A DNA stretch of 64,000 nt. It comes from Fidelibacterota bacterium. Lineage in GTDB: Bacteria; Fidelibacterota; UBA8477. How positions within the stretch are numbered: position 1 is the stretch's first letter; each line of letters starts with the position of its first letter. Location of the stretch: the NCBI GenBank assembly GCA_021734045.1, contig JAIPJR010000001.1, positions 8,843 through 72,842 of the forward strand. The letters are read 5' to 3'. The notes beneath the pieces are model-generated. The model was not told the DNA's origin. It made no database searches and was given only the letters and a program-made list of their open reading frames with translations. Positions 1-64,000 of this stretch are shown here, piece by piece. Both the position numbers and the translations under genes were made by a program.

Positions 1-2
1 AC

Positions 3-1283
3 TTTATGGGCATTGATGGACTGAGCCTGCCGATGGTGCTATTAACGCCATTTATCAGTTTTCTGGCCATCTTTTCATCCTGGAAAATTCCGAAAGCCCA
101 GAAGGGATATTTCTCCCTGTTTCTACTCCTTGATACCGGGATGATGGGTGTCTTTGTATCCCTGGATTTCTTCCTGTTTTACATCTTCTGGGAAGTGATG
201 CTACTGCCCATGTACTTCCTTATCGGGATGTGGGGTGGTCCGAAAAAAGAATATGCCGCCATTAAGTTCTTTTTATACACATTGTTTGGCTCCGTCCTCA
301 TGTTGCTGGGTATGCTGGCACTCTATTTTTCACTGGAGCCCCATACTTTTAATATGATAATCCTACGGGACGCCGCCCCGGAAATCGGTCAAAAACTCCT
401 GCTGGGGATGAATGCCGCCAAAGTGATTTTTATGCTGCTATTCGTGGGATTCGCCATCAAAGTTCCCATTTTCCCATTCCATACCTGGTTACCGTTGGCG
501 CATGTGGAAGCTCCCACCGCGATTTCTGTGATTCTGGCTGGAATTCTGTTGAAAATGGGTACCTACGGATTTCTCCGGATTTCCTGGCCGGTTTTGCCCA
601 GCGCTACGCTTTGGTTCGCACTGCCAATGGCGATTCTTGGGCTGATTAATATCATTTATGGAGCGATGGCTGCTCTGGCGCAGAAAGACCTGAAGAAAAT
701 GGTGGCCTACTCATCCATCAACCATATGGGTTACGTTCTTCTGGGAATGAGTGCCATGACTGCCGCCGGTATGAATGGCGCGGTCTTTCAGATGTTTAAC
801 CACGGCACCATCACAGCCATGCTCTTTATGTTAGTGGGTGTGGTGTATGACCGGGCTCATCATCGTGATATCGATGGGTTTGGCGGAATCGCGGCGAAGG
901 TTCCTATCTACGCGGGTGTTGTGGCGCTGGCGTGGTTCGCAGGTCTGGGCTTGCCGGGTCTGTCGGGATTCATTTCAGAAGCACTTTGCTTCATTGGTGC
1001 CTTCCCGGTTTTCACCTGGATTACCATTTTTGCTACCCTGGGAATCGTGCTGAATGCAGCTTATTTTCTCTGGTCCTACCAGCGCATTTTCTTCGGTCCG
1101 CTTAACCCCAAATATGAGAATCTGGAGGAGATCAATAAGCGTGAATTGTGGACGCTGATTCCCCTGGCCGTAGTGGTGATTTTCCTGGGAATCTATCCGG
1201 CTCCCATGCTGGATCTCATGAGCGGAACGCTGAATCAACTGGTTGATATTGTTAAAACCGCCGGCATGATGGCTGGTTTCTAA
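3..1283 (+). CDS. nuoM: NADH-quinone oxidoreductase subunit M (NuoM), 5' end cut by window edge
   Basis: Proton-pumping antiporter-like membrane subunit of respiratory complex I. The frame is already open at the window edge; the visible ATG at base 6 lies inside the gene, since NuoM is usually near 500 residues and about 425 are present. The sequence is almost entirely transmembrane helices. It holds the family's conserved glutamate in FWEVM (about residue 63 of the fragment), the lysine stretch KVPIFPFHTWLP followed by HVEAPTAIS, and QKDLKKMVAYSSINHMGY. nuoN follows after 30 bases, which is the usual order at the end of a nuo operon. Family assignment is secure; only the N-terminus is unseen. 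Confidence 0.95.
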   Translation, partial: FMGIDGLSLPMVLLTPFISFLAIFSSWKIPKAQKGYFSLFLLLDTGMMGVFVSLDFFLFYIFWEVMLLPMYFLIGMWGGPKKEYAAIKFFLYTLFGSVLMLLGMLALYFSLEPHTFNMIILRDAAPEIGQKLLLGMNAAKVIFMLLFVGFAIKVPIFPFHTWLPLAHVEAPTAISVILAGILLKMGTYGFLRISWPVLPSATLWFALPMAILGLINIIYGAMAALAQKDLKKMVAYSSINHMGYVLLGMSAMTAAGMNGAVFQMFNHGTITAMLFMLVGVVYDRAHHRDIDGFGGIAAKVPIYAGVVALAWFAGLGLPGLSGFISEALCFIGAFPVFTWITIFATLGIVLNAAYFLWSYQRIFFGPLNPKYENLEEINKRELWTLIPLAVVVIFLGIYPAPMLDLMSGTLNQLVDIVKTAGMMAGF

Positions 1284-1313
1284 ACGGTCGTGAAAGCGAA
1301 GTAGAGTCGTACT

Positions 1314-2804
1314 ATGGATTTAACTCAACTCGCCCTGAGCCTCAAGTACTTTATCCCCGAGATGGTCCTCACGGGCTTTATTGTCGTGGCCATTCTGTAT
1401 GACCTGTTTCTGAAACCGGAGACCAGTCACCGGGTCGGGTTTGTGGCTATCGCCGGGCTGGTGGTTACACTGGGGATGTTGTATCAGCAGCAGGGAATTC
1501 CGGCAACCGGTATTTTTGCTAACATGTTCGCGTTGGATGGTTTTGCGACCTTTTTTAAATGGGTTGTGGCCATTGGCGCGGCGCTGGCAATCTGGATGTC
1601 ATTGGATACGAAGGAGCTGGAAAATCGACGGGTTGGTGAATATCACATTCTCATCCTGATTTTAGTGCTGGGGATGTTTCTCCTCGTCTCCGCGACGCAC
1701 ATTATCTCCATCTATCTCTCGCTGGAAATGGTCAGTATCATGTCCTATCTGCTGGCCGGTTATCTCAAGGAAAACAGTCGTTCCAATGAAGCCAGTGTGA
1801 AGTATGTGATTTATGGTGCCTTCTCGTCGGGCATTATGCTATACGGTCTGTCACTTCTGTATGGGTTAACCGGTACCGGCTATATCAGTGAGATTCAGGC
1901 GCAACTGGTGCTGGGGCAGGTCTCGCCGGTGATGCTGGTTTTAGTCACCGTGTTGCTCTTGGCCGGATTTGGGTATAAAATTTCCGCTGTCCCGTTTCAT
2001 TTCTGGACACCGGATGTATATGAAGGTGCGCCCACACCCATCACGGCCTTTTTATCCGTCGCTCCCAAAGCAGCCGGATTTGCAGTGCTGATTCGATTCT
2101 TCAATGTTGCCCTTTCTCAGGGAGATCCCAACACACCCTCCTGGCTGGCGCTGCCCGGTCTGGATTGGCCCATGATTATTGCCGTTTTGAGTGCGATAAC
2201 CATGACCGTGGGAAATGTCCTGGCTATTCAGCAGAATAATATCAAACGGCTGCTGGCCTACTCAAGTATTGCCCATGCCGGATACATGCTCATGGGTGTC
2301 GTGGTTGCCGACCAAACCGGTATAGCAGCCATTCTCTATTATGCTGGTGTGTACATGCTCATGAACCTGGGGGCCTTCTTCGTTGCCATTCAGATTAAAA
2401 ATATTTACAACACGGAAACCATCGCAGACTATGCCGGCTTGGGCTTTAAGGCACCCTGGATTGGAATAGCCATGGCGGTCTTCCTCTTTGCCCTTACTGG
2501 TTTACCACCAACCGCAGGATTTGTAGCCAAATTTTACCTCTTTCGTGCCCTGGTTCAATTTGGAGACGGATTTTTGTGGTTGGCTATGTTCGGCTTACTT
2601 AATGGTGTCGTGAGTTTGTTCTATTATATGCGGATATTGAAAGCCATGTATTTCGATAAAATGGAGATTCCAGAGAAACTCACGGCTGTGCCGCTCCATT
2701 TCAATGTTCTCATGTTTATCCTGGTGGTCCCGCTGTTGGTGGGGTGGATGTTTGGTGATCCCCTGTCTATCTGGGCAGCTGAAGCGGTGCAATTTTTCTT
2801 CTAG
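1314..2804 (+). CDS. nuoN: NADH-quinone oxidoreductase subunit N (NuoN)
   Basis: Antiporter-like membrane subunit of complex I, 496 residues, the normal length. About 14 hydrophobic helices are visible. Family motifs include SLEMVSIMSYLLAGY, a lysine-containing KISAVPFHFWTPDVYEGAPTP segment that breaks a helix, and NIKRLLAYSSIAHAGYMLMG. It starts at an ATG 30 bases after nuoM and is very probably co-transcribed with it. A strong hairpin terminator follows at 2839, so this is the last gene of the complex I operon. It helps couple NADH oxidation to proton export across the inner membrane. Confidence 0.95.
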   Translation: MDLTQLALSLKYFIPEMVLTGFIVVAILYDLFLKPETSHRVGFVAIAGLVVTLGMLYQQQGIPATGIFANMFALDGFATFFKWVVAIGAALAIWMSLDTKELENRRVGEYHILILILVLGMFLLVSATHIISIYLSLEMVSIMSYLLAGYLKENSRSNEASVKYVIYGAFSSGIMLYGLSLLYGLTGTGYISEIQAQLVLGQVSPVMLVLVTVLLLAGFGYKISAVPFHFWTPDVYEGAPTPITAFLSVAPKAAGFAVLIRFFNVALSQGDPNTPSWLALPGLDWPMIIAVLSAITMTVGNVLAIQQNNIKRLLAYSSIAHAGYMLMGVVVADQTGIAAILYYAGVYMLMNLGAFFVAIQIKNIYNTETIADYAGLGFKAPWIGIAMAVFLFALTGLPPTAGFVAKFYLFRALVQFGDGFLWLAMFGLLNGVVSLFYYMRILKAMYFDKMEIPEKLTAVPLHFNVLMFILVVPLLVGWMFGDPLSIWAAEAVQFFF

Positions 2805-2838
2805 TAAAATCCTGAACCCCAATATCAGAGCCATTTTG

Positions 2839-2867
2839 AACCGCCTCGCCAGAGGCGGTTTGTTTTT
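2839..2867 (+). terminator. Rho-independent terminator after nuoN
   Basis: A 9-bp perfect stem (AACCGCCTC / GAGGCGGTT) with a GCCA loop is followed by TGTTTTT. It lies 35 bases after the nuoN stop and should end the complex I transcript. Confidence 0.85.
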
Positions 2868-2923
2868 CACTGGTGCGCAAATTCGATGTGGGCTTTGGAC
2901 TTTTTTATTTAGTCTTCCTGCTG

Positions 2924-2929
2924 TATAAT
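2924..2929 (+). promoter_or_regulatory. Probable -10 box (TATAAT) of the ParA-like gene
   Basis: A consensus TATAAT lies between the nuoN terminator and the ATG at 2981, giving a leader of about 45 bases. The hexamer 17 bases upstream is TTTTTT, a poor -35; TTGGAC at 2895 is too far away. The call rests on the perfect -10 and its position after a terminator. Confidence 0.45.
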
Positions 2930-2980
2930 CGTGTCCGGTTGCTCGATCAACCCTTTGAAACCCAAAAACATGCGGAATTC

Positions 2981-3730
2981 ATGCTTAAATACACGATTTT
3001 TAACGAAAAAGGCGGGGTAGGTAAAACCACCATCTCTGCGAATCTGGCTGCGGCGCTGGCGCTTCGAAAAATGAAGGTCCTGGCCATTGATTTTGATCCG
3101 AAGGGAAATCTTACCAATTATTTTTTAGCGGAAAACCCCATTAAAAATAAGCGTCTGGAGGATGTTTTTAACCCAGATCTGCTGGAAGACAATATCGTCC
3201 AGGTTCGCACCAATCTTTACCTTCTGCCGGCATTTAACGGGCTGTATTCATTTGATAAACAGACCTATCTTTCCCGCCAGTTTACGCCCATGGAAGATTA
3301 CACATTTATTGTGGAAAATCTGTTACAGCGGCTGCGTTTTGATTTTATCATCATCGACGCCTTACCCACCTTTAATCTGCTTACCCTAAATGCCATCCAG
3401 TTTACAAAATATCTCCTGGTGCCGGTTTCTATGAATTTCTGGGCTATGCAGAGCATGATTGAGCTGGATACGAAGATATTTAACCTCACCAAGGTGGGGC
3501 GCATTTATAAAATCATTCCGAATTTCTACGACCGGGTCACCACGGTATCCCGGGATATTTTGCACGAGTTACGGGGGACATTTCTCACTGCTGTCACAAA
3601 ATCGGTGATCCCCAGGCGAATCGCCCTGGAAAAGGCGTCCGGGGCTTCAAAAACAATTTTCGAGGCTTTTCCCAATGATCCGGCCGCGGCTGCATTTAAA
3701 AAGTTGGCGCGGGAGATTATGATCCAGTAA
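2981..3730 (+). CDS. ParA/Soj-like ATPase (orphan)
   Basis: Deviant Walker-A ATPase of the ParA/MinD superfamily, 249 residues. The protein opens directly with the P-loop region: MLKYTIFNEKGGVGKTT, so ATG 2981 is chosen over upstream in-frame codons, which would add an unrelated N-terminus. A Walker A' -like VLAIDFDPKGNLT follows at about residue 40, and the Walker B region FDFIIIDALPTFNLLTLNA at about residue 125. No parB or parS-like repeat is visible nearby, so a role in chromosome segregation is not shown; such orphans can position other cargo. It sits alone between the nuo operon and the sulfate gene. Confidence 0.8.
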   Translation: MLKYTIFNEKGGVGKTTISANLAAALALRKMKVLAIDFDPKGNLTNYFLAENPIKNKRLEDVFNPDLLEDNIVQVRTNLYLLPAFNGLYSFDKQTYLSRQFTPMEDYTFIVENLLQRLRFDFIIIDALPTFNLLTLNAIQFTKYLLVPVSMNFWAMQSMIELDTKIFNLTKVGRIYKIIPNFYDRVTTVSRDILHELRGTFLTAVTKSVIPRRIALEKASGASKTIFEAFPNDPAAAAFKKLAREIMIQ

Positions 3731-3791
3731 GGGACAGCACATTTTTTCCTTAACACATTGAGTCATCAAGTAAAAGAGAGTGGGGGTTGTC

Positions 3792-5501
3792 ATGCTGAAG
3801 CTCATTGAAGCGCATGGTGGTGAGTTAAAAAATCTGATGGTTGCCAGCAGCCGTGTGGCTGATTTGAAGGCTGCCACCATCCACATGCCATCCTGGACAA
3901 TGGAAGATCATCAGATTGATGATTTGGAATTGTTGTTGAATGGCGGTTTTTCGCCACTCACCGGTTATCTAACACAGGAAGCTTACGAGTCGGTATTGTC
4001 AGATTTGCGCCTTCCGGACGGAAATTTGTGGTCTATACCCATCACGCTGAGTGTGTCTAAAACTTTTGGCGATACCGTGAAGGTTGGTGCGCAAATCGTG
4101 CTGCGAGATAAAGAAGGTTTGGCCCTGGCGGTATTAACTGTCACGGATAAATGGTTGCCGGATAAATCACGCGAGGCGGAGACTGTCTTTGGAACCAAGG
4201 ACCGGGCTCATCCGGGAGTAAAACAATTGTTTGACCAGGTGGGCGATGTCTACCTGGGGGGACCGGTAGAGGGGTTAAGCCTTCCACACCACTACGATTT
4301 TAAAGAATACCGGGACACGCCCGAGGAATTGCGGCGCATTTTCCAGAAACTGGGTTGGTACAATGTGACGGCATTTCAGACCCGCAATCCCATGCACCGT
4401 GCCCATTTCGAAATGACCCTGCGGGCAACTTCAAAATTTAAGACCAACCTATTGATTAATCCGGCAGTCGGTGTAACAAAACCGGGTGATGTAGACCATT
4501 ATACCCGCGTCCGATGTTACCAGAAATTACTTCCCAAGTACCCTACCGGTACAGCGATGCTGAGTCTTCTGCCATTGGCCATGCGCATGGCGGGTCCACG
4601 GGAAGCGTTATGGCATGCCATTATCCGGAAAAATTTCGGCTGCAATCATTTTATTATCGGGCGGGACCATGCCAGTCCGGGGAATAATAGTAATGGTCAG
4701 GAATTTTATCCACCCTACGCCGCTCAGGAGTTGTTGGAAGCGCACGCTGAGGAGCTGGGGATTACCGTCATTAAATTCAAGAAGTTGGTTTATAACGAAG
4801 ATAAAGCTGAGTACCAACCCATTGATGAGGTGAAAGAGGGTGAACGCACGCTGGATATTTCCGGCACCGAATTGCGCTATCGGCTCGAAAAGGGGCTTGA
4901 TATTCCGGAATGGTTTTCTTTTCCGGAGGTGATTGAAGAGTTACGACACACCTATCCGCCCATGATTCATCGCGGGTTCACGCTGTTTTTTACAGGGCTT
5001 TCCGGATCGGGGAAATCCACCCTGGCCAATGGTCTATATGTCAAATTAATGGAAGATGGCCGGCGCCCGGTAACGCTGCTGGATGGCGATGTGGTGCGGA
5101 CACACCTGTCCCGTGAGCTGGGATTTTCTAGAGAGCACCGGTCCATAAATGTGCGGCGTATCGGCTATGTGGCCAGTGAGATTACCAAAAATGGTGGTAT
5201 TGCCATTTGTGCGCCAATCGCACCGTACGAAGAGGACCGCCGTCTTAACCGGGAGCTTATTTCACACTATGGCGGGTACATTGAAATATTTGTCAATACC
5301 CCCCTGGAGGAGTGTGAGAAGCGCGATGTCAAAGGCTTATATGCCAAAGCCCGGAAAGGTTTGATCAAGGAGTTCACGGGAATCAGCGATCCCTACGAAG
5401 AACCTAAAAATCCGGAAATGGTGGTGGACACGACGGGTGTAGAACCGGAAGCGCTGGTACAGGAAATTCTGTTGAAGATTAAGCAGTTGGGATATGTGTA
5501 A
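3792..5501 (+). CDS. Bifunctional sulfate adenylyltransferase / adenylylsulfate kinase
   Basis: Converts sulfate and ATP to APS and then APS to PAPS in the cytoplasm. The protein has 569 residues: a PUA-like N-terminal domain, the ATP-sulfurylase catalytic domain (QTRNPMHRAHFE at about 195-206, carrying the HxxH signature; GRDHASPG near 300), then an APS kinase domain from about 395 (P-loop GLSGSGKST; DGDVVR). This Sat-CysC order is known from Aquifex and from fungal enzymes, in which the C-terminal domain can be catalytic or regulatory. Here the P-loop is intact, so kinase activity is likely. ATG 3792 follows a GGGGG-rich Shine-Dalgarno; an upstream GTG at 3780 is in frame but less likely. 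No reductase for PAPS or APS is in the window, so the fate of the product is open. It is named sat/cysC in other organisms. Confidence 0.92.
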   Translation: MLKLIEAHGGELKNLMVASSRVADLKAATIHMPSWTMEDHQIDDLELLLNGGFSPLTGYLTQEAYESVLSDLRLPDGNLWSIPITLSVSKTFGDTVKVGAQIVLRDKEGLALAVLTVTDKWLPDKSREAETVFGTKDRAHPGVKQLFDQVGDVYLGGPVEGLSLPHHYDFKEYRDTPEELRRIFQKLGWYNVTAFQTRNPMHRAHFEMTLRATSKFKTNLLINPAVGVTKPGDVDHYTRVRCYQKLLPKYPTGTAMLSLLPLAMRMAGPREALWHAIIRKNFGCNHFIIGRDHASPGNNSNGQEFYPPYAAQELLEAHAEELGITVIKFKKLVYNEDKAEYQPIDEVKEGERTLDISGTELRYRLEKGLDIPEWFSFPEVIEELRHTYPPMIHRGFTLFFTGLSGSGKSTLANGLYVKLMEDGRRPVTLLDGDVVRTHLSRELGFSREHRSINVRRIGYVASEITKNGGIAICAPIAPYEEDRRLNRELISHYGGYIEIFVNTPLEECEKRDVKGLYAKARKGLIKEFTGISDPYEEPKNPEMVVDTTGVEPEALVQEILLKIKQLGYV

Positions 5502-5512
5502 AAATATTCGTT

Positions 5513-7108
5513 CTAATTAATGGAAGATGACAGGTTCACCTGCTCTCTGGTCTTTAACTGAGCGGACGAAATGGAAAGCGTTTCTTGGTCAGACAGCTCG
5601 GTTACTTTTTCATCTAAAAGTCGGGAATACTCAGCCAAAAGATTATCCAGCTGGTAAATAAATATCGTCTCCACCAATGCCCAATCGAGCAACCGTGGGC
5701 GATGCCGTACGGCCCACCAGAGAAGTCTCCAAAAATATTTTCGACCAGAATATTTTATTCCGATGAAGTAAATCGCACGAAACAGGACCGGTAAATACTC
5801 GAAGGTATTTAGCGTCGGGATATCAGTTTCCACTGCCGGGAGGTGATTAAATTCGGTGAGCCATTGTTTTGCTCGCTCAGAACTGAAAGTAGGGGAATAC
5901 ACTTGTTGTATGGTCTGTTGGAAAGTCTGGTAAAATAATTTTGAAGGTATATTTAGTGCAATATTGGTCTCTGCTTCATGAAAAGAGAATCCAGGAATTA
6001 ACCGGTTCTCGCTCTCCATTCGTTCAAACAGGGGTGTCCCCGGTGGTGCCTTGAGCATGTTTAATGTCGCCAGCATTATCCCACTCTTTTGAATCAAATC
6101 AGCTTGAGTTTGGAAGGTCTCTACTGTATCTGTATCAAACCCGACAATAAAGCCACCTACAACAATGAATCCTTTGCGATGCAAAACGGCAATACTCTCA
6201 AGGATATCACGCCGAGTGTTCTGAGATTTGCCGGTTAGTTTAAGTGTATCCTCATTGTCAGTTTCAATCCCGATAAATAGGTGTCGAAAACCTGCTTCCA
6301 GCATCAAGTCCATCATTTCTACATCATCAACCAGATTAATGCTGACCTGTGTGGAAAAGGAGAAAATGGGGACGTGTTGCCTGCGCCATTTAATCAACGC
6401 TGGCAATAAATCCTGCTTCAGGACTTTTCGATTTCCAATGAGGTTATCATCGGCAAATAGAATGCTGGGGACCGTGGATTCTTTTCTGAAGATATCCAAT
6501 TCCGCAATAATTTGCGCCGGGCTCTTCATACGGGGACGATTACCGTAAAGGGTTGGAACATCACAAAAATCACAGTGATATGGACATCCGCGAGAATACT
6601 GAATGATCCCGTATTGGTATCGATTTAGGTCAATAAGGTCCCACCTTGGGAGCGGGGTTTTTCCGATATGGGCAAAGTCGTCACTGCGGTAAACTTTTTG
6701 GAGTGATCCGTGCTCTAAATCTGATAAATATTGGGGGAGTGTGATTTCAGCTTCGTTTAAAATAAAATGATCAACTCCGGGGAATTGCTCAGACTGCAGG
6801 GTGAATAATGATCCGCCTGCAACCACAGTTTTTCCATAGTCTGAGCACCGTTTTATGATGGTTCGCGCCGACAGCTCCTGGACATTCATAGCCGAAATAA
6901 AAATCTGATCCGCCCAGCGGATATCCTCATCACTTAATGGTTCCACGTTAAGATCAAGTAGGCGAATCTGCCATGTTTTGGGAAGCATAGATGCGATGGT
7001 CAATAACCCAAGCGGTGGATACCATGCCGCCTTACCAAGAATCTTCAGGGTGTGATTCATCGTCCAGAATGAACTGGGCATCTTTGAATATACTAAAAGA
7101 ATTTTCAT
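5513..7108 (-). CDS. B12-binding domain radical SAM protein
   Basis: Radical SAM enzyme of the class with an N-terminal cobalamin-binding-like Rossmann domain (about residues 1-135) and a radical SAM core; 531 residues. The iron-sulfur motif is SRGCPYHCDFC, with cysteines at 175, 179 and 182. The segment GGFIVGFDTDT and the C-terminal part (about 370-500) resemble the DUF4070-type tail. The reaction cannot be told from sequence; relatives include hopanoid and lipid-modifying enzymes. ATG 7108 is preferred over an upstream GTG. The gene is monocistronic, convergent with the sulfate gene (11 bases between stops), and has its own strong promoter. Confidence 0.85.
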   Translation of the reverse strand: MKILLVYSKMPSSFWTMNHTLKILGKAAWYPPLGLLTIASMLPKTWQIRLLDLNVEPLSDEDIRWADQIFISAMNVQELSARTIIKRCSDYGKTVVAGGSLFTLQSEQFPGVDHFILNEAEITLPQYLSDLEHGSLQKVYRSDDFAHIGKTPLPRWDLIDLNRYQYGIIQYSRGCPYHCDFCDVPTLYGNRPRMKSPAQIIAELDIFRKESTVPSILFADDNLIGNRKVLKQDLLPALIKWRRQHVPIFSFSTQVSINLVDDVEMMDLMLEAGFRHLFIGIETDNEDTLKLTGKSQNTRRDILESIAVLHRKGFIVVGGFIVGFDTDTVETFQTQADLIQKSGIMLATLNMLKAPPGTPLFERMESENRLIPGFSFHEAETNIALNIPSKLFYQTFQQTIQQVYSPTFSSERAKQWLTEFNHLPAVETDIPTLNTFEYLPVLFRAIYFIGIKYSGRKYFWRLLWWAVRHRPRLLDWALVETIFIYQLDNLLAEYSRLLDEKVTELSDQETLSISSAQLKTREQVNLSSSIN

Positions 7109-7140
7109 ACACTGCACACTTACTTTTTAAAAATTAAGTA

Positions 7141-7169
7141 ATCATAATGCAACTTGTGTAATCAATCAA
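7141..7169 (-). promoter_or_regulatory. Sigma-70 promoter of the radical SAM gene
   Basis: On the minus strand TTGATT (7169-7164), a 17-base spacer, then TATGAT (7146-7141). The start site would fall near 7134, about 25 bases before the ATG at 7108. Spacing and hexamers match the primary sigma factor consensus. Confidence 0.7.
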
Positions 7170-7279
7170 TAGAATATGTGAGGCCGCTTCTGGTGTGTAG
7201 GGTAGTTTGACAGAGGCCGATGAAAAATACGCTGTTCAACGGAGGGTGGGTTATAGTTTTCAGGGTACTTTGAATTTAT

Positions 7280-7308
7280 TTGCAAAGCCTATACACCCCG
7301 ATTATATT
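7280..7308 (+). promoter_or_regulatory. Sigma-70 promoter directing a near-leaderless transcript
   Basis: TTGCAA (7280-7285), 17-base spacer, TATATT (7303-7308). The predicted start at about 7315 is only three bases before the ATG at 7318. Confidence 0.7.
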
Positions 7309-7317
7309 CCGCGCGCT

Positions 7318-7566
7318 ATGAGCGAAAAGAGCACATCTCAAACGTCCCATTGGTTAAGTGAATTACCGTTTACCAAGGTGAACTATGCCCTTTTTCTGGT
7401 GGGGATTTTTGTCATTGCACTTGGGTATATTCTCATGGCCACAGGTGAATTGAATAGTGTTCAATCGCTATCCCTCTCACCCGTTGTATTGCTGATCGGT
7501 TATCTGGTGATTATCCCCGTCGCGATTATGTATCGCGGTAGTGAGAAGAAGAGCGTTAACCGCTAG
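7318..7566 (+). CDS. DUF3098-like small membrane protein
   Basis: Small integral membrane protein of 82 residues. After a short polar N-terminus it has two hydrophobic helices: one in NYALFLVGIFVIALGYILM, the second in SPVVLLIGYLVIIPVAIMY, ending in a basic tail. This matches the DUF3098 pattern common in FCB-group bacteria; no function is known. The frame is open further upstream to 7207, but the promoter at 7280-7308 lies inside that extension, so ATG 7318 is chosen. No Shine-Dalgarno is possible if the mRNA starts near 7315. tRNA-Asp follows 22 bases after the stop. Confidence 0.7.
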   Translation: MSEKSTSQTSHWLSELPFTKVNYALFLVGIFVIALGYILMATGELNSVQSLSLSPVVLLIGYLVIIPVAIMYRGSEKKSVNR

Positions 7567-7588
7567 CGCGTTGTGTGAATTGAAAATT

Positions 7589-7663
7589 GGGACCGTAGTT
7601 CAGCTTGGTTAGAACGCCAGCCTGTCACGTTGGAGGTCGCGGGTTCGAGCCCCGTCGGTCCCG
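7589..7663 (+). tRNA. tRNA-Asp (GTC anticodon)
   Basis: Full cloverleaf of 75 bases. The acceptor stem GGGACCG pairs with CGGTCCC, the discriminator base is G, the anticodon stem-loop CCAGC-CTGTCAC-GTTGG has the anticodon GTC at 7624-7626, and the T-arm reads GCGGG-TTCGAGC-CCCGT. The 3' CCA is not encoded. A terminator follows within ten bases. Confidence 0.97.
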
Positions 7664-7672
7664 CTTCAAATG

Positions 7673-7704
7673 AAGAGCCCTGAGTTGATTCAGGGCTCTT
7701 TTTT
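7673..7704 (+). terminator. Rho-independent terminator after tRNA-Asp
   Basis: An 11-bp perfect stem (AAGAGCCCTGA / TCAGGGCTCTT), a six-base loop, then TTTT. It ends the DUF3098/tRNA-Asp unit. Confidence 0.93.
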
Positions 7705-7876
7705 ATGTTAAAATGCTGGAAGAGCGGCCGTTTGCGAGTCACACTTCCCGTGATTTGTTTTAAATCCTATTTAGCAGAAAACCCGATTGATAGTCGCCGT
7801 GGATATCCTTTAAAATACTCACTCTGGAGCGTTGACTCACGTGAGCAGGTCGTCTATATTGACCAGCCTATGCGGG

Positions 7877-8902
7877 ATGGAAATGACATTAAGAAGTAAG
7901 TTGCTCACAGTTGCCGGAATTACCATCACGCTGGTCTTCACTGCATGGGTTAGTACCTATTTAATCCTGAATAATACTTATAACCGCGGTGATAATCATG
8001 TGAGGATTGTGATACCTCAGGGGGCCGCGCTGGATCAGATCGCCGATTCCCTTTTTGCGCATGGTGTTATTTACAATAAAACCAGTTTCAAAATGGCAGC
8101 CTGGCTGAGCGGAAAAACCCGTCAATTATTCCCGGGTACCTATTATTTACCCCCGCATCTTACCAACAAAGCCTTGTTACGACAATTAACCACAGTTCAC
8201 CTGCAGGAAGTCACCATCACAATCCCCGAAGGACTACGATCAGATGAGATTATCAGCATTCTGTCTAAAAATTTAGACTTGGATTCGATAAAACTGAGTG
8301 AGCTCATGTCCGATTTTTCTCTCCTGGCCATCGTGGATCATGGCTTTGTTCATTTGGAAGGGACGCTTTTCCCGGATACCTATCGTTTTGTTAAAGGCGA
8401 ATCCGCCCGGGGAATACTTGAACGCTTATTGCGGCATTTCAACAGTCGACTCCTACCAGAGTGGCAGGCGCGCGCTGCGGAAATGGGCATGACCATTCCC
8501 GAAATTATCACTGTTGCTTCTCTAGTGGAAAAGGAGACCGCTAATCCCTCGGAGCGGGCACTTATTTCCGGTGTGTATCACAATCGGTTAAAAAAGCGAA
8601 TGCTGCTGAATTGTGACCCCACCCTGATTTATGCCCTGGTTCAGATGGGGGAATGGGATGGGAATTTGAAGCTGGAACACAAAGAAATGCGAAATCCTTA
8701 CAACACCTATCGTTACCGCGGGTTACCACCCACACCCATTGCAAATCCGGGCGCTGCCAGTATCGAAGCCGCTCTGTATCCTGAGGAAACGCCCTATTTG
8801 TATTTTGTGGGAATGAATGACGGATCGGGACGGCATGCCTTTTCCACGACACTTCGTGAGCATATCAACAAGGTGAATCGCTACCAACGCAGAGGGCGGT
8901 AA
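7877..8902 (+). CDS. mltG: Endolytic murein transglycosylase MltG (YceG family)
   Basis: Inner-membrane lytic transglycosylase that cleaves nascent glycan strands and is thought to terminate their polymerisation. About 341 residues: a short cytoplasmic N-terminus, one membrane helix (VAGITITLVFTAWVSTYLIL), a LysM-like region (VRIVIPQGAALDQIADSL), then the YceG catalytic domain. The catalytic-glutamate region VASLVEKETANPSERALISGVYHNRL and the downstream LNCDPTLIYAL and NPYNTYRYRGLPPTPIANPG are all present. ATG 7877 or 7883 are the best starts. The helicase gene follows after five bases, so the two are probably co-transcribed. Confidence 0.92.
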   Translation: MEMTLRSKLLTVAGITITLVFTAWVSTYLILNNTYNRGDNHVRIVIPQGAALDQIADSLFAHGVIYNKTSFKMAAWLSGKTRQLFPGTYYLPPHLTNKALLRQLTTVHLQEVTITIPEGLRSDEIISILSKNLDLDSIKLSELMSDFSLLAIVDHGFVHLEGTLFPDTYRFVKGESARGILERLLRHFNSRLLPEWQARAAEMGMTIPEIITVASLVEKETANPSERALISGVYHNRLKKRMLLNCDPTLIYALVQMGEWDGNLKLEHKEMRNPYNTYRYRGLPPTPIANPGAASIEAALYPEETPYLYFVGMNDGSGRHAFSTTLREHINKVNRYQRRGR

Positions 8903-8907
8903 TAGAT

Positions 8908-11118
8908 TTGTCCGATTTACTGGCAGGCTTGAATCCCGAACAACAGGCGGCTGTGAAAGCTGCTGATGGTCCCGTACTGATTTTTGCCGGTGCCGGCAGC
9001 GGAAAAACACGTGTGCTGACCCATCGCATTGCATACTTGATTCAGGAAAAACAGATTCCACCATATCAGATATTGGCGGTGACCTTCACCAACAAAGCCG
9101 CAGGTGAAATGCGGGATCGTATCCGGGAGCTGGCAGGTGATAATCACGGGCAGATAAATGTTGGCACCTTCCATTCCATCTCAGCCCGAATCCTTCGCCG
9201 GGAAGCTGAGTCCTTGGGGTACAGCCGCTATTTTACCATTTACGACGATGATGATGGGTTGCGCGTGATCAAGCAGATTTTTAAGGATAAAAATCTGCCC
9301 ACCGACCAGGTTCCTCCAAAGGGTGTATTTTACACGATTAAAAACTATAAAAACCAAATGATCGGACCGGATGAGCTGGTGGACCAACCCTTCTTTTTCC
9401 GGGGCGGGATTGATTTGGTCGAGGTGTATCGGTTATACGAGCGCCGTCTGAAGCAGAGTAACGCTATGGATTTTGATGATTTGTTGTTGAAACCAATTGA
9501 GTTGTTCAAAAACAACCCGGCTATTCTGAAGCTTTATCAGAGCCGTTTTCGGTACATACTGGTGGATGAATACCAGGATACCAACCGGGCACAATTCCAA
9601 ATGGTGAAGTTACTCTCCGAAGTACATCAAAATTTGTGCGTGGTAGGCGATGATGATCAGTCCATTTATGGCTGGCGTGGCGCGGACATCCGTAATATTC
9701 TGGATTTTCAGGATGCATTTCCCAAAGCTCAGATATTCAAATTGGAGCGGAATTATCGCAGTACGAAGACCATTGTCACAGCTGCTTCAGCCGTAGTGGG
9801 GAATAACCGTGACCGGGCTACTAAGCAGCTTTGGACCGAAGCAGAACAGGGCGATCCCATTACGGTGCTGCACGCCAGTGATGACCAGCATGAAGCACGG
9901 TTGATTGCAGACAAGCTTTTGGAAATTTCTCAGCAATCTGAGCTGACCTTCAGCGATATGGCAATTTTATACCGGACAAACGCTCAATCACGGGCATTGG
10001 AAGAGCGGCTGCGTGATTATGGTATTCCTTATCAACTCGTGGGAGGAACCAAGTTTTATGACCGCAAAGAGGTGAAAGATTCCCTGGCTTACTTACGAAT
10101 TATCCAGAATCCTGCGGATGATGTGAGCGTCGCCCGGGTGCTTAACACCCCGCCTCGCGGCATTGGGAAAACCAGTGAGTTACGCCTGGCGTCCTTTGCG
10201 TTGGACGAGGATATTTCACTCTTTGAAGCTTTGAAGCGCGTGGACGAGACAGCAGTGGGAACAGGTCCGGGGAATAGAGTGAAAGACTTCGTGACCCTTA
10301 TTGAGAAACATGGAGCACGGCTGGCAGAATCCGATCTTGGGGATTGGGTGCAGGCCTATTTAATTGAGACCGGGCTGATACAGCAATACCAGGCCGAAGA
10401 TTCAGAGGAAGCCGAATCCCGTATTGAGAATATCTATGAATTAATCAACGGCATTCGCGAGTTCCAGGGGCGTCATGAGGAGCCTACATTAGAGGCTTTC
10501 TTAGAAGAGGTGGCCTTACTGACTGACGTGGATAAGCTGACGGATGACCGACGCCAGGTTACACTCATGACCTGCCACAGCGCCAAGGGGCTTGAATTTC
10601 CTATCGTATTTCTCGCAGGGCTGGAAGAAGGGTTGTTTCCTCTAATCCGTCAGACTGATGGCGACGGCGATCTGGAGGAGGAGCGGCGCCTTTTTTATGT
10701 GGGATTAACACGGGCAGAGAAACGGGCGTTCATCAGTTATTGTTCAGCCCGCCAGCGTTATGGTGAGACCCTGCTTGCCAAGCCATCACGATTTATCAGC
10801 GAGATCCCCATGGATCTTATGGAAATGTCCACAGCGAAAGTGTTGGGTGATGAACAGCCCGTCACGACGGGAACCAATCGACGGGGGAAAATCATGTCAG
10901 AACGGAAACAATCACCATTTGTGGCCAAGCGGATAAAACCGGAGGAGGCAGTCGATTATGCTGTGGGTCAGACAGTGGAACATGCTTATTTCGGGCGTGG
11001 TCGGATAATGGCCATAACCGGTTCCGGCGGCGATTCAAAGCTGACGATTCTCTTTGCGGGAAACCAGCAAAAGAAAATCATAGCCCGCTATGCCAAACTG
11101 AAAATTATTACAAAATAA
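8908..11118 (+). CDS. UvrD/PcrA-type DNA helicase
   Basis: Superfamily 1A 3'-5' DNA helicase for repair and replication restart, 736 residues, normal length. Motif Q and Walker A sit at the start (LNPEQQAAV, AGAGSGKTRVL). Others are LAVTFTNKAAGEMRDR (Ia), VDEYQDTN (II), GDDDQSIYGWRGAD (III), LERNYRST (IV), VTLMTCHSAKGLEFPIVFLAG (V) and EERRLFYVGLTRA (VI). The C-terminal end has a PcrA/UvrD-type tail (VEHAYFGRGRIMAI) that in relatives binds RNA polymerase. The start is a TTG five bases after mltG, with GAGGG upstream. PcrA or UvrD naming cannot be settled by eye. Confidence 0.93.
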   Translation: MSDLLAGLNPEQQAAVKAADGPVLIFAGAGSGKTRVLTHRIAYLIQEKQIPPYQILAVTFTNKAAGEMRDRIRELAGDNHGQINVGTFHSISARILRREAESLGYSRYFTIYDDDDGLRVIKQIFKDKNLPTDQVPPKGVFYTIKNYKNQMIGPDELVDQPFFFRGGIDLVEVYRLYERRLKQSNAMDFDDLLLKPIELFKNNPAILKLYQSRFRYILVDEYQDTNRAQFQMVKLLSEVHQNLCVVGDDDQSIYGWRGADIRNILDFQDAFPKAQIFKLERNYRSTKTIVTAASAVVGNNRDRATKQLWTEAEQGDPITVLHASDDQHEARLIADKLLEISQQSELTFSDMAILYRTNAQSRALEERLRDYGIPYQLVGGTKFYDRKEVKDSLAYLRIIQNPADDVSVARVLNTPPRGIGKTSELRLASFALDEDISLFEALKRVDETAVGTGPGNRVKDFVTLIEKHGARLAESDLGDWVQAYLIETGLIQQYQAEDSEEAESRIENIYELINGIREFQGRHEEPTLEAFLEEVALLTDVDKLTDDRRQVTLMTCHSAKGLEFPIVFLAGLEEGLFPLIRQTDGDGDLEEERRLFYVGLTRAEKRAFISYCSARQRYGETLLAKPSRFISEIPMDLMEMSTAKVLGDEQPVTTGTNRRGKIMSERKQSPFVAKRIKPEEAVDYAVGQTVEHAYFGRGRIMAITGSGGDSKLTILFAGNQQKKIIARYAKLKIITK

Positions 11119-11173
11119 ACTAAATATATACAGATAGTTAAGATTATTATCTTTACCGATTGGATTTGTCGTT

Positions 11174-11187
11174 TCAATTTTAATTGA
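11174..11187 (+). promoter_or_regulatory. Candidate operator of the fur-feo operon
   Basis: A perfect palindrome, TCAATT-TT-AATTGA, extends with one mismatch to 11171-11190. It lies 13 bases upstream of the -35 box of the fur-feoAB promoter. Position and symmetry suit a metalloregulator site, but it is not the classical GATAAT Fur box, so the binding protein is inferred. Confidence 0.4.
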
Positions 11188-11200
11188 GACGCATTATCAT

Positions 11201-11229
11201 TTGGAAGAGTAGCCGTTTTCGGATAGATT
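11201..11229 (+). promoter_or_regulatory. Sigma-70 promoter of the fur-feoAB operon
   Basis: TTGGAA (11201-11206), 17-base spacer, TAGATT (11224-11229). The predicted start is near 11236, leaving room for the clear GGGAGG ribosome-binding site ahead of ATG 11259. Confidence 0.65.
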
Positions 11230-11258
11230 AGGATTGATGAGAGTGGGAGGAAAATAGT

Positions 11259-11711
11259 ATGACAACACATGGTGAAGGATCGTTGAAAAAAGTCTTCCGC
11301 GACAACCAGCTAAAGGCCACACCCCAACGTCTGGATGTACTTAAGCTACTTATGACCTGTAGTGAGCATTTAGACGCAGAGGAGATTTACCAGCGATTAT
11401 TGAAGAAGAAAAAAAATGTGAGTCGCGCAACGATTTACCGTACACTGGAAGTCTTGGTAGAGCACGATTTTGTCCGAAAACTGGATTTTGGCGACGGTCG
11501 GATGCGGTATGAGCAAAACCAAAACCCGGAAGAGCATCATGACCATATGGTTTGTCAGGTATGTGGAAAAGTGATCGAGTTTTACAATCCTAAAATCGAA
11601 GACTTACAGGAACTGGTGGCACAGAATCACAATTTTGTCATGCTCTCCCATACGATGCATATCTACGGGCTCTGCAGTGAATGTGCTGAAGGACATAATG
11701 GGAACGAATGA
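11259..11711 (+). CDS. fur: Fur-family ferric uptake regulator
   Basis: Dimeric metal-dependent repressor, 150 residues. The N-terminal winged helix includes ATPQRLDVLKLL and SRATIYRTLEVL (recognition helix). The C-terminal dimer domain has EEHHDHMVCQVCGKVIEF and LCSECAE, giving two CxxC pairs for structural zinc and the His/Glu ligands typical of Fur. A strong GGGAGG precedes the ATG. Its place as first gene before feoA and feoB points to iron rather than zinc or peroxide sensing, and to autoregulation; specificity within the Fur family remains an inference. Confidence 0.88.
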   Translation: MTTHGEGSLKKVFRDNQLKATPQRLDVLKLLMTCSEHLDAEEIYQRLLKKKKNVSRATIYRTLEVLVEHDFVRKLDFGDGRMRYEQNQNPEEHHDHMVCQVCGKVIEFYNPKIEDLQELVAQNHNFVMLSHTMHIYGLCSECAEGHNGNE

Positions 11712-11767
11712 CTTGATGCAGGTGGTTGTTTTTGAACACCGGTGCTTTCAACAGGAAATCGGTTCAT

Positions 11768-12070
11768 ATGTTTAGTCGGTTTAGAAATCGAATGGGTAAT
11801 AGCGCACCCCGGCACCAGTTAACCCGAGAAGGTGTACGGTTGTGTGACCTGCACCCGGGTGAAAAAGCGCGCGTCCTTGAAATCGGCGGTAGCGAGCAAT
11901 TTCGCATTAGACTCATGGAGATGGGACTACTGACCAATGATATTGTGGAGGTGGATAAATATGCCCCGCTCATGGATCCCATGGAATTAATCGTGAAAGG
12001 ATATCATTTATCGCTTCGCAGGATGGACGCGGAAAAAATTGCAGTGGAGCTGATTGAACGGAATGAGTAG
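11768..12070 (+). CDS. feoA: Ferrous iron transport protein A (FeoA)
   Basis: Small SH3-like cytosolic protein that works with FeoB in Fe2+ uptake. About 100 residues from ATG 11768; a TTG at 11726 would add an unlikely N-terminal extension. The FeoA core is clear: [54 protein letters not shown]. It lies between fur and feoB, overlapping feoB by eight bases, which suggests translational coupling. Confidence 0.9.
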
Positions 12071-14342
12071 AGCGCTGACAGTTGCAGTAGCCGGTAATCC
12101 CAACTGTGGGAAGACCACTATTTTCAACGCCCTTACCGGTACGCGTCAGCATGTGGGGAATTGGCCAGGCGTGACGGTGGAGCGCAAAGAAGGGCGCTTT
12201 GTGCACAATGAACAGACCTATAAAGTCATTGACCTGCCTGGAACCTACAGCCTTTCCACTTACTCCGTAGAGGAACTCGTTGCACGCGACTTCATCGTTC
12301 AGGATGAACCGGATATCATTGTGAATGTGGTGGATGCTTCGAATCTGGAGCGCAATCTGTTTCTCACAACCCAGTTGATCGAGATTGGCCGTCCCCTGGT
12401 TATCGTCCTCAATATGATGGACATGGCCCGGGAGAAGGGGCTGAAAATTGACACCGAAACCCTGGGGGTTTTGTTGGGGGCACCAGTGGTTCCAATCGTG
12501 GGGCGCACCGGTGAGGGGATAGATGTTTTAAAAGATAAAATCCACCGGATTCAGGCGCACACTTCCCAAAAAGCGCGACATATTGACATTCAATACCATC
12601 GTGATATCGAAGTCCAGATCGAGAAAATTAGTGCTGTTTTAGCGCAGGGAGAAAGTCCGCCTGTTAATGTCCGCTGGGTCGCGGTTAAGCTCCTGGAAAA
12701 AGATGACCGCATCTGGGAATATCTGGATGGGTTCGCCGATAAAGAAAAATTGCGCCAAACCACGACCGAGGCCATTGAACAAATTGAAAAAATTTACCAG
12801 GACACCAGCAGGGCGGCTATTTCACATGCCCGTTATGGTTTTGTGCGGGGAGCGATGCAGGAATGCGTGCGCAGTTCCACCGCTGAGCCCATCGACTACA
12901 GTCGTAAAATCGACAAAGTATTGACACATCGGGTACTGGGATTACCCATTTTCGCGCTCTTCATGTGGCTGATGTTTGTACTGACCTTCGATTTGGGTGC
13001 CTACCCCATGGATTGGATTGATGCGGGTATTTCCTGGTTAGTGAATACGCTTCACGCCCTCGTTCCGGATTCCATGCTCTCCTCACTGGTAGTGGACGGA
13101 ATGATTGGCGGCGTTGGAGCTATTGCTGTGTTTCTTCCTAATATCTTTATCTTGTTTTTTGTCATCGCAATCCTGGAAGATTCCGGATACATGGCGCGCA
13201 TGGCGTTTATTATGGACCGGGTGATGCATACGCTGGGCCTGCATGGGAAGGCTTTCATTCCGCTGGTCATGGGGTTCGGCTGTAATGTCCCGGCTATCAT
13301 GGGGACCCGAATTCTGGAATCCCGTCGGGATCGGATTCTCACCACATTAATCAACCCCTTCATGAGTTGCAGTGCCAGACTCCCCGTTTATATCCTGGTC
13401 GCCGGCGCATTTTTTCCAGAGAATGCCGGAACGGTCATTTTTGCCATGTATGTTCTGGGAGTTGTTGCAGCCATATTTTCAGGGAAATTGTTCTCCAAAA
13501 CCGTTTTGCGGGGTATGTCCAAGCCCTTTGTTCTGGAATTGCCGCCCTACCAAAAACCAAAACTCTCCTCGTTACTACTCCATACCTGGGAGCGTGGTCA
13601 GGTTTTTATCCGCAAGATGGGCACGGTGATTCTGGTGGGATCCATCATCGTCTGGGCGCTGGGATATTTTCCACGAGAAGTAGAGCTGTCGCAGAATTAT
13701 GAAGCTCAATCTGCTCGCATCACACAGGAGTGGGAAGCGCAGGAGACTGAAATTGAGCATGCGTTTGACGCATCGGTAGCCCTGGGAGAAGAGCAGTATG
13801 TATCTGCTATGGTACCGTTTGAATCCAGTGGGCATTACAAAGAGCTGGTAACCCAACGCGATTCTTTGAAGCAACAGATCGCAGCGAACTATCAGGAAGC
13901 GTTGCAGAAGGTGGATTTCACGCGGCAGGCGGAGACCATGAGCCAGAAATGGATTGGCAGACTTGGAAAACTCATTGAGCCGTTGGTGGCTCCGCTGGGA
14001 TTCACCTGGCGGGAGGGTGTGGCTCTGGTGACGGGTTTCGTCGCCAAGGAAATCGTAGTCTCCACATACGGTGTGCTTTTTGGTGTGGGATCCGATGCCA
14101 GTGAAGAAAATGCCGGGATACTGACCAGTTTGCGCAATTCCGATATGACACCACTTATCGGCCTGGCATTTTTAGTCTTTGTCCTGCTGTACACGCCTTG
14201 TCTGGCGACGATGGCGGCGATTCGCCGTGAAACCGGAAGTTGGGGGTGGACCACCTTCTCGGTCGTCTATTCACTTTTATTGGCCTGGCTTCTAGCCTTC
14301 GGGATATACAAAATCGGGAGTGCATTGGAATGGCTCACGTAA
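12063..14342 (+). CDS. feoB: Ferrous iron transporter FeoB
   Basis: Inner-membrane Fe2+ transporter with an N-terminal G-protein domain, 759 residues from ATG 12063. GTPase motifs: G1 [10 protein letters not shown]3 DLPGTYSL, G4 NMMDMA. The membrane part contains both Gate domains, with [13 protein letters not shown] and [16 protein letters not shown], and the final [17 protein letters not shown]. Between about residues 538 and 630 a highly charged, probably coiled-coil stretch separates two membrane segments; this loop looks longer than in most FeoB proteins I know. The gene overlaps feoA by eight bases and the next small gene by 13. Confidence 0.95.
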
Positions 14343-14530
14343 TTGATATGATGATTACCGGGGGGATTGTTTTAGTCGCGGTGGTACTTACCACGAAATA
14401 TTTATGGAAACTGATTCATCCGCCAAAACACCTGCATCCCACCTGTGTGGCATGTGATACGGGCTGTGAAATTCGTGATATTCGAAACGACTATCACAAA
14501 AAGCAGCACCAGCTCCCGGTAAGCTCCTGA
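14330..14530 (+). CDS. FeoB-associated Cys-rich membrane protein
   Basis: A 66-residue protein starting at an ATG inside the last codons of feoB. One membrane helix ([23 protein letters not shown]) is followed by a short cytoplasmic-type tail with three cysteines in TCVACDTGC. This is the layout of the FeoB-associated Cys-rich family that follows feoB in many bacteria and is thought to act with it as a FeoC-like partner. Overlap with feoB supports co-translation. Family call is by layout and position. Confidence 0.65.
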
Positions 14531-14627
14531 TTCACTTCCATCAGAAAATTTCTTAGATTAGCGACGATTTAACCAGGCACAAGCAGTGCTTTAATTTTTC
14601 GATTTTAACCCTACATTAGGTGTAATT

Positions 14628-15620
14628 ATGTCGCCCAAACTTACCCGTATCGCCGATTTTAAACCTGGAAAACCGATTCAGGGTTTTTTTCTGGTGAAGG
14701 AAATTCACCAGCGAATCACACGCACCGATCAACCCTACCGGGAGTTGGTCTTGCAGGACAAAACCGGTACCGTGAATGCGAAAATTTGGCATGATGCCAA
14801 AGCGTTTAAAGCCGATTGTATTGCCGGAGATGCAGTGGTGGTACAGGGGACGGTCAGCGAATACCGGGGGCAATTACAGTTGGAACTGAAGAAGCTGGGT
14901 CAGGCCACGCCGGAAAAGCATGCCGAGTATGGTTTTAATCCCACGGATCTCTTGCCGGCGTCGCCCTATGATATTGACACCATGTGGCAGGAACTCACGG
15001 CCATTTTGGAAGGGATGGAAAATCCTTTTCTGCAGCAATTGGTGACCCAATTATACGAGCAACATGCCGACCAAATTAAAACACACCCCGCATCCATGTT
15101 TTTGCACCATGCTGTGTATGGCGGATATCTGGAGCATGTGCTCTCCATGGCAAAAGTCGGACAATGGCTGGCGGGTCATTATGAAGTAGATCGGGATCTA
15201 TTCCTCACCGGTATTTTATTACATGATATTGGTAAAATTGTGGAACTTAGGCCGGTGAACCAACCGGGCTATACACCGGAGGGAATTCTGATTGGTCATG
15301 TGGTCATTGGCCGGGATATGGCGCGGGCTGTTATGGCTGGGATTGAGGATTTTCCTGAAGAGCTGCAATTAAAGGTGGAGCATCTCATTCTCTCTCACCA
15401 GGGGACCTATGAATGGCAGAGCCCCAAAAAACCGAAATTTCTGGAGGCCATGCTCTTACACATGATTGATGAGATGGATGCCCGGGTGAATATGTTCCGA
15501 TCGGCCGTCGAGCAGGACCAAGAGCCGGGGTCTTTCACCAATCGCTATAATTATTTTCGACTCAATTTATTGAAAGGTCCGTTGAACAGAGATGCGGATG
15601 ATGACGCTGACGCTGATTGA
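14628..15620 (+). CDS. YhaM-like 3'-5' exoribonuclease (OB-fold plus HD domain)
   Basis: Cytoplasmic HD-superfamily nuclease, 330 residues. An N-terminal OB-fold (about 1-95: VLQDKTGTVNAKIWHDA, VVVQGTVSEYRGQLQLEL) is joined to an HD domain whose metal ligands are visible in HHAVYGGYLEHVLSM and LLHDIGKI, with a later LILSHQGTYEW. This is the YhaM/CBF1 architecture, known for RNA 3' trimming and DNA turnover. ATG 14628 lies about ten bases after a TACATT -10-like box, suggesting a very short leader. The C-terminus is acidic and overlaps the next gene by 29 bases. Confidence 0.85.
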   Translation: MSPKLTRIADFKPGKPIQGFFLVKEIHQRITRTDQPYRELVLQDKTGTVNAKIWHDAKAFKADCIAGDAVVVQGTVSEYRGQLQLELKKLGQATPEKHAEYGFNPTDLLPASPYDIDTMWQELTAILEGMENPFLQQLVTQLYEQHADQIKTHPASMFLHHAVYGGYLEHVLSMAKVGQWLAGHYEVDRDLFLTGILLHDIGKIVELRPVNQPGYTPEGILIGHVVIGRDMARAVMAGIEDFPEELQLKVEHLILSHQGTYEWQSPKKPKFLEAMLLHMIDEMDARVNMFRSAVEQDQEPGSFTNRYNYFRLNLLKGPLNRDADDDADAD

Positions 15621-16173
15621 GTACCAGCGTGCCGCCCTGGCGGCTATGCTTGTTGCGCTACTGCTGGCGGTTGGTGTCACATTTGTCTTCATTCCGAACT
15701 TCGAATTAGTTACCACAACGGCATTTCTCACCGGCTACCTCATGGGGCCTCGCTGGGGTTGGTGGGTTGCCGGGCTGGGAGAAGCGCTATTCTCCGCCAT
15801 AAATCCAATTGGTTCAGGTCTGGCGTTTCCGGTTCTGTTCCTCTTCCAAATCCTGTCCATCATGTTTGTCGCCGGGGTGGGAAGCCTCTTTTACCGGTAT
15901 CAGATGGCGGAGCAACCGGGCACAGGGACGCATATCTGGCTGGGCGTATTGGGTGGAGGTTTGACGCTCATATACGATTTTCTCACGGCGCTTAGTTTCC
16001 CCTTAACAGCGGGCATTGGAGGATGGACATTGCTCACGGTGGCCGTTCTTGGTTTGGGGTTCTTTATTGTTCATATCGTGGTGAATAGTCTGCTGTTTGC
16101 GATGGTTTTGCCGCATCTTATGTACCTGGGACGGCGCCAGTTGATGCTCCATGGAATTCTTCAGCATGATTAA
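15592..16173 (+). CDS. ECF transporter S-component-like membrane protein
   Basis: About 193 residues with five or six hydrophobic helices. The second helix region, LTGYLMGPRWGWWVAGLGEALFS, followed by NPIGSGLAFPVLFLFQIL, resembles substrate-binding S components of energy-coupling-factor transporters. No ECF A or T subunits are in the window, so it would share modules encoded elsewhere, and the substrate is unknown. Three in-frame ATGs (15592, 15598, 15601) are possible starts; all overlap the nuclease gene. The next gene overlaps its stop, so the three form one operon. Confidence 0.55.
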   Translation: MRMMTLTLIEYQRAALAAMLVALLLAVGVTFVFIPNFELVTTTAFLTGYLMGPRWGWWVAGLGEALFSAINPIGSGLAFPVLFLFQILSIMFVAGVGSLFYRYQMAEQPGTGTHIWLGVLGGGLTLIYDFLTALSFPLTAGIGGWTLLTVAVLGLGFFIVHIVVNSLLFAMVLPHLMYLGRRQLMLHGILQHD

Positions 16174-17794
16174 TCGCCACACGGGACCTGTCTTTGCGAT
16201 TTTCCTATCAGTACCCCTGTTTCTGTCCGCACAAATTCTACTACCCTGGGAAAATTTGTCATCTGTTCCCGATTTTGGGGTAACAGCGGGGCCAGCGGTG
16301 ACACTGAATTTTGAAAGGCCTTTTGGTTATCCGGGTGTGCAAATCAGGCAGTTTGGTGATTTGACCCGCCTGAATCCTGTAAATGGAGAGCCGGATCGTC
16401 TGATATATCCCTGGTGGTCTGCGGTGAGTGATACGACACAAATCCTGCTGCGCCCTCCCGTCATTCATGAGCCGGATACATTGGGCGCGCGGGTGATGAT
16501 CGATTACAAACAGGGGGATGCGGCATTTAAAAATTTCGCCTTTACATACAAAAATGCCTTAAGCCGGGAAACCGCTATCGGGTGGGTGAGTGAAAACCGC
16601 CGTCACACACGCTTTCTGGATGTGATAGATTACGAACAGCAGGATCATCGGTTTGAATATCTGATCCAAACCAGCAACAGCAGCATCCGGGTTCAGGCCA
16701 ATTACAACCGGCTGCGTACACCATTCTACACCATCATATTTGATACGCTGACGCAGACGAGTGTTCTGGATCCATCGGACAATCTGAATTGGGCTCGTTA
16801 TACGGGTGTGATTGATGCGCAATTTATTCGGAACACGAACCGGTGGGAATTTCTATTGTACCAACAGCAAGGTTTCTGGCATTGGGATGACTCGACGCGT
16901 AATCAGTGGAGTGTTCTGGCACTTTCCCGGTTGGAGCGGCGCTTGGCGAAAGGGTTCATGTTTAATGCTGAACTGGGGTATTGGCAGCAGAAATTGGGGG
17001 AGTGGAATCTGGGTGTGCCATTAGCCGAGCTGTTTGTTTCCCGCGAAGGCTCATCCTTCAATGCCGCGCTGGGTATCAAGTCCATGGGGTCAGAAATTTT
17101 ACCGACCGGTCATCTTCGGTGGCAGCGGAACTGGTTTTATCTGGGCGGTCGGCTGGAATCCATTCTCCAATATGACCTGCCTGGTGGGTCCATGCACACC
17201 ACCTCTGTCCCTCAGGGGTTTCTGGGTATTCGGGACTCCATATTTTCAGCAGAAATCATGACCTGGCAGGGATTGGGTGGCCTGCCGTCGCGTTGGCGTT
17301 CGGTAATGACTTCAGGCGGAAGAACTGCCGGCTGGGTATTGAAATCGCAGTTGACACTTCCCTGGCAGATGCGTCTGAAGGTGGGGTATCAGGAATTAAC
17401 CAAAGGTTCAATGGATTATTATACCTTTGATCAGCGCCGCGTGGTTTGGGGTGTGGAGCAGTATCTGTTTTTATTTAATAATGCCCTGCTGGCCACACTG
17501 CGCTTGTGGGGGACGAGTCATTTTGATGTTCGCAGTGCCCGGTTTCAATCGGAGAGCATGCAACTAAAGACACCATTTCTCCTGCGTGCCGACCCGGTGC
17601 ATCGCCTGAGTTACAGTGTAGAAGCACGCATCAGCGATGTGATTATCGCCTTTACCGACCGGAATGTCCTTCAGGACCCGGTCTGGCAAAATTATCTGGG
17701 ATCAGACTGGCCGGCTACCTACAATGTGGCTTCGAACTTAACTCCTGAGGATCGTTTTCGATATCTCACCGTCGTCTGGTATTTTTTGAATTGA
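16166..17794 (+). CDS. Predicted outer-membrane beta-barrel protein, function unknown
   Basis: I do not recognise this 542-residue protein. From ATG 16166 it has a signal peptide (basic MINRH, hydrophobic FAIFLSVPLFL, cleavage after SAQ-like site). The rest alternates short amphipathic strands rich in aromatic residues and ends in tryptophan-phenylalanine-like residues (VVWYFLN), as outer-membrane barrels do. An upstream ATG at 16151 is in frame. It overlaps the stop of the S-component-like gene, so the two may work together, for example as an outer-membrane channel paired with an inner-membrane importer; that is an inference. A shared terminator separates it from the convergent efflux operon. 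Confidence 0.55.
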   Translation: MINRHTGPVFAIFLSVPLFLSAQILLPWENLSSVPDFGVTAGPAVTLNFERPFGYPGVQIRQFGDLTRLNPVNGEPDRLIYPWWSAVSDTTQILLRPPVIHEPDTLGARVMIDYKQGDAAFKNFAFTYKNALSRETAIGWVSENRRHTRFLDVIDYEQQDHRFEYLIQTSNSSIRVQANYNRLRTPFYTIIFDTLTQTSVLDPSDNLNWARYTGVIDAQFIRNTNRWEFLLYQQQGFWHWDDSTRNQWSVLALSRLERRLAKGFMFNAELGYWQQKLGEWNLGVPLAELFVSREGSSFNAALGIKSMGSEILPTGHLRWQRNWFYLGGRLESILQYDLPGGSMHTTSVPQGFLGIRDSIFSAEIMTWQGLGGLPSRWRSVMTSGGRTAGWVLKSQLTLPWQMRLKVGYQELTKGSMDYYTFDQRRVVWGVEQYLFLFNNALLATLRLWGTSHFDVRSARFQSESMQLKTPFLLRADPVHRLSYSVEARISDVIIAFTDRNVLQDPVWQNYLGSDWPATYNVASNLTPEDRFRYLTVVWYFLN

Positions 17795-17822
17795 TGGTTT
17801 GTTGAGAATGTGAGAGAAATAA

Positions 17823-17849
17823 AAACGGGCTGCCAAAAACAGCCCGTTT
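17823..17849. terminator. Bidirectional terminator between convergent operons
   Basis: A 10-bp perfect stem (AAACGGGCTG / CAGCCCGTTT) with a seven-base loop is flanked by A-rich and T-rich sequence, so it can act on both strands. It lies 28 bases after the barrel-protein stop and 36 bases beyond the stop of the RND gene. Confidence 0.88.
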
Positions 17850-17884
17850 CATTTTGTTCGAAAATATCCACCAACTTCCGTTGA

Positions 17885-20800
17885 TTAGGTGACCAGCTCC
17901 TGTGAGGACACATACTCACTCATCTTCGCCTGTTTTTTCGCGAAGCGTTTTCGTGTCATGAGCAGATAGAGTGTGGGAATGAAAATCAGGGTCAGAAAGG
18001 TGGATACGGTCATACCGCCAATTACTGAGCGTGCCATGGGTGCCCAGATTTCTGCACCCGAACCGAACCCCAATGATAACGGCAACAGTGATAGAATTGT
18101 GGTTAAGGCGGTCATAAGAATCGGCCGTAACCGCAAACGCCCGCCTTTCACAATCGCTTCCTGCAGTGAAAGGTCATCCTCCCGGCCGACGATTTGATTG
18201 ATAAAGTCAATGAGTACGATGGCATTATTCACCACCACACCGACCAGCAGCATCGCGCCAATCATCACCGTGATTCCCATGTTGGTACCGGTGAGCAGGA
18301 GTGCCCAAACCACACCGATAAATGCCAGGGGAACGGTGAAGAGAATGATGAAAGGATCCAGAAAGGATTCAAACTGGGCTGCCATCACCATGTAAACCAA
18401 GATTATGGCGGCTAAAATTGCCAAACCCAGATACATGAACGATTCCTGTAAATCCTTGGCCGTGCCGCCAATTTCAATACGGAAATCCGGTGGTAATGGC
18501 AAAGTCTCCAGCTTGGCATTCAGGTCATTGGTGATGGATTGGAGATCGCGTCCCGAATTGTTGGCATTTACCGTCACCAGACGACTTTGGTCTTCCCGGT
18601 CAATTTTAACCGGTGCGTCACCAGCCACGATTGAAGCCACATTATTCAGCGGAATCTGCTCTCCGGTGGGTGTTGAAATATAAATTCTGCTCAAGTCCAC
18701 TTCACTGGAACGAAAAGCCCGGTCATACCGCACCACCACATTGTACTCATCGCCGCCCTCACGATAACGGGTGGCAATACTACCTTTGATGGCGGTGGAA
18801 ACGGTTCGGGCAATGGCTGACACATTCAGACCCAGCGCTGCCGCCCGATCCCGGTCAATGTGCACCTGATACTCGGGTTGGGGGAGGGTGAATGACAGAT
18901 TGATATCCACCAATCCCTCAATGTCCTCCATTATGTTCTCAACCTCATAAGCCAGCTCTTTCGCGGCTTCCAGGTCGTGACCAAAAATTTTCACCTGAAC
19001 CGCACCGCCACCACCCATGGCCGGCCCACCCTGCTGAAAATTCATCTTCACACCCGGTAATTCAGCGAAGCGCTCCCTGAGAACATCCTGAATTTCAAAC
19101 TGGCTCCGTTCGCGCTCATCTTTATCCGATAGCCGAATCATCATGGAGCCTTTATTGGAAGCATTACTGCCAAAGATGACCCCAAATCCGGTAGCTGTTC
19201 CGAAACTGATATAGACATTTTCAGCTTCCGGAACCTCATCGTGAACGATTTGTTCAGCCCGGGCAAAAATATCATTCGTCTGGGGTAATGATGTGCCGAC
19301 TTCCGTGGAAATGTCCATGCTTATCATGCCCTGGTCCGCTTCGGGAATGAATTCACCGCCCAGACGGGAACCCAGTGCCATGGTGAAGATGAAAATTCCT
19401 ACGATACTGAAAATAATCGTCTTCGGACGCTTTAATGCAAAACGCAAGGAGCGTTCATACACATCAATTAAGCCGACGAGCAAATGACCGATACGATTAT
19501 CGAGCCAGACAGCCATACCCCATTTGTGGGTTTGTTGCTTGCGCGACAGGAGCCGGCTGGCCATGAGCGGGATCAGGGTTAACGCCACCAACAGCGATGT
19601 AATGAGCGATACCACAATGGTGAGCGCCATATCCTTGAAAAGCTGCCCGGCAATCCCTGGTACAAACAGAATGGGAACGAATACGGCTAAAGTTGTCAGC
19701 GTGGAAGCGGTGATTGCCATTCCCACTTCGCTGGCGCCATTCTCTGAGGCCACCCGAATACGTTCACCACTCTGCTGGCGTCGGAAAATATTTTCCAGCA
19801 CCACGATGGAATTATCCACCAGCAATCCAATGGATAATGCCAGACCGGCCATTGAAATGATATTCAGTGTAATACCCAGGCGGGCCATGATGAAAAAGGT
19901 GACCACAATGGAAATGGGAATTGAAATGGAGACAATAACCGCGCTGCGAATGTGGCGCAGGAAGAAAAATAAGACCAGTCCCGAAAGCAAAAAGGCTTGA
20001 ATAACGGTGCTGGATAAATTGGAAATGGATTGGTTGATGAATTTTGCCTGGTCAAACAAGACATTGAATTTAAGTCCGTTCCCCAGCCGTTTTTCCAGGT
20101 CGGGTAATGCCTCTAACACCGCTTCTGTCGCCTGGACTGTATTGGCATCCGTCTGTTTATAGGCCATCATCATCAGCGCGTTCTGCTGATTGGTGCGAAT
20201 GACCTGAGAAATTTCCTTAAAGCCATCGGTCACGGTGGCCACATTCTTCAGGTAGATGGGTGTTCCGGAATTGGAATATCCCACCACTGTATTCCCAATC
20301 TGATCCACACTGCTGAAAGTAGCATCTGTTTTCACCGAGAATTCCCGGCTGCCTTCTTCCAGTGTTCCACCCGGGATTTCCAGATTACTGAAAGTGAGGG
20401 CATTTTGAATCTGCTCCACCGTAATCCCGTTTGCGGCTAATTGATAGGGATTCAATGAAACCTGGATCTCCCGCTCCAATCCACCAACCGTTGTAATTGA
20501 CGCCACACCGGGCAGCCGCTCCAGCCGCGGCTCCGCCTGTTCCAGGAGGAGTTTCCGCAACTCGGCCTCACCCAATTGATCCGCGGTGGCCGACATAAAG
20601 ACAATTGGTTGCATGGAGGGGTTGAATGCGAAGGTCAGGGGCTGACTCACCTCATCCGGGAAGTAATCACGGATCAAATCAATCTGCTTCCGGACATTCT
20701 GCTCCGCCACATCCATGTCGGTACCCCAGTCGAATTCGATGAAAATGATGGAGGAGCCGCTCAGGGATTGGGAAGTGACCCGTTTCACACCTTCCACGGA

Positions 20801-21016
20801 AACCACCGTTTCCTCAATGGGACGGGTTACCAGCGTTTCAATATCTTCCGGTCCCACACCTTCGTACTGGGTGATTGCGCCGATGAGGGGAAACTGGATA
20901 TCGGGATACAAGTCCAGCCGCAACTGGAGTAATCCGAAAACACCAAATCCCACGGCGATGAGATAAATCATGGCGAAGGTGACGCCACGCTGGATACTGA
21001 CTTTTGATAATTTCAT
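17885..21016 (-). CDS. RND efflux transporter, AcrB/HAE1-like
   Basis: Inner-membrane proton-driven drug/lipophile exporter of a tripartite pump, 1043 residues. The usual RND layout is visible: TM1 (AMIYLIAVGFGVFGLLQL), porter domain, TM2-6 with the proton-relay helix GLALSIGLLVDNSIVVLENI near residue 405, a second porter half, and TM7-12 ending in PTLYLLMTRKR. Where E. coli AcrB has two aspartates (LVDDA) this protein has Asp-Asn, as in many other HAE1 members. Its gene is 12 bases downstream of the adaptor gene. Last gene of the tetR-tolC-MFP-RND operon. Confidence 0.93.
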   Translation of the reverse strand: MKLSKVSIQRGVTFAMIYLIAVGFGVFGLLQLRLDLYPDIQFPLIGAITQYEGVGPEDIETLVTRPIEETVVSVEGVKRVTSQSLSGSSIIFIEFDWGTDMDVAEQNVRKQIDLIRDYFPDEVSQPLTFAFNPSMQPIVFMSATADQLGEAELRKLLLEQAEPRLERLPGVASITTVGGLEREIQVSLNPYQLAANGITVEQIQNALTFSNLEIPGGTLEEGSREFSVKTDATFSSVDQIGNTVVGYSNSGTPIYLKNVATVTDGFKEISQVIRTNQQNALMMMAYKQTDANTVQATEAVLEALPDLEKRLGNGLKFNVLFDQAKFINQSISNLSSTVIQAFLLSGLVLFFFLRHIRSAVIVSISIPISIVVTFFIMARLGITLNIISMAGLALSIGLLVDNSIVVLENIFRRQQSGERIRVASENGASEVGMAITASTLTTLAVFVPILFVPGIAGQLFKDMALTIVVSLITSLLVALTLIPLMASRLLSRKQQTHKWGMAVWLDNRIGHLLVGLIDVYERSLRFALKRPKTIIFSIVGIFIFTMALGSRLGGEFIPEADQGMISMDISTEVGTSLPQTNDIFARAEQIVHDEVPEAENVYISFGTATGFGVIFGSNASNKGSMMIRLSDKDERERSQFEIQDVLRERFAELPGVKMNFQQGGPAMGGGGAVQVKIFGHDLEAAKELAYEVENIMEDIEGLVDINLSFTLPQPEYQVHIDRDRAAALGLNVSAIARTVSTAIKGSIATRYREGGDEYNVVVRYDRAFRSSEVDLSRIYISTPTGEQIPLNNVASIVAGDAPVKIDREDQSRLVTVNANNSGRDLQSITNDLNAKLETLPLPPDFRIEIGGTAKDLQESFMYLGLAILAAIILVYMVMAAQFESFLDPFIILFTVPLAFIGVVWALLLTGTNMGITVMIGAMLLVGVVVNNAIVLIDFINQIVGREDDLSLQEAIVKGGRLRLRPILMTALTTILSLLPLSLGFGSGAEIWAPMARSVIGGMTVSTFLTLIFIPTLYLLMTRKRFAKKQAKMSEYVSSQELVT

Positions 21017-21028
21017 ACCGAATTGTCC

Positions 21029-22303
21029 TTAATTCTTCACACTCACCAGGGTGGAATCGTTGAGGATGGTGCGACCAATTGAAACAACTTCATCACCCTC
21101 CTGTAGCCCGGATAATACTTCGTAGAAGGCATCCGATTCGATGCCAATCTGAATGGTACGGTATAATGCCAGACTGTCATCCACCACGAATACTGAATAA
21201 GTCGTGATCACCTTACTGTCCCGCAAATCGGTTCCGGTCTGAATTTGATTGGTCTTGGTATCCACATCATTTTTGGAAACCAGCAGGACATCATTCTTTT
21301 CCTCGATGAGAATTTTCACCGTTCCAAACATCCCGGGTTTCAGCAGACTCTCCGGGTTGGGTACGCTGATTTCGGCTTCGGTTGTCCGGGTCGCTGGATT
21401 GAGAACGGGTGAAACTTTCGACACGACACCTTCGAAATTGTGGTTTGGATGCGCGGTGGTCGTGATAATCGAGCGCATACCCCGGCGCACTTTACTCACA
21501 TCAGCTTCAGATAATTGAACCACCACTTTCACGGTGTCCATCTGGTAGATATTGATCAGCGGGATTTGACCGGCGACCATATCACCCTCCTCCAGCGTCC
21601 GGCCGGCGACAACACCGGAGATGGGCGCTTGAATCAGCGCATCACCCAATTGGGATTTCATGCTGGTAAGGGCAGCGCGTGCCTGGTTTACGGCCTCTTC
21701 GGTCACCTCTTTTTGGGTTTTTATCTGGTCAAACTGACTTTTCGACATGGCATTGGCTTCATACAGTGAAGCGGCACGGTTGAACTCCTCCTGGACATTC
21801 ATCAGTTGAGCCAGGGCGGTATTCAACCCTGCGTTGGCCTGATTCACCGCTTCCATTAATTTGGTATCTTCAATCTGGGCAATGGGATCGCCTGCGTTTA
21901 CAAAATCACCATTATCCACATAAAATTTGTTGATGCGATCGGGGACTTTACTGAAAACCCGAACCATGGTTTTCCCGCGCACATCACCCACATAGGTGAG
22001 GGATTTAGCGATATAGCCCCGCTTAATGGGATCCGTGTAAACCGGAACGACGACATTTTCTGATTCAGAAAGGTTCGCTTTCTTCAACTGCGCCACCAGT
22101 TTCTCGACATTTTCCACAAATGCCCGGCTCTCATCTGTCGTGGGATTGGGATTTTTTGTGTAATCCGTAACCAGTGCCACAATTTTATTTGCCGTCCGGT
22201 CATAGGTGAGCCCGGCGTTTTTCTTGCCACCACCCATTACCATCGCGCCGATGATGATTAAAACCACGACGACGATTGCTGCTATGATTATTTTCTTTTT
22301 CAT
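21029..22303 (-). CDS. RND efflux periplasmic adaptor (membrane fusion protein)
   Basis: Periplasmic adaptor linking the RND pump to the outer-membrane channel, 424 residues. It has an N-terminal membrane anchor (KKKIIIAAIVVVVLIIIGAMVMGGG), a lipoyl/barrel-sandwich half-motif (VFSKVPDRINKFYVDNGDFVNAGDPIAQIED), a coiled-coil hairpin (about 155-220), the second half-motif (ALIQAPISGVVAGRTLEEGDMV) and a beta-barrel domain. ATG 22303 has AGGA just upstream; a GTG at 22315 is in frame. It has 30-60 more N-terminal residues than AcrA-type proteins between anchor and first sandwich. Confidence 0.92.
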   Translation of the reverse strand: MKKKIIIAAIVVVVLIIIGAMVMGGGKKNAGLTYDRTANKIVALVTDYTKNPNPTTDESRAFVENVEKLVAQLKKANLSESENVVVPVYTDPIKRGYIAKSLTYVGDVRGKTMVRVFSKVPDRINKFYVDNGDFVNAGDPIAQIEDTKLMEAVNQANAGLNTALAQLMNVQEEFNRAASLYEANAMSKSQFDQIKTQKEVTEEAVNQARAALTSMKSQLGDALIQAPISGVVAGRTLEEGDMVAGQIPLINIYQMDTVKVVVQLSEADVSKVRRGMRSIITTTAHPNHNFEGVVSKVSPVLNPATRTTEAEISVPNPESLLKPGMFGTVKILIEEKNDVLLVSKNDVDTKTNQIQTGTDLRDSKVITTYSVFVVDDSLALYRTIQIGIESDAFYEVLSGLQEGDEVVSIGRTILNDSTLVSVKN

Positions 22304-22346
22304 ACGTATCCTCACGTTGACTCAATTCTATTGTTTAGTGCACCTT

Positions 22347-23666
22347 TTACAGGGCATTCACCGCTTTTTTCAACTGATCCACGGCCACATTGTATTGAAA
22401 AATGGACTGGTAATAACTGGACTGAGCCTGGAGGTAGTTCCCCTCCGCCGTTAAAACTTCCAGTTGCGTCGTGCTGCCGTTTTCGTACATGATGCGCGCC
22501 AAACGCAGGGCTTCGGCGGCATGTTCCATCATGGTGGCGTTTGCACCGATATTCATTTCGGTTTCGTTTACTTTCAGCCAGGCTGATTCGATTTCAGATT
22601 TGATGGATAATGCCGTCTGCTGTAGCCGAATGTCTGCTTCCTTTTTAGAAATCAACGCCTTCTGAATGCCCAGGGTTTTACGCCCGCCCGAAAAAAGCGG
22701 CCAGGACAGATTCAGCGCGGTAGTCGTGCTCCGCATGTACAAGTCCCGGTCAATGTCGCGGGAGTGTTCGGCTTGGGCCTGATGGCGCACATCCGCACTC
22801 AGTGAGAGGGACGGTAAGAGCTGGCCCATGGCAATATTGCGTTGGTATTTCGCAATATCCTGCTGACTCTCGGTGATTCGCATCTCCGGACGATTCACCA
22901 GACCAATAGCTTTGAGAGAATCCAGAGAGGTACCAGCAAAGGGATTGGCGATTTTCCGGAGGGAGTCGGCAATGTTCAGATGAACCACTTCTTCAATCCC
23001 CATTACCATTCGCAGATGGGTTAGCACCGTCTCGTGTTGATTTTTCAGCGACTGTAATTGGGGTTGCAGGCTTTGGAGCTTCACCTGGGCCTGAAGAACA
23101 TCAAAGCGACTGGCCCGGCCCACGGCTTCACGCTTTTGGACCTGTTCCAGATTGGTTTTTGCGGAAAGACTAGAGCGTTCCGTGGCTTTAATGAGTGATT
23201 CTAAAAACTCGGTTTGGAAGTAAAGACTCCGCACCGTGTTGAGCACCTGTTGCCGGGTGAGTTCCCGTGACCAGGAACTGATATTTTTTGATTCCAGAGC
23301 GATGAGCAAACCATTCCCCGCTGCGCCACCATTGAATAAGGGCTGATTCAGAGACAGTCCCGCAGTGGCATTATAGGGAACACCCATGGTAATGGGGATG
23401 TTGGGTCCGGCGGGATTGGTAAAATTGGGGATGTAAATAACCGGTAGCTCGTGGTTTTTTGTATATGAGCCGTAAGCGGTAATGCTGGGTAGCACTGTTC
23501 CTACTGCTTCGGCTACACTCACTTTTGCCTTGGTTTCACCTTTTCGGGCGATGGTCAGGTCAAAATTCTGCTCCAGAGCCAATTGTTCCGCTCGCTCCAG
23601 GGTTAAATCGATTGTCTGGGCAAACCCCAAACTAACCAACAGGAGGAATAGAGTCATGCGCTTCAT
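22347..23666 (-). CDS. TolC-family outer-membrane efflux protein
   Basis: Outer-membrane channel of the tripartite pump, 439 residues. It begins with a signal peptide (MKRMTLFLLLVSLGFAQ) and the typical mature start TIDLTLERAEQLALEQN. Two OEP repeats are visible, the first around residues 120-215 and the second with LNLSWPLFSGGRKTLGIQKA and YENGSTTQLEVLTAEGNYLQAQSSYYQS. The ATG overlaps the tetR stop (ATGA), so the two are translationally coupled. Confidence 0.93.
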   Translation of the reverse strand: MKRMTLFLLLVSLGFAQTIDLTLERAEQLALEQNFDLTIARKGETKAKVSVAEAVGTVLPSITAYGSYTKNHELPVIYIPNFTNPAGPNIPITMGVPYNATAGLSLNQPLFNGGAAGNGLLIALESKNISSWSRELTRQQVLNTVRSLYFQTEFLESLIKATERSSLSAKTNLEQVQKREAVGRASRFDVLQAQVKLQSLQPQLQSLKNQHETVLTHLRMVMGIEEVVHLNIADSLRKIANPFAGTSLDSLKAIGLVNRPEMRITESQQDIAKYQRNIAMGQLLPSLSLSADVRHQAQAEHSRDIDRDLYMRSTTTALNLSWPLFSGGRKTLGIQKALISKKEADIRLQQTALSIKSEIESAWLKVNETEMNIGANATMMEHAAEALRLARIMYENGSTTQLEVLTAEGNYLQAQSSYYQSIFQYNVAVDQLKKAVNAL

Positions 23667-24235
23667 TGGATTGACGATCCTTCTTTAATAAACATGATGA
23701 TCTGTTTTGTCAGATTTTCCGGGTCGAATTCGCCATTTACCCGAAACTGCCGCCCCATGATGGCACCATTCACTGCGGGAATAATCATGGATGCCAGTAA
23801 TTCCGGTTCCATATCATTGCGAACTTCGCGCGCTGCGATGCCCCGTTTAATGATATTGACCAGGGATTGAAAACTCTGCTCAATAAGGGGCTCGAAATCT
23901 ATCTGAATCTGGTTCCGGAAACGCCCTTGCAGCGTGAAAAAAATCAGCCGGCGGGTATTGGGGAAATCAATGGCATTTCGCACATTGCACAGTGCCCAGT
24001 TATGCAGAGCAGACCATACATCCGGTGAATTCTCCGTCACAGTAATCTCCTGTTGGAGATGATTCCGGAAATTATCTTCAACAACAGCCCGGAAAATGGC
24101 CTCCTTGTTAGGATAGTGATAATACAAGGCTGCTTTGGTAACGCCAACCGCTTCGGCAATCTCCCGCAGAGAGGTACTGGTATAGCCTTTGTCGGCGAAT
24201 AATCTGGCTGCGGTTTCTTTGATTTTATCTTTCAT
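23663..24235 (-). CDS. TetR/AcrR-family transcriptional repressor
   Basis: Likely local repressor of the efflux operon, 190 residues. The N-terminal HTH is clear: KIKETAARLFADKGYTSTSLREIAEAVGVTKAALYYHYPNKEAIF. The C-terminal ligand domain is TetR-like (residues 60-190). ATG 24235 with GGGGGA upstream is chosen; an in-frame ATG-like start at 24256 lies inside the operator and is unlikely. It is the first gene of the operon, directly downstream of a palindrome overlapping the predicted transcription start, so it probably represses itself and the pump. Confidence 0.9.
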   Translation of the reverse strand: MKDKIKETAARLFADKGYTSTSLREIAEAVGVTKAALYYHYPNKEAIFRAVVEDNFRNHLQQEITVTENSPDVWSALHNWALCNVRNAIDFPNTRRLIFFTLQGRFRNQIQIDFEPLIEQSFQSLVNIIKRGIAAREVRNDMEPELLASMIIPAVNGAIMGRQFRVNGEFDPENLTKQIIMFIKEGSSIQ

Positions 24236-24258
24236 CGGTACATATCCCCCGGCCACTC

Positions 24259-24278
24259 CTTACTAACCGGCCGGTAAG
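24259..24278. promoter_or_regulatory. Operator-like palindrome, copy 1 (TetR site)
   Basis: TTACTAACCGGCCGGTAAG lies between the TATAAT box (24290-24285, minus strand) and the tetR ribosome-binding site. It covers the predicted transcription start. A second copy is found at 24390. Confidence 0.65.
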
Positions 24279-24284
24279 AAAAGC

Positions 24285-24290
24285 ATTATA
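24285..24290 (-). promoter_or_regulatory. -10 box of the tetR-tolC-MFP-RND operon
   Basis: Consensus TATAAT on the minus strand, 50 bases before the tetR ATG. No good -35 hexamer is seen 16-18 bases upstream. Confidence 0.5.
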
Positions 24291-24389
24291 CAGGTGGTAA
24301 ACAAGAACTTTTGAATCTAATTAATTTTGGTATAAATATAATAAAAACAATAAATAATATGAATTCCGACTATCGATAGTTTAGAAATA

Positions 24390-24408
24390 TTACTAACCGA
24401 ACGGTAAG
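24390..24408. promoter_or_regulatory. Operator-like palindrome, copy 2 (TetR site)
   Basis: TTACTAACCGAACGGTAAG matches copy 1 at 17 of 19 positions and lies about 130 bases further upstream. The two central bases differ. The stretch between the copies (24291-24389) is AT-rich and holds no gene. Confidence 0.55.
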
Positions 24409-24437
24409 TGAGCAGCCGAATAATGCGATCCAAAATA

Positions 24438-24464
24438 GAAGGCGACGATAAAATCGCCGCCTTC
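24438..24464 (-). terminator. Terminator of the hydrogenase/two-component operon
   Basis: On the minus strand an 11-bp stem (GAAGGCGGCGA / TCGTCGCCTTC, one G-U pair) is followed by TATTTTGG. It lies 64 bases past the stop of the ACT-domain gene. A smaller hairpin (CCTCCT / AGGAGG, 24480-24495) sits just before it. Confidence 0.75.
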
Positions 24465-24527
24465 GTTCCCCCTTAACCACCTCCTTTTCAGGAGGCAAGC
24501 TAATGTCTGTTACTGCTGGGCTCCCGG

Positions 24528-25004
24528 TCAGGGCACCTCAAATACCGTATCCAGCGCTTGCCGTGCAATTTCCAGCTGATCCTGCCGGACAACGGAACTA
24601 ATCGAGCTGATTGAGGTGCTGATTCCTAAGATATTTACACCATTCAAACCCAATGCTCTGAAAGCCCGTGCCGCCAATCCACAGCGCTCCCTGAAATGCG
24701 GTCCGTACACGGTCAAAAGACTGACCGGGTAGGTCTTGGTTACCTTCAAATTCTGATGCAATTCCTGTACTGCCTGTACAGCCTGGTCCAGATTGTACTC
24801 ATCATCCGGTTTTACGGTTACCGACATCATCGCCTGGCCTTCATCTCCGATGCTGCTGGTGGCTGAGATGAATCCGATACAAATATTCCGTGCGGCAAAT
24901 TTACTCAAAACCGTACCCGCCCAGTCTGGAGAATCTATTCCGGATGAGAGATGAATGAACATGAGATTGTTGTCCACCAGAATGCCGCCTACCCGCTCTT
25001 TCAT
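24528..25004 (-). CDS. Stand-alone ACT-domain protein (aspartokinase-like regulatory module)
   Basis: A 158-residue cytoplasmic protein with no catalytic domain. Two ACT-like units are visible: the first from IHLSSGIDSPDWAGTVLSKFAARNICIGFISATSS, the second from TVYGPHFRERCGLAARAFRALGLNGVNILGISTSISSISSVV, ending in ALDTVF. The pattern is that of the paired regulatory ACT domains of aspartate kinases, which bind amino acids. It overlaps the histidine kinase gene by four bases and is the last gene of the hydrogenase operon, so it may pass a metabolic signal to the kinase or to the hydrogenase. That role is inference. Confidence 0.65.
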   Translation of the reverse strand: MKERVGGILVDNNLMFIHLSSGIDSPDWAGTVLSKFAARNICIGFISATSSIGDEGQAMMSVTVKPDDEYNLDQAVQAVQELHQNLKVTKTYPVSLLTVYGPHFRERCGLAARAFRALGLNGVNILGISTSISSISSVVRQDQLEIARQALDTVFEVP

Positions 25005-26344
25005 GGGACAATCTCCTTTGGAAAATGCACCTGAAAGGTGGAGCCCTGGTCCACTATGCTCTCCACCGTGACATAGCCACCGTGTTCATCTACCAGCCGC
25101 TCCACAATTGCTAATCCCAGCCCTGAGCCTGCTGAACTCACCGACTTTGCCTGAGGTGTACGATAAAATTCGTGAAAAATTTTCTTCAAATCCGAGGCTG
25201 CAATGCCAATACCGGTATCACGTACCTCCAGCAGGATTTCATCACTGGCGTCCATCAGGCGAATCAGGACGGAACCACTCTCCGGGGTATAGCGCACCCC
25301 GTTGGTTACCAGATTCCGCAGCACCTTCCGGATAGCATCCGGATCACAGACCAGTTTCACCGGAGATTTCGGCATTTCCGCATCCAGCGTAATATGATGT
25401 GCGCTGGCGGTGATTTTTTCGTCCTGTAGAACTTCCTGCACCAACTCCCGCAGATCTGTTTCTACAAATTCCCCGGCACGCCGTAAATCACCGTAAGTGA
25501 GGTCCGAAAGGTCATTGAGCAATGCGATCATTTCTTCAGTTTTTTTCATGGATCGGGCTGCCATGTCCAGCACCCGGTCATCCACCTGATCGTGGAGAAT
25601 GTCGTGAATGACTGCCAGGGTGGATTGGATGGTGCTGATGGGGGCTTTCAATTCGTGACTGCTGACGCGAAGAAAGTTGGTTTTAGCCCGGTTCAATTCC
25701 TGGAGACGCCGGTTAGTGAATTCCAGACGTGTCCGCACCCGACGATACCGGTCGGTGACATTTTTCGCCAGATAGGTGGAGAGGAAAATAGTCATGAGAA
25801 AAATGAGCCAGGTGAAAACCACAATTTCGGTGTACCGGGTGATATCTACACCTTCGTAAAAATTGAAATGGGGGAGAACACCAAGCCATTCGGTGCCCAG
25901 TAATGTGGTGTACAGAATTACTGCCAAGCCTGCAAATCCATAAGGCCGGGTCCCTGGAAAGATGACTGCGGCAGTAATAATGTGGAACAGATAGAAAAAG
26001 TAGAGCGGACTTTCGATTCCACCGGTAAAATGTATCAGAACGGTGAGGATGAGTAGGTCTCCCACCATCTGGATGACGATCAAATTTATCAGGTAGTCTT
26101 TGTGTTGACGAATAACATAATCGCGCAACAGAATGTAGATGGCATTGACAAGGACCAGGCCAATGAGAATCAGCACCAGGGCTTTGCATTGGACATGAAT
26201 AGCCGGGAAATAGCATCCCAGCGCGATGCCAATGCCGAACACAACGATTGCCAGCCAGCGAATTCTGATTAGCCACGTGACCCGCCGCCGCAACGCAGCT
26301 GCAGTGAAAAAGGGTAGTGTGAATGGTGTCCGGCTCTGACTCAC
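25001..26344 (-). CDS. Membrane-bound sensor histidine kinase in the hydrogenase operon
   Basis: 447 residues. The N-terminal half (about 20-195) has six hydrophobic helices with almost no periplasmic domain, so it probably senses within the membrane. A coiled linker follows, then HisKA with the phospho-acceptor His230 in SSHELKAPI, and a HATPase with N box NLVTNGVRYTP, G1 DTGIGIA and G2 GSGLGLAIV. It is encoded 21 bases after the response regulator and overlaps the ACT gene. A sensor of redox or quinone state would fit the membrane design and operon, but the signal is unknown. Confidence 0.88.
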   Translation of the reverse strand: MSQSRTPFTLPFFTAAALRRRVTWLIRIRWLAIVVFGIGIALGCYFPAIHVQCKALVLILIGLVLVNAIYILLRDYVIRQHKDYLINLIVIQMVGDLLILTVLIHFTGGIESPLYFFYLFHIITAAVIFPGTRPYGFAGLAVILYTTLLGTEWLGVLPHFNFYEGVDITRYTEIVVFTWLIFLMTIFLSTYLAKNVTDRYRRVRTRLEFTNRRLQELNRAKTNFLRVSSHELKAPISTIQSTLAVIHDILHDQVDDRVLDMAARSMKKTEEMIALLNDLSDLTYGDLRRAGEFVETDLRELVQEVLQDEKITASAHHITLDAEMPKSPVKLVCDPDAIRKVLRNLVTNGVRYTPESGSVLIRLMDASDEILLEVRDTGIGIAASDLKKIFHEFYRTPQAKSVSSAGSGLGLAIVERLVDEHGGYVTVESIVDQGSTFQVHFPKEIVP

Positions 26345-26365
26345 TGGGTTCCCACCTTCATGTAA

Positions 26366-26761
26366 TTATGCACGAACGTATTCACGTACTGTGTCAATCA
26401 AATCCCGGGGACTCACCGGTTTTTCCAGGAAAGCCTGGACCGGCAGGAAATCCTCATCTTTATGGGGATCGAATGTGAATCCGGTTTGATTGCCTACTGC
26501 CGTGAGAATCACCACCGGTGTATCTTTGATTGCCTCTTCGGACCGGATTTGGTAGGCAAGCTGGAAGCCCTCATCCAGATGTGCCATCATCACATCCAGC
26601 AGAACCAAATCGGGTTTTTCCTGACGCAATTTCTCCATTCCCCGGGTACCTTCCTGGGCGTCAATGACTATATATCCCACGGATTCCAGCGTTACCCGCA
26701 TGGCTTCCACCAAATCAATATCGTCATCGATGATGAGAATTTTCTTTTTATTATCAGCCAT
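26366..26761 (-). CDS. Single-domain response regulator (REC only)
   Basis: 131 residues with a receiver domain and no output domain. The acidic pocket IDDD (11-14), phospho-acceptor Asp56 in LVLLDVMM, Thr87 in VVILTAV, and Lys114 in FLEKPVSP are all in place. An insertion-like stretch after Thr87 (GNQTGFTFDPHKDEDFLPV) lengthens the alpha4-beta5 side. ATG 26761 has GGAGGT upstream and overlaps the 3' end of the protease gene by eight bases; a longer reading frame upstream lies inside that gene and is rejected. With no DNA-binding domain it must act on protein partners. Confidence 0.88.
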   Translation of the reverse strand: MADNKKKILIIDDDIDLVEAMRVTLESVGYIVIDAQEGTRGMEKLRQEKPDLVLLDVMMAHLDEGFQLAYQIRSEEAIKDTPVVILTAVGNQTGFTFDPHKDEDFLPVQAFLEKPVSPRDLIDTVREYVRA

Positions 26762-27287
26762 GAACTCTGACCTCCTTTGAAAATCGTGGTGAAGGATGAT
26801 TTCGTTTGATTGTGTTACCGGGAAGCGTTTTCCCGTGGTGATAAATATTCTCAATCAATGTGATCACCTGAGGCAGGGCATTTCTGACAGCAGGGGATAG
26901 CCGGTGACTCACTGCTACAATTCCCGGCTGAACACCGATGACCCACATTCGCTCCGGCAGCATGTCCAGCTTTGTCGCCAGATGATACGCTTCGGCCAGT
27001 CCCATGCCGTGCAGGGACAGATGGTCCCAGTGCAGGACCAAATCTGCTTCCGAGGGATCAAAACAACGCACTGCCCCCGGTTCTGCTCCCATTCGGGCGG
27101 CATCCACAATCACCAGATGCTTCCGGTTGGGAAAATATTCCAACAAGCCCAAAGTATCAGTACCGCCATCTATAAGTTCAATATCCCATTCTGCCTGCGT
27201 CTTGCGCAATGCCTGAATAACTGCAATTCCCACACCATCGTCTCCGAATTGGGGATTGCCTACGCCGATGACGGTTAACCGGGACAT
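26754..27287 (-). CDS. Hydrogenase maturation protease (HyaD/HycI family)
   Basis: Endopeptidase that trims the C-terminus of the hydrogenase large subunit after nickel insertion. 177 residues. The family motifs are present: VIGVGNPQFGDDGVGIAVIQ at the start, DGGTDTLGLLEYF with a metal-binding Asp, IVDAARMG, and LSLHGMGLAEAYHLA carrying the His. It lies three bases downstream of the large-subunit gene, which has a matching C-terminal extension. Confidence 0.9.
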   Translation of the reverse strand: MSRLTVIGVGNPQFGDDGVGIAVIQALRKTQAEWDIELIDGGTDTLGLLEYFPNRKHLVIVDAARMGAEPGAVRCFDPSEADLVLHWDHLSLHGMGLAEAYHLATKLDMLPERMWVIGVQPGIVAVSHRLSPAVRNALPQVITLIENIYHHGKTLPGNTIKRNHPSPRFSKEVRVHG

Positions 27288-27290
27288 GTT

Positions 27291-28598
27291 TCACGCATCC
27301 TTAAAATCCACATCCAGAATATGCACGCTGCAGGAGATACAAGGATCGTACGCCCGCACCAGCATTTCCAAATGTTGGGTGATTTCCGGCTTGGTTTTGT
27401 CCACGATTTCAGGCACCAACTTTTGCATGTCTGCATCCACATTGGCCAGGTTTTGACCCGTGGGAATCACGCAGTTTGCCGCCACGATGCGCCCGTGATT
27501 GTCGTAAGTATAATCGTGAAACAGAATACCCCGAGGCACCTCCGTGGAGCCGATCCCACGACCGTAACGGGTAGGTGTCTGGTTGGGTTTTTCTGCTTTC
27601 AGACCGCACCCCAAAAGCTCATCAATAATGCGCACACTATCTTCCATGCAGTGCACCACTTCCACCACCTGCGCCACGGTATTCATGTACGGGTTGTAGC
27701 ATTTGGGTTTTAAGCCCAACGTCTCAGCACCTGCCAGCGCGGATTCATTCAGGTGCTTGTAGTTATTATTCCACCGCGCCAGAGCACCCACCATATAAGC
27801 TTCCCGTTTGTGCCGGGCGTGTTTGGATGTGCTGTGTGCCACCACGAATTCATTGGTGACACTGAGATAATCCTCCACCGGAAAAGTCCCACCATCGGAG
27901 GAGCATGCCGCCCCTCCATACAGCGCATATTCTTCAGGGTGAGTGAGTGAAATATACTCGGTTTCTCGCTCGAACTGAGGAATAGCACCGGCCAATGCTT
28001 TCATCGTCTCAACAGTAGCCGCGCAATCCGGTAGCCCTTCGTTGAGTAATTTATCCTTTAAGAGCAGCAGCTCGTCCCGGGTAGGAATGCGTGTAAAACC
28101 ACCAGGTACCGGTGTAATGGGATGTACTGCCCGTCCGGAAACAATATCACCAATATCATTTGCCAGACGCTTCATGCGTAATGCCCGCAGAACGACATCC
28201 TTGTGGGTGGCAATGAGGGGGAAAACGCTGGGGGCATCCAAAAAATCGGGAACTGCCAGAAAATAGGCATGGAGAATATTGGATTGTATGGTAGCGCCGT
28301 TCACCAGCAATTTGCGCAACAGAACGGTCTGTTCCGAAACCTCTAAACCAAGTGCTGCTTCAGTGGTTTTCAGCGAGGTGATTTGATGACCAAGGCTACA
28401 AATTCCACAAATCCGGCTGGTGATGATGGCTGCTTCGGTAAAACTGCGTCCCTTCAGCATGGCTTCGAAGAATCGCGGTGGTTCAACAATATTCAGATGA
28501 GCTTTTTCCAGGACACCATCCCGCATATTCACGACAATGTTTCCATGCCCCTCCACCCGGGTGATGTGATGAACATTGATATCCAAATTCTTCTTCAT
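27291..28598 (-). CDS. NiFe hydrogenase large (alpha) subunit, group 3b-like
   Basis: Catalytic subunit holding the Ni-Fe site, 435 residues. The L1 motif is RICGICSLGH (about residues 62-71) and the L2 motif is DPCISCSVH near the C-terminus. Nine further residues after that His form the extension removed during maturation. N-terminal HHITRVEGHGNIVV is typical of group 3 hydrogenases. Together with the delta, gamma and beta subunits this is the cytoplasmic NAD(P)-linked sulfhydrogenase type, which can evolve or take up hydrogen. Hyp assembly genes are not in the window. It overlaps the delta gene by four bases. Confidence 0.92.
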   Translation of the reverse strand: MKKNLDINVHHITRVEGHGNIVVNMRDGVLEKAHLNIVEPPRFFEAMLKGRSFTEAAIITSRICGICSLGHQITSLKTTEAALGLEVSEQTVLLRKLLVNGATIQSNILHAYFLAVPDFLDAPSVFPLIATHKDVVLRALRMKRLANDIGDIVSGRAVHPITPVPGGFTRIPTRDELLLLKDKLLNEGLPDCAATVETMKALAGAIPQFERETEYISLTHPEEYALYGGAACSSDGGTFPVEDYLSVTNEFVVAHSTSKHARHKREAYMVGALARWNNNYKHLNESALAGAETLGLKPKCYNPYMNTVAQVVEVVHCMEDSVRIIDELLGCGLKAEKPNQTPTRYGRGIGSTEVPRGILFHDYTYDNHGRIVAANCVIPTGQNLANVDADMQKLVPEIVDKTKPEITQHLEMLVRAYDPCISCSVHILDVDFKDA

Positions 28599-29329
28599 AC
28601 GGCCACCTCATAAGCATTGAACAACTGTAATCGTTTCACCGCTTCATCCACTGACAGACCTTTTTCCGTCAAAATTTCCACCATCGCTTCCCGATTCATC
28701 CCTTCCACAAACCCCCGGCAGCCGATACACGCCTGACCAACACCAGGGCAAATCGCCTGGCAGCCCGCCCGTGTTACAGGTCCCAGGCATATCTGTCCTT
28801 TGGTAAGGAGACATTCATTCTCTTCCAATTTGCATTCCACACAGACTGCATAGTTGTATGTGGGCGGTGTTTTGCCCATGACCAGTGCTTTGAATAGTTG
28901 GAGAAAATCAGGCTGACTCATGGGACAGCCCCGCACCTCGTAATCCACAGCCACAATAGCTGAAATCGGCATAGCCGGGAGGGTGGCAAACCGGTATTTG
29001 TCTTGACCGTAAACCGTCTCCCTCACTTGTTCAATAGGCTGAATATTCTTCATGGCATTAATGCCACCGTTCACCGCGCACGCGCCAAGTGCTACCAATA
29101 TTTTGCTCCGGCGACGAATATCATGGATGCGCTCAACACATGAAGGAGAGGAAATGGAGCCTTCAACGAAAGTAATGTCATACTCATCACTGGTTTCATC
29201 CATGGCTTCCCGGAATTCCACCAAATCAACATGGGCCAGCAAATCCAGCAGTTCATTCTCAAAATTGAGTTTATTCAACTGACAACCTTCACAACCGGTA
29301 AAATCAAAAAAAGCAACTTTAGGTTTCAT
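28595..29329 (-). CDS. NiFe hydrogenase small (delta) subunit, group 3b-like
   Basis: Electron-transfer subunit carrying iron-sulfur clusters next to the Ni-Fe site, 244 residues. Proximal-cluster cysteines: FDFTGCEGCQLNKL, LGACAVNGGINAM, YEVRGCPMSQPDF. Further cysteines at CVECKLEENECL and AICPGVGQACIGCRGF. No signal peptide, consistent with a cytoplasmic enzyme. The gene abuts the gamma gene and overlaps the alpha gene. Confidence 0.92.
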   Translation of the reverse strand: MKPKVAFFDFTGCEGCQLNKLNFENELLDLLAHVDLVEFREAMDETSDEYDITFVEGSISSPSCVERIHDIRRRSKILVALGACAVNGGINAMKNIQPIEQVRETVYGQDKYRFATLPAMPISAIVAVDYEVRGCPMSQPDFLQLFKALVMGKTPPTYNYAVCVECKLEENECLLTKGQICLGPVTRAGCQAICPGVGQACIGCRGFVEGMNREAMVEILTEKGLSVDEAVKRLQLFNAYEVAV

Positions 29330-30181
29330 CTACAGCGCCTCCTCCAGCGGTTTGATATCCGTGTACCGGAAGACCGGGCCATCCTGGCAGCAGTATTTCC
29401 CATTGATCTGACAATGTCCGCACTTACCCACACCACATTTCATCCTGCGTTCCAGCGATACGAAAACCTGCTCATCAGGCAGGCGTTTTGACTTTAACGC
29501 CATGAGGACGAATTTGTACATCACCGGTGGACCTGTGACAGCTGCGATAGTATTTGGCAGATCCAATTGCAGTGCCGGAATCAGGGTTGTAATCACACCC
29601 ACATTTCCAGTCCAGTCCGCGTTACCATGATCCACAGTCACATGAAATTCCACATCATCACGCGCCGTCCATTCTGCCAGTTCTTCCCGGTAGAGCAATT
29701 CAGCTGGCGATTTTGTCCCATAGAGTATAATGAGCCGCCCAAATTCGGCTCTCCGGTCCAGGATGTAATGAATAAGCGATCGTAACGGGACGATACCAAT
29801 ACCACCACCGACTATCAGCACATCCTTCCCTCTGAACTCATTCACATTAAAACCATGACCGAAGGGGCCCCGAATACCAATCGTGTCACCGGTATCCAGT
29901 GTTCGCAAGACCGATGTCAGCATACCCACTTTGCGGATACACAACTCAAAGCTGCCTTGCCTGGTGGGTGATGATGAGACGGAAATGGGCGCTTCACCAA
30001 CCCCCAGAACGGATACCTCTACAAATTGTCCCGGTGTATGTCCCAGATCCTGACCACCGGGCAGCTCCACACGATACCATTTTTCCAGTTTCGTCAGTTC
30101 TTTTGCTTCCACGATTTTACACATGGTAGGCAGGTAGAGGCCCCGCTCTGCCGGGAGCGTTATATCATGCAAATGTTTCAT
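29330..30181 (-). CDS. Hydrogenase gamma subunit (FAD/NAD(P)-binding)
   Basis: Flavoprotein of the ferredoxin-NADP reductase fold that links the hydrogenase to pyridine nucleotides; 283 residues. FAD-binding APISVSSSP, the NAD(P) loop LIVGGGIGIVPLRSL, and a C-terminal 2Fe-2S cluster region KCGVGKCGHCQINGKYCCQDGPVF are visible. It overlaps the beta gene by four bases and is followed directly by the delta gene. Confidence 0.92.
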   Translation of the reverse strand: MKHLHDITLPAERGLYLPTMCKIVEAKELTKLEKWYRVELPGGQDLGHTPGQFVEVSVLGVGEAPISVSSSPTRQGSFELCIRKVGMLTSVLRTLDTGDTIGIRGPFGHGFNVNEFRGKDVLIVGGGIGIVPLRSLIHYILDRRAEFGRLIILYGTKSPAELLYREELAEWTARDDVEFHVTVDHGNADWTGNVGVITTLIPALQLDLPNTIAAVTGPPVMYKFVLMALKSKRLPDEQVFVSLERRMKCGVGKCGHCQINGKYCCQDGPVFRYTDIKPLEEAL

Positions 30182-31215
30182 GCCACCACCCCCGTTTTCG
30201 CATATTGTTGGTTTTCATAATCCTGGATCAAATTATTCACAATATCCGTGAGTGAGATGCCCGCGGGGCAGAAGGCCGTACAGCGTCCACACCCCACACA
30301 CCAGGGAACGCCCTCTTGGTCAGTGATATACTTGAACTTGCGGTAAACGCGGTGACGGGTTCGCTGCTCGTATTTGTCACGAAAATTTTCACCACCCGCC
30401 ACCTCCGCGAAGGGCGTGAGCATGCAGCCGTCCCATTGGCGCCGCCGCTCGCCGGACTTCACATCCAGCGCCACATCATCCATCACATCGAAACAGTAAC
30501 ACGTGGGGCACATGAGATTACAGGTTCCGCAACCCACACAGCGCTCGGCAACCTTTTGCCAGACTTCCGAGTGGTACACGTGCTGGAATACTTCCGGAAT
30601 ACGGTTGTAATGGTATTTCAGCTTGTTTTTGAAATTCCGCTCAAAACGGACAATATCTTTCACAGCCTTGAGTTTCTGAAACCCCTTCAGCAAATCAGAA
30701 CCCTCTTTATTCAGGATGAACAGGTAGTAATTGGTATCTACTTTATTCAGGAAAAGATCGAATCCTTCCATCTCTTCCACCCGGATTCCAACACTGCGGG
30801 AGAAGTGATAGTCGTCGGGCTCAAAAGAAATTCCGATGAAAATGGCGTCCTGCCGGCGCAGGATATAATTAGGCTCGGGATGCCCCTCAATCATATTGTG
30901 ATCCAGGCGCAGAACCGCCTGCATGTCGTAACTGTGGACCCCGAAAAATATCCGCTTTTCCGGCTTAATCTCTTCCTCCACAACATTTTGTTTCTGAATC
31001 GAGTACTGCAGGAGCCGTTCAGTTGGCGGCAGGAAAAATTTCTTAAGGGACAACATTGTCCGGTTGTAATCAAGGACCACTTCAGATGCATGCGTTACCC
31101 GTTCAAAGCTGTACGACTTTTCACCCTTCTGGTGTGGTGCGTACACCGGGGCGATTTTTTTTAAATGCTCAAGCAGGTCAGGTACTGCTTTTTGAGCCAG
31201 ATGATAGCACTCCAT
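30178..31215 (-). CDS. Hydrogenase beta subunit (two 4Fe-4S clusters)
   Basis: Iron-sulfur electron-transfer subunit of the sulfhydrogenase type, 345 residues. Two cluster motifs: CVGCGTCNLMCPTCYC (about 222-237) and CVGCGRCTAFCPAGI (about 305-319). The N-terminal part (FFGVHSYDMQAVLRLDHN) matches the HydB/AsrA family. ATG 31215 has a GAGG seven bases upstream. First gene of the operon, 70 bases from a predicted sigma-54 start site. Confidence 0.92.
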   Translation of the reverse strand: MECYHLAQKAVPDLLEHLKKIAPVYAPHQKGEKSYSFERVTHASEVVLDYNRTMLSLKKFFLPPTERLLQYSIQKQNVVEEEIKPEKRIFFGVHSYDMQAVLRLDHNMIEGHPEPNYILRRQDAIFIGISFEPDDYHFSRSVGIRVEEMEGFDLFLNKVDTNYYLFILNKEGSDLLKGFQKLKAVKDIVRFERNFKNKLKYHYNRIPEVFQHVYHSEVWQKVAERCVGCGTCNLMCPTCYCFDVMDDVALDVKSGERRRQWDGCMLTPFAEVAGGENFRDKYEQRTRHRVYRKFKYITDQEGVPWCVGCGRCTAFCPAGISLTDIVNNLIQDYENQQYAKTGVVA

Positions 31216-31274
31216 CAATTTGCCTCTTTATCAATAGATGTTAAAAAAAATGCGTGTATGTGCGGCATTTTGCC

Positions 31275-31290
31275 TCCCTTGAGCAAGGGA
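31275..31290. promoter_or_regulatory. Palindrome at the hydrogenase operon start site
   Basis: TCCCTTG-AG-CAAGGGA is a perfect 7-bp inverted repeat around two bases. It covers the start predicted from the sigma-54 element (about 31283), so it may be an operator or a 5' hairpin. Confidence 0.4.
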
Positions 31291-31293
31291 AGT

Positions 31294-31309
31294 TGCAAAG
31301 CAAGTGCCA
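31294..31309 (-). promoter_or_regulatory. Sigma-54 (-24/-12) promoter of the hydrogenase operon
   Basis: On the minus strand TGGCACTTGCTTTGCA: TGGCAC, five bases, TTGCA. The GG and GC pairs are separated by exactly ten bases, as sigma-54 requires. The start would be near 31283, about 68 bases before the ATG of the beta subunit. No sigma-70 box is evident in the same gap. Confidence 0.7.
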
Positions 31310-31442
31310 CATATGTTCTTGTTTTTACTGTTATTAATTGCGCATGTGAACTAACTGGATGCCCGTGTTTCTTCTGCCAGACAGCACCAGTCAATAGCGC
31401 TAACTTCAGGGTATTTTAAGGGTTGGGAGGCGAGTAATTGTC

Positions 31443-31481
31443 CCAATCTTCCCGATGGTTTTGATTCACCGGGAAGATTGG
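31443..31481 (-). terminator. Hairpin after the BtuG-like gene
   Basis: A 12-bp perfect stem (CCAATCTTCCCG / CGGGAAGATTGG) with a 15-base loop lies 31 bases past the stop. It lacks a good T-tract, so it may end the transcript weakly or protect its 3' end. Confidence 0.5.
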
Positions 31482-31511
31482 AATTTAGGAAGTGAAATTT
31501 ATCGTACTGAT

Positions 31512-32822
31512 TTACCGGACCAGGGTAACCTTTTGGAGGAAGCGCCGGTGGTTTACGGAAATTTCCAGGATGTAAACACCACTGGATACGGGATTCACAT
31601 TGTCATTATACCCGTCCCAACGGAGTGAGTAGGATCCGGCTAATTTTTCTGCTTCTGGGCTGATAACACGGACGCGCCGCCCTCGGATATCATAAACAGT
31701 GACCCCCACTTGGGCTGTACTCGTCAGGCTGAGAGTGAAATTGGTTTCCGGGTTGAATGGATTAGGATAGGCCGGTGAAATGCGGAAATCGCCTGGGATA
31801 TGGTACTCAGCAATATCCGTGGTGGTGGTAGGAGCGATAACGATTTTGGAGGGACCGTCTCCAACAACGAGCTGGTGCGTACTGGTACCATCGGCGGTGA
31901 TATGATACACCTCATCTGTATCAAAACTGGCTACCCACGCTCCCGATTCCCGGGGGTCGGTAGCCACAGACATCACACCGTGACCGACGGTCAGCGGATT
32001 GGATTCGCCATTTTGAACCACAAAATCCGCCATGGAATAGGTATAGATTAACCCGGCCGGCGCATCACCCCAGCCACCGGCCGCCAGATAGACCACACCG
32101 TCTGTATCTGCTGCGAACGCACCTGGACTGCCACCAATTTCCAATGTGTCCAGCACGCTATTGTCACTCAACTCAATCCGGACCACCCGGCCAAATTCAC
32201 TGTAATAGTTACCGGTGCAAAGCACATGGAGCGTGCCGTCATCAGACCGGAGCAGTTTTTGTGGATTGGTGGGCACCGCATAATCACCGATGATGTTCAG
32301 ATCTTCGGCATCATGTACCACAATTTTGCCCTGTCCATAACTCCAGTCACTGGAATTGAAATTTGAGCTGGTGACATAAATATGGCCGTCAGCTACCAGA
32401 ATTCCCTCAGGTGAAGGGCCGGTTTCCACCGTGTCAATGACACTGGCGGTGGTCAAATCTATCCGCGCCAACTGATTAGACTGAAACAGACTCACCAGGA
32501 CATTTCCTGTACCGTCCAGCGTCATTTCATAGGGATTTGAATTTTCCGGTAAGGGTATATCTGCCAGTAGATTGAAATTGTGCCTGTTAAAAATCTGTAG
32601 GTTGTGGGACCCAGAATTCAGTACCAGCAACGAGTCACCCTTGATCAGCATGTCGTTTGGGTATAAGCCGACTGTGGAGGCATCGTTGGTGGTGGTTTCA
32701 CCATCCCAGATACTGATGGTCTCAGCCAGGCTATTCAGTATATAAAGCTCACTACCGGCAATAAGGAGGTGTGTTTGAATGAGCGTGAGAATAATGATAC
32801 GGGAAATCGATTTGAATGTCAT
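31512..32822 (-). CDS. Secreted YVTN-type beta-propeller with C-terminal sorting domain (BtuG-like)
   Basis: 436 residues. A signal peptide (ISRIIILTLIQTHLLIAG) precedes a beta-propeller of YVTN/YncE-like repeats (LYILNSLAETISIWD, NSLAR-like NQLARIDLTTASVIDTVETGPSPEGILVADGHIYV, RVVRIELSDNSVLDTLEIGGSPGAFAADTDGVVYLA). From about residue 350 there is a FlgD/T9SS-like domain: YPNPFNPETNFTLSL, VYDIRGRRVRV, SSGVYILEI. It is the second gene behind a cobalamin riboswitch and a BtuB-like receptor. In Bacteroides a surface propeller, BtuG, sits on BtuB and binds B12 very tightly; this protein probably does the same job. Unlike BtuG it shows no lipobox. Function is inferred from context. Confidence 0.7.
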   Translation of the reverse strand: MTFKSISRIIILTLIQTHLLIAGSELYILNSLAETISIWDGETTTNDASTVGLYPNDMLIKGDSLLVLNSGSHNLQIFNRHNFNLLADIPLPENSNPYEMTLDGTGNVLVSLFQSNQLARIDLTTASVIDTVETGPSPEGILVADGHIYVTSSNFNSSDWSYGQGKIVVHDAEDLNIIGDYAVPTNPQKLLRSDDGTLHVLCTGNYYSEFGRVVRIELSDNSVLDTLEIGGSPGAFAADTDGVVYLAAGGWGDAPAGLIYTYSMADFVVQNGESNPLTVGHGVMSVATDPRESGAWVASFDTDEVYHITADGTSTHQLVVGDGPSKIVIAPTTTTDIAEYHIPGDFRISPAYPNPFNPETNFTLSLTSTAQVGVTVYDIRGRRVRVISPEAEKLAGSYSLRWDGYNDNVNPVSSGVYILEISVNHRRFLQKVTLVR

Positions 32823-32863
32823 CTTAGCTCCGTTTAATCGTTAAAGTTACGGCTTGAATTGTT

Positions 32864-35065
32864 TCAGATTGAGGCTGAGAGTGAAAAACTCACCTGGCGT
32901 CCCGGCAGGGGATATCGTTCCAGCACCTCATACTGCTGGTTGGTGAGATTGTGGATGGTCAGGTTCGTGGTGAGGGTGGTTGTGGCGAATGAAAATTTAT
33001 TTCCCACGGCCATGGTCCAGTCGGAAAACGGTTCCAGCCATTTGGTATTAGCTTTACGGATATATGTGCGTCCCTGTGCATGCCAGGTGGTTTGCAAGAA
33101 ATAGCTTCGCCATTGCCATTTTGTATTCACGGTTACCTGATGTAATGCCCGGTAGGGCAGGTATTTTTGATAAGAATTAGCTCCCGGTGTGAGATTAATT
33201 GGGCGTCTGGCATCATACATCACATCCATCATGAAATAATTTGCCCAAGGGGTCAGGCTGACCAGAACATTGTACCCGGTAATCTGTGCCGATTCCACAT
33301 TTTCAGGTGCGAAACGGTTGGCGTAACCCCGCACCCAACTGATGAGGTCTGTATATTTCTGACGGTACACCGTTCCGGACAGGGTCACTTGCCAGGGTGA
33401 AAAATCCGTGAAACGCAATCCCCACTCCGCATCCCGACTGCGCTCAGGATTCAAATCCGGATTGCCTACAGCATAAGCGTCGGGCACCCAGAATAATTCC
33501 CAGAAGCTGGGCAGGCGGTATCCCGTACCCATTTTGATCCAGGTCGAGAAGCGCTCTGTGTGTAGCCGCCAATGGGTCTGCCAGGTAAATGACACCTCAC
33601 TTCGGCCCGTCGTTTCGTAGCGGGTCATTAAGGTGGGCGAGAGGGTATAGTTGGAGATAGGCAGATGATACTCTCCGGATGCCACAATCGCCCGGGTATC
33701 GCGTTCATGCTGACCCAGACTGTACTGGGGGCGCAACCGATCCTGAGCGTCAAGGGACTCACCACGCCAGGTCATTTCCAGCCCCAGAGCCGTGGACTCG
33801 GATTGGTAGGTTCCCTTCAGACTTTGCTCCAGAAGTCCGTGTGCCGTTTGAAGATGATACCCACCAAATACCGATTCCTGAGCAGATTGATTCTGCTCTG
33901 TTCGGTCCCAGGTGGTAGCACTGGTGACAGACCAGGAATTTTTGTTGAAAATCACTTGGGTAGCCAGGTGCTGCTGCAGTGCGTCCCGGGTGGCGTCGGG
34001 TGTTAATTCATACAATGGCCCGGGTAATCCCTGTTGAGAATGGCTTACAAATCCCAGACTTTCCCAATGCAGACCGGAGCGCGGTGAGTAGGTGGTGTTC
34101 AGCCACAGCGATTGTTGGGAATGGGCAGCATTCTGTCGTCGGAAAGATTCACCGTCCACCGTGTACGGGTAATTATTTTGACCCGTTTCCCAATTTCCAT
34201 GCGCGCTTACCGAGAATGTACGGCGGCGTACTTCGCCCCGTGCCCGCATGCGCTGCTGGCCCCAATTTCCGGTGGTAGCTGTTAAGCCATACTGCTCGTC
34301 CTGGGGAGCTGGTGCCAGGATAATATTCACCACCCCGCCCATAGCCTGGCTACCGTACCGGGAAGACTGATTGCCGGGTGCGATTTGGATTTCACCGATG
34401 GATTGGGGCGCAATCTGATTCACATCAAAACCACCGCTACTACCGGTCTGTACCGGCTGGCCGTTCACCAGAATCAAGACCTGATTGGCTTGGCTGCCCC
34501 GAAGGGTAATTTTTGGCGTTTGGCCTGGTCCCCTTGACTGGCGTTCAATTTCAGGGATACGCACGAGCAAATCGGATACATCCCGGGCAACCAGGATATC
34601 TTCCTCTGAGGGCCGAAAGCGGTGAAATGTACCGGCTGGTAGCGATAGGTTTCGTGGTGACGCGGTGGCTTCCACCTGTACCGCAGGGAGATCAATCTGT
34701 CGCGGTGTGAGCGTCACGGAGAGATTCGCACTGCCCCGGGGATTCAGGTCAATGGCCAGTTCTTCCGGTTCGTATCCGATATGCGTAAAGCGGAGTTTCA
34801 CACTACCCGCCCGAGGTGCCTGTATTTGGAAGCGTCCGGACTGATTGGTGACGGTGCCCGTGCTGGCATTCATCAGGATGACCTGGGTTTCTGCCAGCCC
34901 TTTTCCCGTAATCGCATCCCGGACAATGCCGGAAACGGTGAAATCCCGGCCAAAGTTCCAGGACGGGCAAATGAGTAACACCACCAGGAAGGTTCTGAGT
35001 AATGGAAACAGTTTTACCGGAACTGGTAGTCGCGGTTTTGGGGGAAGTGAGTATGAGAAATACAT
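32864..35065 (-). CDS. TonB-dependent outer-membrane receptor, probable cobalamin transporter (BtuB-like)
   Basis: 733 residues. A signal-anchor-like stretch (LLRTFLVVLLICPSW) is followed by a carboxypeptidase-regulatory-like domain (about 40-125: VSGIVRDAITGKGLAETQVILMN), a plug domain (VRIPEIERQSRGPGQTPKITLRG, GGFDVNQIAPQSIGEIQI, QAMGGVVNIIL) and a 22-stranded barrel. ATG 35065 is chosen for its GAGG spacing; TTG 35071 is also in frame. The cobalamin riboswitch ends 37 bases upstream, which points to B12 or another corrinoid as substrate. The B12-dependent radical SAM gene at 5.5 kb is one possible user. Confidence 0.85.
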   Translation of the reverse strand: MYFSYSLPPKPRLPVPVKLFPLLRTFLVVLLICPSWNFGRDFTVSGIVRDAITGKGLAETQVILMNASTGTVTNQSGRFQIQAPRAGSVKLRFTHIGYEPEELAIDLNPRGSANLSVTLTPRQIDLPAVQVEATASPRNLSLPAGTFHRFRPSEEDILVARDVSDLLVRIPEIERQSRGPGQTPKITLRGSQANQVLILVNGQPVQTGSSGGFDVNQIAPQSIGEIQIAPGNQSSRYGSQAMGGVVNIILAPAPQDEQYGLTATTGNWGQQRMRARGEVRRRTFSVSAHGNWETGQNNYPYTVDGESFRRQNAAHSQQSLWLNTTYSPRSGLHWESLGFVSHSQQGLPGPLYELTPDATRDALQQHLATQVIFNKNSWSVTSATTWDRTEQNQSAQESVFGGYHLQTAHGLLEQSLKGTYQSESTALGLEMTWRGESLDAQDRLRPQYSLGQHERDTRAIVASGEYHLPISNYTLSPTLMTRYETTGRSEVSFTWQTHWRLHTERFSTWIKMGTGYRLPSFWELFWVPDAYAVGNPDLNPERSRDAEWGLRFTDFSPWQVTLSGTVYRQKYTDLISWVRGYANRFAPENVESAQITGYNVLVSLTPWANYFMMDVMYDARRPINLTPGANSYQKYLPYRALHQVTVNTKWQWRSYFLQTTWHAQGRTYIRKANTKWLEPFSDWTMAVGNKFSFATTTLTTNLTIHNLTNQQYEVLERYPLPGRQVSFSLSASI

Positions 35066-35101
35066 CTGCAAACCTCATTCGCGAAGGCTATAGCGTGAAT
35101 G

Positions 35102-35251
35102 ACGTGTCGTGCAGGTGTCCTGACTCCCGGATCATTCTCCTCCAGCGCCTTCCCAGCTAGGTAAAAAGCCAGTGGCGGATTGCCAGATTCGTTCCCGGTT
35201 ACAGTAGCGCGTCTGTGCCCGATTCTCACGGGCTTCCCGTACGCGACACAT
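35102..35251 (-). promoter_or_regulatory. Cobalamin riboswitch
   Basis: Reading the minus strand, the conserved blocks appear in order: P1 strand ATGTGTCG, GGGAAGCCCGTGAGAATC, the CACAGACGCGCTACTGTAA core, GCCACTGG, TGGGAAGGCGC, then GAGTCAGGACACCTGC and the closing P1 strand CGACACGT (8 bp with the first, one G-U pair). This is the B12-box architecture. It ends 37 bases before the receptor ATG and should lower its expression when adenosylcobalamin is plentiful. The remaining upstream gap to 35487 holds no gene that I can support. Confidence 0.93.
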
Positions 35252-35487
35252 CTCAAAATTTGAAAAATCGCTCATTAAGCTAAATGGCTCCTGGTTGATT
35301 ACAATAAATTTCTTACACGATGATGCATTTCTTTGTTCGGTGGATAGTAAGCAACAATAAATACAGTTAGATACGCGATAAATCACCCGGAGCATACCTG
35401 GGGATGATACGGTCTTGCAGGCGGGATATCCGCCGTTGGAGTCTAATCCGTCAGCGGTTAAATTGGCCACGCCTTGAAGGAGGGATT

Positions 35488-36285
35488 GTGTCAGAAAAAT
35501 CGATGACAAATATTGGTGTGGCCAATATTTATGAAGAGCCGGCATTCCGCTCACAGGTGGTTTCCCAATCCTATTTAGGGGAGTCGCTGCATGTATTGTC
35601 CATCGAAAAAGACTGGTTCCGGGTTCGCCAGGAAGATGGCTATGAAGGCTGGATCAATGCGGGGCAAGCGGTGGAGAAACCCGCCGATTGGGATGATGTG
35701 GTGAAATTTACCACTGATGATCTGGTAACCACGATATACGACCAGCCGGATATGTATGCCGCGCCGCTGCGTGACATGATTTTGGGAACACAATTACCAT
35801 TGCGCAGCCGTCGTGATGGGTGGGTGGAGATTTCACTGCCCGATGGGATTACCGGTTGGGTGGTGGATCATCCTTACCATTACCCATCAGAGCCAACAGT
35901 GGAACAACTCCTCTCCACTGCCATGCGGTTTCAAGGCATTCCCTATTTCTGGGGAGGTAAGACTCCCAAAGGTTTTGACTGTTCCGGATTTGTTCAGACC
36001 GTTTTTCGTCTCAATGGACAAGCTCTCCCCCGGGATGCATGGCAGCAGGCTGAGGTGGGCGAAACATTGCCGGCGAATTGGGAAACATGGCAGGCCGGCG
36101 ACCTGATTTTTTTTAGCGAAAATGGTCAGCGCATCACCCATGTGGCGTTGAGTTTAGGGGCCGGTGATTATATCCATGCTTCCGGATATGTGAAGCTCAA
36201 TTCCTTTAACTCAAATCATGGCGAGCTTTATCATCAGCCGTTGGTGGATAACTATGTGAAAACACAGCGGGTGATTGCAGTGTAG
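35488..36285 (+). CDS. NlpC/P60 cell-wall peptidase with SH3 domains (YkfC-like)
   Basis: 265 residues: two SH3b-like domains (about 8-62 and 72-132), then an NlpC/P60 cysteine peptidase with Cys165 in FDCSGFVQ, His218 in THVALSL and His230 in DYIHASG. No signal peptide is seen, so it may act on imported muropeptides in the cytoplasm, as YkfC-type gamma-D-Glu-diamino acid peptidases do. The start is a GTG at 35488 behind AAGGAGG; an open frame upstream to 35404 has no such site. Confidence 0.85.
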   Translation: MSEKSMTNIGVANIYEEPAFRSQVVSQSYLGESLHVLSIEKDWFRVRQEDGYEGWINAGQAVEKPADWDDVVKFTTDDLVTTIYDQPDMYAAPLRDMILGTQLPLRSRRDGWVEISLPDGITGWVVDHPYHYPSEPTVEQLLSTAMRFQGIPYFWGGKTPKGFDCSGFVQTVFRLNGQALPRDAWQQAEVGETLPANWETWQAGDLIFFSENGQRITHVALSLGAGDYIHASGYVKLNSFNSNHGELYHQPLVDNYVKTQRVIAV

Positions 36286-36372
36286 CAATGTTTCACCAGG
36301 AAGAGCCGAATTTTCGCGCAAGCATCAGACTGACTAATAGATTGTGTGATTGAAAGTGGAGTTTAGAACATC

Positions 36373-37386
36373 GTGGTAGATTCAGAAAAGAAGCCGGTAC
36401 TTCTATCCGGCATCCAGCCCTCCGGTACATTGGCATTAGGCAATTACATTGGAGCCATGCGGAATTGGGTGGCTTTGCAGGACAAGTATCAATCCATTTT
36501 TCTGGTAGTAGATCTGCACGCCATTACCGTTAGGCAAAAACCAGCGGAATTGCGCCAGCGGTGCCTTTCTTTCGCTGCCCAGTACCTGGCGGCAGGCATT
36601 GATCCGGAAAAAAGTATCGTTGTAATGCAGTCTCATGTCCCGGAACACAGCCAGTTGGCCTGGGTGCTGAATTGTTATACCTATATGGGTGAATTAAACC
36701 GCATGACTCAGTTCAAGGACAAGTCGGCACGGCACACGGATAATGTGAATGCCGGGCTTTACACCTACCCTGTGCTCATGGCCGCGGACATTCTCCTGTA
36801 CCAATCCGACTTGGTGCCGGTGGGGGATGACCAGAAACAGCATCTGGAACTAACCCGGGATATCGCCGAACGTTTTAATCACAGATACAGCCCGACCTTT
36901 GTGGTGCCGGAACCCTTCATTCCCAAAGCAGGTGCCCGGATTATGAGTTTGCAGGAGCCAGAGAAAAAAATGTCAAAATCAGACGATAACACCAATAATT
37001 ATATTGGCTTACTAGATACACCGGATATGATTGTAAAAAAGGTGAAGCGGGCAGTAACTGACAGCCGGACCGATGTTACTTTTGACGCTAAGAACCGGCC
37101 GGGTGTGAGTAATCTGTTAAGCATTTACAGTGTTCTCACCGGAAAAGATATGGATGGCACGGTGGATAGTTTTAGCGGCAAAGGTTATGCGGAGCTGAAA
37201 ATGGCGGTAGCTGAGGTTGTGGTGGAGACACTGAAACCCTTTCAGAAGCGGTACAACGAGGTAATGGAAGATAAAGCGCATCTGGATACTGTTCTCAACC
37301 AGGGTGCAGAGCGGGCACGGCGCATTGCCCGCAAAACCCTGAGTAAAGTATATCGGAAAATTGGGTTCGTTCAGCCCGGTTTGTAA
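36373..37386 (+). CDS. trpS: Tryptophanyl-tRNA synthetase
   Basis: Class I aminoacyl-tRNA synthetase charging tRNA-Trp, about 337 residues, the usual bacterial length. The HIGH-like motif lies in [15 protein letters not shown] (15-29) and KMSKS in KKMSKSDDN (about 199-206). The tryptophan-pocket region [17 protein letters not shown] and [14 protein letters not shown] are also typical. It starts with GTG. scpA follows after 11 bases, so this begins a housekeeping operon. Confidence 0.95.
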
Positions 37387-37397
37387 ACGGCGAAACC

Positions 37398-38144
37398 ATG
37401 TCTGAATCAAAACTGCTGAATCGGAACTACACGGTGGACCTGCCCATTTTCGAGGGTCCGCTGGATTTATTACTCTTCCTGATAAAAAAAGACGAACTCA
37501 ATATCTACGACATTCCCATTTCAAAAATCACCCAGGATTACTTAGCGTACCTTGAGATTATAAAGGAGTTGCGCCTTTCCACTGCTGGTGATTTTGTCCT
37601 TATGGCTGCCACGCTCATGAAAATCAAAGCCCGTATGCTTCTGCCTGTGCCGGAAGCGGAGGGTGAGGAGGCGGAGGATCCCCGTAGTGAACTGGTGAAT
37701 ATGCTGCTGGAATATAAACGCTTCAAAGAGGCTGCCGACCATTTTGCTGACCGGGAGCATACACAAAACCGGATGTACTACCGGGTCCCATCAACCTCAG
37801 AAGGAGAGTTTGAAGTTGGTGCGGAAGATTTGCTGGCGGATGTGAAATTATATGACATTATGCTCACTTTTCAGTATCTGTTGCAGAACTATGAGGAACC
37901 CCTGAGTCATGAAGTAGCCATGGAAGCGGTTTCTACCTCGGAGCAGGGTGCCTACCTGAAAATATTACTCAATCAATCAGAAGAGGTCTGGTTCACAGAG
38001 ATTATGAAGGACCTGGGGTCGCGATTGGTTATCATCGTCACCTTTTTGGCCATACTGGAACTCATTCGCAGCAGGGAAATTATCATGGAGCAGAACGACC
38101 TTTTCAGTGATTTACGCATACGGCGAGGAGAACGCTTTGGATAA
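37398..38144 (+). CDS. scpA: Segregation and condensation protein A (ScpA)
   Basis: Kleisin subunit of the SMC condensin complex, 248 residues. N-terminal helix bundle YTVDLPIFEGPLDLLLFLIKKDELNIYDIPISKIT and FVLMAATLMKIKARMLLP are diagnostic; the C-terminal winged helix is VTFLAILELIRSREIIMEQ. It overlaps scpB, its partner, by eight bases. Confidence 0.94.
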   Translation: MSESKLLNRNYTVDLPIFEGPLDLLLFLIKKDELNIYDIPISKITQDYLAYLEIIKELRLSTAGDFVLMAATLMKIKARMLLPVPEAEGEEAEDPRSELVNMLLEYKRFKEAADHFADREHTQNRMYYRVPSTSEGEFEVGAEDLLADVKLYDIMLTFQYLLQNYEEPLSHEVAMEAVSTSEQGAYLKILLNQSEEVWFTEIMKDLGSRLVIIVTFLAILELIRSREIIMEQNDLFSDLRIRRGERFG

Positions 38145-38688
38145 GTCTGAATTAATACAAATTACAGAAGCGCTGTTAATTGCCACACCAGAACCGTTGA
38201 CTGAAGCGCGGTTTGCCCAATGTTTCGATTCTACACCGGACATGTCATTAAACGAAATTATCGAGTCCTTAAGTGCTTTCTACAAAGAGACCGACCGGGC
38301 ATTTCAGATTTTCAAAGTCGCTAATGGTTATCAGCTGGTTACACGGAAAGAATTCGAACCGTTTGTGAAGCGGCTCTACACTCGATCCGCCCGGCTGCGT
38401 CTCTCGCAGGCAGCGCTGGAGACACTGGCCATCATCACCTACCGCCAACCCATCAGCCGGGTAGAAATTGAAGCGATCCGGGGGGTGAGTTCCGATTCCC
38501 CGTTGCGCACGCTTTTAGAGCGACGACTGATAGAGATTCGCGGCCGCGATGAGGGTCCGGGCCGGGCGCTGCTGTATCGAACGACCACGGAATTTCTCCA
38601 GTACTTTGGCCTGAACTCCCTGCAGGATCTGCCCAAGCTGCGGGAAGCGCAGGAATTAATTCAGGACGAAGATGAGAGTCTGGTTTAG
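38137..38688 (+). CDS. scpB: Segregation and condensation protein B (ScpB)
   Basis: Winged-helix partner of ScpA in the SMC complex, 183 residues from a TTG at 38137 that follows GAGGAG. Diagnostic stretch: LSQAALETLAIITYRQPISRVEIEAIRGV, then LLERRLIEIRGRDEGPGRALLYRTT. A GTG at 38107 is in frame but has no ribosome-binding site. Confidence 0.93.
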   Translation: MDKSELIQITEALLIATPEPLTEARFAQCFDSTPDMSLNEIIESLSAFYKETDRAFQIFKVANGYQLVTRKEFEPFVKRLYTRSARLRLSQAALETLAIITYRQPISRVEIEAIRGVSSDSPLRTLLERRLIEIRGRDEGPGRALLYRTTTEFLQYFGLNSLQDLPKLREAQELIQDEDESLV

Positions 38689-38717
38689 TTTCGCCACGCT
38701 GAATTATTCCCTAATCC

Positions 38718-39473
38718 ATGTCTGAGTCAGCCAATTCCGGAGACGCCAAAGCGGGAATTCGATTGAATCGTTTCCTTGCCATGGCCGGTATCGGGTCGCG
38801 ACGGGTTTGTGATGAGTTGATTCAAAAGGGCATGGTTCAAGTTAATGGCGTGATACAGGTTGAGCCGGCAACGCGTGTCGTGGAAGGGCGGGATCAGGTT
38901 GAATTTCAAGGCCGTCCGGTGAATTTGGTTCATGAAACTCATTATTACATCTTTAATAAGCCACGGGGCGTAATTACCACCACAAGTGATCCCTTTGGCC
39001 GGCCCATTGTGGTGGATTTTTTGCCCGGTGATGCACGCATTTACCCGGTGGGACGATTGGATTTCGACACCACCGGCGCTTTATTGCTCACCAATGATGG
39101 GGACGTGGCATATCGGCTCACCCATCCCAAATTTCAGATACCAAAAGTTTACCAGGTTTTGGTTCGCGGAAACCCGCCGGAAGCGACCCTGCGCCGGGTG
39201 GAGGCTGGCATAGAAATTGAAGCCGGGTTTGTTGCCAGAGGTGAAATTAACGGATTTTGGTACCGGGGTGGCAACACCGAGGTCCGGTTGACGCTACGGG
39301 AAGGAAAAAAGCGCGAAGTGAAACGCATCTTTCGTACTCTGGGACATCCGGTTGTGCGCTTACACAGAGAATCCTTTGCCGCGTTGACGGTGACCGGATT
39401 AAAACCCGGTGAATGGCGTGAATTGACGCCAGAGGAAGTACGCGAACTCAAGGAGCTGGTTCATGGACATTAA
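38718..39473 (+). CDS. 23S rRNA pseudouridine synthase (RluB/RsuA family)
   Basis: 251 residues. An N-terminal S4 RNA-binding domain (IRLNRFLAMAGIGSRRVCDELI) is followed by the catalytic domain with the Asp motif VGRLDFDTTGALLLTNDG and the late KREVKRIFRTLGHPVVRLHR. The neighbourhood scpA-scpB is the usual one for RluB. It modifies ribosomal RNA in the cytoplasm. Overlaps the next gene by 11 bases. Confidence 0.9.
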   Translation: MSESANSGDAKAGIRLNRFLAMAGIGSRRVCDELIQKGMVQVNGVIQVEPATRVVEGRDQVEFQGRPVNLVHETHYYIFNKPRGVITTTSDPFGRPIVVDFLPGDARIYPVGRLDFDTTGALLLTNDGDVAYRLTHPKFQIPKVYQVLVRGNPPEATLRRVEAGIEIEAGFVARGEINGFWYRGGNTEVRLTLREGKKREVKRIFRTLGHPVVRLHRESFAALTVTGLKPGEWRELTPEEVRELKELVHGH

Positions 39474-41172
39474 GGGTAAACGGGTGATGATTTTTGGTGG
39501 CTGGGGTTTGGTTGGCCGGGCGGTGGCAAAGCAGGTTTTGCGTGAACAACCAACGGAATTAATTCTTACTTCACTCCGGGAAAATGAAGCCCGGGAGATT
39601 CAGGAAATCCTGGCAAATCATCCGGTAAACCGGGGGACGCGCATCTCCGTTGTGCATGGTGATTTATTCGTGCGTAAAGAATTGTCACTGAAATCAAAGG
39701 GTGAAATCTACGAAACCGACGATTTGCTCCAGACCATGATCCAGGACCTTTACGATGATTTGAGTCCGGATATTATCGAAAATTCCAACCTCTACCAGGT
39801 TTTGAATCAGTACAAACCTCAGATACTCATAGATTGTATTAATACCGCTACGGCATTTGCCTATCAAAATGTTTTTCAGGTCGTGGCGGAAGTACGAGCG
39901 GATCTGGCGAAAGCACGGTCGGGAGAGACCGTTAGCGATGATTTTACAAAGAAGGTAGAGCGACTGGTTTCTACCCTTTACATCCCTCAACTCATCCGGC
40001 ACGTCCAGATACTGATTGAAGCCATGCGTCAGGCGGAAACAGAATTTTACCTGAAGGTTGGAACTTCGGGAACCGGCGGTATGGGCTTTAATATTCCCTA
40101 CACCCACTCGGAGGAAAAGCCTTCTAAAATGCTCATGAGCAAATCGTCTTTGGCTGGTGCCCATACCATGCTGCTCTGGTTATTGGGGCGGACGCCGCAT
40201 ACACCGATTGTAAAGGAAATCAAACCTACCGCCGCCATCGCATGGAAAAAAATCGGGTATGGCAAAGTTGTGAAGCGGGGGCAATTCATTCCAATGTACG
40301 ATTGTCTGCCTGATTTGGAAACCACGCTGGGGCATGAATTGGTTCGGAATCCTGCACCTACCTGGCAGCGATTGGAGGAACGTTTTATCGAGTCGGTTTA
40401 CATTGACGCCGGTGAAAACGGGTATTTCTCCGCTGGTGAGTTTTCAGTCCTTACCGCCGAAGGTCAGATGGAATTTGTCACACCTGAAGAGATTGCCGAT
40501 AAGGTATTGATTGAGATTAAAGGCGGTAATACGGGCAATGACATTATCGGCTCGTTGGATTCGTCGGTACTGGAACCCTCTTATCGTGCGGGATTAATCC
40601 GGAAAAATGCCATCGAACGCATGGGTGATTTGCAGCAGGAAACCGGTTCAGACAGCGTGGCATTTGAACTCCTGGGACCACCCAGGTTGACCAAACTACT
40701 GTATGAAATTTACATGCTGAAGCGGTTGCACGGGGCTGTGAATGCGGTACTGGATACACCGGCGTCTGATCTGGCAGCTGCAATGGAAGAGTTAATTCTT
40801 TCCGACGATGAATTGCGTGCCACTATTATCTCGGTTGGAACGCCGATTTTGCTGAGTGATGGAAAAACCTACCTGCGGGGACCCTCCATTTCGGTGCCGG
40901 TTTTCGAAGGGCAGCCGGTTTTGCCGGTAACACCGGAGAATATCGAAAAATGGACCTCCCAGGGCTGGCTGGATTTACGCGTGTCCAACATGGAATATTG
41001 GCAAAAACGCCTCCATTGCCTGTTGGATGATCAGGAATTGGAGCCGGAGGACGATTATTCGTCCTACTACTATCGTAACCGACGATTTTTGGATGCGAAA
41101 GAGCGCATGGACATTGGTGCAATTGTGAATTGGATCATGGAGTATGAGGATAAAGGTTATCGCATTAAATAG
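39463..41172 (+). CDS. Conserved Rossmann-fold dehydrogenase/epimerase-like protein, function unknown
   Basis: 569 residues. The N-terminus has a nucleotide-binding glycine motif (VMIFGGWGLVGRAVAKQVL) as in NAD-dependent epimerases, but the rest does not match a short-chain dehydrogenase. Around residues 195-270 is a very conserved-looking block: KVGTSGTGGMGFNIPYTHS, then LMSKSSLAGAHTMLLWLLGRTP, KEIKPTAAIAWKKIGYG. No classical YxxxK is seen. The C-terminal third is acidic and tyrosine-rich. It overlaps rluB-like by 11 bases, so it is part of this operon. I cannot name a substrate. Confidence 0.6.
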   Translation: MDIKGKRVMIFGGWGLVGRAVAKQVLREQPTELILTSLRENEAREIQEILANHPVNRGTRISVVHGDLFVRKELSLKSKGEIYETDDLLQTMIQDLYDDLSPDIIENSNLYQVLNQYKPQILIDCINTATAFAYQNVFQVVAEVRADLAKARSGETVSDDFTKKVERLVSTLYIPQLIRHVQILIEAMRQAETEFYLKVGTSGTGGMGFNIPYTHSEEKPSKMLMSKSSLAGAHTMLLWLLGRTPHTPIVKEIKPTAAIAWKKIGYGKVVKRGQFIPMYDCLPDLETTLGHELVRNPAPTWQRLEERFIESVYIDAGENGYFSAGEFSVLTAEGQMEFVTPEEIADKVLIEIKGGNTGNDIIGSLDSSVLEPSYRAGLIRKNAIERMGDLQQETGSDSVAFELLGPPRLTKLLYEIYMLKRLHGAVNAVLDTPASDLAAAMEELILSDDELRATIISVGTPILLSDGKTYLRGPSISVPVFEGQPVLPVTPENIEKWTSQGWLDLRVSNMEYWQKRLHCLLDDQELEPEDDYSSYYYRNRRFLDAKERMDIGAIVNWIMEYEDKGYRIK

Positions 41173-41201
41173 CGGATAATCCATAGAATTTCTCTGATGT
41201 A

Positions 41202-41369
41202 ATGGCATTATACGGTCGCAATTATTTTGGTCTCTGGCTCATCATGGGGATGATGATTGGTTTTTTTGTGGGCACCGGTTTTCAGTCGCCGGAAGTGGGG
41301 GTGGTTGCCGGGGGCGGCTTGGGACTACTCTACGCATGGCTGAAGAGCCGAAAGCATTCGGGTGAATAA
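41202..41369 (+). CDS. Small membrane protein, 55 residues
   Basis: Short open frame starting MALYGRNYFGLWLIMGMMIGFFVGTG, a hydrophobic helix, then a glycine-rich second hydrophobic segment (GVVAGGGLGLLYAWL) and a basic end (KSRKHSGE). Glycine-zipper-like spacing. It lies 29 bases after the 569-residue protein. No clear Shine-Dalgarno, so it is less certain than its neighbour. Confidence 0.45.
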   Translation: MALYGRNYFGLWLIMGMMIGFFVGTGFQSPEVGVVAGGGLGLLYAWLKSRKHSGE

Positions 41370-41442
41370 ATCCCTACCAAGCCCATCCCGGCGTATTACT
41401 TTCCCCTGAACATCATCAACATACAGGGTGTGGAGGAGATAA

Positions 41443-41661
41443 ATGGCTCGATTATTAACAACGAGAAATGCCTTGTGGATTACATTGGCAACGGGTGTAG
41501 GTGCTGTACTGCAATTCTATGCGCTCCTGCGCTATGTGGACCGTCTCCCCGGTGATACGGTTGGCATCATTATTTATGCAATCACCTGTCTTTGTTTTCT
41601 CATTCTGGCGGGTGTTTGTTTTCGGATTTGGCGACGGTTGGCGACTGAAAACAACGCGTGA
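41443..41661 (+). CDS. Small membrane protein, 72 residues
   Basis: Starts at an ATG directly behind GGAGGAGATAA. Two hydrophobic helices (ALWITLATGVGAVLQFYALL and TVGIIIYAITCLCFLILAGVCF) and a basic tail (RIWRRLATENNA). Not recognised. The strong ribosome-binding site supports it as a real gene. Confidence 0.6.
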   Translation: MARLLTTRNALWITLATGVGAVLQFYALLRYVDRLPGDTVGIIIYAITCLCFLILAGVCFRIWRRLATENNA

Positions 41662-41705
41662 TAAATCCTGCATGCCCCGGCTTCAGAATATTGCTTTCGA
41701 AAAAG

Positions 41706-41734
41706 TTGGATTCACACAGACCGGCGACTATATT
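41706..41734 (+). promoter_or_regulatory. Sigma-70 promoter of the Cmk-S1 gene
   Basis: TTGGAT (41706-41711), 17-base spacer, TATATT (41729-41734). The sequence around and after the -10 (GACTATATTTGGCCGCTTTTA) closely matches the promoter at 49334. Predicted start near 41741, 58 bases before the ATG. Confidence 0.7.
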
Positions 41735-41798
41735 TGGCCGCTTTTATGAGAGCAGTTAGAGAATATAAGCGCAATAGAATTAATGGTTTTTTGAAAGC

Positions 41799-44700
41799 AT
41801 GATTATCGCCATTGATGGTCCGGCGGCATCCGGAAAATCCAGTACTGCAGCGCGTGTTGCGGCGAAATTGGGGTTCCGGCATATTGATACCGGTGCCATG
41901 TACCGGGCTGTGACCTTGTACATGTTGGATCATGGTGTAGATATTTCGGACACAGAATCCGTTCTGAACGTACTGCCGGATGTGGATGTGTCGCTTGAAT
42001 TTAAAGGTGATAATCAACATGTGATTCTAGCGGGTGTGGATGTGAGTGATCGCATCCGAACGCCGGCTGTGAATGAGCATGTGAGCCAGGTTAGCGCAAT
42101 ACCGGCCGTACGCCAGCGTCTCGTAGAACTCCAGCGCCAAGCTGCCAATGACTACGATGTGGTATTGGAAGGACGCGACATCGGAACAGTCGTATTTCCC
42201 AATGCCGAATTGAAAATTTTTATGATTGCCGATGTCCATGTCCGGGCACAACGGCGCCAGCAGGAGTTGGCGAGCCTGGGCATTCAGCAAGACCTGGCTG
42301 AATTGGAAAAAGATCTGATAGCGCGTGACAAAATCGATTCATCGCGAGAATTGTCACCATTGAAACCCGCTACTGATGCAGTCGAGCTGGATACATCCAA
42401 GCTTACCATCGACCAGCAGGTAGCATTCATCGTTAACCAAGCCAAGCAACTGATTGCAGAGGAGGAAAGACCCTTCATGGCAGAAGAAGAAAAAAAGGAT
42501 GCACCGCAGACTGAAGACCAGTCCCAGGAGACATCCGAAACCACCTCAGACGCCGTCGAGATGACGCCCGCCGAGGAAACCCAGGACAAAAAAGAAGAGA
42601 CCATCGCGTCTGAACCTGAACCCGAAACCAAAACCGAGACCGAAGCTGAATCCAAAACTGAAGCCGAAGCCGAAGCCGAAGCCGAAGCCGAAGCCGCAGA
42701 AACTGACGCTAACACCGCATCTGCTAAAGATGAGGGTGACGAAGTCAGTTCTGAGGTAGCACAAAAAACTGATGCTGAAATGACGCCTGAACAAGCCCCG
42801 GATACAGAAGCACCGGTCGAGGAAAGTGCGGAATCATCTGACAAAGATGAACCGGCCAAAAGCACTCGGAAAACCGTCAAGGTGAAAGCCAAAACTTCTG
42901 GTGAGCCACCGGTTCAACCGGTTGTTGATGCGGAAGAAGCTGAAAAAGCTTCGAAAAAGATTGCCGGACTGGATAAACGGTCCGCCATGAATGACATCTT
43001 CAACCAGATCAAGACAGTGAAGCCGGATCAGCTTGCTGAAACCATTGCTGAAGAATCCGAGGAAGTGAAAGACCTTTCCTTCCTGCTGGATCGTACTATC
43101 GCAGACATTACGCCGCGTACCCTGGTGGAAGGGCGTGTCATTTCTGTGGGCGATCGTGAAGTACTGGTGGACATCGGTTTCAAATCCGAAGGGCTGGTTT
43201 CCCGGGATGAATTCAAGGATGACGAATTGCCCAAGGTGGGTGATAAAATCGAATTATTCCTGGATACACTGGAAGATGATCAGGGTCAGACAATTCTGTC
43301 CAAACGCAAAGCAGATTTCATGCGTGTCTGGACCGCGATAAAAGATGTTTCCGACAATGACGACCTCATCAATGGCACCATTACTCGCCGGATTAAAGGT
43401 GGTATGGTGGTGAATGTGATGGGTATTGATGCCTTCCTGCCCGGATCGCAACTGGATGTGCGCCCCATCCATGATTTTGACGCATATATCGGAAAGTCCT
43501 ACGACTTCAAGATCGTCAAACTCAATGAAACCCGGAAGAATATCGTACTCTCACGGAAAGACCTGCTGGAGGAAAAACTCCAGAAACAGCGGGCTGAACT
43601 GTTGAAGAATATCGAGATTGGCCAGGTACTGGAAGGCCGGGTAAAAAATATCACCGATTTTGGCGTATTCGTCGACTTGGGTGGTGTTGATGGTCTGTTG
43701 CATATCACCGATTTGTCCTGGGGACGGGTTAACCATCCCTCTGAAGTTGTGGATATGGACGATGAAATTACCGTAAAGGTGATTGATTACGATGAAGAAA
43801 AACAGCGTGTCTCGCTGGGATTCAAACAGTTACAGCCACACCCGTGGGAACATGTGGAACAGAAATATCCTGTGGGTTCTGCTGTTAAAGGCAAAGTGGT
43901 CAGCATCACCAATTACGGTATTTTTGTGGAATTGGAAGAGGGTGTTGAAGGTCTGGTACATATCTCAGAAATTTCCTGGACCCAACACATCAAGCATCCA
44001 TCGGAAATTTATTCGGTTGGTGACGAAATTGAGACCGTCGTGCTTTCAATCGCACCGGATGATCGTAAAATCAGCCTGGGCGTGAAGCAACTGAAACCGG
44101 ATCCCTGGACCCTGATTGAGGATACCTACATCGTGGGTACACTCCACACAGGTACGGTTAAGAACCTGACCCAGTTCGGCGCATTTGTTGAATTGGAAGA
44201 GGGTATCGAAGGCCTGATCCACATCTCAGATCTCTCATGGACGCGCAAAGTCCGTCATCCGAAAGAGGTACTGAAACGCGGAGACGAAGTGGAAGTCCGC
44301 ATTCTCGACATTGCTCAGGACCAGCGGAAAATCTCGCTTGGGCTCAAGCAGGCCGAGGAGGATCCATGGCCGCAGATTGAACAGGAATTTGCCGTGAACA
44401 GCACCCGTAAGGGTAAAGTCATCAAATTGCTGGACAAAGGCATCATCCTGGAGCTGGAAGGGACCGATGTTGAAGGTCTGATTCCCCTGGCTGCGTTCAA
44501 CAAGAAAGACCGGAAGACGATTCTGGATAAGTTCGAGGTAGATCAGGAAGTAGAAGTCAAGGTGATCGAGATTGATCCCAATGACAAGAAAATCCTGGTC
44601 AGCCATGAAGCCGCCATCAAAGATAAAGAACGGGCGGTTGTGGACGAATATCTGCGCGGTCAGAAGCAGGACGGCAATAAGCTTGACATTCCCGATGAAA

Positions 44701-45113
44701 TCGTGGCCAAAATCAAGGAAGCTGCCGAGGAAGAAACCGAGAAAAAGGTTGCTGCTGCTGCCAAGCGGAAAGCCGCTAAAGCAAAAGAAGAAGAAAAAGC
44801 ACAGAAAAAAGCGGATGCGGAAGATGCTGCGGAATCAGAAGCTGAAGAGAAGCCTGCATCCAAAACCAAAACCAAATCCAAATCCAAATCGAAATCGAAA
44901 GCAAAATCCGAAGATACGGAAGATGCTGCCGATGCCGATGCCGATGCCGATGAGGATGCTATTGAAACGGAAGCCACTGGAGAGAAAGAGCAATCTGACT
45001 CTGATGTGGAAAACGATGAAAAACCAGCGGACGAATCCGAATCTCCTGATGACGATTCAACAAAACCCGCTGATGATGCGAACGATGAGGAAGAATCCAA
45101 AGACGATAAGTAA
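41799..45113 (+). CDS. Fused cytidylate kinase / 30S ribosomal protein S1
   Basis: One open frame of 1104 residues. Residues 1-226 are a complete CMP kinase (P-loop DGPAASGKSST, DTGAMYRAVTL, LEGRDIGTVVFPNAELK, KIFMIADVHVRAQRRQ). Residues 227-425 are an acidic, Ala/Glu-rich low-complexity linker. Six S1 RNA-binding domains follow (about 441-493, 523-588, 607-678, 692-764, 778-851, 865-934), as in ordinary RpsA. The end (about 960-1104) is a Lys/Ala then Asp/Glu/Ser-rich tail. cmk and rpsA are neighbours in many genomes; here no stop separates them. An ATG at 42477 with AGGAGG upstream could still give S1 alone. A sigma-70 promoter precedes and a strong terminator follows. Confidence 0.9.
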   Translation: MIIAIDGPAASGKSSTAARVAAKLGFRHIDTGAMYRAVTLYMLDHGVDISDTESVLNVLPDVDVSLEFKGDNQHVILAGVDVSDRIRTPAVNEHVSQVSAIPAVRQRLVELQRQAANDYDVVLEGRDIGTVVFPNAELKIFMIADVHVRAQRRQQELASLGIQQDLAELEKDLIARDKIDSSRELSPLKPATDAVELDTSKLTIDQQVAFIVNQAKQLIAEEERPFMAEEEKKDAPQTEDQSQETSETTSDAVEMTPAEETQDKKEETIASEPEPETKTETEAESKTEAEAEAEAEAEAAETDANTASAKDEGDEVSSEVAQKTDAEMTPEQAPDTEAPVEESAESSDKDEPAKSTRKTVKVKAKTSGEPPVQPVVDAEEAEKASKKIAGLDKRSAMNDIFNQIKTVKPDQLAETIAEESEEVKDLSFLLDRTIADITPRTLVEGRVISVGDREVLVDIGFKSEGLVSRDEFKDDELPKVGDKIELFLDTLEDDQGQTILSKRKADFMRVWTAIKDVSDNDDLINGTITRRIKGGMVVNVMGIDAFLPGSQLDVRPIHDFDAYIGKSYDFKIVKLNETRKNIVLSRKDLLEEKLQKQRAELLKNIEIGQVLEGRVKNITDFGVFVDLGGVDGLLHITDLSWGRVNHPSEVVDMDDEITVKVIDYDEEKQRVSLGFKQLQPHPWEHVEQKYPVGSAVKGKVVSITNYGIFVELEEGVEGLVHISEISWTQHIKHPSEIYSVGDEIETVVLSIAPDDRKISLGVKQLKPDPWTLIEDTYIVGTLHTGTVKNLTQFGAFVELEEGIEGLIHISDLSWTRKVRHPKEVLKRGDEVEVRILDIAQDQRKISLGLKQAEEDPWPQIEQEFAVNSTRKGKVIKLLDKGIILELEGTDVEGLIPLAAFNKKDRKTILDKFEVDQEVEVKVIEIDPNDKKILVSHEAAIKDKERAVVDEYLRGQKQDGNKLDIPDEIVAKIKEAAEEETEKKVAAAAKRKAAKAKEEEKAQKKADAEDAAESEAEEKPASKTKTKSKSKSKSKAKSEDTEDAADADADADEDAIETEATGEKEQSDSDVENDEKPADESESPDDDSTKPADDANDEEESKDDK
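42460..42479 (+). promoter_or_regulatory. Candidate internal ribosome-binding site and ATG for stand-alone S1
   Basis: AGGAGG at 42460-42465 lies 11 bases before an in-frame ATG at 42477, exactly at the junction between the Cmk domain and the S1 part. The spacing is somewhat long. Confidence 0.45.
42660..42695 (+). repeat. Six tandem copies of GAAGCC
   Basis: A perfect hexanucleotide repeat inside the Cmk-S1 linker encodes Glu-Ala repeats. Being a multiple of three, changes in copy number would keep the frame. Confidence 0.95.
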
Positions 45114-45135
45114 CGGATTTTTCCTGTTTATATCT

Positions 45136-45166
45136 GAAAAGCCCTGTTTCGACAGGGCTTTTCTTT
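45136..45166 (+). terminator. Rho-independent terminator after the Cmk-S1 gene
   Basis: A 12-bp perfect stem (GAAAAGCCCTGT / ACAGGGCTTTTC) closed by a TTCG tetraloop and followed by TTT. It lies 22 bases after the stop. Confidence 0.93.
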
Positions 45167-45214
45167 ATTCTCCAATTGCGTGAATTCGAAATCGCATCCG
45201 GCACCACCCAATCT

Positions 45215-45220
45215 TATATT
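45215..45220 (+). promoter_or_regulatory. -10 box (TATATT) placed for a leaderless ybbR-like mRNA
   Basis: TATATT ends six bases before the ATG at 45227, so transcription would begin at or next to the start codon. It follows a strong terminator, so a promoter is expected here. The -35 is poor. Confidence 0.45.
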
Positions 45221-45226
45221 CACCCC

Positions 45227-46186
45227 ATGGCAAAACGCACCCACCGTGGAAATCTACAGGCAATCATTGTATCGGTAATCGTGGCCATTTTCCTCTGGTT
45301 CTTTGTGGTCACCGATGTGGTGTATTTTTATGACATTGACGTGCCTCTCAAGGTCATCGGGCTTACAGAAAATAAAGCACTGGTAAAACCCATCCCGGAG
45401 ACGGTAAAAATGCGGTTCCGCGGCAAAGGTCAGGTGCTCATCTGGGCTTACTTTACCATGCCAATGTCCGAATCCTCTGTATTTCTGGATGTTTCAAAGG
45501 TTCACCGGCTTCAGGAATATCAACTTAATACCTATTTTGAACAGCATCCCGACCTGTTGGTTCTGCCACGCGATTTCGATCTGGATTTCATCAATGTTGT
45601 AAGCCCTGAGACGGTTTGGGTACACCTGGAAGAACGCGTGACCCGCAAAATAGCCGTGGCACCCCAGGTGGATATACAGGCAGCACCGGGGTACATGATT
45701 GTAGGGGGTATGCGCTACTCACCCGATTCTATTGAGGTGACTGGAGCCGAGACACTGGTGGAGCAAATCCGGGTGTTGAAAACCGCCCCGCTTGCTCTGA
45801 CCGATGTGGTGAATGACATTTTCATGGATCTGCCAGTGAAATTGGAGACCCACCAACCACTATCTTACTCCGATAATAAAATTCATGTGACTGCAGATGT
45901 ACAAAGTATCGGTATGCGTCAAATTGAGAATATTCCGGTGCAGATTATCAATGTACCTGCCGGTTTACGGCCCGTTGCAATCCCGGATCATATCAATTTA
46001 ACGATTGAAGGAGGACAGGATATCTTATTGACGCTTGGTCGGGAAAATTTTCGCGTCACCTTTGATTTTGAAGCGCGCTGGTTGCCGGATGTGCGTCGGT
46101 ATGCGCCGGAGATTGAAACACCGCACGGGGTCCAGCGTATCAGCAGTGTTTATCCGGAAAAAGTTGAAATTGTTTTGCGTCAATGA
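45227..46186 (+). CDS. YbbR-domain membrane protein (CdaR-like)
   Basis: 319 residues: basic start, one membrane helix (AIIVSVIVAIFLWFFVVTDVVYF) and an extracytoplasmic part of YbbR-type repeats (DIDVPLKVIGLTENKALVKPIPETVKMRFRGKG; SPDSIEVTGAETLVEQIRVLKTAPLALTDV). In Firmicutes such proteins regulate the diadenylate cyclase CdaA, but no cdaA is seen here, so only the domain call is firm. The frame is open back to 45176, but the -10 box at 45215 lies within that extension. Overlaps tsaD by four bases. Confidence 0.75.
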   Translation: MAKRTHRGNLQAIIVSVIVAIFLWFFVVTDVVYFYDIDVPLKVIGLTENKALVKPIPETVKMRFRGKGQVLIWAYFTMPMSESSVFLDVSKVHRLQEYQLNTYFEQHPDLLVLPRDFDLDFINVVSPETVWVHLEERVTRKIAVAPQVDIQAAPGYMIVGGMRYSPDSIEVTGAETLVEQIRVLKTAPLALTDVVNDIFMDLPVKLETHQPLSYSDNKIHVTADVQSIGMRQIENIPVQIINVPAGLRPVAIPDHINLTIEGGQDILLTLGRENFRVTFDFEARWLPDVRRYAPEIETPHGVQRISSVYPEKVEIVLRQ

Positions 46187-47199
46187 GTCTTAACACCCCC
46201 GTCATCCTTGGAATCGAAACATCGTGTGATGAAACCGCTGCCGCCATCGTAGCGGGTCCTGAATTAAAAAGCCACGTCGCCGCTTCGCAGATCGTGCACC
46301 AGGCTTACGGCGGCGTCGTGCCGGAGTATGCCAGTCGGGAGCACGAAAAATTATTAGCGCCGGTGGTGGAAAATACAATGTCTCAGGCGCATGTGACCTG
46401 GTGGGATATTGATGGGATTGCGGTAACCCGGGGACCGGGTCTGGCTGGCTCGCTGCTGGTGGGTCTGAGTTACGCCAAAGGCCTGGCAGTAGCATTGGAC
46501 AAGCCGGTACTGGGTATTAACCACATTGAAGGTCATATCTTCGCCAATTTCATCGGTCAGGAAGAATTGCCAACACCGTTTTTGTGTCTGCTGGTGTCGG
46601 GCGGACATACCCAACTCATCCATGTGAAAGATATTCAAAACTATCGTCTGATTGGCCAGACCCGGGACGATGCTGCTGGTGAGGCTTTTGACAAAGTCGC
46701 CCGCATGCTGGGAATTGGTTACCCGGGTGGGCCGCTCATAGACCGTTTGAGTCAGGATGGTGATCCGGATTTTATCGCCTTTCCCCGATCCCGGTTTGAA
46801 GGAAGTTACGATTTTTCATTTTCCGGACTTAAAACCGCCGTTTTGTACTACCTGCAGAAGCAGTCCAATGCATTCATAAAATCCCACCTGGCCGATATTG
46901 CCGCCAGTTTTCAGCAGGCGGTGGTGTCTGTGCTGGTTGAGCGCGCATTGCAAGCGGCTGCTGATTTAAATTTGGATCGCTTGGTATTAGCTGGTGGTGT
47001 AGCTGCTAATTCCGCCCTGCGACGGCTTGTGGATGAACAGGCTCCGGCGCAAATGACCATTTACCAGCCGGATTTACGCTATTGTACGGATAATGCCGCC
47101 ATGATTGCCTACATGGGTTTTTGGAAATACCGTAACAGCCAGGAATCTGAGTTGTCTATCCCCGCCTTCCCCAATCTGAAACTCAGTTTTGGAACCTAG
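46183..47199 (+). CDS. tsaD: tRNA N6-threonylcarbamoyladenosine transferase TsaD
   Basis: Catalytic subunit that installs t6A at position 37 of ANN-decoding tRNAs, 338 residues, normal length. ILGIETSCDETAAAIV at the start, the metal-binding HIEGHI (about 114-118), LLVSGGHTQLI, DDAAGEAFDKVARMLG, and LAGGVAANSALR near the end are diagnostic. Translationally coupled to the ybbR-like gene (ATGA). Confidence 0.96.
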   Translation: MSLNTPVILGIETSCDETAAAIVAGPELKSHVAASQIVHQAYGGVVPEYASREHEKLLAPVVENTMSQAHVTWWDIDGIAVTRGPGLAGSLLVGLSYAKGLAVALDKPVLGINHIEGHIFANFIGQEELPTPFLCLLVSGGHTQLIHVKDIQNYRLIGQTRDDAAGEAFDKVARMLGIGYPGGPLIDRLSQDGDPDFIAFPRSRFEGSYDFSFSGLKTAVLYYLQKQSNAFIKSHLADIAASFQQAVVSVLVERALQAAADLNLDRLVLAGGVAANSALRRLVDEQAPAQMTIYQPDLRYCTDNAAMIAYMGFWKYRNSQESELSIPAFPNLKLSFGT

Positions 47200-49299
47200 G
47201 TGCTGGTTTTCGCCGAAATAAACACCCATTTTGATTTTCACGGCAACCTGGGGTGGTTGCTGCTGGCGCTTGTCCTTTTCACGGCGTGGATTTGGTACAC
47301 CCATCGCCAGGCAAAACAAGCGCCGACAACCCTGCAAGGGCTGGAATGGTTATGGATTTTGCGTGGCATTTCTGTTGTTTTGTTACTGCTACTATTTTTC
47401 GCGCCCGAGATGCGGTTCGCATACTCGGAGTCCAAGGAAAAAGAAGTACTCGTACTGGTTGATAACTCTGCCAGTATGCCATTAGCATGGGATGAAGACT
47501 GGGATGCTGTCAGAGAAGAAACAGCGCAATTTTTTAATAATTTGAGTAAAAGCCATTCGGTCAGGACAGCGGCAATGTCAAATCAAGGTGACGCAGCCAG
47601 CGCAGATTTTTCACAAATAATATTCGATGGCGAATCCAGCATTTTTCCCTCCAAATTTCCATTTAACGACATGGATCGGTTCTCAGCAGTGATTGCTTTT
47701 ACTGATGGGCAGTTCAATGTGGGACCTTCTCCGCTGGATGTGGAATGGCTGAAAGCGTTGCCGATTTACCCGGTTTTACCAGCTGAGCCCAAATCACCGG
47801 AGGGGCTTAAAATTGTTGAGTTGATTGCGCCGGATGGGATTGCCGTATCGGACTCACTCCCGTTTCAATTGACCTGGCGACGCATGGGGAATCTTCCTGC
47901 TGAGTTGGAAATTTCTGTACAGAATGAAACAACCCAGCAGATGCTCCTGAGTCACTCACTGACACAGACGCGGGAATTGAAAACATTTGTTTCCAAATTA
48001 CGATTCCGGCAACCTGGACTGCAGCGCTTGAATTTTCAATTAGCCACCACCGATGGTCAATTTACCACCAATATTTCGAAAACGATCAGAGTGAGGAAAT
48101 CCCGGCGTCACGTTTTACTTATCTCCGATGTTCTCACACCCCTGGTGACCGTGCTTCAGCGAAGTTTACCAGACTCGCTCTTTTCAGTGGAATCGTTGAT
48201 AAAGTCTAAACAAGGTGGCTTTGTCTCGGGAAAAGACCCCCGGATCGTCAATACACCAGACCTGATTCTGCTGGTTGATCACGGGGATTTAGTCCTAAAT
48301 GATGATACAAGGGAATTAGTCAGCCGGGTGTATGCCGATTCCATCCCAACCGTCATTTTTAATTTGAATAACAGTCAGTTATCAACTGCCATTCCGGGAC
48401 TCCAGATGCGTGGTAATCTTGAGGAGAATGAATTCACACCATTTTTGGCCCAGGAGGGCAAGCGCCATCCTCTCGGAATACTGGCAACCGCCATAACATC
48501 CACCGGTCGGGGTGAGTCAGATTTTTGGACCTCATTGCCGCCCCTGCAGTCGGGCAATCAGATACTCTGGGTTGACGGTGTACGGGTCTTCGAAAAAATC
48601 GTCTCACCTGAACCAGTCCCCGTGATTACCCTGGACGAAAAACGACCGCTACTGGTGCTCAACGGGACCGGATATTGGCGCTGGTTTTTCCGACCACCGG
48701 GGATGATGCAATTCAATCAGTACTGGGAGCAAGTGGTTACCTACCTGTTGAATCGAAAATACCTGAAGTTGGTATCCCTCAATCTACAGAATGAGGCGAT
48801 TCATGTGGGGGAGCAAGTGCCGGTCCATCTCCAGGTGCGTGATGTCCAGGGGGCACCGCTGGATCAAGGCAGTGTATCATTGTATCAGGTTGAACAGTCC
48901 AACGGCACATCCCAATCGTTAGCCGTGTGGCGTGTTGCCCCCGGCTTATACCGTTCGGCATTAAAGACTAGTGAAAAAGGGCGATACACGCTGATTGGCC
49001 GGGCTGAACGAGGCGGGAATGTCTGGGGGCAGGATAGTCTGGAGGTACAGGTTGCTGCATACTCGGCGGAAACGCAGGTTACGGGAGTGAATCAACCTTT
49101 ATTGCAGCGACTGGCGGCAAATTCCGGTGGTCATGTGCTGGGACCGGATGACTTGAATGATATCCGACTTCCTGCTGGTGAATACACCACTTGGCATGAA
49201 TTTATATGGCCGGGATTGAACCGTGTCTGGGTCATGTTTTTATTAATTCTGGCGTTTGGCATGGAATGGATTTTCCGGCGCCGTATGGGGTTAATGTAG
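47200..49299 (+). CDS. VWA-like membrane protein, function unknown
   Basis: 699 residues from a GTG immediately after the tsaD stop. Two N-terminal membrane helices (WLLLALVLFTAWIWY; GISVVLLLLLFFAPEM) lead into a von Willebrand A-like domain with the MIDAS-type VLVDNSASM (about residue 87) and VIAFTDGQFNVGP. The middle (about 305-440) resembles the glutamine-amidotransferase-like fold often joined to such domains; an Ig-like part and a final membrane helix (VWVMFLLILAFGMEWIF) follow. This layout is widespread in FCB bacteria without a known role. Being next to tsaD looks incidental. Confidence 0.65.
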   Translation: MLVFAEINTHFDFHGNLGWLLLALVLFTAWIWYTHRQAKQAPTTLQGLEWLWILRGISVVLLLLLFFAPEMRFAYSESKEKEVLVLVDNSASMPLAWDEDWDAVREETAQFFNNLSKSHSVRTAAMSNQGDAASADFSQIIFDGESSIFPSKFPFNDMDRFSAVIAFTDGQFNVGPSPLDVEWLKALPIYPVLPAEPKSPEGLKIVELIAPDGIAVSDSLPFQLTWRRMGNLPAELEISVQNETTQQMLLSHSLTQTRELKTFVSKLRFRQPGLQRLNFQLATTDGQFTTNISKTIRVRKSRRHVLLISDVLTPLVTVLQRSLPDSLFSVESLIKSKQGGFVSGKDPRIVNTPDLILLVDHGDLVLNDDTRELVSRVYADSIPTVIFNLNNSQLSTAIPGLQMRGNLEENEFTPFLAQEGKRHPLGILATAITSTGRGESDFWTSLPPLQSGNQILWVDGVRVFEKIVSPEPVPVITLDEKRPLLVLNGTGYWRWFFRPPGMMQFNQYWEQVVTYLLNRKYLKLVSLNLQNEAIHVGEQVPVHLQVRDVQGAPLDQGSVSLYQVEQSNGTSQSLAVWRVAPGLYRSALKTSEKGRYTLIGRAERGGNVWGQDSLEVQVAAYSAETQVTGVNQPLLQRLAANSGGHVLGPDDLNDIRLPAGEYTTWHEFIWPGLNRVWVMFLLILAFGMEWIFRRRMGLM

Positions 49300-49310
49300 T
49301 GGTAATGCTG

Positions 49311-49339
49311 TTTGAGTCTTTGCCGCGAACGACTATATT
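49311..49339 (+). promoter_or_regulatory. Sigma-70 promoter of the polysaccharide locus
   Basis: TTTGAG (49311-49316), 17 bases, TATATT (49334-49339); TTGAGT with a 16-base spacer reads as well. The flanking GACTATATTCGGGCGCTTTTA resembles the promoter at 41729. Predicted start near 49346. Two very short open frames (49352-49375 and one ending just before 49397) lie in the leader. Confidence 0.65.
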
Positions 49340-49396
49340 CGGGCGCTTTTAATGGGGGAGAAAAAATGCGAGTAGCAATCAGGTGGAACAGGTAGT

Positions 49397-50710
49397 ATGA
49401 AGCGAATTTGTGTAATTGGAACCGGGTATGTGGGGTTGGTGTCAGGCGCCGGCTTGGCGGATTTTGGCAATGAAGTTATTTGCAGTGATATTGATGCGGA
49501 AAAAATTCAGCAGCTGCAGCAGGGGGTTATTCCCATTTATGAACCGGGGTTGAAGGAGCTGGTTGATCGCAATGTGAAAGCCAAACGGTTGAAATTTACC
49601 GCCGATGTTCCGGAAGCGATTCGAAATTCTGAGGTAATTTTCACCGCGGTGGGGACACCCATGGGACAGGATGGTGAAGCGGATTTGAGTGCCGTTGAAG
49701 CGGTTGCCAAGACTGTCGCCCAGAACCTGAACAGCTACAAGTTGATCTGCACCAAGAGCACGGTCCCCGTGGGTACGGGTGAAAAGATCAAGCGTATTAT
49801 TGCCACATTCAAGAACAATGGGAATGAGTTTGATGTTGTTTCCAACCCCGAGTTTTTACGGGAAGGCTCTGCGGTTGGCGATTTCCTGATACCGGACCGG
49901 GTTGTAATTGGTGTGGACAGCCCCCGGGCAGAGAAGGTCATGCGTGAGGTGTACCGCACATTGTTTATCAATGAAACCCCCATGGTGATTACCAATATTC
50001 CAACGGCGGAATTGATTAAGTACGCCTCCAATGCTTTTTTGGCCGTAAAAATTTCTTTTATCAACGAGATGTCCAACCTGGCCGATGCTGCGGGTGCTGA
50101 TGTCCATGTGATTGCCAAGGCAATGGGATTGGATGGGCGGATTTCATCCAAATTTCTCCATCCCGGTCCGGGATACGGCGGGAGCTGTTTCCCCAAGGAC
50201 ACCAATGCTTTGGCAAAAACTGCCCATGACCTGGGAATCAGGATGGAGGTGGTGAATGCCGCCATCCGGGCCAATGCCAATCAGCGTGAATCGGTTCTGG
50301 AGCGCATCCGTTCTTTGATGCCGGAACTTGCAGGGAAACGCGTAGCTGTTCTGGGCTTGGCTTTCAAACCGAACACGGATGATGTCCGTGATACACCGGC
50401 AGAGGAAATTGTAAAGGGACTGCGACGCATGGGAGCGGATGTGGTAGGTTATGATCCTATCGCGGCAGATAATTTCAAAAAATACTATGATCCAGAGCTG
50501 GAAATTAAAGAAAGCGTCTGGGATGCGGTGGAAGGTGCCGACCTCACGGTGATTCTCACCGAATGGAATGAGTTGCGCGGACTGGACTTACCACTGCTGA
50601 AAGAAAAAATGCGACAGCCTTTTGTGGTGGACGGTCGAAACATCCTGAGTGTTGAAGAATTGAAGTCGCTGGGATTTTCCTACCGCAATATGGGGCGCAG
50701 CAAAATTTAA
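49397..50710 (+). CDS. UDP-glucose 6-dehydrogenase
   Basis: Oxidises UDP-glucose to UDP-glucuronate with two NAD+; 437 residues. The nucleotide motif is GTGYVGLVSGAGLADFG, the catalytic cysteine lies in GGSCFPKDTNAL (about residue 260), and the C-terminal domain has VLGLAFKPNTDDVRDTPA. First gene of the surface polysaccharide locus, with its own promoter. Called ugd or tuaD elsewhere. Confidence 0.92.
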   Translation: MKRICVIGTGYVGLVSGAGLADFGNEVICSDIDAEKIQQLQQGVIPIYEPGLKELVDRNVKAKRLKFTADVPEAIRNSEVIFTAVGTPMGQDGEADLSAVEAVAKTVAQNLNSYKLICTKSTVPVGTGEKIKRIIATFKNNGNEFDVVSNPEFLREGSAVGDFLIPDRVVIGVDSPRAEKVMREVYRTLFINETPMVITNIPTAELIKYASNAFLAVKISFINEMSNLADAAGADVHVIAKAMGLDGRISSKFLHPGPGYGGSCFPKDTNALAKTAHDLGIRMEVVNAAIRANANQRESVLERIRSLMPELAGKRVAVLGLAFKPNTDDVRDTPAEEIVKGLRRMGADVVGYDPIAADNFKKYYDPELEIKESVWDAVEGADLTVILTEWNELRGLDLPLLKEKMRQPFVVDGRNILSVEELKSLGFSYRNMGRSKI

Positions 50711-50739
50711 TACACACAATATTCTGAGAGTCGTTGAAC

Positions 50740-52050
50740 ATGCAAGAACTACTGAAAAAAATTGAGACAAAAGAAGCGGTCTTTGGCGTCATCGGGCTGG
50801 GTTATGTGGGATTACCTTTGGCGGTGGAATTTGCCAACGCGGGCATGAAGGTCATTGGCATTGATGTGGATGAAGAGCGGGTGGCCAAAATCAACCGAGG
50901 TGAGAATTTCATTCAAGATGTGGATGATGACGAACTAGCTGCGGCCGTAAAAAATGGCAAGCTGGCCGCCACCACGGATTACAGCAGTCTGCGGCACATT
51001 GATGCGCTGAGTATCGCCGTGCCCACACCATTGAATAAGACCAAGGATCCGGATATCAGCTTTATTCTCCAGGTGAATGAGCAGATCGGTAAATATCTGC
51101 ACAAAGACCTGGTGGTTATCTTGGAAAGCACCACCTATCCCGGAACCACGCGTGAACTCATTCTGCCGACACTGGAATCTACAGGTTTACGGGTCGGCAA
51201 AGATGTATTTCTGCTCTTTAGTCCTGAGCGCGTGGACCCGGGTAATCCCGTTTACCACACGGAAAATACACCCAAGGTGATTGGTGGCATGACGGAGAGC
51301 TGTCTGAAATTAGGTGTGGCGTTGTATTCGCATGTATTTGAAAAGCTGGTTCCTGTGAGCAGCCCCGAAGCGGCAGAGTTGGCTAAATTGCTGGAAAACA
51401 CGTTCCGTAGTATTAACATTGGCTTGGTGAATGAAATGGCTATGATGTGTGATCGGCTTGGCGTGGATGTGTGGGAGGTGATAGACGCCGCCGCGACCAA
51501 ACCCTTTGGCTTTATGAAATTTACACCGGGTCCGGGTCTGGGTGGACATTGTATCCCCATTGATCCCCACTATCTCTCATGGAAAATGCGTACGCTGAAC
51601 TACCGAGCGCGCTTTATCGAATTGGCCGGTGAGATCAATGCGGAAATGCCTAATTATGTGGTGGATTTGGTGATTGAAGGGTTAAACCGTCAGGGTAAGA
51701 GCGTGAAAGGCTCGAAAATATTGTTGCTGGGTATGGCGTACAAACCTGATATCGATGATGTCCGCGAATCCCCGGCATTGGATGTTCATGCACTCCTGAA
51801 AACCCGGGGTGCTCAGGTTGATTTTAATGATCCTTATGTGGAAAAGGTGAGGTTCGACGGGATTTATGCCGAATCTGTACCCTTGGATGAAGCCACACTG
51901 TCCGAGTATGACTGTGTGGTGGTGACCACGAATCACAAAGTATATGATATGGACATGATCGCGAAACATGCCCGATTAATTATCGATACGCGGAATTCCA
52001 CAGCTCACCTGAAAAATGAGAATATCATTCGCTTGGGAGCGGCCGGATAA
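50740..52050 (+). CDS. UDP-N-acetylglucosamine 6-dehydrogenase (WbpA/WecC family)
   Basis: Second nucleotide-sugar dehydrogenase, 436 residues from ATG 50740 (TTG 50734 is also in frame). GLGYVGLPLAVEFANAGMKVIGIDVDEERV at the start and the catalytic Cys in GGHCIPIDPHYLSWK (about 270) place it in the WbpA-like branch, acting on UDP-HexNAc rather than UDP-glucose. Together with the 2-epimerase at 61.9 kb it could supply an N-acetylated uronic acid such as ManNAcA. The exact substrate (GlcNAc or ManNAc form) cannot be told by eye. Confidence 0.88.
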   Translation: MQELLKKIETKEAVFGVIGLGYVGLPLAVEFANAGMKVIGIDVDEERVAKINRGENFIQDVDDDELAAAVKNGKLAATTDYSSLRHIDALSIAVPTPLNKTKDPDISFILQVNEQIGKYLHKDLVVILESTTYPGTTRELILPTLESTGLRVGKDVFLLFSPERVDPGNPVYHTENTPKVIGGMTESCLKLGVALYSHVFEKLVPVSSPEAAELAKLLENTFRSINIGLVNEMAMMCDRLGVDVWEVIDAAATKPFGFMKFTPGPGLGGHCIPIDPHYLSWKMRTLNYRARFIELAGEINAEMPNYVVDLVIEGLNRQGKSVKGSKILLLGMAYKPDIDDVRESPALDVHALLKTRGAQVDFNDPYVEKVRFDGIYAESVPLDEATLSEYDCVVVTTNHKVYDMDMIAKHARLIIDTRNSTAHLKNENIIRLGAAG

Positions 52051-52051
52051 C

Positions 52052-53242
52052 ATGCGACGATTGATTCTTCTCTGCACTTTGGTTCTCCCGTTGCTTGTTT
52101 ACGGACAGCGTTTTGGAACCTCCCAAACGCCCGGCGACCAGCGGACGGTCATCACACCGGAGCAGCCATCGGAGAACCCTATTCCGGTTGAATTAATTGC
52201 ATTGGAAAGACCGGTTGACCCGAAGAGTTATCGCGTGGGACCGGGTGATCAGATTGCCATCAGTATTCAAACCAGTGAAATGCTTGATAAAGTTTTAACC
52301 ATCAGCCCTACAGGATATTTAATGATTCCGGGTGTAGGGAAGGTTGATCTGCGAAATTTAACACTGGATGCTACTATCGAACGAATCAATCAGGCAATAC
52401 TGTTGAATTTTAAAAACGCCCGGGTGAATAGTGAACTGGTTGGCTTGCGTAAGTTCAAAATAGCGATTGTGGGTGCGGTCAAAACTCCCGGCTATTACAC
52501 GGTATCCGCGGTGAACCGGGTTTCCGATGTGATTGAATTGGCGGAACCCCGTCAGATGGCATTACTGAATCAGGTGGAATTGGAGCGGATTGATGGGAGT
52601 GTGTTGAACCTTGATATCACGAATTTTTACGCACAGGGCGATCTTCATCATAACCCACAACTGACCGAGGGTGATCGGATCCGGGTGAAGTATGGAGACT
52701 TGGATGAGCATGCTATCGTTATTCGGGGAGCGGTACAGAACACCGGATATGATTATTTAAAACCTGGTGAAACATTGGGTGAGCTGATTGCCCGACGCAT
52801 TGATTTCCGTTCCAATGCTGATCTGGAGAATATCAAGATTGTTCGTAGGGTGAGCGGCTCAATAGAATTTATTACGGTGGCACCAGAGGAATTCAGTGCC
52901 TTCAAGCTCCAGCCAGGGGATGATATTGAATTTTTATATGAAAAACCGGTGAATGTGCAGGGGTACGTGGCCTCCTCGGGATCGTTCAATTTTATCCCCG
53001 GCTACACGGCGGCGGATTATGTCACCCTGGCGGGTGGCTTGTTGCCTTCGGGTACGATGAATGGTATTAAAATATCCCGGGTAGACGGCGCGGTTCTGCA
53101 CGGTGAAGATGTGGTCATTCAGCGGGGAGATATTATTGAAGTGCCCAGATCGTGGATGAATATTGCATTTGGTGAAATAAGTGTTATCGAATTTTTCTCA
53201 ACCATGGCGACATTAGTATTAGCTATTCTTGCAGTGAAGTGA
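52052..53242 (+). CDS. Polysaccharide export protein with SLBB domains (Wza-like)
   Basis: Outer-envelope export protein, 396 residues. Signal peptide MRRLILLCTLVLPLLVYGQ has no lipobox cysteine, unlike E. coli Wza. Poly_export domain from YRVGPGDQIAISIQ to about 150, then SLBB-type beta-grasp units (VGAVKTPGYYTVSAVNRVSDVIELA; GAVQNTGYDYLKPGETLGELI; VQGYVASSGSFNFIPGYTAADYVTLAGG). A hydrophobic helix ends the protein. ATG 52052 follows the stop of the dehydrogenase; an upstream frame inside that gene is rejected. Confidence 0.88.
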   Translation: MRRLILLCTLVLPLLVYGQRFGTSQTPGDQRTVITPEQPSENPIPVELIALERPVDPKSYRVGPGDQIAISIQTSEMLDKVLTISPTGYLMIPGVGKVDLRNLTLDATIERINQAILLNFKNARVNSELVGLRKFKIAIVGAVKTPGYYTVSAVNRVSDVIELAEPRQMALLNQVELERIDGSVLNLDITNFYAQGDLHHNPQLTEGDRIRVKYGDLDEHAIVIRGAVQNTGYDYLKPGETLGELIARRIDFRSNADLENIKIVRRVSGSIEFITVAPEEFSAFKLQPGDDIEFLYEKPVNVQGYVASSGSFNFIPGYTAADYVTLAGGLLPSGTMNGIKISRVDGAVLHGEDVVIQRGDIIEVPRSWMNIAFGEISVIEFFSTMATLVLAILAVK

Positions 53243-53248
53243 TTTAGT

Positions 53249-54388
53249 ATGCATAATTCTGGTACCGAAAAAAAAGATATCAAGCCGATAAATAAATTAA
53301 TTTTAGTTCTTTATACATACCGTAAAGGATTTGTTATATCAAATTTTATTGTAGGTATTTTAGGACTAATAATCGCATTTAATCTACCACTATGGTACAG
53401 AAGTACTGGCTTGGTTTTGGTACAGCAGGAATCAAATACCTCCAGTATCGCCTCAATGATTGCACAGGTTGCACCATTTCCTACCATGCTTAGCTCAGGA
53501 GATAAAGTCATGCAATATATGGGGCTGCTGACATCTCAAAACGTGTTGGATTCCATAATTGAAAAATATAATTTGAAAGAATTATACAAAAAACAGACAA
53601 AATTCCACACGTACCAGGCTGTAAAATCGCATCTATCACTTGAAGATAGGCAGGATGGTACTTTCTCAATATCGTATCTGGTAAAGGAGAACCCGGAACT
53701 AGCAGCTAAAATCGTTAATAGTTTTTATGCTGAATTGAATAAATTAATATTAAAAATCAATCGATCAAAAGCGGTTGATTACAGAACTTATTTGAGTCAA
53801 AGTTATAATGTTGCCAATCAGAGACTGGAAAACCTACTAGAGGAATTTAGAGAATTTCAAGACAGTACAGGAATCGTGTCCATTGAGGAACAGATAAAAT
53901 CTTCTTTGCTGGGTCTAGCAGATTTGGAGGCACGAAGATTAACAAATCGGATTGAATTAGAGTATGCGCAGAAAACATTAGGCGAAGATGATCCTACAGT
54001 CTTATCCATTGAACAAAGACTTGATGCAATTGCCCGAGAAATCCATAAATATCGTACAAGCGGTGAATATTCAAATATACCAATTATTTCTATACCTGAA
54101 GCAAGTATTTCTTATATGAATCATTATCGTACTGTCGAAGTTCAAGTTAAGGTCGTTGAATATCTTGCGTTACAATTGGAGCAAGCCAAACTGGAAGAAC
54201 AAAAACAATCTGCTAATCTTTATCTCGTGAATCCGGCTCAACCAGCCGACTATAAATCAGAACCGAAACGTTTGAATGTACTCATTACAATATTATTCTT
54301 TTTTAATGTTGCATTTATGCTTTATTATTTAATAAAAGACTACTATTCACGTAATAAATCTGAACTTACCACTATTTTACACTCGTGA
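53249..54388 (+). CDS. Chain-length determinant (Wzz-like) protein
   Basis: Polysaccharide co-polymerase of the inner membrane, 379 residues. Two membrane helices flank a large coiled-coil region: KGFVISNFIVGILGLIIAFNLPLW near the start and VLITILFFFNVAFMLYYLI near the end, with the Pro-rich PAQPADYKSEPKRLN just before. It lacks a tyrosine-kinase domain. Base composition turns AT-rich from here. Overlaps the next gene by four bases. Confidence 0.85.
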   Translation: MHNSGTEKKDIKPINKLILVLYTYRKGFVISNFIVGILGLIIAFNLPLWYRSTGLVLVQQESNTSSIASMIAQVAPFPTMLSSGDKVMQYMGLLTSQNVLDSIIEKYNLKELYKKQTKFHTYQAVKSHLSLEDRQDGTFSISYLVKENPELAAKIVNSFYAELNKLILKINRSKAVDYRTYLSQSYNVANQRLENLLEEFREFQDSTGIVSIEEQIKSSLLGLADLEARRLTNRIELEYAQKTLGEDDPTVLSIEQRLDAIAREIHKYRTSGEYSNIPIISIPEASISYMNHYRTVEVQVKVVEYLALQLEQAKLEEQKQSANLYLVNPAQPADYKSEPKRLNVLITILFFFNVAFMLYYLIKDYYSRNKSELTTILHS

Positions 54389-55677
54389 GTGGAAGAAATT
54401 TTTATTTACATCTGCCGATATTAGTATTTGCTGTTATTTGGCTCACAGTTATCTCACTATATTTTAATAATCCATATAATTTTCCGAGTTTACTTAGTGA
54501 AACCAAACTAATCTTGTTCTCGGGAATTTTATCTGTATTCGCAGGTTATTATCTGGTACATTATTTTACCACTTCTTTGGATAATAAAATACAACAAACA
54601 AAGGGTGCTTTGGTTGTGTTTGATGAAAAAAAAATGATGACCATAACTGGTATAATGACAATATTACCAATAATAGGTGTCATTTTAGCTTTTATTTTTA
54701 TCCTTGAGCTGGTTGGTGGAGCTGAAAATTTTTTCACGCGCCCTTTGTATGTTCGTCATTTGATTGTTGAATTTCAGAGAAGCACTCTGAGTAATTGGTC
54801 ACTAGCATTTTCTGTATCGAACTATTTTATTAGCGTAGTTTATGTATGTAATTTATTGGGTGGTGTTGTTTTTAATTTCAGCAGTAAATGGCGATATATT
54901 GGGCTTTTACCGATAGTCGTTGGCGCGATTGCCAGTGCATTATTTATTCGACGTTATGTCTTTATAAATGCAGCATCATTCTGGTTGATAAGTTTATTGT
55001 TCTCATCTTATTATTACCCCCAAGTACTGAGGAGAAAAATACTTCGCAGGTTTAGAATGATCTTGATGATTATTGGCATCGTATTTTTTGGATTTACAAT
55101 TGTCATACTTACTTTGCGAGCCGTTACTGACACAGGTATGGCTGATTATTTTATTGAGAGTATTCTGTCTTATTACACTGGTGGTGTTGGTGCTTTCAAT
55201 CAGATGGTTACAAACAATTACGATTACACGTGGGGAACTACCACCTTTAGAAGCATTTTTAAGTGGCTTGACAGGTTGCATCTTTGGGATTTAGATAGAA
55301 TCGTAGGCAGTCAATTGGAATTTGTTCGCGTTGGCAGAACCTGGCTAAACACATACACCTACGCGTACAGTTTCTTTCGTGATTTTGGATTAATAGGGGT
55401 ATTAATCATGTCGTTAATTTGGGGAGGATTAACAAGATACATTATGGGGTTGACCTTTAACAAATATTCATTTGTGAAGTTGTTTTGGAGTGTTTCACTC
55501 ACGTTTTCTTTTTTAATGTCTTTTTATTCATTCTTTTTTGATGGGCTTACGACTATTGTATTCTGGGCACTTATTGCTTGGTTAGTCGACAGATTTATGC
55601 GGAAGCATGATGTATACCTGATAAGTAGTCCCGTTATTGAGGCCAACCAAAATTCCTTGAGTTTACAAAATCATTAA
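54385..55677 (+). CDS. Wzy-like oligosaccharide repeat polymerase
   Basis: 430 residues, at least ten membrane helices, no recognisable soluble domain. Size, topology and position between wzz and glycosyltransferases fit an O-antigen/capsule polymerase; the long loop around residues 250-320 with NYDYTWGTTTFRSIF matches the OAG-type polymerases. GTG start overlaps the wzz stop. Such proteins diverge strongly, so the call rests partly on context. Confidence 0.7.
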   Translation: MSGRNFYLHLPILVFAVIWLTVISLYFNNPYNFPSLLSETKLILFSGILSVFAGYYLVHYFTTSLDNKIQQTKGALVVFDEKKMMTITGIMTILPIIGVILAFIFILELVGGAENFFTRPLYVRHLIVEFQRSTLSNWSLAFSVSNYFISVVYVCNLLGGVVFNFSSKWRYIGLLPIVVGAIASALFIRRYVFINAASFWLISLLFSSYYYPQVLRRKILRRFRMILMIIGIVFFGFTIVILTLRAVTDTGMADYFIESILSYYTGGVGAFNQMVTNNYDYTWGTTTFRSIFKWLDRLHLWDLDRIVGSQLEFVRVGRTWLNTYTYAYSFFRDFGLIGVLIMSLIWGGLTRYIMGLTFNKYSFVKLFWSVSLTFSFLMSFYSFFFDGLTTIVFWALIAWLVDRFMRKHDVYLISSPVIEANQNSLSLQNH

Positions 55678-55691
55678 TACGAAACGGTATT

Positions 55692-56864
55692 ATGGCTGGC
55701 ACAGGTAAACACATATTATTTATTGGCAATCTACCAACCCCCTATGGTGGTGTGGCAACACATTGTCATAATTTGGTTCATCATTTGGCTATAGCGAATG
55801 TGAATATATATTTTCTTGATTCAAAACCACGGCCTTTTAAACAAATTCCAAAGGGAATTAGTTTTTTTAGTATATCAAAGAAAATACATGTACTAGCTGT
55901 TGCAGTTATTTTGTTTCTGTTGAAACCGTCCAGATGGCGCTGGTTATTTCAAATACCCCTTCGAGATTTCATCAAGTTAGCTTCAATTTGGTATAAAGGT
56001 TGTCAAATATTAAAAACTTATCCATGTATCAATATTATTCACTCGCAGCACATTACTGCTATTTCTTTGGCTTCAACATTGCTGAAAGAAAAATTTAAAA
56101 CAAGACATTTGGCAACTGTTCATGGGGCTGAAATTACTGATTTTAAATTATTTATAAAATGGAAAAAATGTATTGATTATGTCATTCAAAACGTGGATAC
56201 ACTGATCAGTGTATCTAAATATACAGCTAAACATGTTGAGAATTATTATCCTCATGCTAAAAATAAATTAAATATAATACCAAATGGGGTGGGACCTGAA
56301 TTCAAACTTGATCTGGAGGCTAAAAGAGAAAGGAAAATTCTCTTTGTTGGCGATTTTCATCCGCGTAAGGGCGTCAATATATTGCTACAAGCGTTTCATA
56401 CTTTAAAAGACCTGGGCTGGAGTTTACATCTAGTAGGGACACCAGGATCGGCACTAGTTGAAGTACAGCAATTAATTTCACATTTGGATTTGGACCAGAA
56501 AGTCTCCATCTCGTTAAATGTATCTCATGAAGCGTTAATCAATATTTACAACAAAGCTTCAATTTTTGTATTTCCGACACAATTAGAGACAGAGGGATTT
56601 GGCATTGTCGCATTAGAAGCAATGTCATCAGGGTGTCCGGTGATCGCCTCAAATATTGCCGCTATTCCTGAAATAGTAGAGCATGAAAAGACCGGTTTAC
56701 TATTTCCTCCAGGTGATATAAGGGCCTTGGGAAAAGAAATTAAACGATTGATAATAGATGAAGTATTTAGATCTCAATTAGTCGCCCATGCGCAACAATC
56801 CCTCATTAAATATGATTGGGGAAATATCGCGGCGCGGACAAAACAACTTTATGAGAGTGACTAA
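55692..56864 (+). CDS. Glycosyltransferase family 4
   Basis: GT-B glycosyltransferase, 390 residues. N-terminal GNLPTPYGGVATHCHNLVHHL; C-terminal nucleotide-sugar site with LFVGDFHPRKGVNILLQAF, VFPTQLETEGFGIVALEAMSSGCPVIAS (the EX7E motif) and NIAAIPEIVEHEKTGLLFPPGD. AT-rich gene in the variable part of the locus. Sugar and linkage unknown. Confidence 0.85.
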   Translation: MAGTGKHILFIGNLPTPYGGVATHCHNLVHHLAIANVNIYFLDSKPRPFKQIPKGISFFSISKKIHVLAVAVILFLLKPSRWRWLFQIPLRDFIKLASIWYKGCQILKTYPCINIIHSQHITAISLASTLLKEKFKTRHLATVHGAEITDFKLFIKWKKCIDYVIQNVDTLISVSKYTAKHVENYYPHAKNKLNIIPNGVGPEFKLDLEAKRERKILFVGDFHPRKGVNILLQAFHTLKDLGWSLHLVGTPGSALVEVQQLISHLDLDQKVSISLNVSHEALINIYNKASIFVFPTQLETEGFGIVALEAMSSGCPVIASNIAAIPEIVEHEKTGLLFPPGDIRALGKEIKRLIIDEVFRSQLVAHAQQSLIKYDWGNIAARTKQLYESD

Positions 56865-56871
56865 TTGACTG

Positions 56872-58326
56872 ATGATGGGATTCTTCCAACAAAGTTTAAT
56901 TTATGGTCTTGGTCAACTCGCTGTTCAGTTGGTTGGTTTCCTGATCTATCCCATTCTCACAAATGATCGGTTTTTCTCAGTTGAAGACTTTGGCATCTGG
57001 AATATCTTAGCACCGACGATGACTATTATGACCATTATTTACAGTGGAGGTCTCTCCACCGGATTTTTTAAGTTTTTTATCAATACCGAATCGCCGGATC
57101 AACGTTATTCTGCATTTCATAGTAGTATGTTTATTGTTGCTGTATTCGGAGTAATCACAACGATGATTACCCTACCGGTACTTGCATTAGGATTAAGAGC
57201 CTCTGGCTCTTCAATACAGTGGCCGTACTTTGCTCTGGCAATGGTGACAGCATTCGCAAATGCGGTTATCGGTATCTGTTTGGCAGTGTATCGGGCTCAG
57301 GGTCGTGCAAAACAATTTGTAGCGATCAATTCCCTCAGATTTGTATTAATGTCGCTCCTAATAGCCATTGGTGTCATCATTTTCCAGGGTGGCTTGTGGG
57401 GACTGCTTATCGCATACAGTGCATCTGCCACTTTGGTAGGGATTTACTTGACTGTAAAAACTTTTGCAGGGTTCCAAAAGACAGCAATTCAAAAGAATTT
57501 ACGATCGAAGATACTCAAGTTTTCACTCCCGTTGATGCCCACACAGCTTGCAGGTTGGATTTTATCGGTGTCTGATAAATTTCTCATCGGGATACTTTTG
57601 GGTGTGACTGAAGTAGGCTTGTATAGTGCCGGGTATCAGATAGCACTGGTAACGAATGCATTTTTTATTGGTCCTTTTAGCTTGGCGTGGGGGCCATTTA
57701 TGTTTCGTGAGGGCGTAAAAACAGACGGCCCTTTAAAAATAGCCAGACTTTTAGAAATGTATACGATCATCGGAGGAATATTTGTCACGCCATTGATATT
57801 CTTAGGACCGGAAATAATCGCATTTTTGAACGGAAATATAACCTATGTTCCTTCGTATAGAGTTATCCCACCTGTTGCTCTGGGTTACTTATTTTTTGGT
57901 TATTATTTGTTTTATAGCACTGGTCTTAATCTCACGAACCGAACCGTGTATTTCCCGATTATCACCGGTTCTGTTGGTATTCTAAATATAACATTAAATT
58001 TAATTTTACTACCGCGTTGGGGGTATGTCGCTGCTGCATGGGTGACATTGATATCCTATTTCACGCTGTTTATAATAATGAAAATTAGTACGGCGAAGTT
58101 GTATCATATCCCGATCAAAAAATTGACGTTAATTGGTATCTGGGGAATATTATTCGGCCCCGTTTTGGGAGGGAGTTATTGGGTACAATCCACTGACTAT
58201 CCAATAAATTTTGCCTGGAAACTCATTATGATTTTCATTATTTGGTTTGTACTCATTTTTTCCAGTGACTTAACCCGAACGCGATTATTGATGATGCTCA
58301 ATTTTGGAGTACGCAAAGTTGAATAA
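56872..58326 (+). CDS. Wzx-like flippase (polysaccharide biosynthesis family)
   Basis: 484 residues with about 12-14 membrane helices and an N-terminus FQQSLIYGLGQLAVQLVGFLIYPILTNDRFFSVEDFGIWN, typical of MOP-family exporters that flip lipid-linked repeat units. Together with the Wzy- and Wzz-like genes this makes a Wzx/Wzy-dependent pathway. Overlaps the next gene by eight bases. Confidence 0.88.
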   Translation: MMGFFQQSLIYGLGQLAVQLVGFLIYPILTNDRFFSVEDFGIWNILAPTMTIMTIIYSGGLSTGFFKFFINTESPDQRYSAFHSSMFIVAVFGVITTMITLPVLALGLRASGSSIQWPYFALAMVTAFANAVIGICLAVYRAQGRAKQFVAINSLRFVLMSLLIAIGVIIFQGGLWGLLIAYSASATLVGIYLTVKTFAGFQKTAIQKNLRSKILKFSLPLMPTQLAGWILSVSDKFLIGILLGVTEVGLYSAGYQIALVTNAFFIGPFSLAWGPFMFREGVKTDGPLKIARLLEMYTIIGGIFVTPLIFLGPEIIAFLNGNITYVPSYRVIPPVALGYLFFGYYLFYSTGLNLTNRTVYFPIITGSVGILNITLNLILLPRWGYVAAAWVTLISYFTLFIIMKISTAKLYHIPIKKLTLIGIWGILFGPVLGGSYWVQSTDYPINFAWKLIMIFIIWFVLIFSSDLTRTRLLMMLNFGVRKVE

Positions 58327-59473
58327 TGCCGGATTAGATAGTACAATCCACCATTTGGAAGGCTGGCTACAGTCAAACGGTCTCTACGGGTACGATCCAT
58401 ATGATATAAAAGGACATTCATCTCTTATAAGGTTTCAGAAAAATCCTCTGACACGAAAGAGTATCAATCTTTTTGTGGAAGCAATGCCGCTTGTGTCTCG
58501 AAAAATATTTCAGATTAAACCAGTGGTCAACGCAAAAGCAGTTGCTTTATTAACACTTGCTTACCTAAATCGTTACAAATATACACAAAATCAGAATTAT
58601 TTAAAGCAAGCCAAGTTGGCCGGGAAATGGTTGGTTAAACATGCCAATGATTGGGACCCAAATATTGTGGGGTGGGGATATCCTTTCGATTGGCAATCAC
58701 GAGTGATGATTCCACGGGGGACGCCATCTAGTGTAGTGACGGCATTTGGTTTACAGGCTGTAATTGCATTGCAAAATAAATTTTCTGACCTGATTCCAAA
58801 TCCCCGGAAATTTTTCTTAGAGGCAGGTCAGTTTTTTACAGAGTTGCTCAATCAATCGCCAGAAGGTTGCTTTAGCTATACACCTGTCGATCAGTTTAAA
58901 GTTCACAACGCAAATTTGTTTTCCGCTTACAGCTTACTTTTACTTGCCGATCTAACCGAAAATGCTGAATACAGTAACTTAGCAAAACGTGCGGTTGACT
59001 ATACAATTTCACAACAGGGTCCTGAAGGGGGCTTTGGCTATTGGGGAGATGAATTTGAAAATAAAATCATTGATAATTTTCATACTGGCTATGTTATAAG
59101 GCTGCTCTACCGAATAAATGGTATCCTAAACCACAGGCCTCTAGAGGACACGATTGACAGGGCGATGCATTTTTATTCAGAAAATCTATTTGAGGGAAAT
59201 TTTCCTAAAGATCGACATAATCGGCTCTATCCAATAGATGTACATACCCTTACGGAAGTAATATTAGTGTATTGCGAATTACCGGCATATCGGAAACTGC
59301 TTAAATCAAAAGTAGATAAAACGCTATCCTTCATTATCAATAAAATGCAGTACAAGCCTGGCTACATTGCTTATAAGAAATACCCTCTTTTCACAGTGAA
59401 GTTTCCTTTTCTTAGATGGAATCAGGCGTGGACATATTATGCCCTTTCTGAATTACAGAGGTGTACTGAATGA
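58319..59473 (+). CDS. Predicted alpha/alpha-barrel sugar-active protein, function unknown
   Basis: 384 residues from a TTG with GGAG nine bases upstream. The sequence is a series of paired helices with repeats such as AKAVALLTLAYLNRY, LAKRAVDYTISQQGPEGGFGYWGDE and HNRLYPIDVHTLTEVILVY. Conserved-looking WGYPFDWQSR and PRGTPSSVVTAFGLQAV resemble six-hairpin glycosidase or uronyl-epimerase folds. Not secreted (no signal peptide). In polysaccharide loci it may modify a uronic acid before export, but that is a guess. Homologues are sometimes mislabelled as aminolevulinate dehydratase. Confidence 0.45.
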   Translation: MNNAGLDSTIHHLEGWLQSNGLYGYDPYDIKGHSSLIRFQKNPLTRKSINLFVEAMPLVSRKIFQIKPVVNAKAVALLTLAYLNRYKYTQNQNYLKQAKLAGKWLVKHANDWDPNIVGWGYPFDWQSRVMIPRGTPSSVVTAFGLQAVIALQNKFSDLIPNPRKFFLEAGQFFTELLNQSPEGCFSYTPVDQFKVHNANLFSAYSLLLLADLTENAEYSNLAKRAVDYTISQQGPEGGFGYWGDEFENKIIDNFHTGYVIRLLYRINGILNHRPLEDTIDRAMHFYSENLFEGNFPKDRHNRLYPIDVHTLTEVILVYCELPAYRKLLKSKVDKTLSFIINKMQYKPGYIAYKKYPLFTVKFPFLRWNQAWTYYALSELQRCTE

Positions 59474-60696
59474 CAGTTATCCTCATGTTACTACAAACGA
59501 ATTTTCCTCCGGATATTCGAGTAGAAAATGAAATCGATTCATTAACGGAAGCAGGACATGAAGTTCACCTGATTTGCCAGAACAAGGGTGATGAACCAGA
59601 ACAGGAACGATGGCAAGCAGCCTTTATCCATCGGATACCAACTATTTTGGGTAACACCCTGCTCGGAAAAATCATGCAAGCACCTATTTTTTTAAACCCA
59701 CTTTGGCTTTGGTATATCAACAAAATTGGTAAGAGATTTAAAATTAAGATTATCCACGTTCATGATCTGCCTTTAACGCCGATGGCCATGATTTTTAAAG
59801 CATTCCGGCGAGTAAAAATTATTTATGATATGCATGAGAATTACCCCGCAGCATTGAGCGTTTGGAATAAGCAAGGGCTCGAAAGACTCCTGAAAAATTA
59901 TTGGATTGCCGAGCTGATAGAACGGAGAGCTGCCCGCCTGTTTGATCATTTTATTGCTGTAATTGAGGAAAACAAAACCCGTTTTATAAGAGACCATGGT
60001 GTTTTACCTGGGCAGATTTCAATTGTGAGCAATTTAGTGGTACTGTCTAAATACAAACCCGAAACTAGCTATGATGAATTTACGTTTCCGGCTGATAAGC
60101 ACGTCCTCATCTACACTGGTGGTTTGGATCTTCATCGTGGTTTGGGTTTAACACTCAGCATGTTCAAATTATTAGCGCAAATTCGAAAAGATGTATATTT
60201 ACTTGTTGTTGGAGGAGGCCGTTCAGCTGCTGGAAAAGTAGAGGAACGCAAGCTGATCGATGAAATAAAGACTGACTCAATTTTACATAAATCAGTACAT
60301 ATCACAGGGTGGGTGGATTTCAAATATTTACCTTGGCTGGTCCAACAGAGCAAGATTTGTTTGTTACCACAGGAATCGAATCCACATACGGACACAACTA
60401 TACCTCACAAATTATTCCAGTACATGGCTATGGCAAAACCAGTGGTCGCAGCAGATGCTGTTCCTGTTAAAAGAATTATCGAGAAAACTGGTGCTGGCGT
60501 GATCTTTCCTTCCGGTGATGCGAAAGTATATGCTGCTATTGTTGATCAGCTCCTCTCCTCCTCACAGGCTGTTCACTACGGTGACCAGGGGCGCAAGGCA
60601 GTTATTGCTCAATACAACTGGGATATTGCGGCAGAAAAACTTATTGGCATATACCAGGAAATTTTTGAAGGCGCATTTCCTGGTAATAAATTTTAG
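59470..60696 (+). CDS. Glycosyltransferase family 4
   Basis: GT-B transferase, 408 residues. N-terminus LLQTNFPPDIRVENEIDSLTEAGHEVHLIC, IIHVHDLPLTPMAMI, YDMHENYPAA; donor-site region IYTGGLDLHRGLGLTLSMFKLL and PHKLFQYMAMAKPVVAADAVPVKRIIEKTGAGVIFPSGD. ATGA overlap with the previous gene. Last gene of the AT-rich stretch. Confidence 0.85.
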   Translation: MTVILMLLQTNFPPDIRVENEIDSLTEAGHEVHLICQNKGDEPEQERWQAAFIHRIPTILGNTLLGKIMQAPIFLNPLWLWYINKIGKRFKIKIIHVHDLPLTPMAMIFKAFRRVKIIYDMHENYPAALSVWNKQGLERLLKNYWIAELIERRAARLFDHFIAVIEENKTRFIRDHGVLPGQISIVSNLVVLSKYKPETSYDEFTFPADKHVLIYTGGLDLHRGLGLTLSMFKLLAQIRKDVYLLVVGGGRSAAGKVEERKLIDEIKTDSILHKSVHITGWVDFKYLPWLVQQSKICLLPQESNPHTDTTIPHKLFQYMAMAKPVVAADAVPVKRIIEKTGAGVIFPSGDAKVYAAIVDQLLSSSQAVHYGDQGRKAVIAQYNWDIAAEKLIGIYQEIFEGAFPGNKF

Positions 60697-60715
60697 GTTG
60701 TTTACTTTTCATAAC

Positions 60716-61933
60716 ATGCGCATCCTCATCATCTCCCAATATCATCCCCCTGAAATGGGCGCCGCAGCAACCCGTTGGTCAGATTATGCAAGATTGCTGG
60801 CCTCCCGGGGATATCAGATTCAGGTCATTTCGGAAGTCCCCAATTATCCCAGTGGTGTCATCTCTCATGAATATGCACCAGGGAACCGGTTTAATCTGGT
60901 AAGGGCGGGCGGTCAAGTACCTTATAATTTATTGAGGGTTCCGGTTTGGGCCAATCCGCGCCAAAACACTTTCCAGCGCATGGGCTTCTTTTTCTCCTTC
61001 ATGTGTTCGGCCATTTACGCGGCACTTAAGCTACCCCGATTTGACTTAGTTATCACTACCAGCCCTCCTTTATTCGTGGGATTGGTGGGTGTGGTACTAA
61101 AACGCATAAAGCGCAACCGAGTCATTCTGGATATACGAGATTTATGGCCCGAATCGGCTGTGATTTTGGGTGAGTTGAAAAATCCACTTCCCATCCGCAT
61201 TGGTCGTTGGCTGGAACGGTTGGTTTATCATCATGTGAACCATTTATTGTTGGCAGTGCCGGGATTTACAGAACATTTAGAGCGCTTTAAGTTTCCACCC
61301 GGGACGAGAATGCTCCCACTGATGAATGGTGTGGATCGTGGATTTTATGACCAAGTGGGATGCATCCCCAGAACTGAACAATCATCGCCCTTTACTGTGG
61401 TGTACGCCGGGAACTTTGGGTTGGCACAAAACCTGGAAGTCTTTCTCCAGGCCGCGGAAATACTAATAGATAAGCCCATTCGTTTTCTCCTGGTTGGAGA
61501 TGGAACCCGACGCGAGAACCTTTTAGAAAAGGCACAGCATCGTGGCTTGAATCAGGTGGAATTTCGTAAACCAGTCTCAAGGTCCGAATTAGCGAAAATC
61601 CTGCGCCAGGCAGATGTAGGCCTGGTTCCATTAATGGATAGTCCGCTATTTCTACACGCAATACCGTCAAAATTGCTGGAATTCATGGCGTGTGAGTTGC
61701 CGAGTATTGTAAGTATCCGGGGTGAAGTCGAGGCTTTGATTTCTCAATCGGGCGGCGGACTTTGTATCGAACCGGAAGACGCAACAGCATTGGCAGAAAA
61801 AATTCTGGAACTCTATGAAAATCCAACCCTGCGACTCGAAATGGGTCAGCGGGGGCGGGAATATGTAGGCGGAAACCTGATAAAACAGGATTTACTGAAA
61901 CAGGCCTTGACAATTATCGAAAAAGAAGCCTGA
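60716..61933 (+). CDS. Glycosyltransferase family 4 (WbuB-like)
   Basis: 405 residues from ATG 60716. N-terminus ILIISQYHPPEMGAAATRWSDYARLLASRGY and EVPNYPSG resemble WbuB-type aminosugar transferases. Then ILDIRDLWPESAVILGEL and the donor site VVYAGNFGLAQNLEVFLQAAEIL, VGLVPLMDSPLFLHAIPSKLLEFMACELPSIVS. Composition is GC-richer again from here. The open frame extends back to 60515 inside the preceding gene, but that part is not family-like. Confidence 0.85.
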   Translation: MRILIISQYHPPEMGAAATRWSDYARLLASRGYQIQVISEVPNYPSGVISHEYAPGNRFNLVRAGGQVPYNLLRVPVWANPRQNTFQRMGFFFSFMCSAIYAALKLPRFDLVITTSPPLFVGLVGVVLKRIKRNRVILDIRDLWPESAVILGELKNPLPIRIGRWLERLVYHHVNHLLLAVPGFTEHLERFKFPPGTRMLPLMNGVDRGFYDQVGCIPRTEQSSPFTVVYAGNFGLAQNLEVFLQAAEILIDKPIRFLLVGDGTRRENLLEKAQHRGLNQVEFRKPVSRSELAKILRQADVGLVPLMDSPLFLHAIPSKLLEFMACELPSIVSIRGEVEALISQSGGGLCIEPEDATALAEKILELYENPTLRLEMGQRGREYVGGNLIKQDLLKQALTIIEKEA

Positions 61934-61940
61934 TTAGATC

Positions 61941-63011
61941 ATGAAAACCAAAAAACTCCTCTCAATCATCGGTGCCCGGCCGCAATTCGTAAAGGCCAGC
62001 GTGGTTTCAAAAGCGTTGCGAAATCGCGGTGTAGACGAAATCCTGGTCCATACGGGGCAACATTACGATGACAATATGTCCCGTGTATTTTTCGAGGAAA
62101 TGGGTATTCCCCGTCCGGATTACAATCTGGAAGTGGGTTCCGGGACCCAGGGCGCTCAAACTGCGACTACACTGGAACGCATTGAGCGGGTCATGTTAGA
62201 AGAGAAACCGGACTGGGTGTTGGTGTATGGTGATACCAATGCCACCATAGCCGGCGCGCTGGCAGCAGCGAAGCTTCATATTCCCATCGCCCATGTGGAA
62301 GCAGGTTTGCGCTCCTATAACCGCACCATGCCAGAGGAAATCAATCGTGTGGTGACGGATGTGCTGTCCACACTTCTGTTTTGTCCCACCTCAGCGGCCG
62401 TGAAGAATCTGGAGCAGGAAGGAATGACCAAAGGTGTCCATGTGATCGGTGATGTGATGGTGGATGCATTGCAATTCTATACACCTTTGGGCGAAGAAAA
62501 ATCTAAGATTCTGTCGCAGCTGAAGATTCAACCAAAGCATTACGCTCTCATGACTATTCACCGACCGGCCAACGCCGATTCACCGGAGCGGCTCCAGGCA
62601 TTAATGGAGGCTCTCAAGATCTGTGACTATCCTGTCATATTTCCGGTGCACCCCCGCACGCGCCGCCTGGTGAATCAGGTGTTTACGCTAAAAAATCATC
62701 CCGTTCAACTGGTGGATCCGGTGGGCTACCTGGATATGATGGTTCTGGAGAAGAATGCCCGGGTAATCGTCACCGATTCCGGTGGCATTCAGAAGGAAGC
62801 GTATTTGCACAAGGTGCCCTGTCTCACGGTGCGGCCGGAAACCGAGTGGACGGAAACCGTGGCTGATGGTTGGAATACGCTGGTGAATGACCGGATTGGG
62901 GAATTGTCTGGTTTAATTGCAGAGCCACCAGCTCCCCGAAAATGGTCGGCCCATTATGGTGACGGCCAGGCGGCTGAGAAAATTACCGAAATTCTATTAC
63001 AGTCTTTTTAA
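61941..63011 (+). CDS. UDP-N-acetylglucosamine 2-epimerase (non-hydrolysing, WecB/WbpI family)
   Basis: Interconverts UDP-GlcNAc and UDP-ManNAc or the corresponding uronic forms; 356 residues, normal length. SIIGARPQFVKASVVSKAL, VHTGQHYDDNMSRVFFEE, YGDTNATIAGALAAA, HVEAGLRSYNRTMPEEINRVVTD, HRPAN and TDSGGIQKEAYLHKVPCLTVRPETEWTET are diagnostic. Closes the polysaccharide locus. Confidence 0.92.
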   Translation: MKTKKLLSIIGARPQFVKASVVSKALRNRGVDEILVHTGQHYDDNMSRVFFEEMGIPRPDYNLEVGSGTQGAQTATTLERIERVMLEEKPDWVLVYGDTNATIAGALAAAKLHIPIAHVEAGLRSYNRTMPEEINRVVTDVLSTLLFCPTSAAVKNLEQEGMTKGVHVIGDVMVDALQFYTPLGEEKSKILSQLKIQPKHYALMTIHRPANADSPERLQALMEALKICDYPVIFPVHPRTRRLVNQVFTLKNHPVQLVDPVGYLDMMVLEKNARVIVTDSGGIQKEAYLHKVPCLTVRPETEWTETVADGWNTLVNDRIGELSGLIAEPPAPRKWSAHYGDGQAAEKITEILLQSF

Positions 63012-63038
63012 ATCAATTTTTAATGGGCTGGTGCTTAC

Positions 63039-64000
63039 TTACCAGTCCAGGTGCAGACCCAGCTCCCAGAAATTGTGTGTGCTGTCTCCCCGGGTTGCTT
63101 CATAGCGTCCGGTGAATTCCACCATGGCGTTCACCCGGTAGCGCAATTGAATTGATCCCAGATGACTTGATGTAATGGTCCCCATCAGACCGGTGGTTTT
63201 GTGATCCAGACTCATGTCCCGGTCTGCGTAGTTATCCAGCACGTCACTGCCCAGACCATCACCTTTACGCAGCCAAAGCCAATCCAGGAACAAGGAAAGC
63301 CGGGGTGAGAGCCAAAGATTGGATTGAATGTCCAGGACGGCGGAATTGGGACCATGGGGGAATCCCAGACCAGTACCGGCTGAGGTAAAACTATTGAGCG
63401 AATCGTCGTGAGTGTAAGTCCAGGGATGAACAGCAGTATATTCAATACGCAAGTCTCCGGCGATTATTTCAGATGGCAGGGTGCAGAAGAGGCCGATTTG
63501 TGGTGCGAATTTATTTTTCCAGCTGTCCTTATTCAGCTCAAACCAGTCCAGTTCGTCCCAGAAAAATGTTCCGTAAACCTGCAGACCGGGCATGATGCGA
63601 TAGATGCCATCCACCGCCATGAGCAGATTATCCCGATCTCCCAGCAGGTTTTCCTCCGCCCAATAGAAAATAATTGGAACCAGATAACCGGGCTCAAAGG
63701 GACGCCGAGCGTAGATTTCGAATTCATTGAAGGCCAATGTGAGATTGGGTGAAAAATCCACACTGATGCGTTGTGCTGCGATCCGTTTATCCGGGATATC
63801 TTTGTTGAATTCGGAAGGATTTTCCGGCAACAACCCACCCTGAATTGTAGTAAAATGAACCACCTTATAATCCACTGAAAAACGGATGTGTGTGTAGGGA
63901 TACACCCGTGTGTTTAAGATAGGTGTTAAATTGGGCGAATATCCCCAGTAAACCGGCTCCTGCGCCAGGGTGAGGGACCAGTTTGGGTAGGAAGTATACA
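63039..64000 (-). CDS. Wzi-like capsule-assembly outer-membrane protein, 5' end beyond window
   Basis: The frame is open from the right window edge to the stop at 63039, about 320 residues. It reads as an outer-membrane barrel: alternating strands, many aromatics, C-terminal ELGLHLDW. The stretch ending LTLAQEPVYWGYSPNLTPIL, followed by YTHIRFSVDYKVVHFTTIQGGL, resembles Wzi-family capsule-assembly proteins (EPxxWG). Its position next to a Wzx/Wzy locus fits. A GTG at 63905 is in frame but internal. Confidence 0.6.
   Translation of the reverse strand, partial: YTSYPNWSLTLAQEPVYWGYSPNLTPILNTRVYPYTHIRFSVDYKVVHFTTIQGGLLPENPSEFNKDIPDKRIAAQRISVDFSPNLTLAFNEFEIYARRPFEPGYLVPIIFYWAEENLLGDRDNLLMAVDGIYRIMPGLQVYGTFFWDELDWFELNKDSWKNKFAPQIGLFCTLPSEIIAGDLRIEYTAVHPWTYTHDDSLNSFTSAGTGLGFPHGPNSAVLDIQSNLWLSPRLSLFLDWLWLRKGDGLGSDVLDNYADRDMSLDHKTTGLMGTITSSHLGSIQLRYRVNAMVEFTGRYEATRGDSTHNFWELGLHLDW

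Follow-up and report, generated by a model that had tools for sequence, protein, structure and literature searches.

A cmk-rpsA fusion with a probable second translation start at the gene junction in Marinimicrobia

Introduction

Two in-phase translation starts are present in infB of Escherichia coli, and an unrelated enzyme precedes the S1 domains in the IspH-S1 fusion (NF000907/PRK00087). The closest described system is TP0279 of Treponema pallidum, which is annotated as a Cmk/S1 fusion (PMC3373638, PMC3570794) and for which no internal start is reported in the open-access literature that we searched. Here we describe a fused cmk-rpsA gene in the window, i.e., the whole 64,000-nucleotide stretch of DNA that was analysed, from a genome whose nearest named relatives are Candidatus Neomarinimicrobiota metagenome-assembled genomes (MAGs).

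Similar to TP0279, Cmk is followed by S1 within one open frame (41799-45113), but TP0279 belongs to another phylum; given this and the many split Marinimicrobia relatives, the Treponema fusion is presumably independent. The enzyme differs from that of the IspH-S1 type, and the NF000907 model matches the S1 part only of the window protein (521 bits, below the cut-off of 624). Adjacent cmk and rpsA genes have the same order and neighbours as the fused gene and differ by the stop between the frames. As in infB-type genes, long and short products from one frame are predicted, and the conserved internal Shine-Dalgarno (SD) sequence and start codon expected of dual initiation are found in cmk-rpsA. 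Unlike in the infB type, the predicted short form would be an entire former gene product, to which the long form would add an unrelated enzyme.

Results

Structure of the fused gene

The features of the locus are collected in Table 1. In the Pfam comparison, Cytidylate_kin matched residues 3-217 (2e-71) and S1 matched six stretches (4e-86). Among the NCBIfam models, TIGR00017 (cmk) passed its cut-off of 135.55 with 244 bits on residues 1-214, NF004953 (30S S1) scored 750 bits (cut-off 720) on residues 408-971, and the S1 model TIGR00717 passed with 592 bits against 577. The reading in the initial annotation of a single 1104-residue frame with a CMP kinase, six S1 domains, and a charged tail is thus confirmed. 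The Cmk motifs GPAASGKS, DTGAMYR, and EGRDIGTVVFP are present, align with the P-loop and CMP site of solved Cmk chains, and are mostly invariant across 13 fused relatives; the Cmk and S1 parts both look intact in these predictions. The calculated masses are 122.2 kDa for the fusion and 97.4 kDa for the product from the internal ATG. In the AlphaFold model, the Cmk and S1 domains are folded and the acidic extension is disordered, and the pTM of 0.31 leaves the model silent on contacts between Cmk and S1.

Table 1. Positions of the features of the cmk-rpsA locus in the window.
Feature	Position	Strand	Basis and remarks
Fused cmk-rpsA gene	41799..45113	+	Single ORF, ATG start, 1104 codons plus stop; same frame in relatives
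(d)CMP kinase (Cmk) domain	41799..42449	+	Residues 1-217; PF02224, TIGR00017, solved Cmk chains
Suppressed synonymous variation around the junction	42396..42608 (approximate)	+	About codons 200-270; clades f1, g3, g7
AGGAGG, putative SD of the internal S1 start	42460..42465	+	Anti-SD energy
Internal ATG, codon 227, putative original rpsA start	42477..42479	+	Aligned with S1 starts of split relatives
Acidic N-terminal extension of S1	42477..43022	+	Residues 227-408; 52 D/E of 182; disordered in model
Six S1 domains	43086..44618	+	About residues 430-940; Pfam/NCBIfam matches
Charged C-terminal tail	44709..45110	+	Residues 971-1104; hexamer repeats in the DNA

The genome contains one Cmk match and one full S1, both of which are the fused gene, and two further matches to the S1 model that are weak and below the cut-off; since this MAG is only ~92% complete, a second Cmk or S1 copy may have been missed. 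Plasmid records gave no match spanning most of the query.

A pseudouridine synthase gene lies upstream of the fused gene, and ybbR-like and tsaD genes lie downstream. A 569-aa protein encoded at 39463-41172 has a borderline Pfam match to Polysacc_synt_2 in its first 68 residues (20.1 vs 20.2 bits). The about 630 bases between this gene and cmk (41173-41798) hold no recognised gene or RNA, and an 82-aa ORF within them (41501-41749) has no Pfam match. On the minus strand, a Cobalamin riboswitch is found at 35093-35261 (Rfam RF00174, 96 bits).

Fused and split loci across the phylum

We collected cmk-rpsA loci across the phylum and called their state by tblastn and the reading frame. Fused genes occupy 32 of the 125 Marinimicrobia loci, and the remaining 93 are adjacent but split. 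The fused loci fall in seven families, f1, f2, f4, f6 (in part), f16, f21, and f26, and include both other genomes of the window's genus, which are separately named public contigs with 75-91% identity over Cmk, and 29 further genomes outside it. On the S1-core tree (FastTree), we count a minimum of eight switches of state, a number that is approximate, with the direction of single changes uncertain, because tree support is moderate in places. Judging from these loci, adjacent split cmk and rpsA is the ancestral order in the phylum.

Two side observations concern other groups. The Ignavibacteria loci, including L070, L086, and L090, have ~1000 bases between cmk and rpsA, which is space for one gene, and the Cmk frame of L139, from a Latescibacterota genome, runs to 531 codons and suggests another fusion partner.

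Loss of the stop codon at the junction

The split loci of genus g17 read GGA GGA AAA TGA ATG at the junction, and the fused member of the same genus, G077, reads GGA GGA AAA TTA ATG, as does the fused genus g22; within g17, therefore, one codon (TGA vs TTA) distinguishes split from fused genomes. The 13 fused genomes of genus g3 carry GGA GGA (GGT in one) AAC TTA ATG, and G005, basal in this genus, is split with TGA directly before ATG. The junction is AAC TGG ATG in genus g2; TTA, AGA, AAA, TTG, or TTC precedes the S1 start in other fused lineages; and it is TTC ATG in the window's own genus, where we infer that TTC occupies the former stop position. Since most of these pre-start codons are one substitution away from a stop, the stop adjoined the S1 start and was lost through a point change, as seen most clearly between the g17 split loci and G077. 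Cmk and S1 became one protein through the loss of this intervening stop, which bears out the proposal of the initial annotation that a lost stop codon joined the genes.

Acidic extension and tail of S1

The split S1 of relatives starts with a comparable acidic N-terminal extension, up to 213 residues long. It measures 188 residues in the split close relative G005, and across the phylum the split S1 extensions have a D/E fraction of ~0.3 in most families and are commonly 60-150 residues long. An acidic linker created by the fusion is ruled out, as unfused S1 has its own acidic extension; the 200-residue linker of the initial annotation is instead the N-terminal extension of S1 itself (residues 227-408). 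On this comparison, Cmk is joined onto the original S1 N terminus.

The charged S1 tail is specified by hexamer DNA repeats at 44858-44952 (units ATCCAA and TGCCGA), and part of the acidic extension by similar ones at 42612-42696; both repeat stretches differ in length among relatives.

In E. coli, the N-terminal segment of S1, together with S2, anchors the protein to the ribosome (PMC4288201). A helix at residues 420-436 in the model of the window protein may be the counterpart of this anchoring segment, and both products could then bind ribosomes because the helix lies inside both.

Shine-Dalgarno sequence of the internal start

The initial annotation had pointed out AGGAGG and an ATG at the junction, and both are found there, separated by an 11-nt spacer, which exceeds the ideal length. 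The S1 start codon is retained in 32/32 fused loci (ATG in 31, GTG in one), and in each of the 32 fused ORFs no other in-frame ATG has as good an anti-SD match as the junction start. In the window, the anti-SD energy is -11.1 kcal/mol at the internal start vs -2.7 kcal/mol at the Cmk start, and the internal SD is the stronger of the two in 29 of 30 genomes. The medians are -9.3 kcal/mol for fused junction starts, -3.05 for Cmk starts, and -5.7 for split S1 starts; the contrast between fused junction and split S1 SDs has a p of about 1e-4 at the genus level and about 0.01 at the family level. The SDs of close split relatives (g17, G005) are equally strong, so the SD strength may predate the fusion instead of compensating for it.

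SD motifs within coding regions are generally depleted, most of all in ribosomal protein genes (PMC5100845). The codon-shuffle null, which is weak when taken alone, did not reject a chance origin of the junction SD in most genomes, so we put weight on the variation between genomes. The rpsA start of gammaproteobacteria has no canonical SD and is under repression by S1, which is abolished when the SD is made canonical (PMC10931766); the canonical SD at the window's S1 start therefore predicts that S1 would not repress it there.

Synonymous constraint and RNA features at the junction

Synonymous differences among relatives were corrected for codon usage and compared with expectation within 25 codons of the internal start. 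The variation was 0.19 of expectation in g3 (13 genomes), 0.24 in f1 (3 genomes), and 0.22 in g7 (5 genomes), the genomes inside one clade not being independent, compared with 0.71-0.74 over the whole ORF in f1, g3, and g7. The lowest synonymous windows of each ORF are located at or near the junction in these three clades. Most split genera also dip at the true S1 start, but more shallowly, to 0.36-0.62 where divergence is adequate, and split f9 g36 has an S1 start without an exceptional dip. The expectation-corrected test supersedes an earlier short-window test, which was replaced because, for two clades out of three, its lowest windows lay beside the start and not on it. An internal promoter, or some other RNA element, could account for part of the dip.

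At the junction, RNA structure has z values of roughly -2 to -3 in f1 and in many genomes of g3 and close to 0 elsewhere; no common fold was found across the clades compared, and Rfam gave no match at the junction. Low mRNA structure at the internal start is seen in f2, f4, f21, and f26 and is absent in f1 and g7. Upstream of the internal SD, a 9-bp hairpin (TGTCTCC AAG GTGGAGACA region) occurs in the g3 consensus fold, in L034 and other g3 loci, and is not common to f1 or g7.

Discussion

The locus is probably a cmk-rpsA fusion with two translation starts from which both products are made. In the ancestral operon, cmk and rpsA would have been neighbours, and the cmk stop abutting the rpsA start would have changed to a sense codon, joining the genes in frame. 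The ribosome-binding site and start codon of rpsA would have stayed inside the joined frame and would still be used. The weak Cmk site would then give the 122-kDa Cmk-S1 as the cell's only CMP kinase, and strong internal initiation would give a 97-kDa free bS1, probably in excess, because cells need far more S1 than Cmk. The sequences themselves show the intact joined frame, the single copies, the recurrence of fusion, and the conserved internal SD and start with their synonymous constraint; from these we infer the actual internal initiation, the amounts of both proteins, and the activity of Cmk within the fusion. The initial annotation had left open whether the internal start is a relic or functional. 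The start at the junction is probably functional, and its conservation suggests that the cell makes both the fusion and plain S1; a relic is less likely, since a dead relic should lose such features as the SD strength and the suppressed synonymous variation. The same two features lend indirect backing to the earlier suggestion of two products in different amounts. The usual depletion of SD motifs inside coding regions also speaks for a working internal start.

If the fusion were obligate, the 1104-residue protein would be the sole product, every S1 would bear Cmk, and the internal SD and ATG would be relics. The open frame maintained in 32 genomes fits such a protein, as do the fusion products elsewhere that carry a single annotation, e.g., in Treponema, but the SD and start retained in every fused locus, best among the in-frame ATGs, and the synonymous suppression around them speak against it, and the weak Cmk start would need to provide all of the S1; we regard an obligate fusion as unlikely. 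Alternatively, most free S1 might come from a separate transcript of an internal promoter near the end of cmk, with the fusion as a by-product of readthrough transcription. The synonymous constraint extends upstream for some 25 codons or more from the start, beyond the needs of an SD, which agrees with such a promoter; however, a simple scan for the sigma-70 type found no such promoter on the plus strand at 41200-43000. A separate transcript as the main source of S1 is improbable, and an internal promoter is in any case compatible with use of the internal start, so that it would modify the reading of two translation starts and not replace it.

The tether itself might be the function, with S1 placing the CMP kinase at the ribosome and linking CTP supply to translation, as the initial annotation had proposed. 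Both parts look intact, and the presumed ribosome-binding segment of S1 is internal to the fusion, where binding is not obviously blocked. Nevertheless, the repeated gains and losses of the trait and its absence from most of the phylum suggest a weak or no benefit of the tether; nothing in our analysis supports the coupling, and we consider it improbable. A stop codon deleted by an assembly or sequencing error might be suspected in a MAG of 119 contigs, but the same fused frame in both genus-mates and the 29 genomes outside the genus, which are independent MAGs, rules out an artefact and leaves this explanation with almost no probability. The initial annotation would have been overturned by such an error or by relatives that always carry separate genes; the error did not materialise, and split genes are common yet not universal.

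The Cmk/S1 architecture is not new, as TP0279 was already annotated in this way. The open-access literature yielded no paper on S1 fusions in Marinimicrobia or on a start inside a Cmk-S1 gene, and a one-codon toggle that recurs while the internal start is conserved appears to be undescribed. On balance, we lean towards the broader interpretation that, throughout the phylum, single substitutions switch the cmk-rpsA boundary back and forth between stop and sense, with the embedded start under selection, both products made, and the S1-tethered kinase an optional extra.

A bacterial gene fusion can thus arise with both products kept, when the stop is lost and the start of the second gene survives, and because both states occur among close relatives, this intermediate stage can be tested directly. 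Caution is also needed in annotation, where a 'bifunctional' call can conceal a second, probably more abundant protein, which here would be a ribosomal one.
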